Source: an uncultured Alphaproteobacteria bacterium
GTDB lineage: Bacteria; Pseudomonadota; Alphaproteobacteria; Bin95
Reading direction: 5' to 3'
DNA: 52,595 bases
NCBI GenBank assembly: GCA_938083135.1
Contig: CALLKY010000018.1
Location: 1-52,595, forward strand
The notes beneath the pieces were generated by a model. That model was not told where the DNA came from and ran no database searches. It saw only the letters and a program-made list of their open reading frames with translations. This document shows positions 1-52,595 of the stretch, in pieces; position 1 is the stretch's first letter, and each line of letters begins with the position of its first letter. The translations under genes and the position numbers were made by a program.

Positions 1-79
1 AACCCGGCACGGCCGCCAATCAGTCCTCTGCCAACCAGATTAGCCCTTCGGCAGCCATCAAAAGCAAAAGCCTTGCAGA

Positions 80-706
80 TCAAGCCTTTCCCAACCATGC
101 TTTCCTGGTTGGGACGATCCCACATGGGAAATCCCGGTTTAAGTCACCGGGCGCTCTTAGGGGTTCCTGTGTCCATGCAAACGCTTGTCCGGCAATAACA
201 CCACACGGGATCGCTGCTAGCCCAATTGCCTCGTAAGCAGCCGTATAGGCAGTGCTGGCGGGGCCAGCCAACCAGCGCATGTGGTCAGCAGCGGGAAGTC
301 CGAATGGCGGTCCGCCGAATATGCCGAACGCGGAATTCCTATTGATCAGCAGGTTGGGCGTACTCCATGCAGCGTCGATAGCGCCGACAATCACGGGGTC
401 CATATATCGACCCGGTGGTGCCAATTTTCCTGGGTCATACAGCGTTACATTCAACTGACGGCCGAGCTTCTTGTTGATGCGTCGCGTGGCCTCAACACCC
501 TGGGAGCCCAGTTCAGGTAGCCGTGTCGCGAAAGCACTGGCGATCGTGAGCCGGTTCGGGGCAGCACAAACTGTGGTCGTCAATGTCATTAAGGCCAGCA
601 AACCAGCCACAAACTGAAGCTTGAACCGGGCTGGCTTAGTCCGAAGCTGCAGAGGAAAATTGGATTTATATGCAGCGTGTCCGTACCGAATACTGAATAT
701 CAGCAA
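80..706 (-). CDS. TRAP transporter substrate-binding protein (DctP family), prematurely ending
   Basis: The 208-residue product begins with a basic, then hydrophobic export signal (about residues 26-49, cleavage near VCAA) and continues with DctP-like sequence: an Asp-Ala-Ala motif (GAIDAAW), a glycine-rich FGIFGGPPFG segment, and a PCGVIAG stretch followed by a DL motif where the family usually has its ligand-binding arginine region. DctP proteins are normally about 320-380 residues, so roughly the C-terminal 40 percent is missing. The stop is at 80-82; the frame shifted by one base stays open from about 98 to the window edge and begins KGL, a family-like start to the next strand. A frameshifted gene is the simplest reading, though an edge effect or sequencing error is possible. 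The listed start is TTG with GAGG five bases upstream; a later start would still keep the signal. No TRAP permease lies beside it here. Confidence 0.6.
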   Translation of the reverse strand: MLIFSIRYGHAAYKSNFPLQLRTKPARFKLQFVAGLLALMTLTTTVCAAPNRLTIASAFATRLPELGSQGVEATRRINKKLGRQLNVTLYDPGKLAPPGRYMDPVIVGAIDAAWSTPNLLINRNSAFGIFGGPPFGLPAADHMRWLAGPASTAYTAAYEAIGLAAIPCGVIAGQAFAWTQEPLRAPGDLNRDFPCGIVPTRKAWLGKA

Positions 707-817
707 TGATGCCTCGCCGGTTTGTCGAAAATTTTATGGAATTGTCGCTGATAGAACTTAATTCGAATTCAGGACCAGAGGGTTACAGTTCACGAGTACC
801 GCGTTCAGGAGCACCTT

Positions 818-1006
818 ATGACCCGTCAATTCATTGCTGGCAAATTACGCCATTTTAGGCGCGAGAACCATGGGGTCGCGGCAATTGAACTTGGGATTAT
901 GGCCAGCGTGATGGCGATTGCCATCGTCACGTTTATCTCTGATGTCGATGACCCAGAAGGCCTGCTTGGGCGGATTAAGCTTCTGATTGACGGTATATTC
1001 GACTAG
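818..1006 (+). CDS. Small Flp/TadE-type pilin-like protein
   Basis: This 62-residue protein has a short basic N-terminus (about residues 1-17) followed by GVAAIELG and a single hydrophobic helix of about 20 residues. The Gly-x-Ala-Ala-Ile-Glu pattern just before the helix is the prepilin processing context of Flp and TadE pilins, where Glu sits at position +5 of the mature chain. The C-terminal tail after the helix is acidic and short, so size fits Flp rather than TadE. An AGGAG ribosome binding site lies seven bases before ATG. No tad secretion genes are visible nearby, so it would be an orphan pilin. The similarity is by motif only; an unrelated small membrane protein is the alternative. 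Confidence 0.5.
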   Translation: MTRQFIAGKLRHFRRENHGVAAIELGIMASVMAIAIVTFISDVDDPEGLLGRIKLLIDGIFD

Positions 1007-1056
1007 GCGGCTTTTCCCTATGCTTGGCCGAACGTTCCCGGTGCAGGCAGGTCCTT

Positions 1057-2220
1057 ATGCAGTTTGAGCTTGATGAAGTGACGGAAGCGGTACGCGAAAC
1101 CGCGCGTCGCTTTGCTGAAGAAAAACTGGCCCCTCATTACCAGTCCCGCGAGGCTGATGGCCGCTTTGATCGTGACCTGCTGCTTGAAATGGGTGCGCTG
1201 GGCCTCGTGGCGCCTGATCTGCCAGAACAGTTAGGCGGCATCGGCGCGCCGGGCCTGACGCAAGGCGTGGTGATTGAGGAAATTGGCCGGGGTGATCTGA
1301 ACGTCGCCTATGTGCAATTGCTGGGTTCACTGATCGGTGGAGTCATGGCGGAGCACGCGCCCGATGACCTAGCTGCTGAAGCCGTTATGGGCATTGCAGA
1401 GGGCCGTTTGCTGCCGGCGCTTGGGTTAACTGAGCCCCGTGGCGGGACAGATGCCGCCAACCTGCAACTCCGCGCACGTCGCGATGGCGGCGATTGGGTG
1501 CTGGACGGCGAAAAAGCATCGATCTCATGCGCCAATCAAGCGGATGCCATCCTGGTTGCCGCTCGAACGGGAGAGCCTGACAGCGGCGCGCGGGGTGTTA
1601 CAGCATTTTGGGTTGATATGAATATGCCCGGCGTATCGAACACGGCTTATGATGATTTGGGCAGCCTTGCGGTCGGGCGTGGGTCCGTATGGTTTGATGG
1701 CGTTAGAGTGCCCGACAGCCGCCGCGTTGGTGATGAGGGCATGGGTTTCGTGCGCGTGATGCAGGGTTTTGATTATTCCCGCGCGCTGATCGCCCTGATG
1801 TGTCTTGGGTCAGCCCGCGCATCCATTGATGAAACCTGGGCCTACACGGTTGAACGCCAAGCGTTCGACCGGCCGCTTGCAGAATTCCAGGGCGTTTCAT
1901 TTCCGTTGGCGGAAGCCGATGCCCAAGTCCGTGCGGCGCGCCTACTGGCCTATGAGTGCCTGGCGCTTCGTGACGCTGGCAAGCCACACACGAAAGAAGC
2001 AGCGATGGTGAAATGGATGGGGCCAAAGGTCTCTGTCGACGCAATCCACCAGTGCCTGCTGACCCATGGCCACTTAGGCTATAGCCGCGACCTACCGCAT
2101 CAGCAGCGCCTGCGCGACGTGATGGGGCTAGAGATCGGCGATGGCACGGCCCAAGTCTCCAAGCTCATCATTGCTCGTGAGACCGTGGGTCGTGCCGCCG
2201 TGCAGTACGCAAAAAAATAA
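1057..2220 (+). CDS. Acyl-CoA dehydrogenase family protein
   Basis: The 387-residue product has the three-part acyl-CoA dehydrogenase fold: helical N-terminal domain, middle beta domain with the FAD/substrate signature GLTEPRGGTDAAN (about residues 128-140), and a C-terminal helical domain with GLEIGDGTAQ. In medium-chain enzymes the last motif is IYEGTSQ, where Glu is the catalytic base; here Asp occupies the nearby position. The IGDGTAQ form together with GYSRDLPHQQRLRDV is what I remember for cyclohexanecarboxyl-CoA dehydrogenases of the AliB type, which makes an alicyclic acyl-CoA a candidate substrate. That is recall plus inference. I chose ATG 1057 over the in-frame TTG at 1024 because family proteins begin at MQFELDE and AGG lies just upstream. 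Its 3' end faces trpS, with only eight bases between the stops. Confidence 0.9.
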   Translation: MQFELDEVTEAVRETARRFAEEKLAPHYQSREADGRFDRDLLLEMGALGLVAPDLPEQLGGIGAPGLTQGVVIEEIGRGDLNVAYVQLLGSLIGGVMAEHAPDDLAAEAVMGIAEGRLLPALGLTEPRGGTDAANLQLRARRDGGDWVLDGEKASISCANQADAILVAARTGEPDSGARGVTAFWVDMNMPGVSNTAYDDLGSLAVGRGSVWFDGVRVPDSRRVGDEGMGFVRVMQGFDYSRALIALMCLGSARASIDETWAYTVERQAFDRPLAEFQGVSFPLAEADAQVRAARLLAYECLALRDAGKPHTKEAAMVKWMGPKVSVDAIHQCLLTHGHLGYSRDLPHQQRLRDVMGLEIGDGTAQVSKLIIARETVGRAAVQYAKK

Positions 2221-2228
2221 GCGCTGCG

Positions 2229-3230
2229 TTAAACCTGGAGGAATCCGACGATATCTTTGGTCTTGTGCAAGATCGGAGCAGCGACAGACCGGGCGCGTTC
2301 AGCACTGCCGCCAATGATCCGATCCAGCTCCGCCGGATCGTTTAGTAAGCGGCGCATATTCTCAGAGATTGGGCTCAACACAGAAACCGCCAGGTCAGAA
2401 AGGGCGGGCTTGAATTGGCCAAACCCTTTTCCTGCAAAATCTGCGAGGACTTGCGCTGCTGTCTGGTCGCTCAGGGCCGCATAGATTCCGACAAGGTTTG
2501 CAGCTTCTGGCCTGCCATCTAATGCTGCTGGATCATCCGGCAACAATTCAGGGTCCGTCTTAGCGCGCTTGATCTTCTGCGCAATTGTATCAGCATCATC
2601 TGTCAGATTAATGCGGGATTGGTCGGATGGGTCCGACTTGCTCATTTTGGAAGAGCCATCGCGCAAGCTCATGACACGGGTTGCTTCGCCCAGGATTTGT
2701 GGTTCAGGCAGGGGGAAGAACTCTATGTCGTAATGGCGATTGAATGCGCCCGCGATATCCCGCGCAAGCTCCAGATGCTGCTTCTGATCCTCACCCACTG
2801 GAACATGGGTTGCGTGATAAAGCAGAATATCTGCAGCCATCAGAACTGGATAGCTATAGAGCGCCAACCCTGCATTCTCGCGCTTCTTGCCCGCTTTTTC
2901 TTTGAACTGAGTCATTCGGTTCAACCAGCCGAGCGGGGTCAGGGAGCTTAGTATCCATGTGAGTTCCGCGTGCTCACCGCCGAGCGCGCTTTGGTGGAAG
3001 ATCGAGCACACGTCAGGATCAATGCCGGATGCTATATATGCAGCCGCCACTTCGCGGGTTGACCGGCGCAGTTCTGCTGGGTCCTGCGGCATGGTGATGG
3101 CATGCATATCGACCATGCAGAAGAAGCACTCATAGTCATGCTGCATGGCGACCCAGTTGCGGACAGCGCCCAGGTAATTGCCAAGATGCAAGTTTCCGGT
3201 CGGCTGCATGCCGGAGAAGATCCGGTTCAT
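2229..3230 (-). CDS. trpS: Tryptophanyl-tRNA synthetase
   Basis: This cytoplasmic class I aminoacyl-tRNA synthetase charges tRNA-Trp with tryptophan using ATP. The 333-residue length is typical of bacterial TrpRS. The HIGH-type signature appears as HLGN (residues 15-18) directly after GMQPTG, and the second ATP-binding signature is a perfect KMSKS at residues 195-199. The tryptophan pocket region ([12 protein letters not shown], about 127-138) is also present. It follows murJ in the same orientation with 88 bases between them, so co-transcription from the murJ side is plausible. I saw no trp leader or T-box-like structure upstream. Confidence 0.98.
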
Positions 3231-3318
3231 TGGATACGTGTCCTTAAAGCTGGGTCTATGTGCGGAGTTTTGCCGCTGGAAGCGGGGTTATCATGCTGCG
3301 AGGGCGCTGGCGTCAAGC

Positions 3319-4863
3319 TTAACTGCGTCCCCGGAATTCCTTAAGCGCTGCATCAAGCCGCGCCGCGCCAAGCATATGTGCTAGAATGAGGTACAGAAGC
3401 CCGGCAATGATACACAGGCCGAGCGTCGCGGAGAGGCGCCCCATATCGCCAGCCGCGAACTGCAAGACTGGCCCGCTGCCATAAATCAATGCCGCCGCCA
3501 TAGCACCTGCAGCGACGATGAGTTTCGCGGTTCGTAGCGCTGAGGCCGCTTCAAGCGTCCACCACCCTCTACGGATGAGACTGGCACCCAGCCAAGTCAC
3601 CTGCATCCATGCGGCAAGCGTTGTCGCGAGCGCCAATCCCACATGGCCAAGTGACCACATGAGCGATAATCCAAGCACGATGTTTAAAACAACCGAGGCT
3701 CCCGCTGCGCGCGCCGGTGTTTTGGTGTCAGCCCTTGCAAAGAATGCAGGTGCCAGGGTTTTCGTCAGCACGAAGGCAGGAAGGCCTGCCGCATAGGCCA
3801 TAAGGGCGGCTGCGGTTGCGACACCGTCTGCAGGTGTAAAGGCTCCGCGCTCGAATAGGGCGGTGACGAGCGTTCCAGGGATTGCCATAGCAGCCGCTGC
3901 GGCAGGTAGTGTCAGCCAAAGGCTAAGTTCAACGGCGCGAGCAAGGCTTGCGTTCGCTGATTTTTGATCACCGCTTTGTGCTTCGCGAGAAAGCTTGGGC
4001 AACAGCGCCACACCAAGGCCAACACCGATGACGCCAAGGGGCAGCTGATACACCCTGTCGGCATAATAGAGGTGACTAATCGCACCTGCAGCGAGCAGCG
4101 AAGCAAGCTGCGCCCCCACCACAATGTTGATCTGCGTTGCACCCGCGGCCAGCACACCGGGCCCCATCAGCTTGCCAAGGCGTTTAACGCCTGGTGTTAG
4201 GCGCGGCCAGCGTAGGTGTAGATCATACCCGGCCCGTTTCGCGATAATCACGATCATCAGCAACTGTGCGACGCCAGCAATCGCAACTGCAGCGGCAAGC
4301 GTATGTCCGGGCGTCTTGCCGATATCAACGAAAGCCAACATCGCCGTGATTGCAATAAGATTAAGCAGGATCGGTGCGGCTGCCGCGGCCCAAAACCGAC
4401 CCACGCCATTCAGAACGGCACCGCCAAGTGCTGTAAGCGTCATGAGTGCTAGATAGGGGAAGGTGATCCGCGCCATTTCAACCGTGCGCTGGAATTGTTC
4501 CGGGTTGTCGAGGAATCCGGGGGCCAGGGCCATCACCAAAAGCGGCATCAGCAGTTCAACGATTCCTGTGAAAACCAATGCGGCCAAGACTGCAAACGCC
4601 AATGCGTCCTCTGCCACGCGTTTGGCTGCGGGCGCGCCATCTTTAGTTAATGCCTCTGCAAACAAGGGGGCGAAGGCAGCGTTAAATGCGCCCTCGGCAA
4701 AAAGTCGGCGGAAAAGGTTGGGCAGGCGAAAGGCCACGAAAAAGGCGTCAGCAATCGGTCCGGCACCAAGCGTCGCTGCGATCAGCAGATCGCGCACGAA
4801 ACCCAGAATTCGGCTAAGGAGTGTATAGACGCCAATGACGGCAGCGGAGCGGAGCAAGTTCAT
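3319..4863 (-). CDS. murJ: Lipid II flippase MurJ (MviN)
   Basis: MurJ moves the peptidoglycan precursor lipid II across the inner membrane. The 514-residue protein starts with MNLLRSAAVIGVYTLLSRI, then the highly conserved GFVRDLLIAATLGAG and AFFVAFRLPNLFRRLFAEGAF segments typical of MviN/MurJ, and carries about 14 predicted hydrophobic helices. The frame stays open for 107 codons upstream, but the homologous start is ATG at 4861-4863, preceded by GGAGG five bases upstream on the minus strand. This start overlaps the ATG of the divergent EAL gene (shared CATG), so each gene's ribosome binding site lies inside the other gene. It is followed by trpS. Confidence 0.97.
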   Translation of the reverse strand: MNLLRSAAVIGVYTLLSRILGFVRDLLIAATLGAGPIADAFFVAFRLPNLFRRLFAEGAFNAAFAPLFAEALTKDGAPAAKRVAEDALAFAVLAALVFTGIVELLMPLLVMALAPGFLDNPEQFQRTVEMARITFPYLALMTLTALGGAVLNGVGRFWAAAAAPILLNLIAITAMLAFVDIGKTPGHTLAAAVAIAGVAQLLMIVIIAKRAGYDLHLRWPRLTPGVKRLGKLMGPGVLAAGATQINIVVGAQLASLLAAGAISHLYYADRVYQLPLGVIGVGLGVALLPKLSREAQSGDQKSANASLARAVELSLWLTLPAAAAAMAIPGTLVTALFERGAFTPADGVATAAALMAYAAGLPAFVLTKTLAPAFFARADTKTPARAAGASVVLNIVLGLSLMWSLGHVGLALATTLAAWMQVTWLGASLIRRGWWTLEAASALRTAKLIVAAGAMAAALIYGSGPVLQFAAGDMGRLSATLGLCIIAGLLYLILAHMLGAARLDAALKEFRGRS

Positions 4864-6076
4864 GGATGCCTCCATACCCGACAGGGCAGGGGAAGCAAGC
4901 GGCGACAATGTGGCGGCCTTCGGGCAGGAGGCGCTTGATGCGGCACTTGCCGTGGGTGCTGGTCGTGCTGCCTTGCTTCTGCTGAATGGCGTGTCGGTGG
5001 CGGAGGCGCATGCCGCGACTGGTGTGCTGCGCAGTGTTGATATCGTTGAAACTCTGGCGGAAAGCCTAGGTGGGGGCAGGGTAGCAATCCTCGCACCACA
5101 CCTTCGTGAGACGGGCGGAGCCGCCGATTTGGCAGCGCGGTTGCTCGGCGCGTTACCGGCTGCAACCCGTACAACTGCGGCCATCGGGATTGCTGTTGCT
5201 CCTGAAGATGGCGGTCATTGGCAAAGCCTTTTAGAGACAGCAGACCGGGCCGCACATCGAGCGACGCAATACAGTGAGGGCCGATTCGCTTTCGCAGATG
5301 ATGCGCGAGATCGCCGCTGGCGCGTTGGTCCTCTGCTACCGGGTGCGATCGCTGAGGCATTGGCACGGGATGAATTCTCGCTGCGGTTCCAGCCAATCAC
5401 AGACTTGGCAACTGGCAGGGTGAGCGGCGCCGAGACGCTGCTGCGCTGGCGACGGACGAGCGGCGAAGACTGGCCGCCAGCGATTTTCATTCCAGAAGCT
5501 GAGCGCCGCGGCTTGATGGAACCAATTACGATCTGGACATTCGATGCAGCTGCCCGAGCAGCTGTCGAGCTGTCGGCTGTTGGCCCAATCGGCATCAATC
5601 TCTCTGCGGCAATGCTAGGCCAGGGTGCGGTTGAGATTGTGACTGGAATCGTCAAGAAAGCGTCTGTAGTGCCGCATGCGTTCAATATTGAGATTACAGA
5701 GACAGCGCCATTCCTGAACGAAGCGGATGCAATTGCAGATGTTGAAGCCCTTGCTGCACTTGGCTGCGGGATTGCAATCGATGACTTTGGGGCCGGTCAA
5801 GCTTCGCTGAGCTATGCCGTGAAGCTTCCAGCAACGCGGATCAAGCTTGACGCGAGTTTGGTCTATGCGGCCGAAGATAATCCACGGGCACGGGCTGCAA
5901 TCCGGGCTACAGCTGCGCTAGCGGCGGAAGTCGGTGCAGATGTCGTGGCAGAGGGTGTTCGCGATCAAGCTATGGCAGATCAGATGTTGGGCCTTGGTGT
6001 ATCGAAGGGGCAGGGGCGGCATTTCGGCGCTCCAATGCGGTTCGATGCGTTCAAAAAGCATGCTGGGCTTGACTAG
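4862..6076 (+). CDS. Degenerate GGDEF / EAL domain protein (cyclic-di-GMP phosphodiesterase-like)
   Basis: The 404-residue soluble protein has two halves. Residues about 40-150 look like a decayed GGDEF domain: the signature loop reads LGGGRVAIL instead of GGDEF, yet the downstream GIAVAPEDG and TADRAAHRA segments are typical. Residues about 160-400 form an EAL domain with ETL for EAL (E191), INLS (N246), EITE (E277 and E280), DDFGAG (D307, D308), IKLD (K328), AEGV (E364) and GQG (Q384). Nearly every metal- and substrate-binding residue is kept, so hydrolysis of cyclic-di-GMP is possible; the N-terminal part is probably regulatory. No sensor or membrane domain is seen. ATG 4862 follows GGAGCGGAGC and shares CATG with the murJ start; an in-frame ATG at 4835 would lengthen the product by nine residues. 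Confidence 0.88.
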   Translation: MDASIPDRAGEASGDNVAAFGQEALDAALAVGAGRAALLLLNGVSVAEAHAATGVLRSVDIVETLAESLGGGRVAILAPHLRETGGAADLAARLLGALPAATRTTAAIGIAVAPEDGGHWQSLLETADRAAHRATQYSEGRFAFADDARDRRWRVGPLLPGAIAEALARDEFSLRFQPITDLATGRVSGAETLLRWRRTSGEDWPPAIFIPEAERRGLMEPITIWTFDAAARAAVELSAVGPIGINLSAAMLGQGAVEIVTGIVKKASVVPHAFNIEITETAPFLNEADAIADVEALAALGCGIAIDDFGAGQASLSYAVKLPATRIKLDASLVYAAEDNPRARAAIRATAALAAEVGADVVAEGVRDQAMADQMLGLGVSKGQGRHFGAPMRFDAFKKHAGLD

Positions 6077-6207
6077 GCGCGCTCAACTTCGTAACACCCG
6101 CGCACTCCTGACGACGCGGATTATGCGCAATAGCGTGATCCCGGCGGCATTTTTCTGTGCAGCCTAATCGGGACAACAAAAATAACATGACTTGAGGATA
6201 CAAGATT

Positions 6208-6822
6208 ATGGCGAAACGCGAGCAAGCGAAATACAAGATTGACCGGCGCTTAGGCGTCAACCTTTGGGGTCGCCCAAAGAGCCCGTTCAACAAGCGTGAA
6301 TATGGTCCGGGCCAGCACGGCCAGCGCCGTAAGAAGCTGTCGGACTTCGGTATTCAGCTGCGCATGAAGCAGCAGCTTAAGGGTTACTACGGCAACATCA
6401 GCGAAAAGCAGTTCCGCCGTTATTACGCCGAGGCTGTGCGCCGTAAAGGCGACACCGGCGAAAACCTGATCGAGATTCTCGAGCGGCGGTTGGACGCGGT
6501 GATCTATCGCATGAAGTTTGTGCCGACCGTCTTCTCTGCGCGCCAAGTCGTGAACCACGGTCATGTCAAAGTGAATGGCCAGCGCGTCAACATCCCTTCA
6601 TATCAAGTGAAGGATGGTGATGTGGTTGAACTTGGTGAAAAAGCTAAGAATATGGCCCTCATTCTTGAAGCCATCCAATCTAGCGAACGCGATACACCTG
6701 ACTATGTGGACGTTGACTACAACAGCCTCAAAGGCACGTTCACCCGGGGTCCAAAGCTTGCTGATGTGCCCTACGGCGCACAGATGCAGCCGAACCTTGT
6801 CATCGAATTTTACTCGCGCTAA
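6208..6822 (+). CDS. rpsD: 30S ribosomal protein S4
   Basis: S4 is a primary 16S rRNA-binding protein that nucleates assembly of the 30S subunit. The 204-residue product has the usual length, a basic N-terminus with KYKIDRRLG and [11 protein letters not shown], and the S4 RNA-binding domain beginning at RRLDAVIYR (about residue 94) with [14 protein letters not shown]. It stands outside an rpsM-rpsK-rpoA cluster, as is usual in alphaproteobacteria. A GC-rich hairpin just downstream separates it from ndk. Its ribosome binding site is GAGGAT about ten bases before ATG. The 131-base upstream gap probably holds its promoter, but I could not identify an S4 autoregulatory structure. Confidence 0.98.
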
Positions 6823-6846
6823 CACGCGTTAACTTAAACGGTAACA

Positions 6847-6883
6847 ACGGCCTGCCCCTCACTGAAGGGCAGGCCGTCGTTCT
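6847..6883 (+). terminator. Intrinsic terminator-like hairpin after rpsD
   Basis: An 11-bp perfect GC-rich stem (6847-6857 with 6867-6877) closes a nine-base loop and is followed by a short pyrimidine tract (CGTTCT). The T-run is weak. The hairpin sits 17 bases upstream of the ndk start, close to its ribosome binding site. Confidence 0.7.
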
Positions 6884-6900
6884 ATGAAGGAGCCAATCCA

Positions 6901-7323
6901 ATGGCAAAAGAACGCACACTTTCCATCATCAAACCGGACGCTACACGCCGGAACCTGACGGGCCAGATCAACGCTCGCTTTGAAGAAAAGGGCCTGCGCA
7001 TTGTTGGCCAGAAGCGCCTGCAATTGACCCAAGCCCAGGCAGAAGCCTTTTACGCTGTGCACAGCGAACGCCCATTCTTCAAAGATCTCTGCGAGTTTAT
7101 GATCTCTGGCCCGGTTGTTGTGCAGGTACTTGAAGGCGAAAACGCCGTGCAAGCCAACCGCGATATCATGGGGGCAACTAACCCAGCCAATGCGGATGCT
7201 GGCACGATCCGCAAGGACTTTGGCGAATCCATCGAAGCTAATTCGGCCCATGGTTCAGACAGCCAGGAAAATGCGGCTACCGAAATCGCATTCTTCTTCA
7301 GCGGACTTGAAATCGTCGGCTAA
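6901..7323 (+). CDS. ndk: Nucleoside diphosphate kinase
   Basis: Ndk balances nucleoside triphosphate pools by transferring the gamma phosphate from ATP to other NDPs through a phosphohistidine. The 140-residue length is standard. The active-site histidine is H117 in [11 protein letters not shown], and the nucleotide-binding segments TLSIIKPDA (about 6-14) and [14 protein letters not shown] (about 91-104) are intact. The start is supported by GAAGGAG at 6886-6892, eight bases before ATG. It is followed immediately by a strong bidirectional terminator. No partner gene in an obvious operon. Confidence 0.98.
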
Positions 7324-7348
7324 TCGCCCACGCTTTCACGACCAAAAG

Positions 7349-7390
7349 AAACGGGGCGCGTCCTGCAATGGACGCGCCCCGTTTTCTATT
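7349..7390. terminator. Strong bidirectional terminator between ndk and the oxidase subunit gene
   Basis: A 15-bp perfect stem (7349-7363 with 7370-7384) has a six-base loop. On the plus strand it ends GTTTTCTATTT, and on the minus strand CGTTTCTTTT, so it can stop transcription from both convergent genes. Confidence 0.9.
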
Positions 7391-7409
7391 TCAGCAAGTT
7401 TCTAATTGC

Positions 7410-7535
7410 TTACAGCAGAAAAACTGCCATCAGCACCAGTACGGCGATGACCAAGATGGTCGACCACAGCATCAATTTAGAGAAATGCACCCAGCCAGCG
7501 TGACGGGTTTGAAATTCTTCTTCGAAGTCGACCAT
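7410..7535 (-). CDS. aa3-type cytochrome c oxidase subunit IV-like small protein
   Basis: This 41-residue open frame begins at ATG 7533-7535 and stops at TAA 7410-7412. It encodes an acidic, soluble N-terminus (MVDFEEEF), then W-V-H-F-S-K and a single hydrophobic helix (about residues 22-41). That layout, with the aromatic/basic motif just before one membrane helix and a total of 40-50 residues, is the hallmark of the bacterial aa3 oxidase subunit IV family (PF07835, COX4_pro_2), which sits at the periphery of the proton-pumping cytochrome oxidase. The gene is typically found apart from the main cox operon, as here. A ribosome binding site AAAGGA lies about 12 bases upstream; an upstream in-frame ATG pair would add nine residues but lacks such a site. 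Confidence 0.75.
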   Translation of the reverse strand: MVDFEEEFQTRHAGWVHFSKLMLWSTILVIAVLVLMAVFLL

Positions 7536-7585
7536 GGCGAACGTGATTCCTTTAGTCATCATATGATTAGGAATGTTTATACGGC

Positions 7586-8236
7586 TCAATCCGCCGTTGG
7601 CAAATAGAAAGACGCATCTTGGCCGGCGTCGTCAATCATCACTCGGCCTTCGTGCAGCGTGATCCGGCCTTCAGCGACCCAGCGGATCGCGCGCCGATAG
7701 ATTTCATGCTCGGCCTCCAGCACACGTGCTGCCAGGCTATCCGGCGTATCGACAGCGCGGATCGGGGTGGCGGCTTGGGCGATAATCGGACCGGCATCCA
7801 TTTCTGCACTCAGGAAGTGCACTGTGCAGCCGGCGAACCGCGCACCATCATTGATCGCCCGTTCATGGGTGTGCAGGCCAGGATAGGCAGGCAGCAGCGA
7901 CGGATGGATGTTAATTGCCCGGCCATCCCAATGATTGACAAAGGTTGGCGTCAATAACCGCATAAAACCGGCAAGGCAGATAAGCTGGACGCCAGCCGCA
8001 TCAAGCCGCTCATTCATCGCTTGCTCGAAGCTAGGCCGGTCCGCGAAGTCTTTGTGATTGATGACAGATGTCGCAACCCCAGAATCCTTAGCGCGCAATA
8101 AACCTGGGGCGTCCGGCCTGTTAGAGAGCGCTAGAGCGATTTCGGCTGGGAATGACGGGTCCTGGCAAGCATCCAGAATGGCTTGCAGATTGGTCCCGCG
8201 GCCCGAAAATAGAACGCCGAGCTTTAACCGCGCCAT
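7586..8236 (-). CDS. purN: Phosphoribosylglycinamide formyltransferase
   Basis: PurN transfers a formyl group from 10-formyltetrahydrofolate to GAR, the third step of purine synthesis. The 216-residue product has the phosphate-binding loop GVLFSGRGTN (7-16) and the catalytic set N109 and H111 in INIHPSLLPAYPG plus D147 in DAGPIIAQ. The gene starts inside the 3' end of purM (13-base overlap), which argues for translational coupling in a purM-purN operon. Confidence 0.97.
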   Translation of the reverse strand: MARLKLGVLFSGRGTNLQAILDACQDPSFPAEIALALSNRPDAPGLLRAKDSGVATSVINHKDFADRPSFEQAMNERLDAAGVQLICLAGFMRLLTPTFVNHWDGRAINIHPSLLPAYPGLHTHERAINDGARFAGCTVHFLSAEMDAGPIIAQAATPIRAVDTPDSLAARVLEAEHEIYRRAIRWVAEGRITLHEGRVMIDDAGQDASFYLPTAD

Positions 8237-9294
8237 CGATCAAGCCCCGATAAGCGCACAGAATCACCGTCGCCGCGTGCAACCAGTTTGCCCGCAGGAA
8301 CCGCATCGCCAGCGCCGTTCTCCGCCAGAAGCTTGAGCGCGGCTTCAACTTTATCGTCAGCGACATAGATCAACATGCCGATGCCGCAGTTAAACGTGAG
8401 CGCCATTTCATCAGCCGCAATATTGCCTGCAGCCTGAAGCCAATCAAATACTGGTAGGGCTGGAACGGCACTGACATCCAACTCAAGCGCCAATTCCTTC
8501 TCAAAGGCGCGCTGTGGATTCTCAAGCAGTCCGCCGCCCGTGATGTGGGCGAATCCGTTCGCAAGGCCAGCCTTGGCCAGAGCCACCATGGCGGGCACAT
8601 AGATTCGCGTTGGCGCTAGTAATGCCGCGCCCAGGGATTGGCCTTCAGCGAACGGACAGGGCGAATCCCAGTCGAGTCCTGCTTGCTGCACAACGCGGCG
8701 CACGAGGGAGAAACCATTTGAGTGAACACCGGCAGAGGGAACGGCAATTGCAATATCGCCTGCTTGCGCTGCTGTCCCGTCAATAAACCCGCCGCGCTCT
8801 ACGGCACCAACTGCAAACCCAGCAACATCGTATCTGCCAACGGGGTATACCCCTGGCATTTCCGCCGTTTCACCGCCCACAAGCGCACATCCTGCGAGAC
8901 GGCACCCTTCAGCAACGCCAGTGATGACTTGTGCCGCTTGGTCCACATCCAGCTTGCCAGTTGCGAAATAATCTAAGAAGAACAAGGGCTCTGCACCCTG
9001 TGCAGCCAAATCATTCACGCACATCGCGACCAGGTCGATCCCAATCTCATCGTGTTTGCCGCTGGCCTCAGCGATCAGCAATTTCGTGCCGACACCGTCA
9101 GTCGCCGCGACGAGAATTGGATCAACGAACCCTGCCGCTTTCAGATCAAACGCAGCGCCGAACCCGCCAAGTCCACCCAGAACGCCCGCCCGCGCGGTCG
9201 CTTTGGCGGTTGGTGCTATCCGGCTGACCAGCGTTTCGCCCGCGGCAATATCGACGCCAGCTGCTTTATATGATGCGCCGCCATTCTCACTCAT
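8224..9294 (-). CDS. purM: Phosphoribosylformylglycinamidine cyclo-ligase (AIR synthetase)
   Basis: PurM closes the imidazole ring of AIR from FGAM with ATP, the fifth step of purine biosynthesis. The family signatures are evident: SYKAAGVDI near the start, GGLGGFGAAF, ATDGVGTKLLIA, the DLAAQGAEPLFFLDY segment and CALVGGETAEMPG. The frame is open far upstream, but the recognised N-terminus begins at MSENGG (ATG 9292-9294), giving 356 residues; MNQHIDG at 9321 is a possible alternative and neither has a strong ribosome binding site. It is the first gene of purM-purN and diverges from the DUF2066 gene. Confidence 0.96.
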   Translation of the reverse strand: MSENGGASYKAAGVDIAAGETLVSRIAPTAKATARAGVLGGLGGFGAAFDLKAAGFVDPILVAATDGVGTKLLIAEASGKHDEIGIDLVAMCVNDLAAQGAEPLFFLDYFATGKLDVDQAAQVITGVAEGCRLAGCALVGGETAEMPGVYPVGRYDVAGFAVGAVERGGFIDGTAAQAGDIAIAVPSAGVHSNGFSLVRRVVQQAGLDWDSPCPFAEGQSLGAALLAPTRIYVPAMVALAKAGLANGFAHITGGGLLENPQRAFEKELALELDVSAVPALPVFDWLQAAGNIAADEMALTFNCGIGMLIYVADDKVEAALKLLAENGAGDAVPAGKLVARGDGDSVRLSGLDRWRG

Positions 9295-9394
9295 GGGCGT
9301 TCCGTCTATATGTTGGTTCATGGGGGTCACTTGCGGGATACCCGCTGGGCTGGCGGTGCGCAATGCCAGACTGGCTAGGAGAGGGCTAATAACG

Positions 9395-10534
9395 ATGCTG
9401 ATTAAACTTCCAGGCTTCGCGATCCGGAGCATGCTATGTGTGCTGGCCATAACGATTCTGGGCACCATGCCGCTCGGATATGCGTCAGCTAATCCCTATA
9501 CGGTCGCCGACATCAATGTCGATTTGACGCGGGAGACATCGGCGATTGCGCGCCAGGATGGACTTCAGCAAGCACATGTGCAGGCGTTTGAGCATCTATT
9601 GCAACGTCTGACGCCAACGTCCTCCCACAACCGCCTGCCGCATGTGGATTACGCAACGGCTGCTGATCATGCGGGCGGTCTCAAAATCGAAGACGAAAAA
9701 ACCACCGCCACCCGATATGCCGCGAAGATGACGATCACCTTCCGCCAGGACTTGGTGCGGAGCTATTTGAAAGAGAACGGGCTAGCGTTCGCGGAAACCG
9801 CTGCCCCGTCCGTTGTTGTTGCCCCGGTTTATCTGTGGGCAGGGGCGCAATCGCTCTGGGAGTCGAATAATCCCTGGGCCGGTGCGTGGAAGTTCCGGGG
9901 TCCATCAGATGGCCTGGCACCGGTAACACTGCCGCGTGGTGATCTGGCTGATCGTGGTGCGCTCTCGCCTGAGCAGGCGCTATCCCGTGACCGTTCACGC
10001 TTAAGTGCCTTTGCCGCACGATATGGCGCAGCCGGGGTGCTTGTCGCGGAAGCCCGCTATGGTGTTGATCCGGTTAGTGGTCGCCCACGCCTGGATGCGG
10101 TCGCTGAAGTGGTTGGCGATGGCCCGAATATTGGCCGCTTTCGGCATACGGAACTTGGCTCCGCTGGCGATAAGCCAGAAACGCTTGGTGTGAAGGCGGC
10201 AAATGCAATTATCGCGGCGTTGGAGGCTTCCTGGAAGCGCCAGTCTGCCGCCCCGGATGCAGGCGGATTGAATAGCCTGATTGCTGACCTGCCGGTTGGC
10301 GGCGTTCTGGATTATGCCGATGCGCGCCGTCGCTTGGATGCGTCCCCTGGCGTGGCGCGCCATGAATTGGTGATGCTGTCACGGGATGTTGTGCGGTTCC
10401 GTTTGTTCTATTCCGGCAGTCAGGAAGACCTTCGTGCAGGAGTCGCCCGTCAAAGCATGGACTTAGCGCCAAACACGGCAGGCAGTGAGGCTGAGTGGGT
10501 CTTGATCGCCCCGCCACGCGTTAGCCGTCGGTAA
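9395..10534 (+). CDS. DUF2066 domain exported protein
   Basis: The 379-residue product has a lipophilic signal segment (about residues 8-30, cleavage near YASA) followed by YTVADINVDLT, the usual opening of DUF2066 proteins, and a helix rich in Gln/Ala/His (ARQDGLQQAHVQAFEHLLQR). DUF2066 has no assigned reaction; I know it mainly as an exported protein found upstream of the PerM-type permease and the DnaA paralogue in proteobacteria, the arrangement seen here (21 bases to the permease). Start: AGGAGAGGG nine bases before ATG 9395. The frame is open a further 113 codons upstream but that part is antisense to purM. Function unknown. Confidence 0.85.
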   Translation: MLIKLPGFAIRSMLCVLAITILGTMPLGYASANPYTVADINVDLTRETSAIARQDGLQQAHVQAFEHLLQRLTPTSSHNRLPHVDYATAADHAGGLKIEDEKTTATRYAAKMTITFRQDLVRSYLKENGLAFAETAAPSVVVAPVYLWAGAQSLWESNNPWAGAWKFRGPSDGLAPVTLPRGDLADRGALSPEQALSRDRSRLSAFAARYGAAGVLVAEARYGVDPVSGRPRLDAVAEVVGDGPNIGRFRHTELGSAGDKPETLGVKAANAIIAALEASWKRQSAAPDAGGLNSLIADLPVGGVLDYADARRRLDASPGVARHELVMLSRDVVRFRLFYSGSQEDLRAGVARQSMDLAPNTAGSEAEWVLIAPPRVSRR

Positions 10535-10555
10535 ACGGAAGAAGCGCTTAATTCC

Positions 10556-11746
10556 ATGACCGAAACTTCCGCCAAACCTGCTGTTGCTGATACGCCAGCC
10601 AAAATGGTTCGCTATCAGATGCCGCTTTGGCGAAAGCTTTTGGCGTGGGTGGCGATTGCCGCCGCCCTTCTGGTTTTCCTCGTGCTGTTTGATGAGGTGC
10701 TGCTGCCATTTGTTGTCGGACTGGCCGTCGCCTATTTCCTGGATCCCGTTGCAGATTGGCTGGAAGGCCATAAAGCGCCGCGTTGGCTTGCGGCAACATT
10801 AGCGCTTGGATTGTTCGCGCTTCTAGCACTTGTGATTGCGATTCTGGCGTTTCCGCTGATCCAGTCACAAGTAATCGCTGCCGGTGACGCGCTACCGAAG
10901 TATACAGCCAAGGTGCAGTTGCTTTTTGCAGATATCTTGAGCTACGCGTCGAGTACGCTGGAGCCCGAAGACATCGCGCGGATGCGGGAAGCCATGGGCG
11001 CTCAAGTCGGGCGCGCCATGACGCTCGCGGGCACCGTGCTGAAGCGTCTGTTTGATGGCGGCATGGCCTTGGTGAATGTAACGACCTTTGTGTTTGTGAC
11101 ACCCATCGTCGCGTTCTATCTGCTGCGCGACTGGGACCGGTTGATTGGCTGGGTCGATGCACTGATCCCACGCCCTCACGTGGTGGTCGTCCGGGAGCAA
11201 GCGCGGCAGGTTGATGACACGCTTGCAGGCTTTGTCCGGGGTCAGGCGACCGTTTGCGTGGTGCTGGGCCTTGGTTATGGCTTGGCTCTCTCACTCGCTG
11301 GTTTGGAGTTCGGATTCGTCATCGGCATCCTGTCTGGCATTCTGGCGTTTATTCCCTATGTCGGATCGATTTTTGGCCTGTTCGCCAGTGTTGGACTTGC
11401 CCTGTTGCAGTTTGATGATCCCGTTCGGATCGGGATCATCGCGGGCATTTTCATTGTTGGTCAGGTGCTGGAAGGCAATGTGCTTACCCCAAAGCTTGTT
11501 GGTGAACGGGTTGGATTGCATCCAGTGTGGGTGATCTTCTCATTGTTTGCGGGCGGTGCTGTGCTTGGATTTATGGGCATGCTGTTAGCGCTTCCCGTCG
11601 CAGCGTCCGTAGGCGTGCTGACGCGCTTTGCCGTAGCACAGTACCGGCAAAGCCCGATCTATCTGGGCGACGATCATGAGGACGATGACCCAGGAGATGA
11701 TCCTGGAGAATCGCCACCGGAGGCTGAAGGCGCTTCAGCCACGTGA
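10556..11746 (+). CDS. AI-2E family transporter (PerM-type permease)
   Basis: This 396-residue integral membrane protein belongs to the AI-2 exporter/PerM superfamily. Hydrophobic helices occur at about residues 24-70 (two), 78-103, 175-195, and several in the C-terminal half with the characteristic [22 protein letters not shown] and EGNVLTPKLVGERVGLHPVW signatures. The latter region is the best conserved part of the family. The tail is acidic (HEDDDPGDDPGE). Family members include signal exporters and Na+/H+-type antiporters, so the substrate is not predictable. The stop codon overlaps the GTG start of the next gene (GTGA), so the two are translationally coupled. Confidence 0.93.
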   Translation: MTETSAKPAVADTPAKMVRYQMPLWRKLLAWVAIAAALLVFLVLFDEVLLPFVVGLAVAYFLDPVADWLEGHKAPRWLAATLALGLFALLALVIAILAFPLIQSQVIAAGDALPKYTAKVQLLFADILSYASSTLEPEDIARMREAMGAQVGRAMTLAGTVLKRLFDGGMALVNVTTFVFVTPIVAFYLLRDWDRLIGWVDALIPRPHVVVVREQARQVDDTLAGFVRGQATVCVVLGLGYGLALSLAGLEFGFVIGILSGILAFIPYVGSIFGLFASVGLALLQFDDPVRIGIIAGIFIVGQVLEGNVLTPKLVGERVGLHPVWVIFSLFAGGAVLGFMGMLLALPVAASVGVLTRFAVAQYRQSPIYLGDDHEDDDPGDDPGESPPEAEGASAT

Positions 11747-12435
11747 CCCGGCAATTTCCGCTCAAGCTTGAGCCGCACCCGGACTATACCGCCGCAGATT
11801 TCCTGAACTCCAAAGCCAATCGCGCAGCGCTTGCGCTCGTGCAGTCATGGCCGGAATGGGCGTTGCCGACTGCCGTGATTTGGGGGCCTGCTGGGGCGGG
11901 CAAAACGCATCTGGCACATATTTGGGCTGAACGGGCAGGGGCGTCGCTCATTGGTGCGGATGATTTTGCCGACCTTGCCTTGGAGACCCTGCCAGAAGAA
12001 CCACACATCGCGCTCGATTTTGCAGACGCAGAGGTCCCAAAACCAGATGAGCGCCGAATGTTTCATCTGCTTAATATGATCCGAGAGAAAAACGGCGCGC
12101 TTTTGCTTGTCGCGCGCACAGCACCAAGCCGTTGGGATGTGGCTTTGCCAGACTTGGCCTCACGGCTGAAAGCGCTTCCTTCCGCTGAAGTTTCATCACC
12201 TGATGATGGATTGTTCGCGGCGGTTCTGGCGAAGCAGTTCGCAGATAGGCAGTTGGTGGTGGACCGGGAGACGGTTGAGTATATCGCGGCCCGATCTGAA
12301 CGCTCATTCGCTGCAGCCCGCCGCCTTGTCGCACGGCTAGACCAAGCCGCGCTGGCCAGCAGGCGCCCCATCGGCAAGCGCTTAGCCGGTGAAGTGATAG
12401 AGGCGCTAGAGGCGGAGTCCGGCGAGGCAGGCTGA
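11743..12435 (+). CDS. hdaA: DnaA-related AAA+ protein (HdaA-like regulatory inactivator)
   Basis: The 230-residue product lacks the DnaA DNA-binding domain and keeps only an AAA+ module, as in Hda/HdaA, which act with the sliding clamp to stimulate ATP hydrolysis by DnaA and so limit re-initiation. The N-terminus RQFPLKLEP contains the clamp-binding type motif (Gln then hydrophobics) expected for Hda. The Walker A is GPAGAGKTHL (about 48-57). The Walker B position reads ALDFADAE, so the second acidic residue is displaced compared with DnaA. A sensor-2-like SFAAARRLVARLD lies near the end. Start codon is GTG, overlapping the stop of the permease gene. The order DUF2066-PerM-HdaA-ppk supports the call. 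Confidence 0.88.
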   Translation: MTRQFPLKLEPHPDYTAADFLNSKANRAALALVQSWPEWALPTAVIWGPAGAGKTHLAHIWAERAGASLIGADDFADLALETLPEEPHIALDFADAEVPKPDERRMFHLLNMIREKNGALLLVARTAPSRWDVALPDLASRLKALPSAEVSSPDDGLFAAVLAKQFADRQLVVDRETVEYIAARSERSFAAARRLVARLDQAALASRRPIGKRLAGEVIEALEAESGEAG

Positions 12436-12504
12436 AATATAGGTGTAATCTTCATATATTAGACCAATATGATATCATACAGCCCCGCAATCTAAGGAAA
12501 TCCA

Positions 12505-14688
12505 ATGGCGAATGAGCCGTTGACCACTGCTGCGAACGATGTGTCGAGCCCGATTGCTCCACATACGACCCTGCAAGAACTAACGCCGGAAACACGGCTG
12601 ATTAACCGCGAGCTATCGTGGCTGGCATTCAATGCACGTGTTCTGGAAGAAGCTTCTAACCAGAATCACCCGCTTTTTGAGCAGCTTAGGTTTCTTTCGA
12701 TTTCCGCCGATAACCTGGATGAATTCTACATGGTCCGCGTTGCTGGCTTGAAGGGCCAGGTCGAGGCTGGTGTGACCACCCCAAGCGCTGACGGCATGAG
12801 CCCCCGCGAGCAGCTTACGGCGATTGATGCCCGCGCCCGGCAATTGTTGGACGATCAACAGGCGCGTTGGCAGGAGATCGTTACAGAACTGCGCGCGGCA
12901 GACGTCCATGTACTGCAGCCAGAGGATGTTTCCAAGGAAGAGGCTGATTGGCTTGGTGCCCGTTTTGATGAGCAAATTTTCCCGGTGCTAACGCCGCTTG
13001 CGATTGATCCAGCGCATCCATTCCCATTCATTCCCAACTTCGGCTACGGCTTGGCACTTTCCCTGCGCCGACGGAGCGATGGCGAAGACATCAATGCGCT
13101 GGTGCCAATACCGCATCGGCTGGATCGCTTTATCCGGCTGCCGGGGGAGGCTATACGAGCGATTGCGGTTGAGCAGGTCGCGGGCATGTTCATGGATCGG
13201 CTATTTCCTGGCTTTGATGTTCTGGGTAAAGGCTGCTTCCGCGTTATCCGGGATAGTGAGCTTGAAATCGATGAAGAAGCCGAAGATCTGGTCCGCCTGT
13301 TCGAAAGCGCGCTGAAACGCCGTCGCCGGGGCAATGTCGTGCGGCTGGCCTGTGACGCTTCTATGCCACCAGGCCTTCGCGCGGAACTTGCGCGGGAAGC
13401 GGAAACGACGGTCAGCGATATGATTATCGTCAACGGCATTGTTGGCCTAGGTGACGTCTCAGAGCTGATTGATAGCGCCCGCAAGGATCTTGTGTTTGAG
13501 CCCTATCAGGCGCGGTTTCCCGAGCGCATTCGTGATTTTGGCGGCGATTGCTTTGCTGCTATTCGCGCCAAGGATATCCTTGTCCATCACCCTTATGAAA
13601 GCTTCGATGTTGTTGTGCAGTTTCTGCGCCAAGCGGCTCAGGACCCAAATGTCCTAGCGATTAAGCAAACACTTTACCGCACCACGCCTAACTCCCCCAT
13701 TGTTCAGGCATTGGTCGAAGCGGCTGAAGCTGGCAAGTCCGTAACAGCGCTGGTTGAATTGAAGGCGCGCTTTGACGAGGCGAATAACATTCTGTTGGCG
13801 CGGGATTTGGAGCGGTCCGGCGTGCAGGTGGTTTACGGGTTCATGAACCTCAAGACCCACGCCAAAGTATCGCTTGTTGTGCGCCAGGAGGGGGAAGAGC
13901 TTCGATCCTATGCCCATTACGGAACCGGCAATTATCACCCCATTACGGCGCGCATTTATACGGACCTATCGTTCTTCACCTCCGAACCCGCGCTCACCCA
14001 TGATGCGAGCCTGCTGTTCAATTACATCACCGGCTATGCCAAGCCAGATGGCATGGCTAAGCTGATCTACTCGCCAGACATGATGCAGCCGAAGCTGTTG
14101 GCGCTGATCGATGCTGAAATCGCCCATGCTGAGGCCGGACGATCTGCTGCAATTTGGGCAAAGCTAAATTCCCTGGTTGATCCGAAGATTATCGAAGCGC
14201 TTTACCGCGCGTCCAACGCCGGGGTTGAGATTGAATTGGTCATCCGCGGTATCTGCTGCCTTCGTCCGGGCGTGCCAGGATTGTCAGAGCGGATCACGGT
14301 GAAATCGATCGTTGGGCGATTTTTGGAGCATGCCCGAATCGTCTGCTTTGGAGCTGGGTTTGGGCTGCCCTCCGTTAAGGCCGCCGTTTATATTTCATCG
14401 GCTGATTGGATGCCGCGAAATCTTTACCGCCGGGTAGAGACGCTGGTTCCGATTGAAAACGAGACCGTGCGCAGGCAGATCATCGATCAAATTATGATCG
14501 CGAATCTGAAGGATAATGCCCAAAGCTGGCAGCTAAACGCGGACGGCAGCTACACGAAAGAAGAAACGTGCGGGGAACCATTTTCCGCCCATGCCTATTT
14601 CATGCACAACCCAAGCCTTTCCGGTCGCGGCAGTGCCTTGAATGCATCGGAAACACCTGATCTAACGCTAGAAGATGCCGATCTTTAA
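12505..14688 (+). CDS. ppk: Polyphosphate kinase 1
   Basis: PPK1 polymerises the gamma phosphate of ATP into inorganic polyphosphate through a phosphohistidine. The 727-residue length is typical. Conserved segments include [11 protein letters not shown] near the N-terminus, [12 protein letters not shown], the PLD-like catalytic motif LKTHAK with His452 and a second active-site histidine at about 609 ([10 protein letters not shown]). A long acidic N-terminal leader of about 30 residues precedes the family start. The ribosome binding site is AAGGAAA at 12494-12500. ppx follows after 17 bases, so synthesis and degradation of polyphosphate are probably co-transcribed. The 69-base upstream gap is AT-rich, but no Pho box was recognised. 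Confidence 0.98.
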
Positions 14689-14705
14689 GGACTTCCACCG
14701 CGTTG

Positions 14706-16247
14706 ATGACGCTCGCCGCACCAGGCCTAGCTGCATATGAAGGCCGCTCCGCGGTTATTGATATCGGCTCAAATTCCGTCCGTATGGTCGCATATGACCG
14801 CGATAGCCGCTCGCTTGAGCCGATCTTCAACGAAAAGGCCATGAGTGGTCTTGGCCAGGACATATTTTCTACCGGCAAATTGCATCCTGAAGGCAAAGTC
14901 TCCGCCCTGAAGATTCTGCGCCGGTTCCGCGCCATTGCTGACAGCATGGGCATTGGCCAGTTACGCGCAGTTGCGACGGCTGCGGTTCGTGAAGCCAGTG
15001 ATGGCCCGGATTTCGTGAAAGAGGCATCAGCGGCGACCGGCGTCACTATTCAGGTGATTCCCGGTGAAGAAGAAGCACGCTTGTCGGCGCTTGGCGTCCT
15101 TTGCGGCATTCCCGAAGCAGATGGCGTTATAGCGGATTTGGGCGGTGGTAGCTTGGAGTTAGCGGACGTCAGGGACGGCACCGTTCATGGTGGAATATCT
15201 GTGCCGCTTGGCCCACTGGCGCTGGGGGATATGGTCGGCGGTAAAAAAGAAGCTTCTTACATTAAGGAGCTTTTGGCACCAGTTGAAACGGGTGGGGCCA
15301 AAGGGCGGACGCTCTATTTGGTTGGTGGCGCGTGGCGTTCGCTCGCGAAACATGACCTGCTCGCGAAGTCCTACCCCATCAATATCATCCACCAATATGC
15401 GCTTTCAGCGACTGAGGCATCTAAGACAGCCAAAGCAGTTGCAAGCCTGTCTGGAGACGACCTGAGCACGCTTACAAGCGTATCCCAGCGCCGCCGACCA
15501 ACACTGCCATATGCATCCAGGGTCCTCCTGGCATTGATGGCCCGGTTGAAACCCTCTGAGGTCGTGTTCTCGGCATACGGGCTTCGCGAAGGGGTTCAGT
15601 TTGAAGCCATGGACGAACCGGTCCGCGCCCGTGACCCGCTCGTCGATTATTGCCGGCGGCTTGGGCGCAGCGCCATGCGCGTGCCTTTTGACGGTGACCG
15701 GCTTGCAGATTGGCTGAGCGGCGCTTTCAACGAAGAACCGTTAGGTCCAGAACGGCTTGTTAGTGCTGCCTGTTGGCTCAGCGACATATCAGGCCATGAC
15801 CATCCAGATTACCGCGGCCACCACGCGGCTGCGCGCGCGCTCCATTTGCCGGCAGGTGGCCTTAAGCATTCGGACAGGGTGTTTTTGGCAGCCGCTGTGT
15901 ATGCGCGGTATCACGGGTTTGGCATGGAAAAAGCGCTCGGATCAGCCGTAGAGATGGTTGACGAAGGCATGCGCAAACGCGCTGTCGCCCTGGGCCTTGC
16001 GCTCCGTTTAGCCCACGCGATTGAGCCTGGTGGCGGGCATGTCGATGCTGATGGCGTTGATGTGCCGACGGGTGCCAGCCTGCGCCGCAGGTTCCATTTG
16101 GCGCGCGGGCCGGGTGTTTTACGGCTGCTGGCGGACCCAGGTGCGGAAGACGCGCTTGGCGAAACGGCACTCAAACGCTTCAACGCCTTGGCGAAAGCGC
16201 TTGAGCTTGAGGCCGTCGTATCCGTGGATCAGTCTGCGGTTGCCTGA
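14706..16247 (+). CDS. ppx: Exopolyphosphatase / Ppx-GppA family phosphatase
   Basis: Ppx removes terminal phosphates from polyphosphate; GppA relatives hydrolyse pppGpp. The 513-residue product has the ASKHA fold signatures: phosphate-1 loop AVIDIGSNSVRMVAYDR (about residues 17-33), EEARLSALG and phosphate-2 loop IADLGGGSLEL. The C-terminal 200 residues resemble the HD-like/Ppx helical domain. It lies 17 bases after ppk. Its 3' end overlaps rnd on the opposite strand by 19 bases. ATG 14706 chosen; TTG at 14703 adds one residue. Confidence 0.95.
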   Translation: MTLAAPGLAAYEGRSAVIDIGSNSVRMVAYDRDSRSLEPIFNEKAMSGLGQDIFSTGKLHPEGKVSALKILRRFRAIADSMGIGQLRAVATAAVREASDGPDFVKEASAATGVTIQVIPGEEEARLSALGVLCGIPEADGVIADLGGGSLELADVRDGTVHGGISVPLGPLALGDMVGGKKEASYIKELLAPVETGGAKGRTLYLVGGAWRSLAKHDLLAKSYPINIIHQYALSATEASKTAKAVASLSGDDLSTLTSVSQRRRPTLPYASRVLLALMARLKPSEVVFSAYGLREGVQFEAMDEPVRARDPLVDYCRRLGRSAMRVPFDGDRLADWLSGAFNEEPLGPERLVSAACWLSDISGHDHPDYRGHHAAARALHLPAGGLKHSDRVFLAAAVYARYHGFGMEKALGSAVEMVDEGMRKRAVALGLALRLAHAIEPGGGHVDADGVDVPTGASLRRRFHLARGPGVLRLLADPGAEDALGETALKRFNALAKALELEAVVSVDQSAVA

Positions 16248-17407
16248 CCGGGTTCAATATCAAAAATTCGAACCTTGCCGTCCTGGATCGCCATTGCAAG
16301 ACCGCCATTGATAAGTTTCAAGGCTTCCTCACCGAACACCGTCCGTCGCCAACCGTTGAGGGCAGGCGAATCGTCTCCAGCGGCAATTGCTTCCATATCA
16401 TCTGATGCCGCAATTAACCGCTGTGCGACGCCATGCCGTTCCGCAGCGCGTTTGAGCAAAACTCGCAGGAGTTCGATCGTTGGCTGTAGTTCAGGGTCAG
16501 GCTGTCTGCGGGCTTTCGGTTTTGGGGCTGCTGTGTTCGGCAACTCCGCAGCTGCATTCAACGCCTCAAGCATCTCTTTGCCGCCTCGGCTCGCAGCGAA
16601 GCCTTTTGCAATGCCACGGCATTTCGCCAATGCATTCTCATTGCGCGGTATTTGGGCTGCGATGTTCAACAGCGCATCATCCCGAATCACCCAGTTGCGT
16701 GGCTGATTCCGGCGCATGGCCTCGCGCTCACGCCAAGCAGCGGCTGCGCGCAGAACGTTCAGAAATTTCGGCTTTTCGTTGCGAATTTTCAGCCGACGCC
16801 AGGCCTCATCAGGCTCATTGGCGTAAAGGGCTGGGTCAACGAGTGCGCGTTGTTCTTCTTTCGCCCAATCCAACCGTCCGCGGGACTCCAGCATTGAAAC
16901 CAGACGCTCATAGACGACGCATAAATGTGTTACATCAGATATCGCATAGCTTAATTGCTGCGCTGACAGCGGGCGTTCGGCCCAGTTGGTAAAGCGCGGG
17001 CCTTTATCGATCTGCACCCGGGCAATGGCTGAAACCAGTTTGTCGTACCCAACAGAATCACCGAAGCCGCAAACCATCGCTGCGATTTGCGTGTCAAATA
17101 CGGGCAGGGGTGGCTCGCCCATGAGCTGGACAAAGATTTCCAGGTCCTGGCGCGCGGCATGGAAGACTTTGACGACCTGCTGGTCAGCCATGATCTTCAG
17201 GAAGGGTGCCAAATCCAGCCCTTCAGCGAGTGGATCGATTGCTGCAGCGAATTCTGGCGTGGCCGCCTGGATCAAGCAAAGCTGTGGCCAGAAGGTCGAA
17301 TCGCGCAGGAATTCGGTATCCACCGCAACATAGGTTGCGGTGGCAATCTCCGCACAAAAGGCATCGAGTTCGGATTGTTCGGTGATTAGACGTATAGAAT
17401 CAGTCAT
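16229..17407 (-). CDS. rnd: Ribonuclease D
   Basis: RNase D is a 3'-5' exoribonuclease that trims tRNA and other small RNAs. The 392-residue product has the DEDD exonuclease residues: D and E in VAVDTEFLRD (about 29-38), D in FHAARQDLE, and the final Y/D pair in LSYAISDVTHL. The C-terminal half holds an HRDC domain (ADDMEAIAAGDDSPAL and the preceding region). Length is typical. It converges on ppx with 19 overlapping bases. Upstream, the divergent gap to aspS contains TTGTCT-18 bases-TGTATAT on the minus strand, a possible promoter. Confidence 0.95.
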   Translation of the reverse strand: MTDSIRLITEQSELDAFCAEIATATYVAVDTEFLRDSTFWPQLCLIQAATPEFAAAIDPLAEGLDLAPFLKIMADQQVVKVFHAARQDLEIFVQLMGEPPLPVFDTQIAAMVCGFGDSVGYDKLVSAIARVQIDKGPRFTNWAERPLSAQQLSYAISDVTHLCVVYERLVSMLESRGRLDWAKEEQRALVDPALYANEPDEAWRRLKIRNEKPKFLNVLRAAAAWREREAMRRNQPRNWVIRDDALLNIAAQIPRNENALAKCRGIAKGFAASRGGKEMLEALNAAAELPNTAAPKPKARRQPDPELQPTIELLRVLLKRAAERHGVAQRLIAASDDMEAIAAGDDSPALNGWRRTVFGEEALKLINGGLAMAIQDGKVRIFDIEPGQATAD

Positions 17408-17476
17408 GTGACAAGCATATACACCTAAATGTAACCAGTTGAGACAATTGTTCGTGGGCCTAACGTGGGACGAAGG

Positions 17477-17505
17477 TTGACACTAGCACGTTCCCCGTGG
17501 CCAAT
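17477..17505 (+). promoter_or_regulatory. Possible -35 region for aspS
   Basis: A perfect TTGACA (17477-17482) lies 71 bases before the aspS start. The element 17 bases downstream, GCCAAT, is a poor -10, so this is only a weak promoter candidate. Confidence 0.3.
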
Positions 17506-17552
17506 CCGGCCTGAAGCTTCCTGCCTGACGCACCTGAAAGAGCCATACCGCC

Positions 17553-19328
17553 ATGCATCCCTATCGATCACACACCTGCGGCGCACTGCGCCAAGAGAAC
17601 GTGGGCCAGACTGTCCGTTTATCCGGCTGGGTTCACCGCAAGCGTGACCACGGCGGATTGCTGTTCATTGATCTGAGGGATCATTACGGCCTGACACAGT
17701 GTGTGTTCGACCGTGAGCGGGACGAAGCGGCATTTGTCATGGCTGAAGACGTTCGGCTCGAAAGCGTCATTACGCTAACGGGTGAATGCGTGGCCCGTGC
17801 TGACGATGCTAAGAACGATAACCTCCCAACCGGCAGCATTGAGTTGTGGGTGGATGAGGGGTCAGTTGATTCTGCCGTTGAATCCTTGCCGCTCCAAGTG
17901 AACAGCGAAGAGGATTATGGCGAGGAAACGCGCCTACGTTACCGCTTCCTGGACCTCCGCCGTTTCAAGATGCAGCGCAACATCACGCTGCGCTCAGACG
18001 TGATTTCCTCGATCCGGCGTCGCATGATCGACCAAGGCTTCCGTGAGTTCCAGACGCCGATTCTGACGGCCACGAGCCCGGAAGGTGCGCGCGACTTTCT
18101 GGTGCCATCAAGGGCGCATCCAGGGCAGTTTTATGCGCTGCCGCAAGCGCCGCAGCAGTTTAAGCAGTTGCTCATGGTCGCCGGATTCGATCGCTACTTC
18201 CAGATCGCGCCTTGCTTCCGGGATGAGGACGCGCGCGCGGATCGCTCGCCGGGTGAGTTCTATCAGCTCGATTTTGAGATGAGCTTTGTGACGCAAGAGG
18301 ATGTTTTTGCTGCCATTGAACCCGTCCTTCATGGCGTGTTTGAAGAATTCGCAGACGGCCGCTCCGTAACGCCGGCACCATTCCCGCGCATCCCCTATGA
18401 CGAATCCATGCTGAAATACGGTTCAGACAAGCCGGACCTTCGGAACCCGATTGAGATCGTGGACGTGACCGAGGCGTTCCGCGGTTCAAACTTCAAGATT
18501 TTTGCGGGCTTGATCGAAAAAGGCTCTGTCGTCCGTGCCGTTCCAGGCCCCGGTGGCGGCAGTCGCGCGTTCTGTGACCGCATGAATAGCTGGGCGCAGG
18601 GTGAAGGCAAACCGGGCCTTGGCTATATTTTCTTCCGTGATGGTGAAGGTGCGGGGCCGATTGCCAATAACATTGGCCCAGAGCGCGTTGAGCAGATCCG
18701 TGAGGCGTGCGGCCTGAAAGACGGCGATTCCGTGTTCTTCGTCTGTGACAAACCCGAAGGTGCCGCTGAATTTGCAGGTGCTTCGCGCACAAGAGTTGGC
18801 GAGACATTGGACTTGATTGAGCAGAACACGTTCAAGTTCTGCTGGATCGTCGATTTCCCGATGTTTGAGCTGGATTCGAAAACGGGCGAGATGGCGTTCT
18901 CCCACAATCCGTTCTCCATGCCGCAGGGTGGCATGGACGCGCTGGAGAACCAGGACCCGCTGACCATTAAGGCGTATCAGTACGACATCGTCTGCAATGG
19001 CGTTGAATTGTCCTCGGGTGCCATCCGAAACCACCGTCCAGAAGTTATGTACAAAGCTTTTGAGATGGCGGGTTACGGGCCGGAAGAGGTGGATAGCCGA
19101 TTTGGTGGCATGATTTCCGCCCTGAAGCTTGGCGCACCACCCCATGGCGGCTCAGCGCCAGGCATCGACCGGATTGTGATGTTGCTCGCTGATGAGCCGA
19201 ACATCCGCGAAGTCATCGCATTCCCAATGAACCAGCAGGCGCAAGACCTGATGATGGGTGCACCTGCACCTGCCGATGATCGACATCTCAAAGAACTCGG
19301 CATCCGTCTTGATGGACCAAAGGGCTAA
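17553..19328 (+). CDS. aspS: Aspartyl-tRNA synthetase
   Basis: This class II synthetase charges tRNA-Asp and, in organisms with GatCAB, may also misacylate tRNA-Asn. The 591-residue length is the bacterial type, with an N-terminal OB fold ([26 protein letters not shown]), catalytic core signatures (motif 2 around [22 protein letters not shown]; motif 3 [14 protein letters not shown]), and the bacterial insertion (about 290-420). The gatCAB operon at 46-49 kb suggests that this enzyme could be non-discriminating, but I cannot tell from the sequence alone. The downstream EipB-like gene overlaps its 3' end. Confidence 0.98.
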
Positions 19329-20103
19329 CGTCTTGGGGCGTTTTCTTGCTCTGGCAGCCATTCTCTGCGGCCTGTCCGTCCCGGCGGATGCCGGAGAGAT
19401 TGCGCCGCATCGTGCCCTTTATGACGTCACGATGGTGGGGCCAGCCCAAAATATCGATGACGCCGTTGGCCTGTTGTCTGTCGAGATTTCGCGGAGTTGT
19501 GAGCAGTGGACCTATAGCCAGCGGTTTGAGCTGAAACTCATCCAAGAGGGCGCGGACCTTGGGGATTTCAGCTTCAGGCTGACAGCGTGGGAAAGTCTGG
19601 ATGGCGACCGGTATGGCTTCCGCTCCACGACGTCCCAAGGCAAAGCGGCGGGCGTCAAATTGGTTGGTCGCGGTGAGATCAACGCGGATGGCGCAGGCCT
19701 TGCTAAATACACGGAACCGGCAGCGTTTGAGCGGCCTTTGCCGTCTGGCGTACTGTTTCCAATCGGCTGGTTAAAAGCGGGCTTAGCCGCATCTGAAGCC
19801 GGGCAAAAACGGTTCAGCGGCCATGTGTTCATGGGGGCCGCACCGGATGAGCCGCTTCGGGTAAATTCAATCATCGTGGCGGCAGATGCGGTAAACCAGG
19901 GAGAGGCCTTGCTACAAGGTCCACGTTGGCGTCACCTTTCAGCCTTTTACAACCAGACGAGCGCTGAAGTGCCTGAGTATGAGGCTGAGGAGACGGTTCT
20001 GGCCAATGGCGTTCTGGCGGGCGCAATTATGCGGTATCCGACCTACGCACTTCAGGTGAAGTTACAGCGGATTGAGGCACTGCCTGATCCCAATGATTGC
20101 TGA
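19312..20103 (+). CDS. eipB: EipB-like envelope integrity protein (DUF1849)
   Basis: The 263-residue protein has a signal peptide (about residues 8-27, ending ADA) followed by the DUF1849 signature [10 protein letters not shown]. EipB is a periplasmic spiral beta protein needed for cell-envelope stability in Brucella. In that protein a disulfide links an early cysteine to one close to the C-terminus; here C63 (RSCEQW) and the very last residue C263 (PNDC) occupy those positions. [10 protein letters not shown] matches the conserved LFPT-like motif. Start is uncertain: ATG 19312 overlaps aspS by 17 bases, while TTG at 19333 has AAGGG eight bases upstream and gives a cleaner signal peptide. Converges with dinB. 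Confidence 0.8.
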
Positions 20104-20114
20104 GGATTTAGCGT

Positions 20115-21413
20115 TCAAGACTTCTTGTCGTGGCGGATCGCGCGACCTTTATAGATCGCTTCATTGCCGCCTTTTGAGCGGATCGCAGCCATCGCCGCCT
20201 CCAACTTGATATGGCGTGCAGCACTTTCACCGGGTGTTGCAGCCGCTAGAAGGTCGTCCTTATCAACGGCTTCATCTGCGGTGTGCAAATCGGATGCACC
20301 AAGACCAATCAGGCGGAATTTCCTTCCGTCTAACTCGGCCAACAACATCGGTTCGGCGATTCTGTAGAGACGTTCAGCCAGTTGTGTTGGGGGTTCAGCC
20401 GGGCGTTGCCGGGTCAGAATTTTGAACCCATCCGTTTTGAGCTTCATGACAACGGACCCAGCCGCAAAATTCTTCGCCTTCAATTGGGCCGCTACCTTTT
20501 CTGCTTGCCGCCAAAGGATTGGACGAAGGGTTTCCGGGTCGCCAAAGTCTGTCTGCAAGGTTGTTTCAGATGAAATGCTCTTGGTCTTCCGCTCGGGACT
20601 GACTTTCCGTGGGTCCTCCGCTTTTGCGAAGGCTTCAAGTCGTGCGCCGGACGCGCCATAGCGTTCCAACAGGCGGCCTGGAGGCAGGCGGGCAAGATCG
20701 CTGACGCGCCGAAACCCATCGCGCTCCAACTTCTCAACGAAGCGTTTGCCCACCCCCGGCAATGCGCCAACAGGTAGGGATGCAACGACACCAGGCGCAT
20801 CTGCACGGCCAAGTACAGCGAATCCACGGGGCTTATCCATGTCTGACGCAAGCTTAGCCAGAAATTTGTTGTAGCTGAGGCCGATGGAGGCCGTGACCCC
20901 CAATTCAGCTTCAATCCGGCTCACCAAACCAGCTAAAACGCCGGCGGGAGGATGCTTGAATAAACGGCGCGAGCCGGTGAGGTCCAGGAATGCTTCGTCA
21001 ATGGAGATTGGCTCAACCAGGGGCGTAGCGCTCTCCAGAATGGTGCGAACTGCGCGGCCGACTTCAACATATTTTGCCATGTTGGGGCGAATCACGACCG
21101 CATCAGGGCATGCCTTCAATGCCTTGAACATGGGCATCGCTGACCGCACACCGTAACGCCGGGCGATATAGCAGGCAGTGGACACGACGCCCCGTCGCCC
21201 ACCACCAATGATCAGAGGCTTGTCTAGCAGGCCAGGATCGTCACGCTTCTCGACCGTTGCATAGAACGCATCACAGTCGATATGGGCGATGCTGAGGTCT
21301 TCAAGTTCAGGGTGCGCCAGAAGACGGGCCGAGCCGCAACTGGCGCAGCGGGCGGCCTTCGGTTTGACGTCGGCTGGATCAAGGGTGCCGCATTGGCGGC
21401 AGAGCATCGGCAT
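20115..21413 (-). CDS. dinB: DNA polymerase IV with N-terminal zinc ribbon
   Basis: This Y-family translesion polymerase has its palm signatures intact: IAHIDCDAF (D46 and D48) and SIDEAFLDL (D139 and E140). The thumb helix-hairpin-helix is around GALPGVGKRFVEKLERDG, and a little-finger domain follows. At 432 residues it is longer than E. coli DinB (351). The extra part includes an N-terminal CxxC...CxxC cluster (C5, C8, C23, C26) that should bind zinc, and a C-terminal tail with RHIKLEAAMAAIR. No beta-clamp motif is obvious. A LexA site was not recognised in the 100-base gap upstream. imuA/imuB genes are not nearby. Confidence 0.94.
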   Translation of the reverse strand: MPMLCRQCGTLDPADVKPKAARCASCGSARLLAHPELEDLSIAHIDCDAFYATVEKRDDPGLLDKPLIIGGGRRGVVSTACYIARRYGVRSAMPMFKALKACPDAVVIRPNMAKYVEVGRAVRTILESATPLVEPISIDEAFLDLTGSRRLFKHPPAGVLAGLVSRIEAELGVTASIGLSYNKFLAKLASDMDKPRGFAVLGRADAPGVVASLPVGALPGVGKRFVEKLERDGFRRVSDLARLPPGRLLERYGASGARLEAFAKAEDPRKVSPERKTKSISSETTLQTDFGDPETLRPILWRQAEKVAAQLKAKNFAAGSVVMKLKTDGFKILTRQRPAEPPTQLAERLYRIAEPMLLAELDGRKFRLIGLGASDLHTADEAVDKDDLLAAATPGESAARHIKLEAAMAAIRSKGGNEAIYKGRAIRHDKKS

Positions 21414-21513
21414 GGCAGGTCCTTTGCGCCGAATAAGGATAGCGCGGCAAGGGCCTGACGGGTAGGCTTGTGCAATCTAATTCCCAACCGAATGCGAAAG
21501 TGACTAAAACGCC

Positions 21514-22350
21514 ATGCATTATTGCGGATTCTACTTCCCGACAGATTACGGCATCGACCCGCGCGAGCTGGCGAAGGCAATGGAAGACCGCGGTTTCGAA
21601 TCGCTATTCTTCCCAGAGCACACGCACATCCCGGCAAGCCGTAAAAGCGCATTCCCAGGTGGCGGGGACCTACCGAAGCGGTATGTCCACACCCACGATC
21701 CATTCGTGACGTGCACAGCTGCCGCAGCAGCTACAACGACGTTGAAGGTCGGCACGGGCATCTGCCTCGTCCCGCAGCATGAGCCGATTGTTACGGCTAA
21801 GGCCATCGCCAGCCTGGATTATTTCTCCGGCGGGCGGTTCCTGTTCGGCATTGGCGGCGGTTGGAATGTCGAGGAAATGAACCAGCACGGCGTTGAATAC
21901 AAAACCCGCTTCAAGCAGATGCGCGAACATATCCTGGCGATGAAAGCGCTCTGGACGGAGGAAGAGGCGTCATTCGACGGCGAGTTTGTGAAGCTGGAGA
22001 AGACTTGGTCCTATCCGAAGCCAACGCAAACGCCGCATCCGCCAATTCTGCTCGGCGGTGAGACTGACTACACGCTCAAGCGGGTCGTCGACTATTGCGA
22101 TGGCTGGTACCCGCGCGCGACGAAGGACTTTGATCCGGCAATCGCGATGCAACGCCTAAAAGCGCACGCGGATGACGCAGGCCGCAGCATGGATGAGCTG
22201 ACGGTATCTGTATTCCGAGCACCCGCTGATGCGCAAAAGCTTACCAGCTATCACGATGCTGGAATCACCCGGGCGATCTTTGAGATTCCAGATGCACCAC
22301 GTGATGAAATTCTGAAGCAGCTAGACGACTACACGAAGATTATGGCTTAG
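21514..22350 (+). CDS. LLM-class flavin-dependent oxidoreductase
   Basis: This 278-residue protein belongs to the bacterial luciferase-like monooxygenase superfamily, in the F420/FMN-dependent group. Recognisable elements are YFPTDYGIDPRELA, LFFPEHTHIP, the core LKVGTGICLVPQHEPIVTAKAIASLDYFSGGRF and GIGGGWNVEEM, then PPILLGGE. Members oxidise varied organic substrates with reduced flavin or F420; no substrate can be assigned. Some relatives are annotated F420-dependent, though whether this organism makes F420 is unknown. Its 3' end abuts the Lrp gene convergently (five bases between stops). Confidence 0.9.
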   Translation: MHYCGFYFPTDYGIDPRELAKAMEDRGFESLFFPEHTHIPASRKSAFPGGGDLPKRYVHTHDPFVTCTAAAAATTTLKVGTGICLVPQHEPIVTAKAIASLDYFSGGRFLFGIGGGWNVEEMNQHGVEYKTRFKQMREHILAMKALWTEEEASFDGEFVKLEKTWSYPKPTQTPHPPILLGGETDYTLKRVVDYCDGWYPRATKDFDPAIAMQRLKAHADDAGRSMDELTVSVFRAPADAQKLTSYHDAGITRAIFEIPDAPRDEILKQLDDYTKIMA

Positions 22351-22355
22351 CCAGC

Positions 22356-22850
22356 CTAGGTATCCTCATCGGCTTGTGGAATGTCCGCGAGCTCGATGGG
22401 GATGCCTGGCTCACGCTTTGCTGTTTGGATGACAGGGAATGTCGTGACGCGGATGACATCCTTTGTGCCGGTTAGGCGCTGGGTCAAAGCGTTCTCATCA
22501 GCGGTATTCCGCGCGACCAGGCGGAGCAAGAAATCTCCGCCGCCGCGCACCATGTGGCATTCCCGAACTTCCGGCCATTCGGAAACCATCGTCTCGAACG
22601 CTTGCAGCCGATCAAGTGCCTGGCTTTCTAAGCCAATCAGCGCAAAAAGCTCTGCCTCATAGCCAAGCTTTGGGCCATCCAGGTCAGCGTGATAGCCACG
22701 GATGTAGCCGTCCTCCTCCAACGCGCGCAGGCGACGAAGGCAAGGGGGCGGGGAGATGCCAGCGTTGGCCGCGAGTTCAACATTTGTCATCCTGCCGTTG
22801 TGTTGCAGATCTGACAGAATACGCAGGTTGATGGCGTCCATTTTCGGCAT
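22356..22850 (-). CDS. Lrp/AsnC family transcriptional regulator
   Basis: The 164-residue product has an N-terminal winged helix (MDAINLRILSDLQHNGRMTNVELAANAGISPPPCLRRLRALE, about residues 4-45) and a C-terminal RAM ligand-binding domain, with the typical LIGLESQ and VRECHMVRGGGDFLLRLV stretches. Such regulators bind amino acids and control transport or catabolism. It is transcribed away from trxB; the shared 166-base gap probably holds both promoters and perhaps an autoregulatory site. Target genes are unknown. The C-terminal tail is acidic. Confidence 0.95.
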   Translation of the reverse strand: MPKMDAINLRILSDLQHNGRMTNVELAANAGISPPPCLRRLRALEEDGYIRGYHADLDGPKLGYEAELFALIGLESQALDRLQAFETMVSEWPEVRECHMVRGGGDFLLRLVARNTADENALTQRLTGTKDVIRVTTFPVIQTAKREPGIPIELADIPQADEDT

Positions 22851-23016
22851 GTCTTGGTGGTTCCCTGTCGAACATCGCGCTGTTTTCAGCGTCTCATCAC
22901 ATTTTTCTCTGCTATGATGTTATACAGAGATCATCAGGCTGCACAGGTTGCCGCGCCGCCGTGTGCACCATACCTACGGCACATACAATTCTTTGATACG
23001 CTGAGGAGCCGGTTTC

Positions 23017-23985
23017 ATGGCGACTGAATACAAGACACAGGTTCTGATTATCGGCTCCGGGCCTGCGGGTTACACGGCCGCCATTTATGCTGCGCGCGCT
23101 GGGCTTGAGCCAATGATCGTTCAGGGCTTAGCCCCGGGCGGCCAGCTGACGATCACCACAGATGTAGAGAACTACCCCGGATTCGCGGATGTAATCCAAG
23201 GCCCTTGGCTGATGGATCAGATGCGTGAGCAGGCGGAGAAAGTTGGCACCAAGCTCGTGTTCGACCTGATCTCTGACGTGAACTTTGATCAGCGGCCATT
23301 CGTATGCACTGGCGATTCGGGCGACGTGTTCATCGCCGAATCGGTCATCATCGCCACTGGCGCGGAAGCAAAATGGCTTGGCATTGAAAGCGAGCAAAAG
23401 TTCCAAGGGTTTGGTGTTTCAGCCTGTGCGACCTGTGACGGTTTCTTTTTCCGCGGCAAGGAGGTTCTTGTTGTCGGCGGTGGTAACACGGCCGTAGAGG
23501 AAGCGCTGTATCTAACCAATCATGTCTCCAAAGTGACAGTCATTCATCGGCGTGAAGAATTCCGTGCGGAAAAGATCTTGCAGGACCGGTTATTCCGTAA
23601 CCCCAAGATCAAAGTTATTTGGAACACGGTTCTGGAAGAAGTTGTTGGCGGTACGGATCCCCTGGGCGTCACCGGTGCGAAAATCCGAGATACCAAGACC
23701 AATGCTGTTAGTGACTTAAGTGTGGATGGCGTGTTCATCGCCATCGGGCACCGTCCCAACACAGATATCTTCAAAGGCAAGATCACCATGGATGGCGAAG
23801 GCTATATTGAGCCGGTTGACGCTACCACCCGCACGAACGTCACGGGCGTATTTGCTGCAGGCGATGTGCGTGACAAAGTCTACCGCCAAGCTGTGACGGC
23901 TGCGGGGCAGGGCTGCATGGCAGCGCTGGATGCTGAAAAGTATCTGGCAGCACTGGAGGACGCACCGAGCGTCGCCGCGCAATGA
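23017..23985 (+). CDS. trxB: Thioredoxin reductase
   Basis: TrxB passes electrons from NADPH through FAD and a disulfide to thioredoxin. The 322-residue length is typical. It has the FAD loop IIGSGPAGYTAAIYAAR (11-27), the redox pair C137/C140 in SACATCDGFF, the NADPH loop VVGGGNTAVEEALY (152-165) and the C-terminal FAD loop GVFAAGDVRDKVYRQAVTAAGQGCMAA. The ribosome binding site is GAGGAG at 23004-23009. Its stop overlaps the LysR start (ATGA), so the two are probably co-transcribed. Confidence 0.98.
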   Translation: MATEYKTQVLIIGSGPAGYTAAIYAARAGLEPMIVQGLAPGGQLTITTDVENYPGFADVIQGPWLMDQMREQAEKVGTKLVFDLISDVNFDQRPFVCTGDSGDVFIAESVIIATGAEAKWLGIESEQKFQGFGVSACATCDGFFFRGKEVLVVGGGNTAVEEALYLTNHVSKVTVIHRREEFRAEKILQDRLFRNPKIKVIWNTVLEEVVGGTDPLGVTGAKIRDTKTNAVSDLSVDGVFIAIGHRPNTDIFKGKITMDGEGYIEPVDATTRTNVTGVFAAGDVRDKVYRQAVTAAGQGCMAALDAEKYLAALEDAPSVAAQ

Positions 23986-24950
23986 TGCGCTCACGGATGG
24001 ATTGGGACAAACTGCGGGTTTTCCATGCAGTCGCAGATGCTGGCAGCTTTACGCATGCTGGTGAAACGCTGAATCTTTCCCAATCCGCCGTATCACGCCA
24101 AATCCATGCGCTTGAAGAAAGCTTGGATGTTGTGCTGTTCCATCGGCATGCGCGCGGCTTGATCCTGACCGAACAAGGCGAGCTTCTGCACGCCAACGTG
24201 CGCGATGTATTCCATCGCCTGGCGATGACAGAAGCGATGCTGACCGAAAGTAAGGACAGCCCGGAAGGCCCCCTCAAGATCAGCACGACCGTGACATTTG
24301 GGTCGACCTGGCTAACACGTGTGATCAAGAAGTTCATTGCTGATTATCCGACCGTGCAGGTCAGCTTGATCCTAACGGATTCGGACCTTGATATCTCAAT
24401 GCGCGAAGCCGATTGTGCTATCCGGTTTACCGCGCCGACGCAGCCAGACCTTATCCAGAAGCATCTCCGTACGATCCGCTCACGGCTTTATGCGTCGCCG
24501 GATTATCTTCGTGAACACGGCATGCCGACATCAATCGAAGATCTGGATGGGCATCTAATTGTTTTCGGTGACGATACGCCCGCACCTTCGCCAACGATTA
24601 ATTGGCCTATGCAGCTGCGCGTTCATGATCATCAGATTGAGCCGGTGCTTCGCGTCAATAATATTTATGGCATGTACCGGGCAGTGGCGTCGGGGCTAGG
24701 AATTGCCTCATTGCCAAGCTACATGGCGCGGTTGAGCTCTGAGTTGGTGCATGTGTTGCCCGACATGGTTGGCCCAGAAGCGGATATGTACTTTGTCTAT
24801 CCGGAAGAATTGCGGGATACAAAGCGAATTAACGTCTTCCGGGATTTTCTAATCAGGCAGATCGCCGAGTCCTGGAACCCGGTCGCGCCGCGCACCCACG
24901 AGATGAAGACGCGGGTTGGAATAAAGCAATTGGAGCCATCGGCTGATTAG
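23982..24950 (+). CDS. LysR family transcriptional regulator
   Basis: The 322-residue product has a LysR-type winged helix near its N-terminus (WDKLRVFHAVADAGSFTHAGETLNLSQSAVSRQIHALEE) and a LysR substrate-binding domain from about residue 95, starting PEGPLKISTT. The ligand is unknown. Starts are ambiguous: ATG 23982 overlaps the trxB stop, but ATG 23997 (MDWDKL) is the usual family start. Translational coupling to trxB is unusual for a LysR gene, which is more often divergent from its target. A hairpin follows it. Confidence 0.93.
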   Translation: MMRSRMDWDKLRVFHAVADAGSFTHAGETLNLSQSAVSRQIHALEESLDVVLFHRHARGLILTEQGELLHANVRDVFHRLAMTEAMLTESKDSPEGPLKISTTVTFGSTWLTRVIKKFIADYPTVQVSLILTDSDLDISMREADCAIRFTAPTQPDLIQKHLRTIRSRLYASPDYLREHGMPTSIEDLDGHLIVFGDDTPAPSPTINWPMQLRVHDHQIEPVLRVNNIYGMYRAVASGLGIASLPSYMARLSSELVHVLPDMVGPEADMYFVYPEELRDTKRINVFRDFLIRQIAESWNPVAPRTHEMKTRVGIKQLEPSAD

Positions 24951-24958
24951 CAATTTTC

Positions 24959-24981
24959 AGCCATGCGATTTTTGCATGGCT
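24959..24981. terminator. Hairpin after the LysR gene
   Basis: A perfect 8-bp stem (24959-24966 with 24974-24981) with a seven-base T-rich loop. No T-run follows it on the plus strand, so it is at most a weak terminator. Confidence 0.45.
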
Positions 24982-25037
24982 CGTGCGCCTATTTATGACT
25001 GGCGGCGCAGGGATCGGATTCTTATTTTATCACTAGG

Positions 25038-25166
25038 CCGTTGATTGAACGGTCCGGCAGTTGACGAGTCCCGCTTTCGGGCTTTGCTCTCACTGTCGAA
25101 CGTCTCCCAGACGTTAAGCCTCCCTGTTCAATTCCTGCCGGGCCTCAAAGCCCGGCATTTTTTTTT
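25038..25166 (+). ncRNA. Candidate structured RNA / attenuator upstream of the TRAP permease
   Basis: The 342-base gap between the LysR gene and the TRAP permease contains a dense set of stems. Hairpin A pairs 25038-25042 with 25048-25052. A 7-bp outer stem pairs CCGGCAG (25054-25060) with CTGCCGG (25135-25141). Inside lie a CCCG/CGGG hairpin (25070-25073 with 25078-25081) and a perfect 7-bp hairpin with a CCC loop (25099-25105 with 25109-25115). A perfect 8-bp terminator follows (25136-25143 with 25150-25157) with nine T residues to 25166. The outer stem and the terminator compete for the same bases, the geometry of a transcription attenuator. The CCC loop and an adjacent CCTCCC could instead be anti-Shine-Dalgarno motifs of a trans-acting sRNA. 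I recognise no known Rfam class. The remaining 126 bases to the permease hold a further AAAGGGC/GCCCTTT pairing (25201-25207 with 25253-25259). Confidence 0.6.
25136..25166 (+). terminator. Strong intrinsic terminator before the TRAP permease
   Basis: Perfect 8-bp GC stem (25136-25143 with 25150-25157), loop CTCAAA, and a run of nine T. It lies 126 bases upstream of the permease start and ends the candidate RNA above. Confidence 0.93.
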
Positions 25167-25292
25167 GGTTTCCCTGATATTTGCGGTCTTTGGATCATTC
25201 AAAGGGCTTCCATGGCCTGCGTTGGCCCTGCATAATGCGCGCGTGGGCGTTCGCCCTTTCCAAGATGAATTCCGATTTCGCAGGAGCGCCCG

Positions 25293-27302
25293 ATGGCGTC
25301 AAATTCAGACACGTCCGCTAATCTTGATACGTTGATGGTTGATGAGCCACCAGTTGGGCGAATCCGTGGTGCTGTGCGAACGATTATGATCGTGTTCGTC
25401 ATCGCTGCGCTGGTTTTGAATATCAATAAGATCCAGTTGATAAACTTTGTCCTGGATAATTTTACGCCAGCTGCCTTTTTCACTTGGTACACTCAGAATA
25501 TTTATGAACCAACACTTATTATTGATACCTCGTATTACTATGTAATTATTGGATTATTGCTATCGCAAGTCTTCTTGGTGTATCCTTTTTCTAAGAAACA
25601 GGCCAATCATGTTCCTTATTATGATTGGGTGTTATTTGCGCTAACAATCGCCTGCTCTGGCTTCCTGGCCTATAATGGTGAGCGGATCATTCAGGAAGGC
25701 TGGGATATTCGGGCACCGCTGGATGCCACGATTATCGCTGGTGTTATCTGCATGCTATGCCTGGAAGGCGTGCGGCGGGCGGGCGGCGGCATTATGTTTG
25801 GCGTTTGTATCTTCTTCTTCTTCTATCCACTTTTTGCAGAATACATGCCGGGCTTCCTCTGGGGGCCAGAATCAGAGATTCAAGAGTTCGTTCGCCAACA
25901 TGCGATGAGTTCTGAAAGCATCATTGGTGTGCCGATGCGGGCGGTTACGAACCTGCTCATCGGGTTCCTATTGTTTGGTTCAGCACTGGTGGTGACGGGT
26001 GGCGGCGACTTCTTCTTAGCCTTCGCCACATCACTCTTGGGCAAAACTCGCGGTGGGCCAGCTAAAGTAGCCATCATTTCGTCAGGGTTCTTTGGCTCAC
26101 TCTCTGGCTCCGTCATCTCCAACGTTGTGACGACCGGTAAGATCACCATTCCAACGATGAAACGCGTTGGCTATCCGCCTGCATATGCAGGTGCTGTTGA
26201 AGCGTGCGCTTCAACGGGTGGCGCGTTGATGCCGCCAGTCATGGGTGCTGTGGCGTTCTTGATGGCTGAAAACCTGAACATGCCCTATGCCGATATCATT
26301 ATCGCGGCAGCTGTTCCGGCAATTCTTTTCTACCTGGCACTGCTGCTGCAGGTGGACAACTACGCGGCCAAGACGGGCCTGAAGGGCCAGCCTGCCTCTG
26401 AAATTCCGAAGATGTGGCCAACGTTTGTCTCTGGCTGGCATTATCTCTTTAGCTTGGCAGCCCTGATTTACATGCTGCTGGTGATGCGGATTGAGGTGTT
26501 TGCGCCGTATTTCGCAACCCTTCTGCTGATTGTCACAAGCTACCTGACGAACAAATTCCGTGGTGAGCAGACATTCGGGTGGTCGCACTTCGTTGAACTG
26601 ATCATTGATGCAGGCAAAACGATCGTGAACATCGTCGGCATTCTCGTCGGCATTGGTATGATTATCGGCGCGCTGTCATTGACCGGCGTTGGTCCTGCAT
26701 TCTCCAGTGAGCTGCTGCTGTTTGCTGATGGGGACACCTACAAGCTGCTCATCCTTGGCGCGATCACGAGCTTCGTGCTTGGCATGGGGATGACGGTTAC
26801 GGCCTGTTACATCTTCCTGGCAGTCGTGATGGGCTCAGCCATGATCGAGAGCGGGCTGAACCCGGTCGCCGGACATCTGTTCATTCTGTACTGGGGCATG
26901 ATGAGCTACATCACACCTCCAGTTGCCGTCGCTGCCGTGGCTGCATCTACGATCGCGGGTGCACCTGCGATGGAGACTGGGTTCCGGGCCATGCGGCTTG
27001 GCGCAATTCTGTTCGTGCTGCCGTTCATGTTCGCCGTGAACCCAACGCTCATTCTGGTGGGTGAGCCGATGGCCATCTTGCATGACGTTGTTACCGCGAT
27101 CATTGCAGTCTGGATGTTGGCATCTGCGCTGGAAGGCTGGCTCTACTTCTCCGGCCGCCTTATCGGGCCGTTGCGTGTTGTGCTAGCGATGGCCGCCTTC
27201 GGAACGCTGTACCCAGGAACAATGACGGATCTGATCGGTCTGGGCACACTGGCGTTCGTCTATATCGTCAACAGGTTTATGGGTGCCAGGGCGACAGCGT
27301 AG
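25293..27302 (+). CDS. TRAP transporter fused permease (DctQ-DctM, 4TM+12TM)
   Basis: This 669-residue inner-membrane protein fuses the small and large TRAP permease subunits, the form usually paired with TAXI-type substrate-binding proteins for Na+-dependent uptake of organic acids. The first roughly 180 residues carry about five hydrophobic helices; the DctM part follows with FGSLSGSVISNVVTTGKITIPTMKRVGYPPAYAGAVEACASTGGALMPPVMGAVAFLM, whose GSxSGS and STGG/PP motifs are typical. Later GMGMTVTACYI and YITPPVAVAA are also characteristic. No binding protein gene is adjacent, so it is an orphan here. The N-terminal coding segment (about 25500-25620) is visibly AT-richer than its surroundings. 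AGGAG lies eight bases before ATG. Confidence 0.95.
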   Translation: MASNSDTSANLDTLMVDEPPVGRIRGAVRTIMIVFVIAALVLNINKIQLINFVLDNFTPAAFFTWYTQNIYEPTLIIDTSYYYVIIGLLLSQVFLVYPFSKKQANHVPYYDWVLFALTIACSGFLAYNGERIIQEGWDIRAPLDATIIAGVICMLCLEGVRRAGGGIMFGVCIFFFFYPLFAEYMPGFLWGPESEIQEFVRQHAMSSESIIGVPMRAVTNLLIGFLLFGSALVVTGGGDFFLAFATSLLGKTRGGPAKVAIISSGFFGSLSGSVISNVVTTGKITIPTMKRVGYPPAYAGAVEACASTGGALMPPVMGAVAFLMAENLNMPYADIIIAAAVPAILFYLALLLQVDNYAAKTGLKGQPASEIPKMWPTFVSGWHYLFSLAALIYMLLVMRIEVFAPYFATLLLIVTSYLTNKFRGEQTFGWSHFVELIIDAGKTIVNIVGILVGIGMIIGALSLTGVGPAFSSELLLFADGDTYKLLILGAITSFVLGMGMTVTACYIFLAVVMGSAMIESGLNPVAGHLFILYWGMMSYITPPVAVAAVAASTIAGAPAMETGFRAMRLGAILFVLPFMFAVNPTLILVGEPMAILHDVVTAIIAVWMLASALEGWLYFSGRLIGPLRVVLAMAAFGTLYPGTMTDLIGLGTLAFVYIVNRFMGARATA

Positions 27303-27340
27303 AGCGCCGTGCGTCGCTTACGACGCAGCCTGGCGCTCTA
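27300..27340 (+). terminator. Long hairpin at the 3' end of the TRAP permease
   Basis: The stop codon itself is part of a 9-bp stem (27300-27308 with 27332-27340) that encloses an inner TGCGTCG/CGACGCA hairpin with a CTTA loop. No T-run follows on the plus strand (TTACATT), so it may be a processing or stabilising stem as much as a terminator. Confidence 0.55.
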
Positions 27341-27362
27341 TTACATTGCTTGCGGGCAATTG

Positions 27363-27395
27363 ATCCCGACTAATCTGCTTCAGATTGGTCGGGAT
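27363..27395. terminator. Second hairpin between convergent genes
   Basis: A stem of about 14 bp with one mismatch (27363-27377 with 27381-27395), loop CTT, followed on the plus strand by TTGTCC. It sits 14 bases from the stop of the minus-strand GGCT-like gene and could stop transcription of the permease mRNA. Confidence 0.6.
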
Positions 27396-27408
27396 TTGTC
27401 CTAGAGAT

Positions 27409-28206
27409 TTAGCCCCGCCACAATGACTTGGGCGTCACATCGTGCATGTGCGGCCATTCAAACGGAATCGCGGATTGGCGGAGTGTATGAACACGCGCCA
27501 TCCGCTTTTCTTTGTGGTGAATATTTTCAGCAATGAATTGGTCGACGGTTCGGTTTTGCGCAAACCTGTCTCTCAGCGCCGCCTGGGCTTGACGTTGTGT
27601 GAGTGCTTGAAATTTGCGCCCGGTAGCAGGCACGTCAGCGAATGCTGTCGGAGCGCCACCAAGATTCAATGCACCTGCCCGTTGCACATAGGCCTCTGCC
27701 GCCGTCCATACCGGGCCAGCAGCGAAAGTAAGATCGATTTGCTGCAGTTCAAGCAATGCGTATACGCCTGCGCTCAATCCTTCAGTTTCATGCATGTGCG
27801 CAAGCTGTGCATCGTCAAGCCAGGTTGCCCACACTTCAACGACCGTCCCGGGGGAGGGTGCCAGCGTGGCGCCACCTACCGCACCATACCCCGAAATACT
27901 GGCACCAAATACAACGTCGAAATCTTTGAGGGCCGCCTTCGCTACGAGAACCGCACAGGGTGCAGGAAAGCCCGCAAACTTGCGTATCAGCTGGCTTGGT
28001 GCGCGGTTTGAACCAATCGCAAGGATAGGGGTTCGCCTGGCGCGAGGGTCTGCGCCAACGCTTTCCAAGGCGGCCGCTATATCATTAACGCCAGCACCGA
28101 CCAATGGCTCGACCCGGCCATCCACCCAGACGCAATCAGCTTCAGGTGCGGGATAGGGGTAGGCGACAGCGCGGTAGCGTTCATCTGCACTGAGAGTTTT
28201 GACCAT
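27409..28206 (-). CDS. Protein with gamma-glutamylcyclotransferase-like features, function unknown
   Basis: The 265-residue product is not a gene I can name. A central part (about residues 60-155) resembles the GGCT/AIG2 fold: ILAIGSNRAPSQLIRKF is like the family opening YGSNL...R, GATLAPSPGTVVEVWATWLDD like the middle strand, and HMHETEGLSAGVYAL like the segment with the catalytic Glu. The N-terminal 55 residues and the C-terminal 110 residues (with HHKEKRMARVH) are extra. No signal peptide or membrane helix is visible. It is convergent with the TRAP permease and divergent from the DUF2852 gene. The GGCT call is motif-based inference. Confidence 0.6.
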   Translation of the reverse strand: MVKTLSADERYRAVAYPYPAPEADCVWVDGRVEPLVGAGVNDIAAALESVGADPRARRTPILAIGSNRAPSQLIRKFAGFPAPCAVLVAKAALKDFDVVFGASISGYGAVGGATLAPSPGTVVEVWATWLDDAQLAHMHETEGLSAGVYALLELQQIDLTFAAGPVWTAAEAYVQRAGALNLGGAPTAFADVPATGRKFQALTQRQAQAALRDRFAQNRTVDQFIAENIHHKEKRMARVHTLRQSAIPFEWPHMHDVTPKSLWRG

Positions 28207-28368
28207 GGATCACCTTCAAAAGCGCCGTTTGAACGGGTTGTAATCCCAGAAGTGGGCGGCATTTAGACCGATGATACAAGCGCTTGATCAAAAATATACG
28301 ATTTTGCTTGAATACCTGCGACAAACCCCCACATCTAGTACATCAAGAACGAACACAGGAGAAATTAA

Positions 28369-28728
28369 GTGGAGCAAACAGCGCGCTGCGGCGCAAAATG
28401 GTCATCAGCGAATATCGTGGCACTCGTCCTCGGGTTCGTTGTGTTCTGGCCGGTTGGCTTGCTTATGCTATTCTTTATTCTTTCAGGAGGTGACATGGCT
28501 GATACTTTCAATCGCGCGAAGACTTGGGTTTCCGGTCTTGGGTCAAACCAATCCTACGGGTCCTCAGGCAACGCAGCATTTGATCAGTATCGTGATGAAA
28601 CGCTGCGTCGGCTTGAAGAAGAGCAGCAGGGTTTTGGCGATTTCATGGAGCGCTTGAAGCGCGCCCGTGACCAGGAAGAGTTCGAACGCTTCATGGCCGA
28701 ACGCCGCAATCAGAAGGCCAGCGCATAA
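28369..28728 (+). CDS. DUF2852 membrane protein
   Basis: The 119-residue product opens with a short polar segment, then a hydrophobic helix IVALVLGFVVFWPVGLLMLFFIL (about residues 16-38) containing the FWPVGL core of DUF2852, and a C-terminal charged helix GNAAFDQYRDETLRRLEEEQQGF...MAERR likely to form a coiled coil. DUF2852 is common in alphaproteobacteria and of unknown function. The start is GTG at 28369 with AGGAG seven bases upstream. Three Gly/Ser-rich residues join the two halves. It precedes the UbiD gene after 126 bases containing a hairpin. Confidence 0.88.
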   Translation: MEQTARCGAKWSSANIVALVLGFVVFWPVGLLMLFFILSGGDMADTFNRAKTWVSGLGSNQSYGSSGNAAFDQYRDETLRRLEEEQQGFGDFMERLKRARDQEEFERFMAERRNQKASA

Positions 28729-28803
28729 CGTTGCGAGCCACACGGCAGGCGTCAACCGGGGAGCCCCTCAACCGGTTGGCGCTTTCGCCCTAAACGTTAT
28801 ATC

Positions 28804-28854
28804 ACCCCCGGATGCGCCTGCCTCTCTCGGCGCCGTGTTTCCGGGGGTTTTATT
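28804..28854 (+). promoter_or_regulatory. Terminator-like hairpin overlapping the UbiD ribosome binding site
   Basis: ACCCCCGG (28804-28811) pairs with CCGGGGGT (28841-28848), with an inner GCGCC/GGCGC pairing (28814-28818 with 28829-28833). A T-rich tract TTTTATT reaches base 28854, directly before ATG 28855. The only purine-rich ribosome binding site, GGGGG, is inside the 3' stem arm, so one fold would both end transcription and hide the start site. It may instead simply be the terminator of the DUF2852 gene. Confidence 0.6.
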
Positions 28855-30378
28855 ATGTCCGCCACATCTTACAAATCACTTCGGGACTTTATGAGCCTGC
28901 TGGAGGCGCGTGGACTGCTACACCGGGTGAAAGCGCCTGTCAGCCCAATTTTGGAAATGACGGAAATTCAGACCCGTCTCCTGGCGGAAGAAGGCCCCGC
29001 TGTTCTGTTCGAAGACGTGCGCCGCCCAGACCAGTCACGGTACAGCATGCCAGCCTTGGCCAATCTGTTCGGTACTGTGGAGCGTGTGGCGCTGGGCATG
29101 GGCCGGAAGCCAGAGGACCTTAGGGAAGTTGGCGAGACGCTCGCTTTCCTGCGCCAGCCTGAACCACCCGGCGGGTGGCGGGAAGCGCTGTCCATGCTCC
29201 CACTGGCAAAGACAGTCATGGCGATGAAACCACGCACAGTTAGCCGTGCCGCATCCCAAGAGATTGTGCTGCAGGGTGACGAAATCGACCTTTCGGCATT
29301 GCCGGTGCAAACGTGCTGGCCAGGTGAACCAGCACCTCTGATCACTTGGCCGTTGGTTGTCACCAAAGGGCCGGGTAAGCGGAAGGAAGATGATTTTAAC
29401 CTGGGCATCTACCGCATGCAGGTGCTGAACAAGAACCAAACGATTATGCGCTGGCTCAAGCATCGTGGTGGGGCCCAACACCATCAGCGCTGGGCCAAGG
29501 AAAAGCGCGAGCCGCTGCCGGTTGCGGTGGTGATCGGAGCAGACCCTGGCACTATTCTGGCGGCAGTGACACCAGTGCCAGACACGCTTTCGGAATACCA
29601 GTTCGCAGGCCTGCTACGCGGGACTAAGGTTGACCTTGTGGACTGCAAGACGGTCCCGCTTAAGGTGCCAGCAGAGGCCGAAATCGTTATTGAGGGCCAT
29701 GTCAGCCTGGATGATACGGCGGCAGAAGGCCCATATGGCGACCACACTGGCTATTACAATTCTGTTGAGCAATTTCCGATTTTTACTGCAAGCGCAATCA
29801 CCATGCGCAGCAACCCGATTTACCTGACAACCTTCACAGGCCGGCCGCCCGATGAGCCAAGCGTGCTAGGTGAGGCGTTAAATGAGGTTTTTATCCCGCT
29901 GCTTCAACAGCAGTTCCCGGAAATCGTCGACTTCTGGCTACCGCCCGAGGGCTGCTCCTATCGGATTGCGGTCGTATCCATGCGGAAAGCTTATCCAGGG
30001 CATGCCAAGCGGGTGATGTTGGGGGTTTGGTCCTACCTCCGCCAGTTCATGTATACGAAATGGGTGATTATTGTTGATGACGACATCAACGCCCGTGACT
30101 GGAAAGAGGTGATGTGGGCCATATCAACCCGCATGGACCCAGCGCGGGACATCACGGCGATTGAGAATACGCCAATCGACTACCTGGATTTCGCTAGCCC
30201 TGAATCGGGGCTTGGTTCAAAGGTCGGTATGGATGCCACGAATAAGTGGCCACCAGAAACGAAGCGCGAGTGGGGCGTTCAGATCGCTATGGATCCTAAA
30301 ATGGTGGAACAGGTGACGGATCGGTGGGCGACACTCGGCCTGCCGGGGTCTGGCAAGTCGATTTGGCGGAAAGACTGA
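28855..30378 (+). CDS. UbiD family decarboxylase
   Basis: UbiD-family enzymes use prenylated FMN to decarboxylate unsaturated or aromatic acids. The 507-residue length is typical. The signatures [20 protein letters not shown] (Arg region), [12 protein letters not shown] (catalytic Glu region) and the C-terminal [17 protein letters not shown] are intact. It might be UbiD of ubiquinone synthesis (4-hydroxy-3-polyprenylbenzoate), or a catabolic aromatic acid decarboxylase; the partner flavin prenyltransferase UbiX is not in the window. Neighbours downstream are an OmpA/BON protein, an HhH membrane protein and the BadI-like hydrolase, all in the same direction. A hairpin overlaps its start region. 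Confidence 0.9.
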
Positions 30379-30433
30379 CCGGTGCCGGTTTCTCGGTTAG
30401 ACTAATGGACGAATCCATATAGCGGGGCGCGCC

Positions 30434-31144
30434 ATGGACTTATCGAAACTAACTGAGCGGCAAGTATTGATGTGGGGCGGCGGCGCTGCCGCACTCTATT
30501 GCATTCTCGCCCTAAGCTTCTTTGTTGGCCCGGTCTCGAACATTGTCGCTGATAAGGCCGATGATGCATTGCTGGTAGAAGGTGCGGCGTGGGCAGATAT
30601 TGAAATCAATGGCCGGGATGTATCCGTCATAGGTGCTGCGCCCAGTGCTGAAGCTGGCCAAAGGGCTGTTGATGCTGTCGGGGCCAAATGGGGTGTCCGT
30701 GTTGTCCGCGCAAAATACACGATAGAACCACCGCCGAAGGTGGATGCATTCGTTCCCAGTGGTCCGCCAATCACTGACGCCATAGCCTGCCAAAGCCTCA
30801 TGGATGGACTATTGAGTGACGGTGGCATTCAGTTTGAGACAGGTAAGGCTGATTTGGCGAGCGCAGGTTTGCCATTGCTGGACCAGATTGGGGCGGCATT
30901 GCTCCGCTGCGCTAGTTTTACGATCCGCATTGTCGGCCATACCGATAATACCGGTGACGAGAACGCAAATATCCGCTTGAGCGAGGCTCGCGCGGAAGCG
31001 GTGGTTCGTTACCTCACCGACAAAGGCGTTTCTGCGGGCCAGGTTAGTGCTGTCGGGCTGGGCGCGGCTGCGCCCGTCGCCAGCAATGATACAGACGCAG
31101 GTCGCTCTCAAAACCGCCGTATCGAATTCCGCGTCAGCCAGTAG
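30434..31144 (+). CDS. OmpA-like protein with BON domain
   Basis: The 236-residue product has a membrane anchor at about residues 14-35, a BON-like segment (about 44-100: DIEINGRDVSVIGAAPSAEAGQRAV) and a C-terminal OmpA peptidoglycan-binding domain with IQFETGKADL, IVGHTDNTGDENANIRLSEARAEAVVRYL and SQNRRIEFRV. The Asp and Arg residues that contact diaminopimelate are present (HTDN, NRRIEF). This suggests an inner-membrane or lipoprotein-like tether binding peptidoglycan. No lipobox is seen. The HhH gene follows after 12 bases. Confidence 0.85.
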   Translation: MDLSKLTERQVLMWGGGAAALYCILALSFFVGPVSNIVADKADDALLVEGAAWADIEINGRDVSVIGAAPSAEAGQRAVDAVGAKWGVRVVRAKYTIEPPPKVDAFVPSGPPITDAIACQSLMDGLLSDGGIQFETGKADLASAGLPLLDQIGAALLRCASFTIRIVGHTDNTGDENANIRLSEARAEAVVRYLTDKGVSAGQVSAVGLGAAAPVASNDTDAGRSQNRRIEFRVSQ

Positions 31145-31156
31145 GAGAAATTCCTG

Positions 31157-31771
31157 ATGCTCTATCTGACCGTACAAATGCTCGCGTTGTTATTGCTAGC
31201 AATCGTCATCGGCGCTGCCATTGGTTGGCTTCTTAGAGGGGCGCGGGACGCAGCAGCACAGGAAGCGCGGTCAACCGCTGACGCTGCCCGCATGGCTGAT
31301 CTGCGCCGTGATCGGGACGCAGCCGAGACGGCTTTGGCTGAGGCAAAGGCGGCTCAACCCGCAGCTGACGATGGAAAGCTGGCGGAAATACAAAGTGCTC
31401 TGGACGAGTGCCGCGCGAATGCGACATCGCTAGCGGCCGAGCGCGATGCAGCGAAAGCCGCGCTGGCGGCTGCAAAGGCCAAACCAGCCGTTGCTGTCGC
31501 CGCATCGCCGGTTGCAGCCGTGTCACTGACGGCGCAGGCAAATCCTGCTCCCGAATCTGCTGCCTCAGATGATCTTAAGCAGATATCGGGGATTGGACCG
31601 AAGCTAGAAGGCCTGCTGAATGAAGCCGGTATTTCACGGTTTGAGCAGATCGCGAGCCTAACACCGGCTCAAATTGCCGATTTGGACGATATTCTGAATT
31701 TCAAAGGCCGTATTGAGCGGGACGACTGGGTCGGGCAGGCCAAGCGTTTCGCATCCGGCGAGACGCCCTAA
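31157..31771 (+). CDS. Membrane-anchored coiled-coil protein with C-terminal helix-hairpin-helix domain
   Basis: The 204-residue product has an N-terminal membrane helix (about 5-27), a highly charged Ala-rich coiled coil (about 28-110), an Ala/Pro/Val linker, and a C-terminal HhH-like domain (about 140-204) starting LKQISGIGPKLEGLLNEAGI and ending with RDDWVGQAKRF. The C-terminal domain resembles the HhH unit fused to alphaproteobacterial NuoE and L21, annotated as predicted 5' DNA nuclease-like (COG3743). Its role in a membrane protein is unknown. It is tightly linked to the OmpA gene upstream and lies 25 bases before the BadI-like gene. Confidence 0.8.
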   Translation: MLYLTVQMLALLLLAIVIGAAIGWLLRGARDAAAQEARSTADAARMADLRRDRDAAETALAEAKAAQPAADDGKLAEIQSALDECRANATSLAAERDAAKAALAAAKAKPAVAVAASPVAAVSLTAQANPAPESAASDDLKQISGIGPKLEGLLNEAGISRFEQIASLTPAQIADLDDILNFKGRIERDDWVGQAKRFASGETP

Positions 31772-31796
31772 CAGCAAGAAAAGTGACACCCGCATC

Positions 31797-32594
31797 ATGG
31801 AAATGACCTACGAAGACATCATCTACAGTGAAAATGGCGCGACAGCGACCATCCAGATCAACCGCCCGGATGTCTATAACGCTTTCCGCCCGCGCACAGT
31901 TGTCGAGTTAATCGATGCGTTGATGGAATCGGGCTGGAACCCGGATATCGGTTCAATCGTCCTGACAGGCACCGGCAATAAGGCGTTCTGTACGGGCGGA
32001 GATCAATCAGACAAATCTGGCTCATACGGCCATGGCGAGACACGCGGTACGGTCGGCATGCCAATGGAAGAACTGCATACGGCCATTCGTGACGTGCCGA
32101 AGCCCGTTGTCGCCAAAGTGCGCGGTTATGCTATTGGCGGCGGCAATGTGCTGGCGACGATTTGTGACATGACCATTGCTGCGGAATCGGCTGTTTTCGG
32201 GCAGGTCGGCCCCAAAATGGGGTCCGTGGATCCTGGCTACGGCACTGCTTACCTCTCCCGTATTGTGGGGGAGAAGAAGGCGCGTGAAATTTGGTACATG
32301 TGCAAGCGCTATTCTGCACGTGAAGCAGAAGCCATGGGCCTTGTGAATGCAGTGGTGGCAGATGATCAGCTCGATGCAGAAGTTGATGCCTGGTGCGCTG
32401 AACTGAACCAACGCAGTCCAACGGCAATCGCTATCGCCAAGCGGTCCTTCAACGCTGATACGGATTCAATCCGCGGTATTGGTGGTCTGGGTTTCCAGGC
32501 GCTTCGGCTCTACTACAATACGGCCGAGTCAAAAGAAGGCGGCAATGCGTTTCGCGAAAAGCGCAGCCCGGACTTCCGTAAATTTTACGAATAG
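31797..32594 (+). CDS. badI: BadI-like 2-ketocyclohexanecarboxyl-CoA hydrolase (crotonase fold)
   Basis: The 265-residue crotonase-superfamily protein closely follows BadI of Rhodopseudomonas, which opens the ring of 2-ketocyclohexanecarboxyl-CoA to pimeloyl-CoA. The oxyanion motif reads AFCTGGDQS and the second half GYAIGGGNVLATICD; GMPMEELHTAIRDVPKPV and FGQVGPKMGSVDPGYG are shared with BadI as I know it, whereas MenB has differences there. The C-terminal LYYNTAESKEGG carries the Tyr used by MenB-type enzymes. It could be another ring-opening hydrolase. ATG 31797 was preferred to an upstream start inside the HhH gene. It converges on livF with a 29-base gap. Confidence 0.85.
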   Translation: MEMTYEDIIYSENGATATIQINRPDVYNAFRPRTVVELIDALMESGWNPDIGSIVLTGTGNKAFCTGGDQSDKSGSYGHGETRGTVGMPMEELHTAIRDVPKPVVAKVRGYAIGGGNVLATICDMTIAAESAVFGQVGPKMGSVDPGYGTAYLSRIVGEKKAREIWYMCKRYSAREAEAMGLVNAVVADDQLDAEVDAWCAELNQRSPTAIAIAKRSFNADTDSIRGIGGLGFQALRLYYNTAESKEGGNAFREKRSPDFRKFYE

Positions 32595-32623
32595 CCGACG
32601 CGCACCGTCGCGGGCGCTCGCTT

Positions 32624-33418
32624 CTATGAAAGCCAGCGCTTGCGGCGGCGGTACTGTTTGACGTCGCGGTAGGATTTCCGCTCACCGCCCTCACTCATGC
32701 CCAGATAGAATTCTTGGACATCCGAATTGGTGCGGAGGGATTCTGCTTCACCCTCCATAACGATGGAGCCGTTTTCCATCACATAGCCGTAGTCAGCGTA
32801 TTCCAACGCCAGCGATGCATTCTGCTCGACCAGTAGGATCGTGACACCCTGTTCCTGGTTCAGGCGGCGGATAATACCGAAGATTTCTTCTACGATCATG
32901 GGTGCGAGGCCGAGGGACGGCTCATCAAGCAGCACCATTTTCGGGTTCGACATAAGGGCGCGGCCAATCGCGAGCATCTGCTGCTCACCACCGGAATAAT
33001 AGCCAGACCGGATGTGACGGCGCTCTTTCAGGCGTGGGAAATACGTGTAGACCAAGTCTTTCCGGGCGTTCATTTCAGCTACGGATGGCTCAATATGACC
33101 ACCAGCAATCAGGTTCTCGTCACCGGTCAGGTTCACAAACACCCGACGGCCTTCAAACACCTGGACGAGGCCGTTTTTGACAATTTCAAACCCGGCCATC
33201 TGGTCAATGCGCGTGCCGCCAAACTCGATGGTTCCGCGCGTAATTTCACCGCGTTCCGGGCGAAGCATGCCGGAGATCGCTTTTAGGGTCGTGGTTTTGC
33301 CAGCGCCATTGGCGCCCAGCACGGTCGTGATCTTGCCTTCCTTCGCATCCAGCGAAACGCCTTTCAGCACGAGGACGACGTTATTGTACATCACCTCGAT
33401 ATTGTTGATCTGGAGCAT
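32624..33418 (-). CDS. livF: Branched-chain/aromatic acid ABC transporter ATP-binding protein LivF
   Basis: The 264-residue ATPase has the Walker A VLGANGAGKTTTLKA (about residues 31-45), signature YYSGGEQQMLAIGRALM, Walker B MVLLDEPSLGLAP and the H-loop equivalent. LivF energises uptake with LivG. The C-terminal tail is basic and distinctive (YRDVKQYRRRKRWLS), a tail I associate with LivF paralogues in acyl-ligase-containing clusters. It is the last gene of livG-ligase-livH-livM-livK-livF, separated from livK by 93 bases that contain a 14-bp perfect hairpin. Confidence 0.95.
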   Translation of the reverse strand: MLQINNIEVMYNNVVLVLKGVSLDAKEGKITTVLGANGAGKTTTLKAISGMLRPERGEITRGTIEFGGTRIDQMAGFEIVKNGLVQVFEGRRVFVNLTGDENLIAGGHIEPSVAEMNARKDLVYTYFPRLKERRHIRSGYYSGGEQQMLAIGRALMSNPKMVLLDEPSLGLAPMIVEEIFGIIRRLNQEQGVTILLVEQNASLALEYADYGYVMENGSIVMEGEAESLRTNSDVQEFYLGMSEGGERKSYRDVKQYRRRKRWLS

Positions 33419-33453
33419 GGCCTGGTTCCGCGCGTTCGGGGGAAGGGATAGGG

Positions 33454-33493
33454 ACGGGCGGGCTGCAATCCTGAAGGCCTGCAGCCCGCCCGT
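33454..33493 (-). repeat. Perfect 14-bp inverted repeat downstream of livK
   Basis: 33454-33467 pairs perfectly with 33480-33493 around a 12-base loop. No T-run follows on the minus strand, so it is more likely an mRNA-stabilising stem that keeps the binding-protein message abundant over the downstream livF than a terminator. Confidence 0.8.
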
Positions 33494-33511
33494 TAGTCTC
33501 GTAAAGCCCGC

Positions 33512-34750
33512 TTACTTCGTGTGGGCTATTTCTGCTTCAAGCAGCTCACGCACTTCTGCGCGATAAGCCCGGTACCAATCGGTGTTAGGCTTGTAGCCGT
33601 CTTTGGTCGCCTGGAAGATACGAACCCAGCCGCCGCCTTCGTGGTCCTTACGGGTGATCTGCAGCGGGGGCAGAAGGCCACCGAGCGTGTAGTCTTTGAT
33701 CTCGTAGAAACCGTCACGAACGTCGGTGCCAGTAATGTCAGCACTGCCTTTGGCTTTCACAGCATTCTCGATTGCCGCCAGATGGACAGCCGCCTGGAAT
33801 ACGCCGCGATTGTAGTAGGCGGTGTACTGCATTGCGTCGGGTTCTTCCTTGCCCTGCGCTTTGTACATATCGCGGATCTCCTGAAGAACAGGATAGTCCG
33901 AGCCCACACCAGCGAAGTGCATGGTGTTGTAGCCTTCAGCAGCTTCCCAGCCGCCAGAAGCGATGATGTCACCTTCAGACCCGGCCCAAACAAAGCCAAC
34001 GACCTTGTTTAGTGGATAGCCAGCGCGCTTGAATTCTTTCAAGGACACCGATGGCGCACGACCAAACAGATGGCTGATGACGAAGTCAGCACGGAAACGA
34101 CGGGTGATGTCGAGAATCTGCGGGCCCATTTCAACGCCAGGAGGCGGCACGGCGAATGTGCGATAGGTGAAGCCTTCTTTCGGGGCCAGCTTTTCTAGAA
34201 TGGGAATGCCTTCGCGCCCTGCTGGGTTATCATAGAAGATATACGCGATCTTCTTGCCCTTCAGGCTCCCGCCAAGCTGGTCTTTGGCGAACTGAACTGC
34301 GGCTGCTGACTGTGAGTAGTAGCTTGCAGCAATGGGGAACATATACGGATAGCGTTCGCCGTTGCCAGCCAATGCCGTGCCGAAGCCAGCGGAGGTGCCA
34401 GGGATCTTGTCTTCCGCCATTTTCTGAACGAGCGCAAAGACCATCGGCGTACCGTATGGCGATACCAGAACTGCGTTCTGTGTTTTGAACTTCTGATAGG
34501 CTTCAACTGCCGGCGGCACTTTGTACTCGTGGTCAATTTCGTTGACGATGACCTTATTGCCCATGATACCGCCCTTGCTGTTCACAAGGTTCACGTAGTC
34601 ATGGTAGCCAGGGCAAAGTGCGGTGCCGGTAACGGAAGTTGGGCCGGTCCGGTCGCACATAAAGCCGATGACGAGGTCTTTCGCGCTCGCCGTCGACGCT
34701 ATAGCGCTTGCAGCGATCGCTGCCGCGCCAAGCGTTGTCCATATTTTCAT
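33512..34750 (-). CDS. livK: Branched-chain amino acid/aromatic acid ABC transporter substrate-binding protein
   Basis: The 412-residue periplasmic protein has a signal peptide (about 1-23, cleaving after SASA) and a type 1 periplasmic binding fold: IGFMCDRTGPTSVTGTALC at the N-terminus, then VKIAYIFYDNPAGREG-like core and a C-terminal lobe. The ligand is unknown; the context of an acyl-CoA ligase and a BadI-like enzyme points to a carboxylic acid rather than an amino acid. GGGAGG lies eight bases before ATG. It lies within the operon, 44 bases after livM. Confidence 0.93.
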   Translation of the reverse strand: MKIWTTLGAAAIAASAIASTASAKDLVIGFMCDRTGPTSVTGTALCPGYHDYVNLVNSKGGIMGNKVIVNEIDHEYKVPPAVEAYQKFKTQNAVLVSPYGTPMVFALVQKMAEDKIPGTSAGFGTALAGNGERYPYMFPIAASYYSQSAAAVQFAKDQLGGSLKGKKIAYIFYDNPAGREGIPILEKLAPKEGFTYRTFAVPPPGVEMGPQILDITRRFRADFVISHLFGRAPSVSLKEFKRAGYPLNKVVGFVWAGSEGDIIASGGWEAAEGYNTMHFAGVGSDYPVLQEIRDMYKAQGKEEPDAMQYTAYYNRGVFQAAVHLAAIENAVKAKGSADITGTDVRDGFYEIKDYTLGGLLPPLQITRKDHEGGGWVRIFQATKDGYKPNTDWYRAYRAEVRELLEAEIAHTK

Positions 34751-34794
34751 TGTTATTTCCTCCCGTTGTTAAGTCCTCTACCGGCGATCCTTCG

Positions 34795-35862
34795 CTAGTA
34801 GGAGAACGGCCAGACCCGGAAGTAATTCCGGATGTTAATCCACAAGCGATTGAGGCCTTCGGGTTCCATGATCAGGAATATAATGATCAGTGAACCGAAC
34901 ACGATCAGCCGCATCTGCGATATGATAGAGGCGAGGGCTTCGGGCTCTAGGAAGAGTGAGCCGACATTCTCCATGAACAGCCGGATGCCGATGGGCAGAA
35001 GCGTGATGAAGAATGCGCCCAGCACCGAGCCCAGGATTGAGCCGAGGCCGCCAATAATGATCATCGCCAGATAGTCGATGGATACGACCAGCGTAAACTG
35101 CTCGTAAGAGGCGATGCCAAGGTAGTAGGTATATAGAACGCCCGTAACGCCTGCATAAAACGATGAAATACCAAAGGCATACAGCTTGTACTTAAACACA
35201 CTGATGCCAATAATTTCTGCCGCGATATCCTGGTCTCGAATAGCGATGAAGGCGCGCCCGATCCGGCTCCGGATGAGATTCTGGGTGCAGACAATGGCAA
35301 TCGCTGCAATGGTCACCAGGAACATATAGAGCTCAACCGCCTGATCCAATTTCCAGCCCAAGATGGTTGGGCGGTCAATCTCGATGGAGGCTTGAACGCC
35401 GCCAGAAATCGACGGGGAATGGTTGATAATCCACTCAATGATAAACTGTGCAGCAAGCGTGGCGATGGCGAGATAGATGCCCTTAATGCGCAGGCTCGGG
35501 ATGCCAACGACAAGCCCGATCGCGGCGGCCATTAAGCCACCGGCAGGCAGGGTTAGCAGGAACGGCATATCCAGCTTGGTAACAAGGTTGGCAGCGGTAT
35601 AGGCACCGACAGACATAAAGGCAGCGTGGCCAATGGAAAGCTGGCCTGCGTATCCGACCAGGATATTGAGCCCAAGTGCGCCGACAACAGCAATGGCAAC
35701 CAAGCTCAGCAAGGTAAGCTGATACTCGCCTAATAGAAGCGGGGCGGCGACAAAGAAAAGCAGCACCATCAGTCCGACTGAAAACCGCGAAATAGGCAGC
35801 GCGTAGAGCGTCATATCCCGCTTATAGTCAGTCTTGTACTCGCCTGATTCCCGATAAAACAT
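34795..35862 (-). CDS. livM: ABC transporter permease LivM
   Basis: The 355-residue integral membrane protein has about nine to ten hydrophobic helices and the family motifs LNILVGYAGQLSIGHAAFMSVGAY (about 83-107) and SIDYLAMIIIGGLGSILGSVLGAFF, where the glycine-rich segment contacts the ATPases. The start ATG is four bases after the livH stop (TAG), so translation is likely coupled. An N-terminal 18-residue extension (MFYRESGEYKTDYKRDMT) precedes the first helix. Confidence 0.95.
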   Translation of the reverse strand: MFYRESGEYKTDYKRDMTLYALPISRFSVGLMVLLFFVAAPLLLGEYQLTLLSLVAIAVVGALGLNILVGYAGQLSIGHAAFMSVGAYTAANLVTKLDMPFLLTLPAGGLMAAAIGLVVGIPSLRIKGIYLAIATLAAQFIIEWIINHSPSISGGVQASIEIDRPTILGWKLDQAVELYMFLVTIAAIAIVCTQNLIRSRIGRAFIAIRDQDIAAEIIGISVFKYKLYAFGISSFYAGVTGVLYTYYLGIASYEQFTLVVSIDYLAMIIIGGLGSILGSVLGAFFITLLPIGIRLFMENVGSLFLEPEALASIISQMRLIVFGSLIIIFLIMEPEGLNRLWINIRNYFRVWPFSY

Positions 35863-35866
35863 CGAC

Positions 35867-36763
35867 CTAGATCCTCTCGATCAATTTACGGCCGAATAGT
35901 CCATACGGTCTTATCATGAGCATTATGATCATCAGGACATAAGGTGCGAAATCCTTCGTGCCGCCGCCGACATAGGGGTCGATAAATCCAGAGGCCAGCG
36001 CCTCGACCAGGCCGATGATAATGCCGCCGACGATAACGCCGATAATCGAGTCGAGGCCGCCCAGGATCACAACTGGGAACACTTTCAGGCCGACCAGGGC
36101 AAGCTGCGTATCAACACCACTCATGCTGCCCCAAAGCACCCCGCCCAGCATCGCGACGACGCCAGCCATGACCCAGGCCAGCGCGAAATATTTCTCAACG
36201 TTGATGCCCATGGCGGAGGACACTTGATGGCTATCCGCGACGGCGCGCATGGCAACGCCTTTACGGGTCTTCAGGAAGAACCACCCAAACCCCAGCAGAA
36301 AGAGGATACTGACGCCTGCACCAACCAGCTGAATCGGGGAGAAGAAGAAGGGGCCGAAAATCACTGGGGAATCGGGAATTGGCAGCTCCAGCCCACGTGG
36401 CGCAGAGCCAAACACCATCGGCCCGAACCCGCGTAAAATCGCCGCCAGGCCAATCGTCGCCATGATGATAGACACAATTGGGCGACCAATAAGTGGCCTT
36501 AGAACAACGCGTTCCAGGCCAATATTAAACAGAACCATGAAGACGAGGCCTGCGAACAAGGCCAACCAAAGCGGGAAGCCATAAGCGTCACTAGCCAGAG
36601 CAGCGATCACAATGCCAGCGATCATGACAAATTCGCCCTGGGCGAAGTTGATCGCATCTGTCGCCTTGTAGATCAGCACAAACCCAAGTGCGACCAGCGA
36701 GTACATCAGCCCATTGGCAACGCCTTGACCGGCGAGCTCAATGGCAAAGGGTAAATCACCCAT
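35867..36763 (-). CDS. livH: ABC transporter permease LivH
   Basis: The 298-residue membrane protein shows the LivH signatures GVANGLMYSLVALGFVLIYKATDAINFAQGEFVMI (about 14-48) and FPVVILGGLDSIIGVIVGGIIIG. About eight hydrophobic helices are present. The ribosome binding site GGGAG lies seven bases before ATG. It follows the acyl-CoA ligase after 11 bases and precedes livM after four. Confidence 0.96.
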   Translation of the reverse strand: MGDLPFAIELAGQGVANGLMYSLVALGFVLIYKATDAINFAQGEFVMIAGIVIAALASDAYGFPLWLALFAGLVFMVLFNIGLERVVLRPLIGRPIVSIIMATIGLAAILRGFGPMVFGSAPRGLELPIPDSPVIFGPFFFSPIQLVGAGVSILFLLGFGWFFLKTRKGVAMRAVADSHQVSSAMGINVEKYFALAWVMAGVVAMLGGVLWGSMSGVDTQLALVGLKVFPVVILGGLDSIIGVIVGGIIIGLVEALASGFIDPYVGGGTKDFAPYVLMIIMLMIRPYGLFGRKLIERI

Positions 36764-36774
36764 CCTAAATCTCC

Positions 36775-38664
36775 CTAAGCCGCATCTTGGATGGAAAGGC
36801 GCATATCGACATGGCTTTTCCGTCCATCTTCAAATGTCACTTCTGCGCGCAGATCGACTGCATCCTGGCCGCCATAAAAGGCGTCAATCACGCCTGCATA
36901 ATGTTCGGCGATGTAGCCTCGGCGCAGCTTTCGTGTCCGGGTAATTTCCGCATCATCAGCATCAAAATCTTTGCCAAGGAGCAGAAATCGTTTGATCTGT
37001 AAGGCGTCTGGCAGTGTCCGGTTAATTCGGGTGACTTCATCACTGATGAGCTGGCGCACTTCGTCCTTCTGCGCCAAATCAAGGTAATTGGTGTAGGGCA
37101 GGGCTTTGCGTTCAGCCCATTTCCCAACGGTGTTGAAATCAATTGCGATCATCGCGCAGACATGCGGCCGTTCATGACCGAAGGAGATTGCTTCGCTGAT
37201 ATAGGCACTATATTTCAGCTTGTTTTCAACGAATTGCGGCGCAAACGCAGAGCCATCGGTGAGCTTGCCGACATCTTTGGCGCGATCAATGATGGTGAGT
37301 TCACCATCAGGGTCCAGCACGCCAGCGTCGCCAGTTTTGAACCATTCGCCGTCAACGAAGGCATCTTTTGTCGCTTCCTCGTTCTTGTAGTAGCCCTTGA
37401 AGACGCCGTCGCTTTTCACGAGCACTTCGCCACTTTCGGCGATGCGGACCTGGATGCCGTCGCAAGCTTTGCCAACGGTGTCTGGATTGGCATTGGTATT
37501 CGATTGAATAGAGCCCAACCCGCTGATTTCCGTGGAGCCATAAACTTGCTTCAGGTTAACCCCGAAGGCGCGGAAAAAGCGGAATGTATCTGGGCCGAGC
37601 GGCGCACCGCCCGTGAGCGCCCAGCGCGAGCGGCGAAGACCAAATTGATCCCGAACCGGCGCATACACAAGGTATTCGCCAAGGAACTGCATGAATTTGT
37701 CGCCGCCTGAAAGCGTCTCGCCTTCCTCTTCCTTGCGCCGATATTCGATCGCTGCATCTTTGAATTTATTGAAAACTGCCCGCTTTATGCCAGACAGGTC
37801 TTCAGCCTTAACTTGGATTTCGGAAAGGATGCTTTCCCAAACACGGGGCGCTGCGATCAGGCCCGTTGGACCTAACTCGCGGAGATCGCGCTGTAGGGTT
37901 TCTGGGCTTTCGGGGCAGTTCGTAGAGGCACCTGTCAGAATGCTGGTCACGACACTGTAGGTCGCGTCGCCAACCCAGGCCATTGGCAAATAGGAGATGA
38001 AGTCGTCCGTCTCCCGAACGTCTTCAACTGCCGTAAACGCGCGCCCGACACACAGCATATTGCTATGGGAAAGCATAACGCCTTTGGGCCGTCCGGTGGT
38101 GCCAGAGGTGTAGCACATATAAGCGATGGTATCGGAAGTGATCGCCCGGACATCGCTTTCATAGGATGCGCTATCGGCAGACTTTCCAAGCTCCTGAATG
38201 CTATCGAAGGATTTCAGCAGCGGTTCTTCATATTCGCCAAGCCCACGACCATCGTCATAGATGATGCCTTTCAGGCCAGGAAGCTGATCGATGATGGAGA
38301 GAATTTTGTCCACCTGTTCCTGATCTTCAGTGACAACGAATGACGTGTCTGCGTCCGCAAGCACGTAAGCCAGTTCGGACGCGATTGAGTCTTGAAAGAC
38401 TGGTACTGCTGCGCCGCCCAAAGCTTGCGCCGCAATTTGCGCCCAATAAAGGCGCGGGCGGTTGTCACCAATCACGCTCAGCTTGTCGCCGAGCCCGAAA
38501 CCCATGGATTTCAGCCCAAGGGCGAAATGGCGAACCTCAGCTTCGTAATCAGCCCAGGTGTAAGTCTGCCAGATGCCGTGGAACTTCTCACGCATGGCGG
38601 GCTTGTCGCTGCGGTTCTTAGCGTTGTCCAGAACTGCGGCTGGAATGGATTGCGCATCAGACAT
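36775..38664 (-). CDS. AMP-dependent acyl-CoA synthetase (long-chain or aromatic acid CoA ligase type)
   Basis: The 629-residue ANL-superfamily enzyme activates a carboxylic acid to an acyl-CoA via an acyl-AMP. The adenylate motif YTSGTTGRPKG (about 193-203) and the later GSTEISG, WFKTGDAGVLDPDG and RAKDVGKL segments are present. It is the FadD15/COG1022 kind rather than a small benzoate-CoA ligase. The frame is open a further 56 codons upstream, but homologous sequence begins at MSDAQS (ATG 38662-38664). It sits between livG and livH, so the imported acid is probably trapped as a CoA ester. The substrate is not predictable from sequence. Confidence 0.92.
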   Translation of the reverse strand: MSDAQSIPAAVLDNAKNRSDKPAMREKFHGIWQTYTWADYEAEVRHFALGLKSMGFGLGDKLSVIGDNRPRLYWAQIAAQALGGAAVPVFQDSIASELAYVLADADTSFVVTEDQEQVDKILSIIDQLPGLKGIIYDDGRGLGEYEEPLLKSFDSIQELGKSADSASYESDVRAITSDTIAYMCYTSGTTGRPKGVMLSHSNMLCVGRAFTAVEDVRETDDFISYLPMAWVGDATYSVVTSILTGASTNCPESPETLQRDLRELGPTGLIAAPRVWESILSEIQVKAEDLSGIKRAVFNKFKDAAIEYRRKEEEGETLSGGDKFMQFLGEYLVYAPVRDQFGLRRSRWALTGGAPLGPDTFRFFRAFGVNLKQVYGSTEISGLGSIQSNTNANPDTVGKACDGIQVRIAESGEVLVKSDGVFKGYYKNEEATKDAFVDGEWFKTGDAGVLDPDGELTIIDRAKDVGKLTDGSAFAPQFVENKLKYSAYISEAISFGHERPHVCAMIAIDFNTVGKWAERKALPYTNYLDLAQKDEVRQLISDEVTRINRTLPDALQIKRFLLLGKDFDADDAEITRTRKLRRGYIAEHYAGVIDAFYGGQDAVDLRAEVTFEDGRKSHVDMRLSIQDAA

Positions 38665-38680
38665 GGATTGTGCTGGCTCC

Positions 38681-39487
38681 CTAGTCTTGCAGATGCGAGG
38701 CGCCGAGATAGGCGCGGATAACGGCTGGATCAGCCTTGACGACGTCTGGCGTGCCGTCAGCAATTTTTTCGCCTTGGTCCAGTACGACGATGTGATCTGA
38801 AATATCCATGACGACGCCCATGTCATGCTCAATCAGTACGATGGTGGTGCCGAATTCGGCATTCACATCAAGGACATAGCGCACCATGTCTTCTTTCTCT
38901 TCCTGGTTCATGCCGGCCATCGGCTCGTCCAGGAGCAGGAGAGTGGGGTCGAGCGCTAAGGCGCGGCCTAGCTCCACACGCTTTTGCAAGCCGTATGCAA
39001 GTTCGCCGGTGGTCATACGCCTGAGGTCGGTGATGCGCAGGAAGTCGATAATCTCTTCCGCCCGTTTGCGGTGCTCGACTTCTTCCTTCTGTGCCGCACC
39101 CCAATAAAGGATCGAGCTGAGGATGCCAGATTTCATGCGGACATGACGCCCGAGCATTAAGTTGTCGAGAACGGTGAGTCCGTGGAAAAGTGCGATATTC
39201 TGGAAAGTTCGGGCGATGCCTTGCTCTGCGATCTGGCTAGGACGCTTGCCGATCAGCTCTGTGCCATCAAACGTGATGGAGCCCTGATCGGCCTTGTAGA
39301 AGCCGCTGATCATATTGACGAGGGAGGTCTTGCCAGCACCATTCGGGCCGATGATCGAAAAGATCGATCCGCGCTCTACATCCAGGCTGACCTCCTTCAC
39401 GGCTTGGACGCCACCAAAACTCTTGGCCACGCTACGCACGCTCAGGATCGCATCGGATTCGCCGCCGCCATTGCTCACGTCGAGCAT
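38681..39487 (-). CDS. livG: ABC transporter ATP-binding protein LivG
   Basis: The 268-residue ATPase has Walker A IIGPNGAGKTSLVNM (about 43-57), signature LAYGLQKRVELGRALA, Walker B LLLLDEPMAGMN and an H-loop VLIEHDM. It starts with an N-terminal extension (MLDVSNGGGES) before the ILSVRSVAKSFGG core. ATG 39485-39487 follows GGGAGG by seven bases; a TTG at 39490 is a less likely start. It is the first gene of the liv operon and lies 118 bases downstream of the flavoprotein gene. Confidence 0.95.
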   Translation of the reverse strand: MLDVSNGGGESDAILSVRSVAKSFGGVQAVKEVSLDVERGSIFSIIGPNGAGKTSLVNMISGFYKADQGSITFDGTELIGKRPSQIAEQGIARTFQNIALFHGLTVLDNLMLGRHVRMKSGILSSILYWGAAQKEEVEHRKRAEEIIDFLRITDLRRMTTGELAYGLQKRVELGRALALDPTLLLLDEPMAGMNQEEKEDMVRYVLDVNAEFGTTIVLIEHDMGVVMDISDHIVVLDQGEKIADGTPDVVKADPAVIRAYLGASHLQD

Positions 39488-39608
39488 CAAGCGTCCTCCC
39501 TGTAAATCTTCAGCCAGCGTCTAGCGCGCTGTTTTGCTTGGGAGGAAGGTTAGGACGATCTGTCGCAATCGCGCAAGCGACTTTATTTAGGAAAAGTAAA
39601 TGAGCCAA

Positions 39609-41033
39609 TTAACCAAGTTTAGACAATAACTTAACCAGCCATTTTGTTCGGTCGCTAAATAGTTTTGGCGTGTAATACCCACCCGCAGCGCGCTTCGAAG
39701 CCTCTGCCCGTGTTGGATAAGGGAAGACGGACTGCGCAACGCTACTGATCTTGGCCTTTTGGCCTGTCAACATTGCCCAAGTGCCTATCATTTCGCCTGC
39801 GGCGTAGCCGACAATAGATGCTCCAAGTATGCGTCCATTCTTGGCTGTCATTACTTTCATAAAACCGTCTGTGCGTCGCTCAGATTGGGCGCGATCATTC
39901 TCTGCGAAATCCCAATGCAAGACACGAATATCATCTCCATTTTGCGCACGCGCCTGGGCTTCTGTCAGGCCAACTTGCGCCAATTCCGGATCGCTATATG
40001 TGACCCACGGAATGGCATAATGCTTCGCACTTACAGGCAGGCGGAACAGGACGTTCTGGATGACGATGCCAGCGTGATATCCAGCGACGTGGGTGAACTG
40101 CAATTTTCCTGCAGCATCCCCAGCGGCGTACACACGCTTGTTTGTCGTGCTCCTCAGGCGCTTATTGACGACAACGCCGCGCCGGTCTCGCTCGACGCCA
40201 CCTGCTTCAAGGTCCAGCCCATCAAGGTTCGGCGCGCGACCAGCAGCGACCAGCAGGTGGCTTCCCGTCACCTGCTCGCCGCCTTTTAGGGTGACCACAT
40301 AGTCTTCGCCGCGCATGGCGACGGATTCGGCCATCGCCTGTTCCTTGATCTCGATGCCTTCGGCCCGCAGCTGCTTCATAACCACGGCCACGAGATCAGG
40401 GTCATCATTGGAGAGAGCAGTGTTGCCCTCCAGCACAACAACATCTGCGCCTAACCGCCGATGTGCCTGCGCCATCTCAATCCCAATCGGTCCACCGCCA
40501 ATAATGATCAGCTTTGACGGCAACACTTCGTTATCAAACAGAGTTTCATTGGTGAGATATGGTATGTCTGCCAGCCCGGGAATGGGCGGGGCTACAGGTG
40601 CTGATCCGGTCGCGATGACAATGCGGCGCGGTCGGATCACATGATCGCCTGCGACGATGGTGTCCTTGTCTTTAAACCGGGCTTCTTCCCGGATTACGTG
40701 GACGCCAAGGCCTTCAAATCGCTCCTGACTATCCACTGGTGCAATGGTAGCGATAACGCCGTGGACATGGGCCATGACGGCTTTGAAATCGACTTCCGGC
40801 TCCACGCCAGCAATACCGAATTTAGCACCATTACGAAGCGTTTCGGCTTGTTTGCCAGCGGCCAATAGCGCTTTCGAGGGCACACAGCCATAATTAAGGC
40901 AATCCCCGCCCATTTCACCGCGCTCGATCAGAACAACAGTGGCTCCCATTTGGACAGCGCCAGCCGCAATGGAAAGGCCGGCAGAACCGGCCCCGATAAT
41001 GCAAAGATCGGGAGTGAGATCAGAAGTCGCCAT
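39609..41033 (-). CDS. FAD-dependent pyridine nucleotide-disulfide oxidoreductase (mercuric reductase/lipoamide dehydrogenase-like)
   Basis: The 474-residue protein has FAD binding GAGSAGLSIAAGAV (14-27), the redox pair C45/C50 in GGDCLNYGCVPSKALL, an NAD(P) loop IIGGGPIGIEMAQA and the C-terminal FAD loop VYAAGDAAG. The dimer-interface segment normally carrying the catalytic His (HPT or HPYPT) reads QSVFPYPTRAE, so a Phe replaces the His; related uncharacterised paralogues also have PYPT without His. It therefore resembles merA-like paralogues without the N-terminal HMA domain and probably is not classical E3. Flanking genes give no substrate. Confidence 0.9.
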   Translation of the reverse strand: MATSDLTPDLCIIGAGSAGLSIAAGAVQMGATVVLIERGEMGGDCLNYGCVPSKALLAAGKQAETLRNGAKFGIAGVEPEVDFKAVMAHVHGVIATIAPVDSQERFEGLGVHVIREEARFKDKDTIVAGDHVIRPRRIVIATGSAPVAPPIPGLADIPYLTNETLFDNEVLPSKLIIIGGGPIGIEMAQAHRRLGADVVVLEGNTALSNDDPDLVAVVMKQLRAEGIEIKEQAMAESVAMRGEDYVVTLKGGEQVTGSHLLVAAGRAPNLDGLDLEAGGVERDRRGVVVNKRLRSTTNKRVYAAGDAAGKLQFTHVAGYHAGIVIQNVLFRLPVSAKHYAIPWVTYSDPELAQVGLTEAQARAQNGDDIRVLHWDFAENDRAQSERRTDGFMKVMTAKNGRILGASIVGYAAGEMIGTWAMLTGQKAKISSVAQSVFPYPTRAEASKRAAGGYYTPKLFSDRTKWLVKLLSKLG

Positions 41034-41114
41034 GTTGCTCAGCCTTTCATGCGGATGCTGAACAACATGGCGGTTCTTTGGCTAAACGCCAGTCACACTC
41101 GCGCGAGCGGGCGC

Positions 41115-42677
41115 TTACATGACGAGTTCGATGAGATATGGACCGTCGCTGGCGAGGCCGTGGTTAAGCGCGCGGATCAGCTCATCGCAGTCCGTCGCAC
41201 GGCTAGATTCGACGCCTAGGCTCTTTGCCATGCTGGTCCAATCTATGGTCGGACGATCGAGAGTCAGCATGTCTACCGCACGCGGGCCTGGGTTTTGAAC
41301 GCCAACATTTGTCAGCTCACCCTGTAGGATCCGGTAAGCACGGTTTGCAAACACGATAATGGTGACATCCAGGTTTTCGCGCGCCATCGTCCAGAGTGAC
41401 TGCATTGTGTACATGCCGCTACCATCACCTTCGAGCGTCACGACTTTGCGATCTGGCGCTGCGACTGCAGCACCCACGGATACAGGCATGGCGTAGCCAA
41501 TGGAGCCGCCCATGCCGTTCAGCCAGCAGTGCGCCGGAGCGCCAGCTGTTAGCGGGAAGAAACCGCGGCCAGACGTTACAGACTCATCCACAACAATGGC
41601 GTTCTCCGGCAAGAGCGCGCCGAGGACGGCTGCAATCTTATCCAGTGTGATTTCGCCGCCAGGGGCTTCTGGTCGTGCGAGATCAGCCATATGGGCCGGC
41701 GCTTCGTTCAAGCAGCCGAGTTCTGCGGCCAGTGCTTCAAGTGCACCTTCAAGGTCCATGTCCACGGTTGCCAGCTTCGTGATCTGGCATCCTTCCGGCG
41801 TCAGCACGCTTGGCTTGTTAGGGTATGCAAAGAAAGCAACGGGCTGCTTGGCACCGCAAAGCACCATATGCGTCACGTCCTTCAAAACGCCAAGCGCCAT
41901 TTCAACCACATATGGCACGCGTTCAATCTTCACGCGGCCAGCACCACGTTGCAGGCGAGCGTTCTGGCCTTCAGAGAGCAAGCGGCAGCCTGTCTTGGCT
42001 GAAATCCGGCCTGCCAAATTCAGTGTGCTCTCCCGCAGGGCGACATTGCCGAGCATCAGCATGCCGCCTGATCCAGCGGCAGTCAGCGCTTTTGCAGCAG
42101 CGACAACAGCGTCCTTGTCTACAGAAGCACGCGGGGCAGGTGCGTTGGCAGTCACTGGGGTGCCGCCTGCATTCCAGGCCGTATCGGCAGGCAGGATCAA
42201 CGTCGCAATCTGGCCAGCGCCGGTGCGGGCTACCTCAACAGCGAGCGCACCATCTGCGGCAATGCCTTCGGCTTTCGGGGAGGATTTCACCCAATTGGAC
42301 ATCGGCGCTGCGACAGCCTCAATATCAGAGGTGAGCGGCGCATCATGTTCCAGGTGATAGGTGGCATGGTCGCCAACCACATTCACAATGCCGGAGTGCG
42401 CTTTCTTTGCGTTATGCAAGTTGGCCATGCCATTCGCGAGACCTGGTCCTAAGTGCAGTAGCGTAGAGGCAGGCTTGTCGGAGAGGCGATAATAGCCATC
42501 TGCAGCGCCAGTCACGACGCCTTCAAACAATCCAAGCACACAGCGCATGCCTGGCACGCTATCGAGAGCGGCGACGAAATGCATTTCGGATGTGCCGGGG
42601 TTCGTGAAACAAACATTCACTTCACTGGCGACAAGGCTACGAACAAGGCTTTCAGCGCCATTCATGGGGGCGGTCAT
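41115..42677 (-). CDS. Thiamine diphosphate-dependent enzyme (acetolactate synthase large subunit/benzoylformate decarboxylase-like)
   Basis: The 520-residue product has the ThDP enzyme layout: N-terminal pyrimidine-binding domain with the catalytic Glu E52 (GLFEGVVTGAADGYYR), a central domain, and a C-terminal diphosphate-binding domain with the GDG-(about 27)-N motif (EGDGSGMYT...IIVFANRAY). It lacks the regulatory-subunit partner and belongs to the branch annotated as acetolactate synthase large subunit but often beside oxidoreductases. Reaction unknown; decarboxylation of a 2-keto acid is likely. It could be co-transcribed with the disulfide oxidoreductase, 81 bases downstream. Confidence 0.9.
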   Translation of the reverse strand: MTAPMNGAESLVRSLVASEVNVCFTNPGTSEMHFVAALDSVPGMRCVLGLFEGVVTGAADGYYRLSDKPASTLLHLGPGLANGMANLHNAKKAHSGIVNVVGDHATYHLEHDAPLTSDIEAVAAPMSNWVKSSPKAEGIAADGALAVEVARTGAGQIATLILPADTAWNAGGTPVTANAPAPRASVDKDAVVAAAKALTAAGSGGMLMLGNVALRESTLNLAGRISAKTGCRLLSEGQNARLQRGAGRVKIERVPYVVEMALGVLKDVTHMVLCGAKQPVAFFAYPNKPSVLTPEGCQITKLATVDMDLEGALEALAAELGCLNEAPAHMADLARPEAPGGEITLDKIAAVLGALLPENAIVVDESVTSGRGFFPLTAGAPAHCWLNGMGGSIGYAMPVSVGAAVAAPDRKVVTLEGDGSGMYTMQSLWTMARENLDVTIIVFANRAYRILQGELTNVGVQNPGPRAVDMLTLDRPTIDWTSMAKSLGVESSRATDCDELIRALNHGLASDGPYLIELVM

Positions 42678-42797
42678 AGAGCAATCCTTTGAGACGGTCT
42701 GGCTTGGTGTATTCTGGTTCGGCGATAGCTTGACGGTGGAAGCGCAAGCCCCGCAAGCTTAATCTAACTTCTGTTGCGAAACCAATCGGTGGTGATC

Positions 42798-43985
42798 ATG
42801 GATGGCATGACCTCAAAACCGGCGTTTGATACGCCGCCCGGACATCGTGCTGCGATGCTCGGACCCTTGATCGATTCCCACCGGGATTCCGTAGAAGCGA
42901 CCCGGCGCCTACCGCCCCCTTTGCTAGATGCCCTGCATGGGGCTGGCTTATTTCGGCTACTGCTACCAAAGCCCTATGGCGGGGAAGAAGCGACGCCAGC
43001 CCAGTTCTTCGCAGCGATTGAAGCCGCTGCCCGCCATGACGCAAGTGTGGCTTGGTGCCTTTGCCAAGCAAATGGTTGTGCGATGACGGCTGCGTATTTG
43101 TCGCCGGATGTTGCCGATGAGATATGGGGAAATGATCCCAACGCGGTCCTGGCTTGGGGGCCGGGCAAGGCTGAAGCTGTACAGGCAGATGATGGGTTTA
43201 CGGTGTCCGGCAGTCTGATGTTTGCAAGCGGTGGGCGGCATGCGACATGGCTTGGTGCCCACACACCAGTGAAAACTGCCGACGGTGAGACCGTGCTCAA
43301 CAGCGCAGGCAAGCCCGAGATTCGTACATTTCTAATGCCGGCCTCTGACATAGAGATGGAGGATATTTGGGATGTGATCGGCCTGCGTGGCACGGCGAGC
43401 GATGGGTATACTCTAGAGAATAAGTTCGTTCCCACCGCCTATACGACCTTCCGGGATGACCCCAGCGTCCGTTCCTATTCGGCGCCGCTATATCATTATC
43501 CAGCCATGACAATGTACGCGACCGGATTTGCCGGTGTGGCACTTGGCATTGCACAGGGCTTTTTGGGGGATTTCCTGCAGTTCGCGCAAGGGAAGGTTCC
43601 GCGCATGGCCAAGTCTACGGTGGCCAACAGTCCTGTGGCGCAGGCGGAGACCGCAACAGCATCCGCCAGGATCATGGCAAGCCGGGCGCTCTTGATGCAG
43701 GAGACAGAACAAGTCTGGGCGGAAACTCTAGCGAGTGGTGGGCTTAGTTCTGCAGGCCGCGCGCGTATCCGTCTCGCTTCAACCTTCGCAATTCACGAGG
43801 CTAAGGGGGCCGTCAATGCGCTTTATGATTTGGCGGGGGCTGATGCAATCTTTGCGTCTGGACCATTCGAGCGCCGGTTCCGAGATATCCATACCGTGAC
43901 GCAGCAATTGCAGGGCCGAAAGACACATATGCAAAGCGTGGGCGCATGGCTAATGGGTCATGAGCCTGATCTCAACGTCATGTAG
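42798..43985 (+). CDS. Acyl-CoA dehydrogenase-fold flavoprotein (group D flavin monooxygenase-like)
   Basis: The 395-residue product has the acyl-CoA dehydrogenase fold but with features of flavin-dependent hydroxylases such as HsaA, HpaB-type or DszC. FRLLLPKPYGGEEATPAQFF at the N-terminus and SVAWCLCQANGCAMTAAYL are typical of the DszC/HsaA branch, and the FAD-binding TDG-type loop is not the acyl-CoA DH form. No C-terminal catalytic glutamate motif is seen. The probable activity is oxidation of an aromatic or heterocyclic substrate with a separate reductase. The start could be ATG 42798 or 42807; TTG at 42774 is least likely. It diverges from the ThDP gene. Confidence 0.85.
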   Translation: MDGMTSKPAFDTPPGHRAAMLGPLIDSHRDSVEATRRLPPPLLDALHGAGLFRLLLPKPYGGEEATPAQFFAAIEAAARHDASVAWCLCQANGCAMTAAYLSPDVADEIWGNDPNAVLAWGPGKAEAVQADDGFTVSGSLMFASGGRHATWLGAHTPVKTADGETVLNSAGKPEIRTFLMPASDIEMEDIWDVIGLRGTASDGYTLENKFVPTAYTTFRDDPSVRSYSAPLYHYPAMTMYATGFAGVALGIAQGFLGDFLQFAQGKVPRMAKSTVANSPVAQAETATASARIMASRALLMQETEQVWAETLASGGLSSAGRARIRLASTFAIHEAKGAVNALYDLAGADAIFASGPFERRFRDIHTVTQQLQGRKTHMQSVGAWLMGHEPDLNVM

Positions 43986-43995
43986 CGGATACAGA

Positions 43996-44027
43996 AAGGG
44001 CCGACGGTCTGATGACTGCCGGCCCTT
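43996..44027. terminator. Hairpin between the flavoprotein and GH5 genes
   Basis: A perfect 8-bp stem (43996-44003 with 44020-44027) lies between two convergent stops. The downstream tract is AATCTATG, so the T-run is missing on the plus strand; on the minus strand it ends TTTCTG, which is better. Confidence 0.6.
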
Positions 44028-44050
44028 AATCTATGTCAAAGCTTTTGCCT

Positions 44051-45235
44051 TCAGCGTGCGGCGCTTTTGAGGCGTCCGAGCAAGGAAAGCTTCCGGCTAT
44101 TCAGGGATTGCCAGTCTTCACCCAGTACACCGCCGGTATCGTCGGAATTTGGGTTGAATTGCCAGTAGAACCAGCAATAGGACATGCCTGGGCGTTGGTT
44201 CATGTAGGAGACGAATGCATCCTGCCAATTGGCGTCCTTGCTACCGCGGCGATATTTACCGCCAAATTCACCAGCGCAGACAGCGTTGGAGCTTGCCATG
44301 TGGCCGAAATGCGCGTCCCAAATCGCAGGCATATTAAGAGGATACCCTGCTTTCTTGAAGTAAGGCATCATGTAAACGTCTGGCCCATAGACGTGCGGGC
44401 TCAGCACAAGCTTGTGGGCCGGGATCATCGCGTTATTGATCGGGCGACGACGGGCTTCAACGAAGTTTGAGCCCCAGAATGCGCCATATCCGGCCGTATC
44501 AGTGCGTGTTTCAGCCACACCCTGCACAAAGACAAGCAGGCGGGGGTTGTAACGCAGTACCTGTTGGCCGCCACGTTCTGCCAAGCCTTTCCATTCGGAC
44601 CAGGAAATACCGTGTGGCTCGTTGAACAGGTCGATGCCAACGACATAGTGGCGTTGCTGGGCAAATTGGGCCATGCGAGCCAGGTCGTTCAACCAATCCT
44701 CAACCTTATAGCTGCCATCCCGAGCGTATGGGGCCGGGGCGTCACCGCCACTCACTTTGGAATCGTGGCCGTTATAGCCAAGTACAACCCAAAGCCCGGC
44801 ACGAGCTGCAGCATCGACCGTTTGAGTCAGCATTTTCAGCCCAGTGGGGCCATAACCCGCATCCTGCGCCCAGTCGGCGACCTTCTTGCGGTCATCCAGC
44901 ACATCCGGTGAGACCGGCAGGCGGATAGCAGTGAATCCGGCTTGTTTGATCTGTGCGAAATAGTCCTGCAGGGACCGGCCAGCCCAAAGGCCGTGGGGGG
45001 CGCGATCGCGGGTCTCTAGGCCAGACCAGTTCAAACCGAATAGATGAATCGGTCGACGGTCAGCGTAAATGCGTGACTGATACACATGAAATTGCTGTGG
45101 TTGGATCTGGTGCGGCGAAAGCCGTGTTTGTGCCTGCGCACGGGCGATTTGAACACCGCCTTGTGCGCCAGCAAATGCCGTTGGCAATGTTGCCAAGCAT
45201 GCTGCTGCAATGAAAGAGGAGAGGGCGCGCTTCAT
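44051..45235 (-). CDS. Secreted glycoside hydrolase family 5 (endoglucanase-like)
   Basis: The 394-residue protein has a signal peptide (about 1-24, cleavage near AFAGA) and a GH5 barrel. The catalytic acid is E206 in IDLFNEPHG and the nucleophile is E323 in CAGEFGGKY; the FGLNWSGLET start and LSPHVYGP (H281, Y283) are also typical. It should hydrolyse a beta-1,4-glucan or related polysaccharide outside the cytoplasm. No carbohydrate-binding module is visible. AT-rich flanking DNA separates it from ruvX, with no recognised motif in the 198 bases between them. Confidence 0.92.
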   Translation of the reverse strand: MKRALSSFIAAACLATLPTAFAGAQGGVQIARAQAQTRLSPHQIQPQQFHVYQSRIYADRRPIHLFGLNWSGLETRDRAPHGLWAGRSLQDYFAQIKQAGFTAIRLPVSPDVLDDRKKVADWAQDAGYGPTGLKMLTQTVDAAARAGLWVVLGYNGHDSKVSGGDAPAPYARDGSYKVEDWLNDLARMAQFAQQRHYVVGIDLFNEPHGISWSEWKGLAERGGQQVLRYNPRLLVFVQGVAETRTDTAGYGAFWGSNFVEARRRPINNAMIPAHKLVLSPHVYGPDVYMMPYFKKAGYPLNMPAIWDAHFGHMASSNAVCAGEFGGKYRRGSKDANWQDAFVSYMNQRPGMSYCWFYWQFNPNSDDTGGVLGEDWQSLNSRKLSLLGRLKSAAR

Positions 45236-45433
45236 GCAAATCTCCGATCGTTAAAAGGTTCGCCACAATCAACCAAACCTTGATGACCTTCCTAGTCACC
45301 TGTACCAATTCGGCTGCATTTTAGAAATATGCCAAATTAGGCGCTTTGATGCACTTAGTATTTTAGGCACCTAAGGCTTAATAAATTCGTGAAACTGCAC
45401 AGTCCAGTCAGCCGTTCTTAGCATCCAAATAGA

Positions 45434-45907
45434 TTAAGCCTGCCCATCATGTAGGTGATCTAAAAACCCTTGCAAGATAAATGCGGCAGCGGCTTTATCT
45501 ATATTTGCGTCCCGTTTGGCCCGGCTCATATCGGCTTCAAGCATCGCGCGGTTTACGGCATTTGTTGATAACCGCTCATCCCAGAATGCAATCGGCATTT
45601 CACGAATGGCTATTAAATTATAAGCGAAAGCCTTTGATGCCTGCGCCCGCGGTCCCGTCCGGCCTGAGAGATCGAGCGGGAGGCCAATGATGGCACCGCC
45701 CGCTGCCGTTTCATCCATCAGGTCGAGTAGGGCGTCTGCAGTTGGCTGGAACTTGCGCCCGCGTGGAACAACAGTCCGTGCCGTCGCAATGGTCAAATTA
45801 ATGTCTGAAACGGCCACGCCTACAGTGCGCGCACCAACGTCCAACCCAAGCAGGCGAGAGCCTGCCGGGAGGGCCTTTAAGAGTTCCTGAGGCTTGCAGA
45901 TTGTCAT
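45434..45907 (-). CDS. ruvX: Putative Holliday junction resolvase / pre-16S rRNA nuclease RuvX (YqgF)
   Basis: The 157-residue protein has the YqgF signatures: LLGLDVGARTVGVAVSD near the start, IIGLPLDLSGRTGPRAQ in the middle and DERLSTNAVN (the second acidic site), with DKAAAAFILQGFLD at the end. It is thought to process the 5' end of 16S rRNA and was proposed as a junction resolvase. ATG 45907 was chosen because the 19-codon upstream extension does not match the family. It is divergent from gatC, the usual ruvX-gatC layout in alphaproteobacteria. Confidence 0.94.
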   Translation of the reverse strand: MTICKPQELLKALPAGSRLLGLDVGARTVGVAVSDINLTIATARTVVPRGRKFQPTADALLDLMDETAAGGAIIGLPLDLSGRTGPRAQASKAFAYNLIAIREMPIAFWDERLSTNAVNRAMLEADMSRAKRDANIDKAAAAFILQGFLDHLHDGQA

Positions 45908-46024
45908 TCGGAATGGTACTCGCGATGCACATGATTCCGCAAGGTTTCCTACGCTATATTCCAACTTTCGTACCGAATTTAGCTTGGCGGGAGCCTTGCC
46001 TCAAAATTGAGGAAATAGCATTTC

Positions 46025-46312
46025 ATGTCTCTGGACCGCGATACCGTCGCAGACATCGCCAGATTGGCGCGCATCAACGTCGCTGATGGCGAGTTGGATA
46101 GCCTGGCCGGCGAACTCAGTCAGATCCTGAACTGGGTAGAGCAACTGAACAGCGTTGATACCAAGGGCGTTGAGCCGCTGGTTGGCGTTGGTACAGCCAT
46201 GGCCCCATTGCGGCAGGATGTGGTGAATGATGGCGGGCAGGCGGACGCAGTTGTTAGCAATGCGCCCGATGCAGTGGGTCCATATTTCGGTGTCCCGAAG
46301 GTGATTGAATAG
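46025..46312 (+). CDS. gatC: Aspartyl/glutamyl-tRNA amidotransferase subunit C
   Basis: GatC is the small subunit that stabilises GatA and GatB in the complex that amidates misacylated Asp-tRNA-Asn and/or Glu-tRNA-Gln. The 95-residue product has the GatC pattern [40 protein letters not shown] and [11 protein letters not shown], and the C-terminal PKVIE tail. Two bases separate it from gatA. Confidence 0.97.
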
Positions 46313-46314
46313 TC

Positions 46315-47805
46315 ATGAGCGCACTCTCAGACCTCCTGCGCCTGGATATTGCCAGCGCTCGCAAGGGCTTGGCGGACAAGCAATTCACTGCCCGTGAGCT
46401 GACCGAAGCCTACCTGGCTGCTGCTGACGACGCGCGCGCCCTGAATGGCTTCATCACTGAAACGCCGGATCAGGCGCTTGCTGACGCAGATGCTGCAGAT
46501 GCGCGCCTACTGGCCGGAAACGCGACTGCGATGACCGGCATGCCTATCGCGCAGAAGGATTTATTCTGCACAGAGGGTATCAGAACAACGGCGGCCTCTA
46601 AGATTCTTGGCGATTTCACGCCGCCCTATGAATCGACCGTGTCCGGTAAGCTGAAGGCAGATGGCGCAGTATTGCTTGGCAAAGCAAACCTGGATGAGTT
46701 CGCCATGGGGTCCGCCAATATCACGAGCGCGTTCGGTCCAGTAACCAATCCTTGGACACCCGAAGGTGCAGCAGCCCCTTTAACGCCTGGCGGATCTTCT
46801 GGCGGATCAGCGGCCTTGGTCGCAGCTGGGGCTGCCATTGCTGCCACGGGAACGGATACGGGCGGATCAATCCGCCAACCGGCCGCATTATGCGGCGTCG
46901 TTGGCCTGAAGCCGACCTATGGGCGCTGCTCGCGCTGGGGTGTCGTGGCATTTGCGTCGTCGCTGGATCAGCCGGGGCCAATTACCCGCTCTGTCAGAGA
47001 CGCTGCGATCATGCTGGGCTCGATGGCAGGCCATGATCCGAAGGATTCTACATCAGCATCTGCGGCACCTGTCGATTTCGAGGCTGCACTGGCTGGCGGT
47101 GTTAAAAGCATGCGTGTCGGCGTGCCACGGGAATATCGGGCAGACGGCATGCCTGCTGAGATAGATGCGCTCTGGCAAGAAGGCATTGAGATGGCGAAAG
47201 CCGCTGGGGCCGAGATTGTTGATGTGTCCCTGCCCATGACCAAAATGGCCTTGCCCGCCTATTATATCGTGGCATTGGCAGAGGCATCCTCCAATCTCGC
47301 CCGGTATGACGGTGTGCGCTACTGCGCCCGTGAGGACGGAAACGACCTGACGGAAATGTACAGCAATACCCGTGGTACAGGCTTCGGCGAGGAGGTGAGG
47401 CGGCGTATTCTCATTGGCACATATGTTCTGTCAGCCGGCTACTACGACGCCTATTACAAGCAGGCGCAGAAAGTCCGCACACTGATCGCTAATGATTTCA
47501 ATGCGGCCTTCAATGATGTGGATGTGTTGCTAACGCCGACAACGCCGAGTGCTGCGTTCGCTGCTGGCGATGTGGATGACCCGGTGGCGATGTATATGAA
47601 TGACATCTTTACAGTTCCGGCCAGCATGGCAGGCCTTCCTGGAATGTCCGTCCCCGCTGGCCTCTCCGCAGAGGGCCTTCCGCTTGGCTTACAAATCATT
47701 GGCAAGCCTTTCGATGAAGCGTCCGTTTTACAGATGGGCCAAGCGATTGAAGACGCTGCTGGGTTCGACAAGACGCCGCGCCTTCTTGCGGGAGCAAAAT
47801 CATGA
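46315..47805 (+). CDS. gatA: Aspartyl/glutamyl-tRNA amidotransferase subunit A
   Basis: GatA hydrolyses glutamine to supply ammonia for the transamidation. The 496-residue amidase-signature protein has the Ser-cisSer-Lys set: K81 (AQKDLF), S161 (PGGSSGGS) and S185 (DTGGS). The last four bases overlap gatB (ATGA), so the two are translationally coupled in gatCAB. Confidence 0.98.
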
Positions 47806-49253
47806 GCACCATTGAAGGCCAGGATGGCGCGTGGGAAATGGTGATTGGGCTTGAAACGCATGCCCAAGTTGCCTCCAAAGCAAAGCTTTTTTCCTCGGCC
47901 TCTGCCGCGTTTGGCGGCGCGCCGAATGACCATGTGGCGTTCTTGGATGCTGGCATGCCAGGCATGCTGCCCGTCATCAACCAACGTTGCGTTGAGGCGG
48001 CCGTTTTGAGCGGTTTTGGCATGAACTCGACGATCAATCTGAAATCGATCTTTGACCGCAAGAACTATTTCTATCCAGATTTGCCACTTGGATATCAGAT
48101 ATCCCAGTTTTCTGACCCAATTGTATCGGGCGGCTGGCTCGATATCGAACTTGAAGGTGGTGAGACTAAGCGGATTGGCGTCACGAGGCTGCATCTAGAG
48201 CAAGATGCGGGCAAGAGCATCCACGACCAGGACCCATACCGCACTTTAGTTGACCTAAACCGTGCTGGCGTTGGTTTGATGGAGATCGTGTCCGAGCCGG
48301 ATATCGGCAGTGCGGAAGAAGCCGCTGCCTATGTCACGAAGCTCCGGGCAATCCTGCGTTATCTCGGCGTTTGCGATGGCAATATGGAGGAGGGCTCCCT
48401 TCGCTGTGACGTCAACCTCTCTATGCGGCGGCCTGGTGATGAGCTCGGGACGCGCTGTGAGATTAAGAACGTCAACTCCATCCGCTTCATCCGTGAGGCG
48501 ATTGAATTCGAAGCGCGTCGCCAGGTGGAAGTGCTGGAGGATGGCGGTGCCATTGTCCAGGAAACCCGGTTGTTTGATCCAGACCGTGGCGAAACCCGCT
48601 CCATGCGCAGCAAGGAAGAAAGCCACGACTACCGCTACTTCCCAGATCCAGACCTACCGCCGCTGGTACTAGAGCAATCCTATGTGGATGAACTGCGCGC
48701 TGGCATGCCCGAACTGCCGGACGCAAAGAAGACCCGCTTCGTCACGGAACTTGGGCTGACATCCTATGATGCAGATGTCCTAACAGCAGACCGCGATAAC
48801 GCGCTCTATTTTGAGGCAGCTGCAGACGGTCGGGACGCTAAAACTGTCGCCAACTGGGTGACGGGGGAGGTGTTTGGCCGACTCAACAAAAATGATGTGT
48901 CGATTAATACGGCACCAGTTCCAGCAGCGGAACTCGGCGCGCTCGTCGATATGATTAAATCGGGCAAGATATCTGGGCGTCAGGCTAAAGAAGCATTTGA
49001 AGCCATGTGGGCAGAAGGCAAACCTGCGCAGACTGTGGTTGATGAGCTGGGCCTGTCCCAGATATCAGATGACAGCGCAATTGAAGCGCTCGTCGATCAG
49101 GTCATGCAGGCGAATATGGATAAGGTCGAAGAATACCGTGGCGGCAAGCCTAAACTGATCGGCTTTTTTGTTGGCCAGGTGATGAAGGCCAGTAAAGGGC
49201 AGGCGAACCCTGCTTCGGTGAATGCAATGCTAAAAGCGAAACTCGACGGCTAA
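47802..49253 (+). CDS. gatB: Aspartyl/glutamyl-tRNA amidotransferase subunit B
   Basis: GatB is the ATP-dependent kinase-like subunit that activates the mischarged aminoacyl end. The 483-residue protein has the GatB opening [27 protein letters not shown] and a C-terminal YqeY-like tail (about 410-483) ending VNAMLKAKL. It overlaps gatA by four bases. With gatCAB present, AspRS at 17.5 kb or a GluRS elsewhere may be non-discriminating. Confidence 0.98.
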
Positions 49254-49272
49254 GAGTGGCGGCGTATGTCGA

Positions 49273-49527
49273 TTAGGCCATGCGCTGGGCGCGGGCGCGG
49301 TGCATTCGTGCGGTGGCTGATACTGGCTGCGGCGGCACAATAGGTTGCAAGGTCAGGCCAAGAATGGAGGCGATTTCGGACCGGGCCTCGCCAAGGCTTT
49401 TGGCTTCACGGGCGTCATCACGGTCGAAAACTTCCATGGACTGCAGTTTGATTTCAATGAGATCAAGCACAGTCTCTAAGGCGTCGCGGCTTAGATTTGT
49501 CGTGTGAACGCGCTTCGGTCGGGCCAT
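49273..49527 (-). CDS. Small hypothetical protein
   Basis: An 84-residue soluble protein beginning with MARPKRVHTTNLSR and a helical, charged middle (about 15-55). The C-terminus is basic and proline-containing. A weak AAGG lies about eight bases before ATG. I do not recognise a family; the basic N-terminus hints at a nucleic-acid-associated or ribbon-helix-helix-like role but this is a guess. It converges on gatB with 19 bases between stops. Confidence 0.45.
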   Translation of the reverse strand: MARPKRVHTTNLSRDALETVLDLIEIKLQSMEVFDRDDAREAKSLGEARSEIASILGLTLQPIVPPQPVSATARMHRARAQRMA

Positions 49528-49630
49528 GGTGAATGCCTTCTACTATAGGTGTTGGCGTTAACTGTAGTTTCGGCGCGCTAACCTTAATGTGGCGTAAATG
49601 GGCTAATGCTTTTTTAGTGAAGCGTATCTG

Positions 49631-49659
49631 TTGGACATTCGCCGTTTAAATGATAGAGA
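49631..49659 (+). promoter_or_regulatory. Possible sigma-70 promoter of the OmpA-type porin gene
   Basis: TTGGAC (49631-49636), a 17-base spacer and TAGAGA (49654-49659), ending 46 bases before the start codon. The match is moderate. Confidence 0.35.
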
Positions 49660-49705
49660 AGCGCTGAATCTTGGGGCGTCCCAGAGTATTGATGCAGGAG
49701 CGAAT

Positions 49706-50821
49706 ATGATCAAACGCTTTATTGGCGTAACGGCGGCTGCCATGATGGCGTTGCCAGCAATTGCGCAGGCTGGCCCGCGTGAGGGCATTTATATCGGTGC
49801 TGGTGGTGGTCTCAACTATCATCAGGACGCTGATATTGAAGGAAATCGTTTGAATGGCGAAGCTGAGTTTGATCTCGGCGGCGCCTTCATGGGCGTTGTT
49901 GGGTACGCTTTCGGCGGACCGCGCCTTGAGTACGAGCTGTCCTACAGGATTAATGGTACGGACGAAGCTACCGTAGCCAATGCAGGCATTGGCGCTATTA
50001 ACACAACGCCTGGCGGCGGCTTCCATACAGTCGCATCGATGGTTAACTTCTACTATGACATTGATATTGGGGCATCGATTACCCCGTATATTGGTGCGGG
50101 TATCGGCGGCGCTTATGCCGAATACACCTCAATCGGCGAAGAAATTGCATTTGCCTACCAAGGTATTGTTGGTGCAAGTCTCGATCTCGGCGGCAATCTC
50201 GAAGGTTTCGCTGATTATCGCTATCTCGCCACCACAAAAGTCGAAGGTGGTGGCCTCGGTCGCGCTGCAGATATTGAAAACCGCAATCATTCGCTCATGG
50301 TCGGGCTGCGTTACCACTTCGGCCCACTATATGACCGGTCCGAGCCTGTTGCTTACACTCCCCCACCTGCAGCGCCTGCGCCACGGCCAATTGCGCGCCC
50401 AGTAGCACCACCACCGCCTGCATATCGCCCGCCGGTTCGTCGTGCCCCGCCGCCACTTGTGGCAGCAGCACCAGCTATTCGGGCTCCGGCTGAACGGCGC
50501 TTCCTGGTATTCTTTGACTTTGATAGCGCTTCCGTACGCACTGATGGCCAACAGGTCATTCGTGATGCTGCATCTGCGTCCCGCCAGGTTGCTGTTACCC
50601 GGATTGACGTTACCGGCCATGCGGATCGCTCCGGTAGTGCTCGCTACAATGATCGTCTCTCCCGCCGTCGGGCCAATGCCGTTAAGCGCGGCTTGATTTC
50701 CAACGGTGTTCCAGAGAAAGACATCATCATCTATGCCCGTGGTGAGCGTGAGCCACTGGTACCAACCCGTGACGGTGTGCGCGAGCCGCAGAACCGCCGG
50801 GTGGAGATTGTGCTGAATTGA
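49706..50821 (+). CDS. OmpA-like outer membrane protein
   Basis: The 371-residue protein has a signal peptide (about 1-22, ending AQA), an N-terminal beta-barrel (about 27-215) with EGIYIGAGGGLNY and GASLDLGGNLEGFADYRYL, a Pro/Ala/Arg-rich linker (about 225-268), and a C-terminal OmpA domain with FFDFDSASVR, VTGHADRSGS and NRRVEIVLN. It should link the outer membrane to peptidoglycan. ATG 49706 has AGGAG seven bases upstream; upstream in-frame codons lack a signal. A strong terminator follows. Confidence 0.94.
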   Translation: MIKRFIGVTAAAMMALPAIAQAGPREGIYIGAGGGLNYHQDADIEGNRLNGEAEFDLGGAFMGVVGYAFGGPRLEYELSYRINGTDEATVANAGIGAINTTPGGGFHTVASMVNFYYDIDIGASITPYIGAGIGGAYAEYTSIGEEIAFAYQGIVGASLDLGGNLEGFADYRYLATTKVEGGGLGRAADIENRNHSLMVGLRYHFGPLYDRSEPVAYTPPPAAPAPRPIARPVAPPPPAYRPPVRRAPPPLVAAAPAIRAPAERRFLVFFDFDSASVRTDGQQVIRDAASASRQVAVTRIDVTGHADRSGSARYNDRLSRRRANAVKRGLISNGVPEKDIIIYARGEREPLVPTRDGVREPQNRRVEIVLN

Positions 50822-50846
50822 TTTAGCGCTCTGCTTCAACAATACG

Positions 50847-50886
50847 AAAAACCCCGCCAGGCACTGCCTTGGCGGGGTTTTTCTAT
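50847..50886. terminator. Strong bidirectional terminator after the OmpA gene
   Basis: A 13-bp stem (50847-50859 with 50870-50882) is flanked by A-run and T-run, so it works on both strands. It ends the OmpA message and the convergent CaCA/hypothetical operon. Confidence 0.92.
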
Positions 50887-50925
50887 TTCAGAGTTTAGAC
50901 TAACAGCGCACTCTACGTGAATGAG

Positions 50926-51405
50926 CTATGGGCAAAGGTCATCATGTTGAAGGCGGCGCGCCTGAGGTTGCCGGGACGCAAAAGACCCGAGCGACGCGCT
51001 TGGCAGCGAGGATGCCTGGTGATGCAACGCGGAAACGAAGGTGCAGTAATGACTGGCCCAGCCAGATTTGCGGCTTGACGCTTCATTGGCCAGCCGTGTC
51101 ACAAATGAATCCAGCGCCCGCTGGCCTTCAGCACGCCCATAGCGATTAAAGAAGTAATCTGTCAGAACCGAGCCGTACTCCCGCAGCGTCGGTTCATGCT
51201 GCTGAAGAAACGCGGCATATTGTTGATGCTGGTCACACGCGAGTGCGCCGACCGTCAGTTCAGATTGCAGAATACGGACGGCCACGGCCTCAGAATGTAC
51301 CTGGGCGGAGCAGCTCGCGGCATTGGCCTGCGCAATCGGTGCCAAAGCCAGCAGGGTGCCCACGGCAATTCCCTTCTTTAGCTTTCGCATCTCACGAACC
51401 TTCAT
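50926..51405 (-). CDS. Hypothetical periplasmic protein
   Basis: The 159-residue product has a basic N-terminus and signal peptide (cleavage near ANAA, about residue 30), then a Cys/Gln-rich mature part without a domain I recognise. It contains four cysteines in the mature region (the first just after cleavage). The start at ATG 51403-51405 overlaps the stop of the Na+/Ca2+ exchanger gene (ATGA) and has GGAG seven bases upstream, so co-expression with the exchanger is likely. A role linked to it is inference. Confidence 0.6.
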   Translation of the reverse strand: MKVREMRKLKKGIAVGTLLALAPIAQANAASCSAQVHSEAVAVRILQSELTVGALACDQHQQYAAFLQQHEPTLREYGSVLTDYFFNRYGRAEGQRALDSFVTRLANEASSRKSGWASHYCTFVSALHHQASSLPSASLGSFASRQPQARRLQHDDLCP

Positions 51406-52352
51406 AGCGCTGCTCCATCTATGTATAGCCACGCTATATATGCCAAATAACTCCCTAACATAAGGATACCAGTGCTGCGATTAACCATGCCTTTGAAGAG
51501 GATCATGGCGAGCAGAGCAGTACCAGCGAATGTCGCAACCGCAACATCTGTCATGTAATCTGCTGAATTGATGAGAAGCGGCGCTGCCAATGCCGACAAC
51601 CCAAGCACACCGAATACGTTAAATACGCACGAGCCCAGCACGTTGCCGACCGCCATATCAGCATGGCCACGGCGTGCGGCGATAATGACGGTCGCCAGCT
51701 CCGGTAGGGATGTGCCTACAGCGACCATCGATACGGCAATCACCCTATCCGACACGCCAAGACCCTGCGCGATGCCTACAGCGGCATTCACCATCATCTC
51801 CGCCCCTATCAGCAAAGCAATGAACCCGGCCACCCCAATGACGACGGCACGCCATAGCGGCCCGCTTGAGAGCACGCCAAGCTCGTCAAGTTCAGAATTG
51901 TCAGTGCCCGTGCGCTTCACTTCGATGAATGTCCAGATGATATAGGCAATTAGAATCGCCACCATGATCGCGCCAGCGAGCCGCGTATATCCGCCAAGAA
52001 TGCATGCAATAGACAAACAGATCGTCGCCACAGCCATCATGGCAGTGTCACGGCGGATCGCACTGCCAGAGCAGGGCAGCGCGCTAATCGCAGCGCCGGC
52101 ACCCAGAACCAATAAGATGTTGGCGATATTGCTGCCGATGACATTGCCGACGGCGATATCTGAAAATCCATGCAAGGCCGCATCAATCGACACAAACATT
52201 TCAGGGGCGGATGTCGCGAACCCAACGATCACTACGCCGACAAATAAGTTAGAGAGCCCGGCACGTTGGGATACAGCAACAGCACCGCGGACCATAGCTT
52301 CCGCGCCGCCAAGCAAAAGTGCGGCGCCAAAAATAAGCGCAAGAACCGTCAT
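51402..52352 (-). CDS. Na+/Ca2+ (K+-dependent) antiporter, CaCA family
   Basis: The 316-residue membrane protein has two alpha repeats typical of CaCA exchangers: GFATSAPEMFVSIDAALHGFSDIAVGNVIGSNIAN and AVGTSLPELATVIIAARRGHADMAVGNVLGSCVFN, with the acidic PE residues that bind cations. About ten hydrophobic helices are present. It probably exports Ca2+ in exchange for Na+ or H+. The hypothetical gene follows with overlapping ATGA. Confidence 0.94.
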   Translation of the reverse strand: MTVLALIFGAALLLGGAEAMVRGAVAVSQRAGLSNLFVGVVIVGFATSAPEMFVSIDAALHGFSDIAVGNVIGSNIANILLVLGAGAAISALPCSGSAIRRDTAMMAVATICLSIACILGGYTRLAGAIMVAILIAYIIWTFIEVKRTGTDNSELDELGVLSSGPLWRAVVIGVAGFIALLIGAEMMVNAAVGIAQGLGVSDRVIAVSMVAVGTSLPELATVIIAARRGHADMAVGNVLGSCVFNVFGVLGLSALAAPLLINSADYMTDVAVATFAGTALLAMILFKGMVNRSTGILMLGSYLAYIAWLYIDGAAL

Positions 52353-52445
52353 TCAATCAAAACCTTCGCCATCGCCGGAGTGCGCCTATGGTGATGTGGC
52401 GCCGATGCGGCTGCATATCAATATGTTTTATCAGCCGAATAACGA

Positions 52446-52474
52446 TTGACAGAACCTTCCGCCCTGCCTATCAG
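52446..52474 (+). promoter_or_regulatory. Promoter of tRNA-Ser
   Basis: A perfect TTGACA (52446-52451), a 17-base spacer and TATCAG (52469-52474), about 30 bases before the tRNA. This is the best promoter match in the window. Confidence 0.7.
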
Positions 52475-52503
52475 TGCGCTTCGTCCTGAATGGACGTCGT
52501 ATA

Positions 52504-52595
52504 GGACAGGTGGGTGAGTGGCTTAAACCAGTGGATTGCTAATCCGCCGTACGGATAATTCTGTACCGAGGGTTCGAATCCCTCCTTGTCCGCCA
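52504..52595 (+). tRNA. tRNA-Ser (anticodon GCU)
   Basis: The acceptor arms GGACAGG (52504-52510) and CTTGTCC pair with one G-T wobble, followed by the discriminator G and an encoded CCA at 52593-52595. The anticodon loop TTGCTAA has GCT, reading AGC/AGU serine codons. A long variable arm with GTACGG/CTGTAC is the class II signature for Ser. The T arm GAGGGTTCGAATCCCTC is intact. The gene ends exactly at the window edge. Confidence 0.95.

Follow-up and report, generated by a model that had tools for sequence, protein, structure and literature searches.

Results

A Structured Element Lies Behind trxB and lsrB

The window, by which we mean the whole 52,595-nt stretch of DNA analyzed here, carries on its + strand a gene for thioredoxin-disulfide reductase (trxB, 23017-23985; NCBIfam TIGR01292, 414.9 bits against a cut-off of 343). 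It is overlapped by a LysR-type regulator gene of the lsrB/vtlR kind on the same strand (23982-24950; Pfam HTH_1 and LysR_substrate), whose product has only one cysteine, Cys145, and is the candidate activator of the RNA described below. This trxB-lsrB/vtlR arrangement has been published for Rhizobiales and described as well conserved in the class (PMC7486931). About 90 bp past the end of the pair begins a structured element at 25038-25166 (+), for which we assign a putative 5′ end and place the 3′ end at a U-run. Its downstream neighbor, outside the element, is a TRAP transporter fused permease gene (25293-27302, +; TIGR02123, 572 bits). Elsewhere in the window, a tRNA gene (52504-52592, +) is the sole Rfam match at gathering score.

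Two Helices Covary Around a Near-Invariant Linker

The segment 25038-25167 folds at -52.9 kcal/mol, compared with -33.0 ± 3.5 for shuffled sequences (z = -5.8), and the conserved part is a 3′ module of 65-70 nt. In this module, a hairpin that closes on a CCC loop and shows covariation is followed by the single-stranded motif ACCUCCCUGUU/GCCUCCCUGUU and then by a terminator ending in a U-run. The hairpin, AACGTCT-CCC-AGACGTT (25099-25115, +), presents a first anti-Shine-Dalgarno (anti-SD) tract, CUCCC, at its loop (25106-25108). A second anti-SD tract lies in the linker GCCTCCCTGTT (25118-25128, +), which is nearly invariant across the family, as is its form CCUCCCUGUU between the two helices; its GCCUCC is predicted to be unpaired in the window with a probability of 0.92-1.0. 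A terminator scan places the intrinsic terminator at 25136-25166 (+), with a stem at 25136-25157 followed by nine U. Farther upstream, a possible 5′ hairpin, CCGTT-GATTG-AACGG (25038-25052, +), lines up with TGTTGCNNCGCAGCA, the 5′ hairpin seen in Azospirillum and others; in the window's minimum-energy fold this segment pairs instead with a segment around 25124-25133.

Both helices are supported by covariation. Across 82 distinct sequences, two-sided changes occur in 11/12 pairs of the two helices together and in 6/6 modeled pairs of the CCC-loop hairpin, with 93% of cells paired in the hairpin and 98% in the terminator stem. The covariation score is 0.443 vs. 0.116 in shuffles, none of 500 shuffles reaches 0.443, and structures slid along the alignment score at most 0.07. 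The 82-sequence alignment was fitted to the model, so these figures are biased toward the structure; compensated changes in the CGTC-GACG hairpin are also seen in a plain MAFFT alignment. One might suppose that the element merely terminates the trxB-lsrB operon and regulates nothing, and a strong intrinsic terminator is indeed present there. That reading is scarcely credible, however: it leaves unexplained the near-invariant unpaired linker, the second covarying hairpin, and the palindrome upstream, which accompanies the element (below).

The Element Is Conserved with lsrB Rather than with the Permease

The 3′ part of the element was recovered by DNA search in 12/40 relatives, and a separate protein search for the LysR regulator placed most of those matches directly behind its orthologue. 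In most fetched loci, a strikingly constant block, ACGTCTCCCAGACGTGAAGCCTCCCTGTTCAACT, followed by a terminator, lies on the same strand 3′ of lsrB. The block is present in 47/57 lsrB loci of the genome collection, which span Azospirillum, Skermanella, Roseomonas, Elioraea, Terasakiella, Rhodovarius, and uncultured lineages. When a Rhodobacter-like family is pooled in and a SorY-type motif is allowed, 94/112 loci have the module or its SorY-type version downstream of lsrB in the same orientation, irrespective of the next gene. A covariance model, R1, was derived from 21 sequences; it gives the window's core 80.8 bits and matches 202/385 sampled class genomes at E ≤ 0.01, an upper figure for the exact family because weak matches can be related anti-SD sRNAs (small RNAs); the window's genome itself has two such weaker matches, at 27-30 bits, one of them MmgR and the other a BjrC1505-like RNA. 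Among the best 30 R1 matches, 12 have no lsrB inside the fetched flanks, so linkage to lsrB is common and not universal. An RNA gene of this kind behind lsrB is widespread through much of Alphaproteobacteria. In one locus (L029:2390-3200), apparent tandem units follow lsrB, with two palindromes, several CCTCCC hairpins, and two R1 matches, reminiscent of the tandem abcR1-abcR2 genes.

A sequence-only reading of this region had interpreted it as a leader element of the TRAP permease, a cis-acting riboswitch or attenuator in which a 7-bp antiterminator stem (CCGGCAG, 25054-25060, with CTGCCGG, 25135-25141) competes with an 8-bp terminator (TGCCGGGC, 25136-25143, with GCCCGGCA, 25150-25157, then nine T). 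Both stems exist as described, the two further hairpins it saw inside are real, and the permease starts about 127 nt past the U-run. By chance, 2.2% of shuffles offer the terminator arm a perfect 7-bp partner under strict pairing, and 47% do so when G-U pairs are allowed. However, the minimum-energy fold forms the terminator and lacks the 7-bp stem, which is also broken in the nearest relative (L003, 89% identical), where CCAGCAG faces TTGCCGG with an A-C mismatch. A further pairing proposed just before the permease (AAAGGGC, 25201-25207, with GCCCTTT, 25253-25259) can be drawn but is at chance level and carries no meaning, since some perfect 7-bp stem occurs in 45% of shuffles of 25167-25292.

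Comparative evidence also argues against a permease switch. Covarying homologues, which the same reading proposed to look for, were found, but only the window and its near-twin (L016/L075) have the TRAP permease behind the element; the downstream gene otherwise varies, and the conserved neighbor is lsrB, upstream. Rfam riboswitches give no match even at E up to 10, and the permease's ribosome-binding site behaves as an ordinary partner of the RNA (-13.1 kcal/mol). We therefore reject a switch with conserved exclusive stems and a conserved downstream gene, and consider any cis-acting control of the permease very unlikely. The comparative evidence favors instead what had been offered as the alternative, a standalone sRNA with anti-SD motifs in its CCC loop and CCTCCC tract.

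A Conserved Palindrome Precedes the Probable sRNA Gene

Between lsrB and the sRNA lies a palindrome, GCCATGCGATTTTTGCATGGC (24960-24980, +), a candidate LsrB site of the form T-N11-A. Its conserved core, ATGC-N7-GCAT, agrees with this LysR rule; 82/90 distinct lsrB-sRNA intergenic regions match the core at no fewer than 7 of its 8 positions, compared with a mean of 13 and a maximum of 23 in dinucleotide shuffles; the 82 regions are not independent events, because related species are counted separately. It mostly sits 110-180 nt upstream of the sRNA core, at a near-fixed distance. The published LsrB/VtlR box is GCAT-N3-TG-N3-T (PMC7486931, PMC8844928). This box occurs in 15/90 regions vs. 2.7 expected, coinciding in eight of the 15 with the palindrome's right half, and the window's palindrome departs from the published Rhizobiales box in its 3′ part (GCATGGCTCGTGC). 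The palindrome is also kept, 144-180 nt upstream, in 7/12 sRNA copies that lack lsrB, three of the seven coming from one genus, which marks it as a feature of the sRNA rather than of the lsrB gene end. These seven copies (L058, L059, L061, L063, L065, L068, and L074) are probably moved or duplicated regulon members.

A T/A-rich block, TATTTTAT (25023-25030, +), is a candidate -10 element and keeps a constant distance from the palindrome in most relatives. A promoter scan called no sigma-70-type promoter. One possibility is that the sRNA is not independently transcribed and is released from a 3′ untranslated region (3′ UTR), as SorX is from that of an OmpR-type gene (PMC6238624, PMC9438474). 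The element shares the strand of lsrB and sits close behind it, and SorX is the window's best Rfam match, albeit below threshold (32.2 bits, cut-off 46.6). On the other hand, the palindrome and the -10-like block stand at a conserved distance, copies distant from lsrB have the same palindrome, and AbcR1 and SorY have promoters of their own (PMC8844928, PMC6238624). Release from an lsrB transcript is therefore unlikely.

Taking the conserved sequence and structure, the covariation, the lsrB synteny, and the conserved palindrome together, we read 25038-25166 as an independently transcribed, trans-acting anti-SD sRNA gene that is probably activated by LsrB, and not as a permease switch, with a probability of roughly 0.87.

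The Probable sRNA Resembles AbcR and SorY and Falls Outside Known Families

The sRNA is best explained as the positional counterpart of AbcR1/2 of rhizobia. In S. meliloti and A. tumefaciens, AbcR1 and AbcR2 adjoin lsrB/vtlR (PMC7486931); S. meliloti AbcR1, encoded beside lsrB, requires LsrB and acts on transporter mRNAs through two anti-SD motifs (PMC8844928). Like these RNAs (ar15, RF02345; Sinorhizobium, Agrobacterium, Brucella), which lie beside lsrB/vtlR behind trxB, the window's sRNA follows trxB-lsrB (23017-24950), has two anti-SD motifs, placed in a hairpin loop and in a linker, and ends in an intrinsic terminator (25136-25166). The motifs themselves are a CUCCC loop and a GCCUCCCUGUU linker here and CUCCUCCC and UUCCCCUC in AbcR. 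Where published AbcR cases have an LsrB/VtlR-dependent promoter, the window's sRNA has the conserved palindrome with its partial fit to the published box, and where AbcR represses ABC-transporter mRNAs in an Hfq-dependent manner, we predict complementarity to a livG-type gene and a family-5 solute-binding protein gene.

The sRNA probably works like AbcR, yet by the available test it is no sequence member of ar15: that model (cut-off 40 bits) gives no match in the window region at E up to 10, and membership by model score is rejected. Nor does ar15 reach its cut-off in any genome of two class samples, including 0/385 class genomes under strict filters in a sample without any genome known to hold AbcR, so the comparison rests on published descriptions of AbcR.

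Several other Rfam families share parts of this architecture. SorY (RF02651, Rhodobacter sphaeroides) has the same CCUCCCUGUU linker and a terminator; the hairpin before the linker is a different one, and after CUGUU one of the two RNAs carries CAAUU instead of the other's GGACU. SorX (RF02784) shows the same order of hairpin, CUCCCUGUU linker, and terminator, though it differs from the window's sRNA as we read it in its 3′ UTR origin. MmgR/suhB (RF00519) likewise combines a hairpin, a CUCCCU tract, and a terminator. Membership is rejected for all three, with the window scoring 23.3 bits for SorY (cut-off 111), 28.4 bits for MmgR (cut-off 41), and below the SorX cut-off as given above; indeed, the lsrB-linked sRNA matches no Rfam family at cut-off. 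Because the window's genome holds a separate MmgR above the cut-off (54.5 bits; L133), the window's sRNA is a different RNA. A BjrC1505-like sRNA at 37.8 bits, below its cut-off, is also present in that genome (L132 and L133, on C12 and C30, for the two RNAs). The core sequence appears in no paper of the open collection that we searched, nor in the main text of an A. brasilense sRNA paper (PMC7685610).

In one family tested, that of genome G035, which we infer to be Rhodobacteraceae, SorY-type sRNAs fill the same slot behind lsrB. The SorY model finds matches in 26 of 31 genomes, all below cut-off (best 69 bits). The best SorY-like match per genome (L139-L163) is preceded by an lsrB orthologue in the same orientation in 25/25 cases, nearly all with the palindrome, while lower-scoring matches (L164-L168) have no lsrB nearby. 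The alignment of locus L043 to SorY covers all 83 positions and contains an identical 22-nt stretch, CUUCAUACCUCCCUGUUGGACU. Because the best SorY-like matches lie directly behind lsrB, usually with the palindrome, these data suggest that SorY belongs to the LsrB circuit, a link found nowhere in the papers searched. The takP gene is a TRAP-transporter gene. In R. sphaeroides, SorY acts on takP mRNA by altering its stability and is transcribed from a promoter of its own (PMC6238624).

A broader reading, to which we give even odds, is that a single ancient sRNA lineage unites the AbcR RNAs of Rhizobiales, the Rhodobacter-like family's SorY, and the window's RNA. Across Alphaproteobacteria this lineage would have kept its place beside the redox-related activator gene lsrB while diverging beyond any single Rfam model, forming a class-wide circuit from thiol/redox state to nutrient uptake. 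If so, a pairing of regulator and sRNA described so far for a few rhizobia and for Brucella would extend across the class, plant-growth-promoting Azospirillum included, and SorY, which the papers found treat as an RNA of its own, would join the same LsrB circuit. For an sRNA outside Rfam, the analysis supplies a covariance model together with a promoter motif that can be tested, in genera with genetic tools.

Predicted Targets Include Nutrient-Uptake Genes

By analogy with AbcR and SorY, from which we take over transcription, LsrB activation, use of Hfq, and targets, the circuit could operate as follows. LsrB, the redox-related LysR regulator encoded just upstream, would bind the palindrome at 24960-24980 and activate an sRNA of about 128 nt that stops at an intrinsic terminator of its own. 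This sRNA would then pair, probably with the help of Hfq, with mRNAs for uptake and metabolism at their ribosome-binding sites, and covering these sites would probably block translation of nutrient-uptake mRNAs. Predicted targets are a livG-type operon in the window, a family-5 solute-binding protein, and a CoA-transferase.

We searched for targets with two seed patterns in the window's genome and among the window's own genes. In the genome there are 15 occurrences of the seed CAGGGAGG ahead of an ATG vs. one for a reversed control pattern, an excess partly due to ordinary Shine-Dalgarno sequence. Credible gene starts among these matches are those of the livG-type ATPase, the family-5 solute-binding protein, and a 3-oxoacid CoA-transferase subunit, together with rplB and, by eye, infB; with such housekeeping genes among the matches, the predicted list is not specific. 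Within the window, the predicted site is the ribosome-binding site ACAGGGAGG (39485-39503, -) of a livG-type ABC ATPase, with a 9-nt perfect complement of CCUCCCUGU. This gene heads a branched-chain amino-acid-type ABC uptake operon (33512-39490, -), and its site, at -22.1 kcal/mol, is the second best of 46 window genes; the best-scoring gene is doubtful, as an internal alternative start was used for it. The livG complement is kept only in the near-twin, the closest relative, and differs in other, more distant congeners, so the targets stand as predictions. The start of the family-5 solute-binding protein gene (SBP_bac_5), AACAGGGAGG, offers a 10-nt complement of the sRNA. At a 3-oxoacid CoA-transferase subunit gene (L189:206-826), CAGGGAGGCTT before the start is an 11-nt perfect complement of the linker sequence AAGCCUCCCUG.
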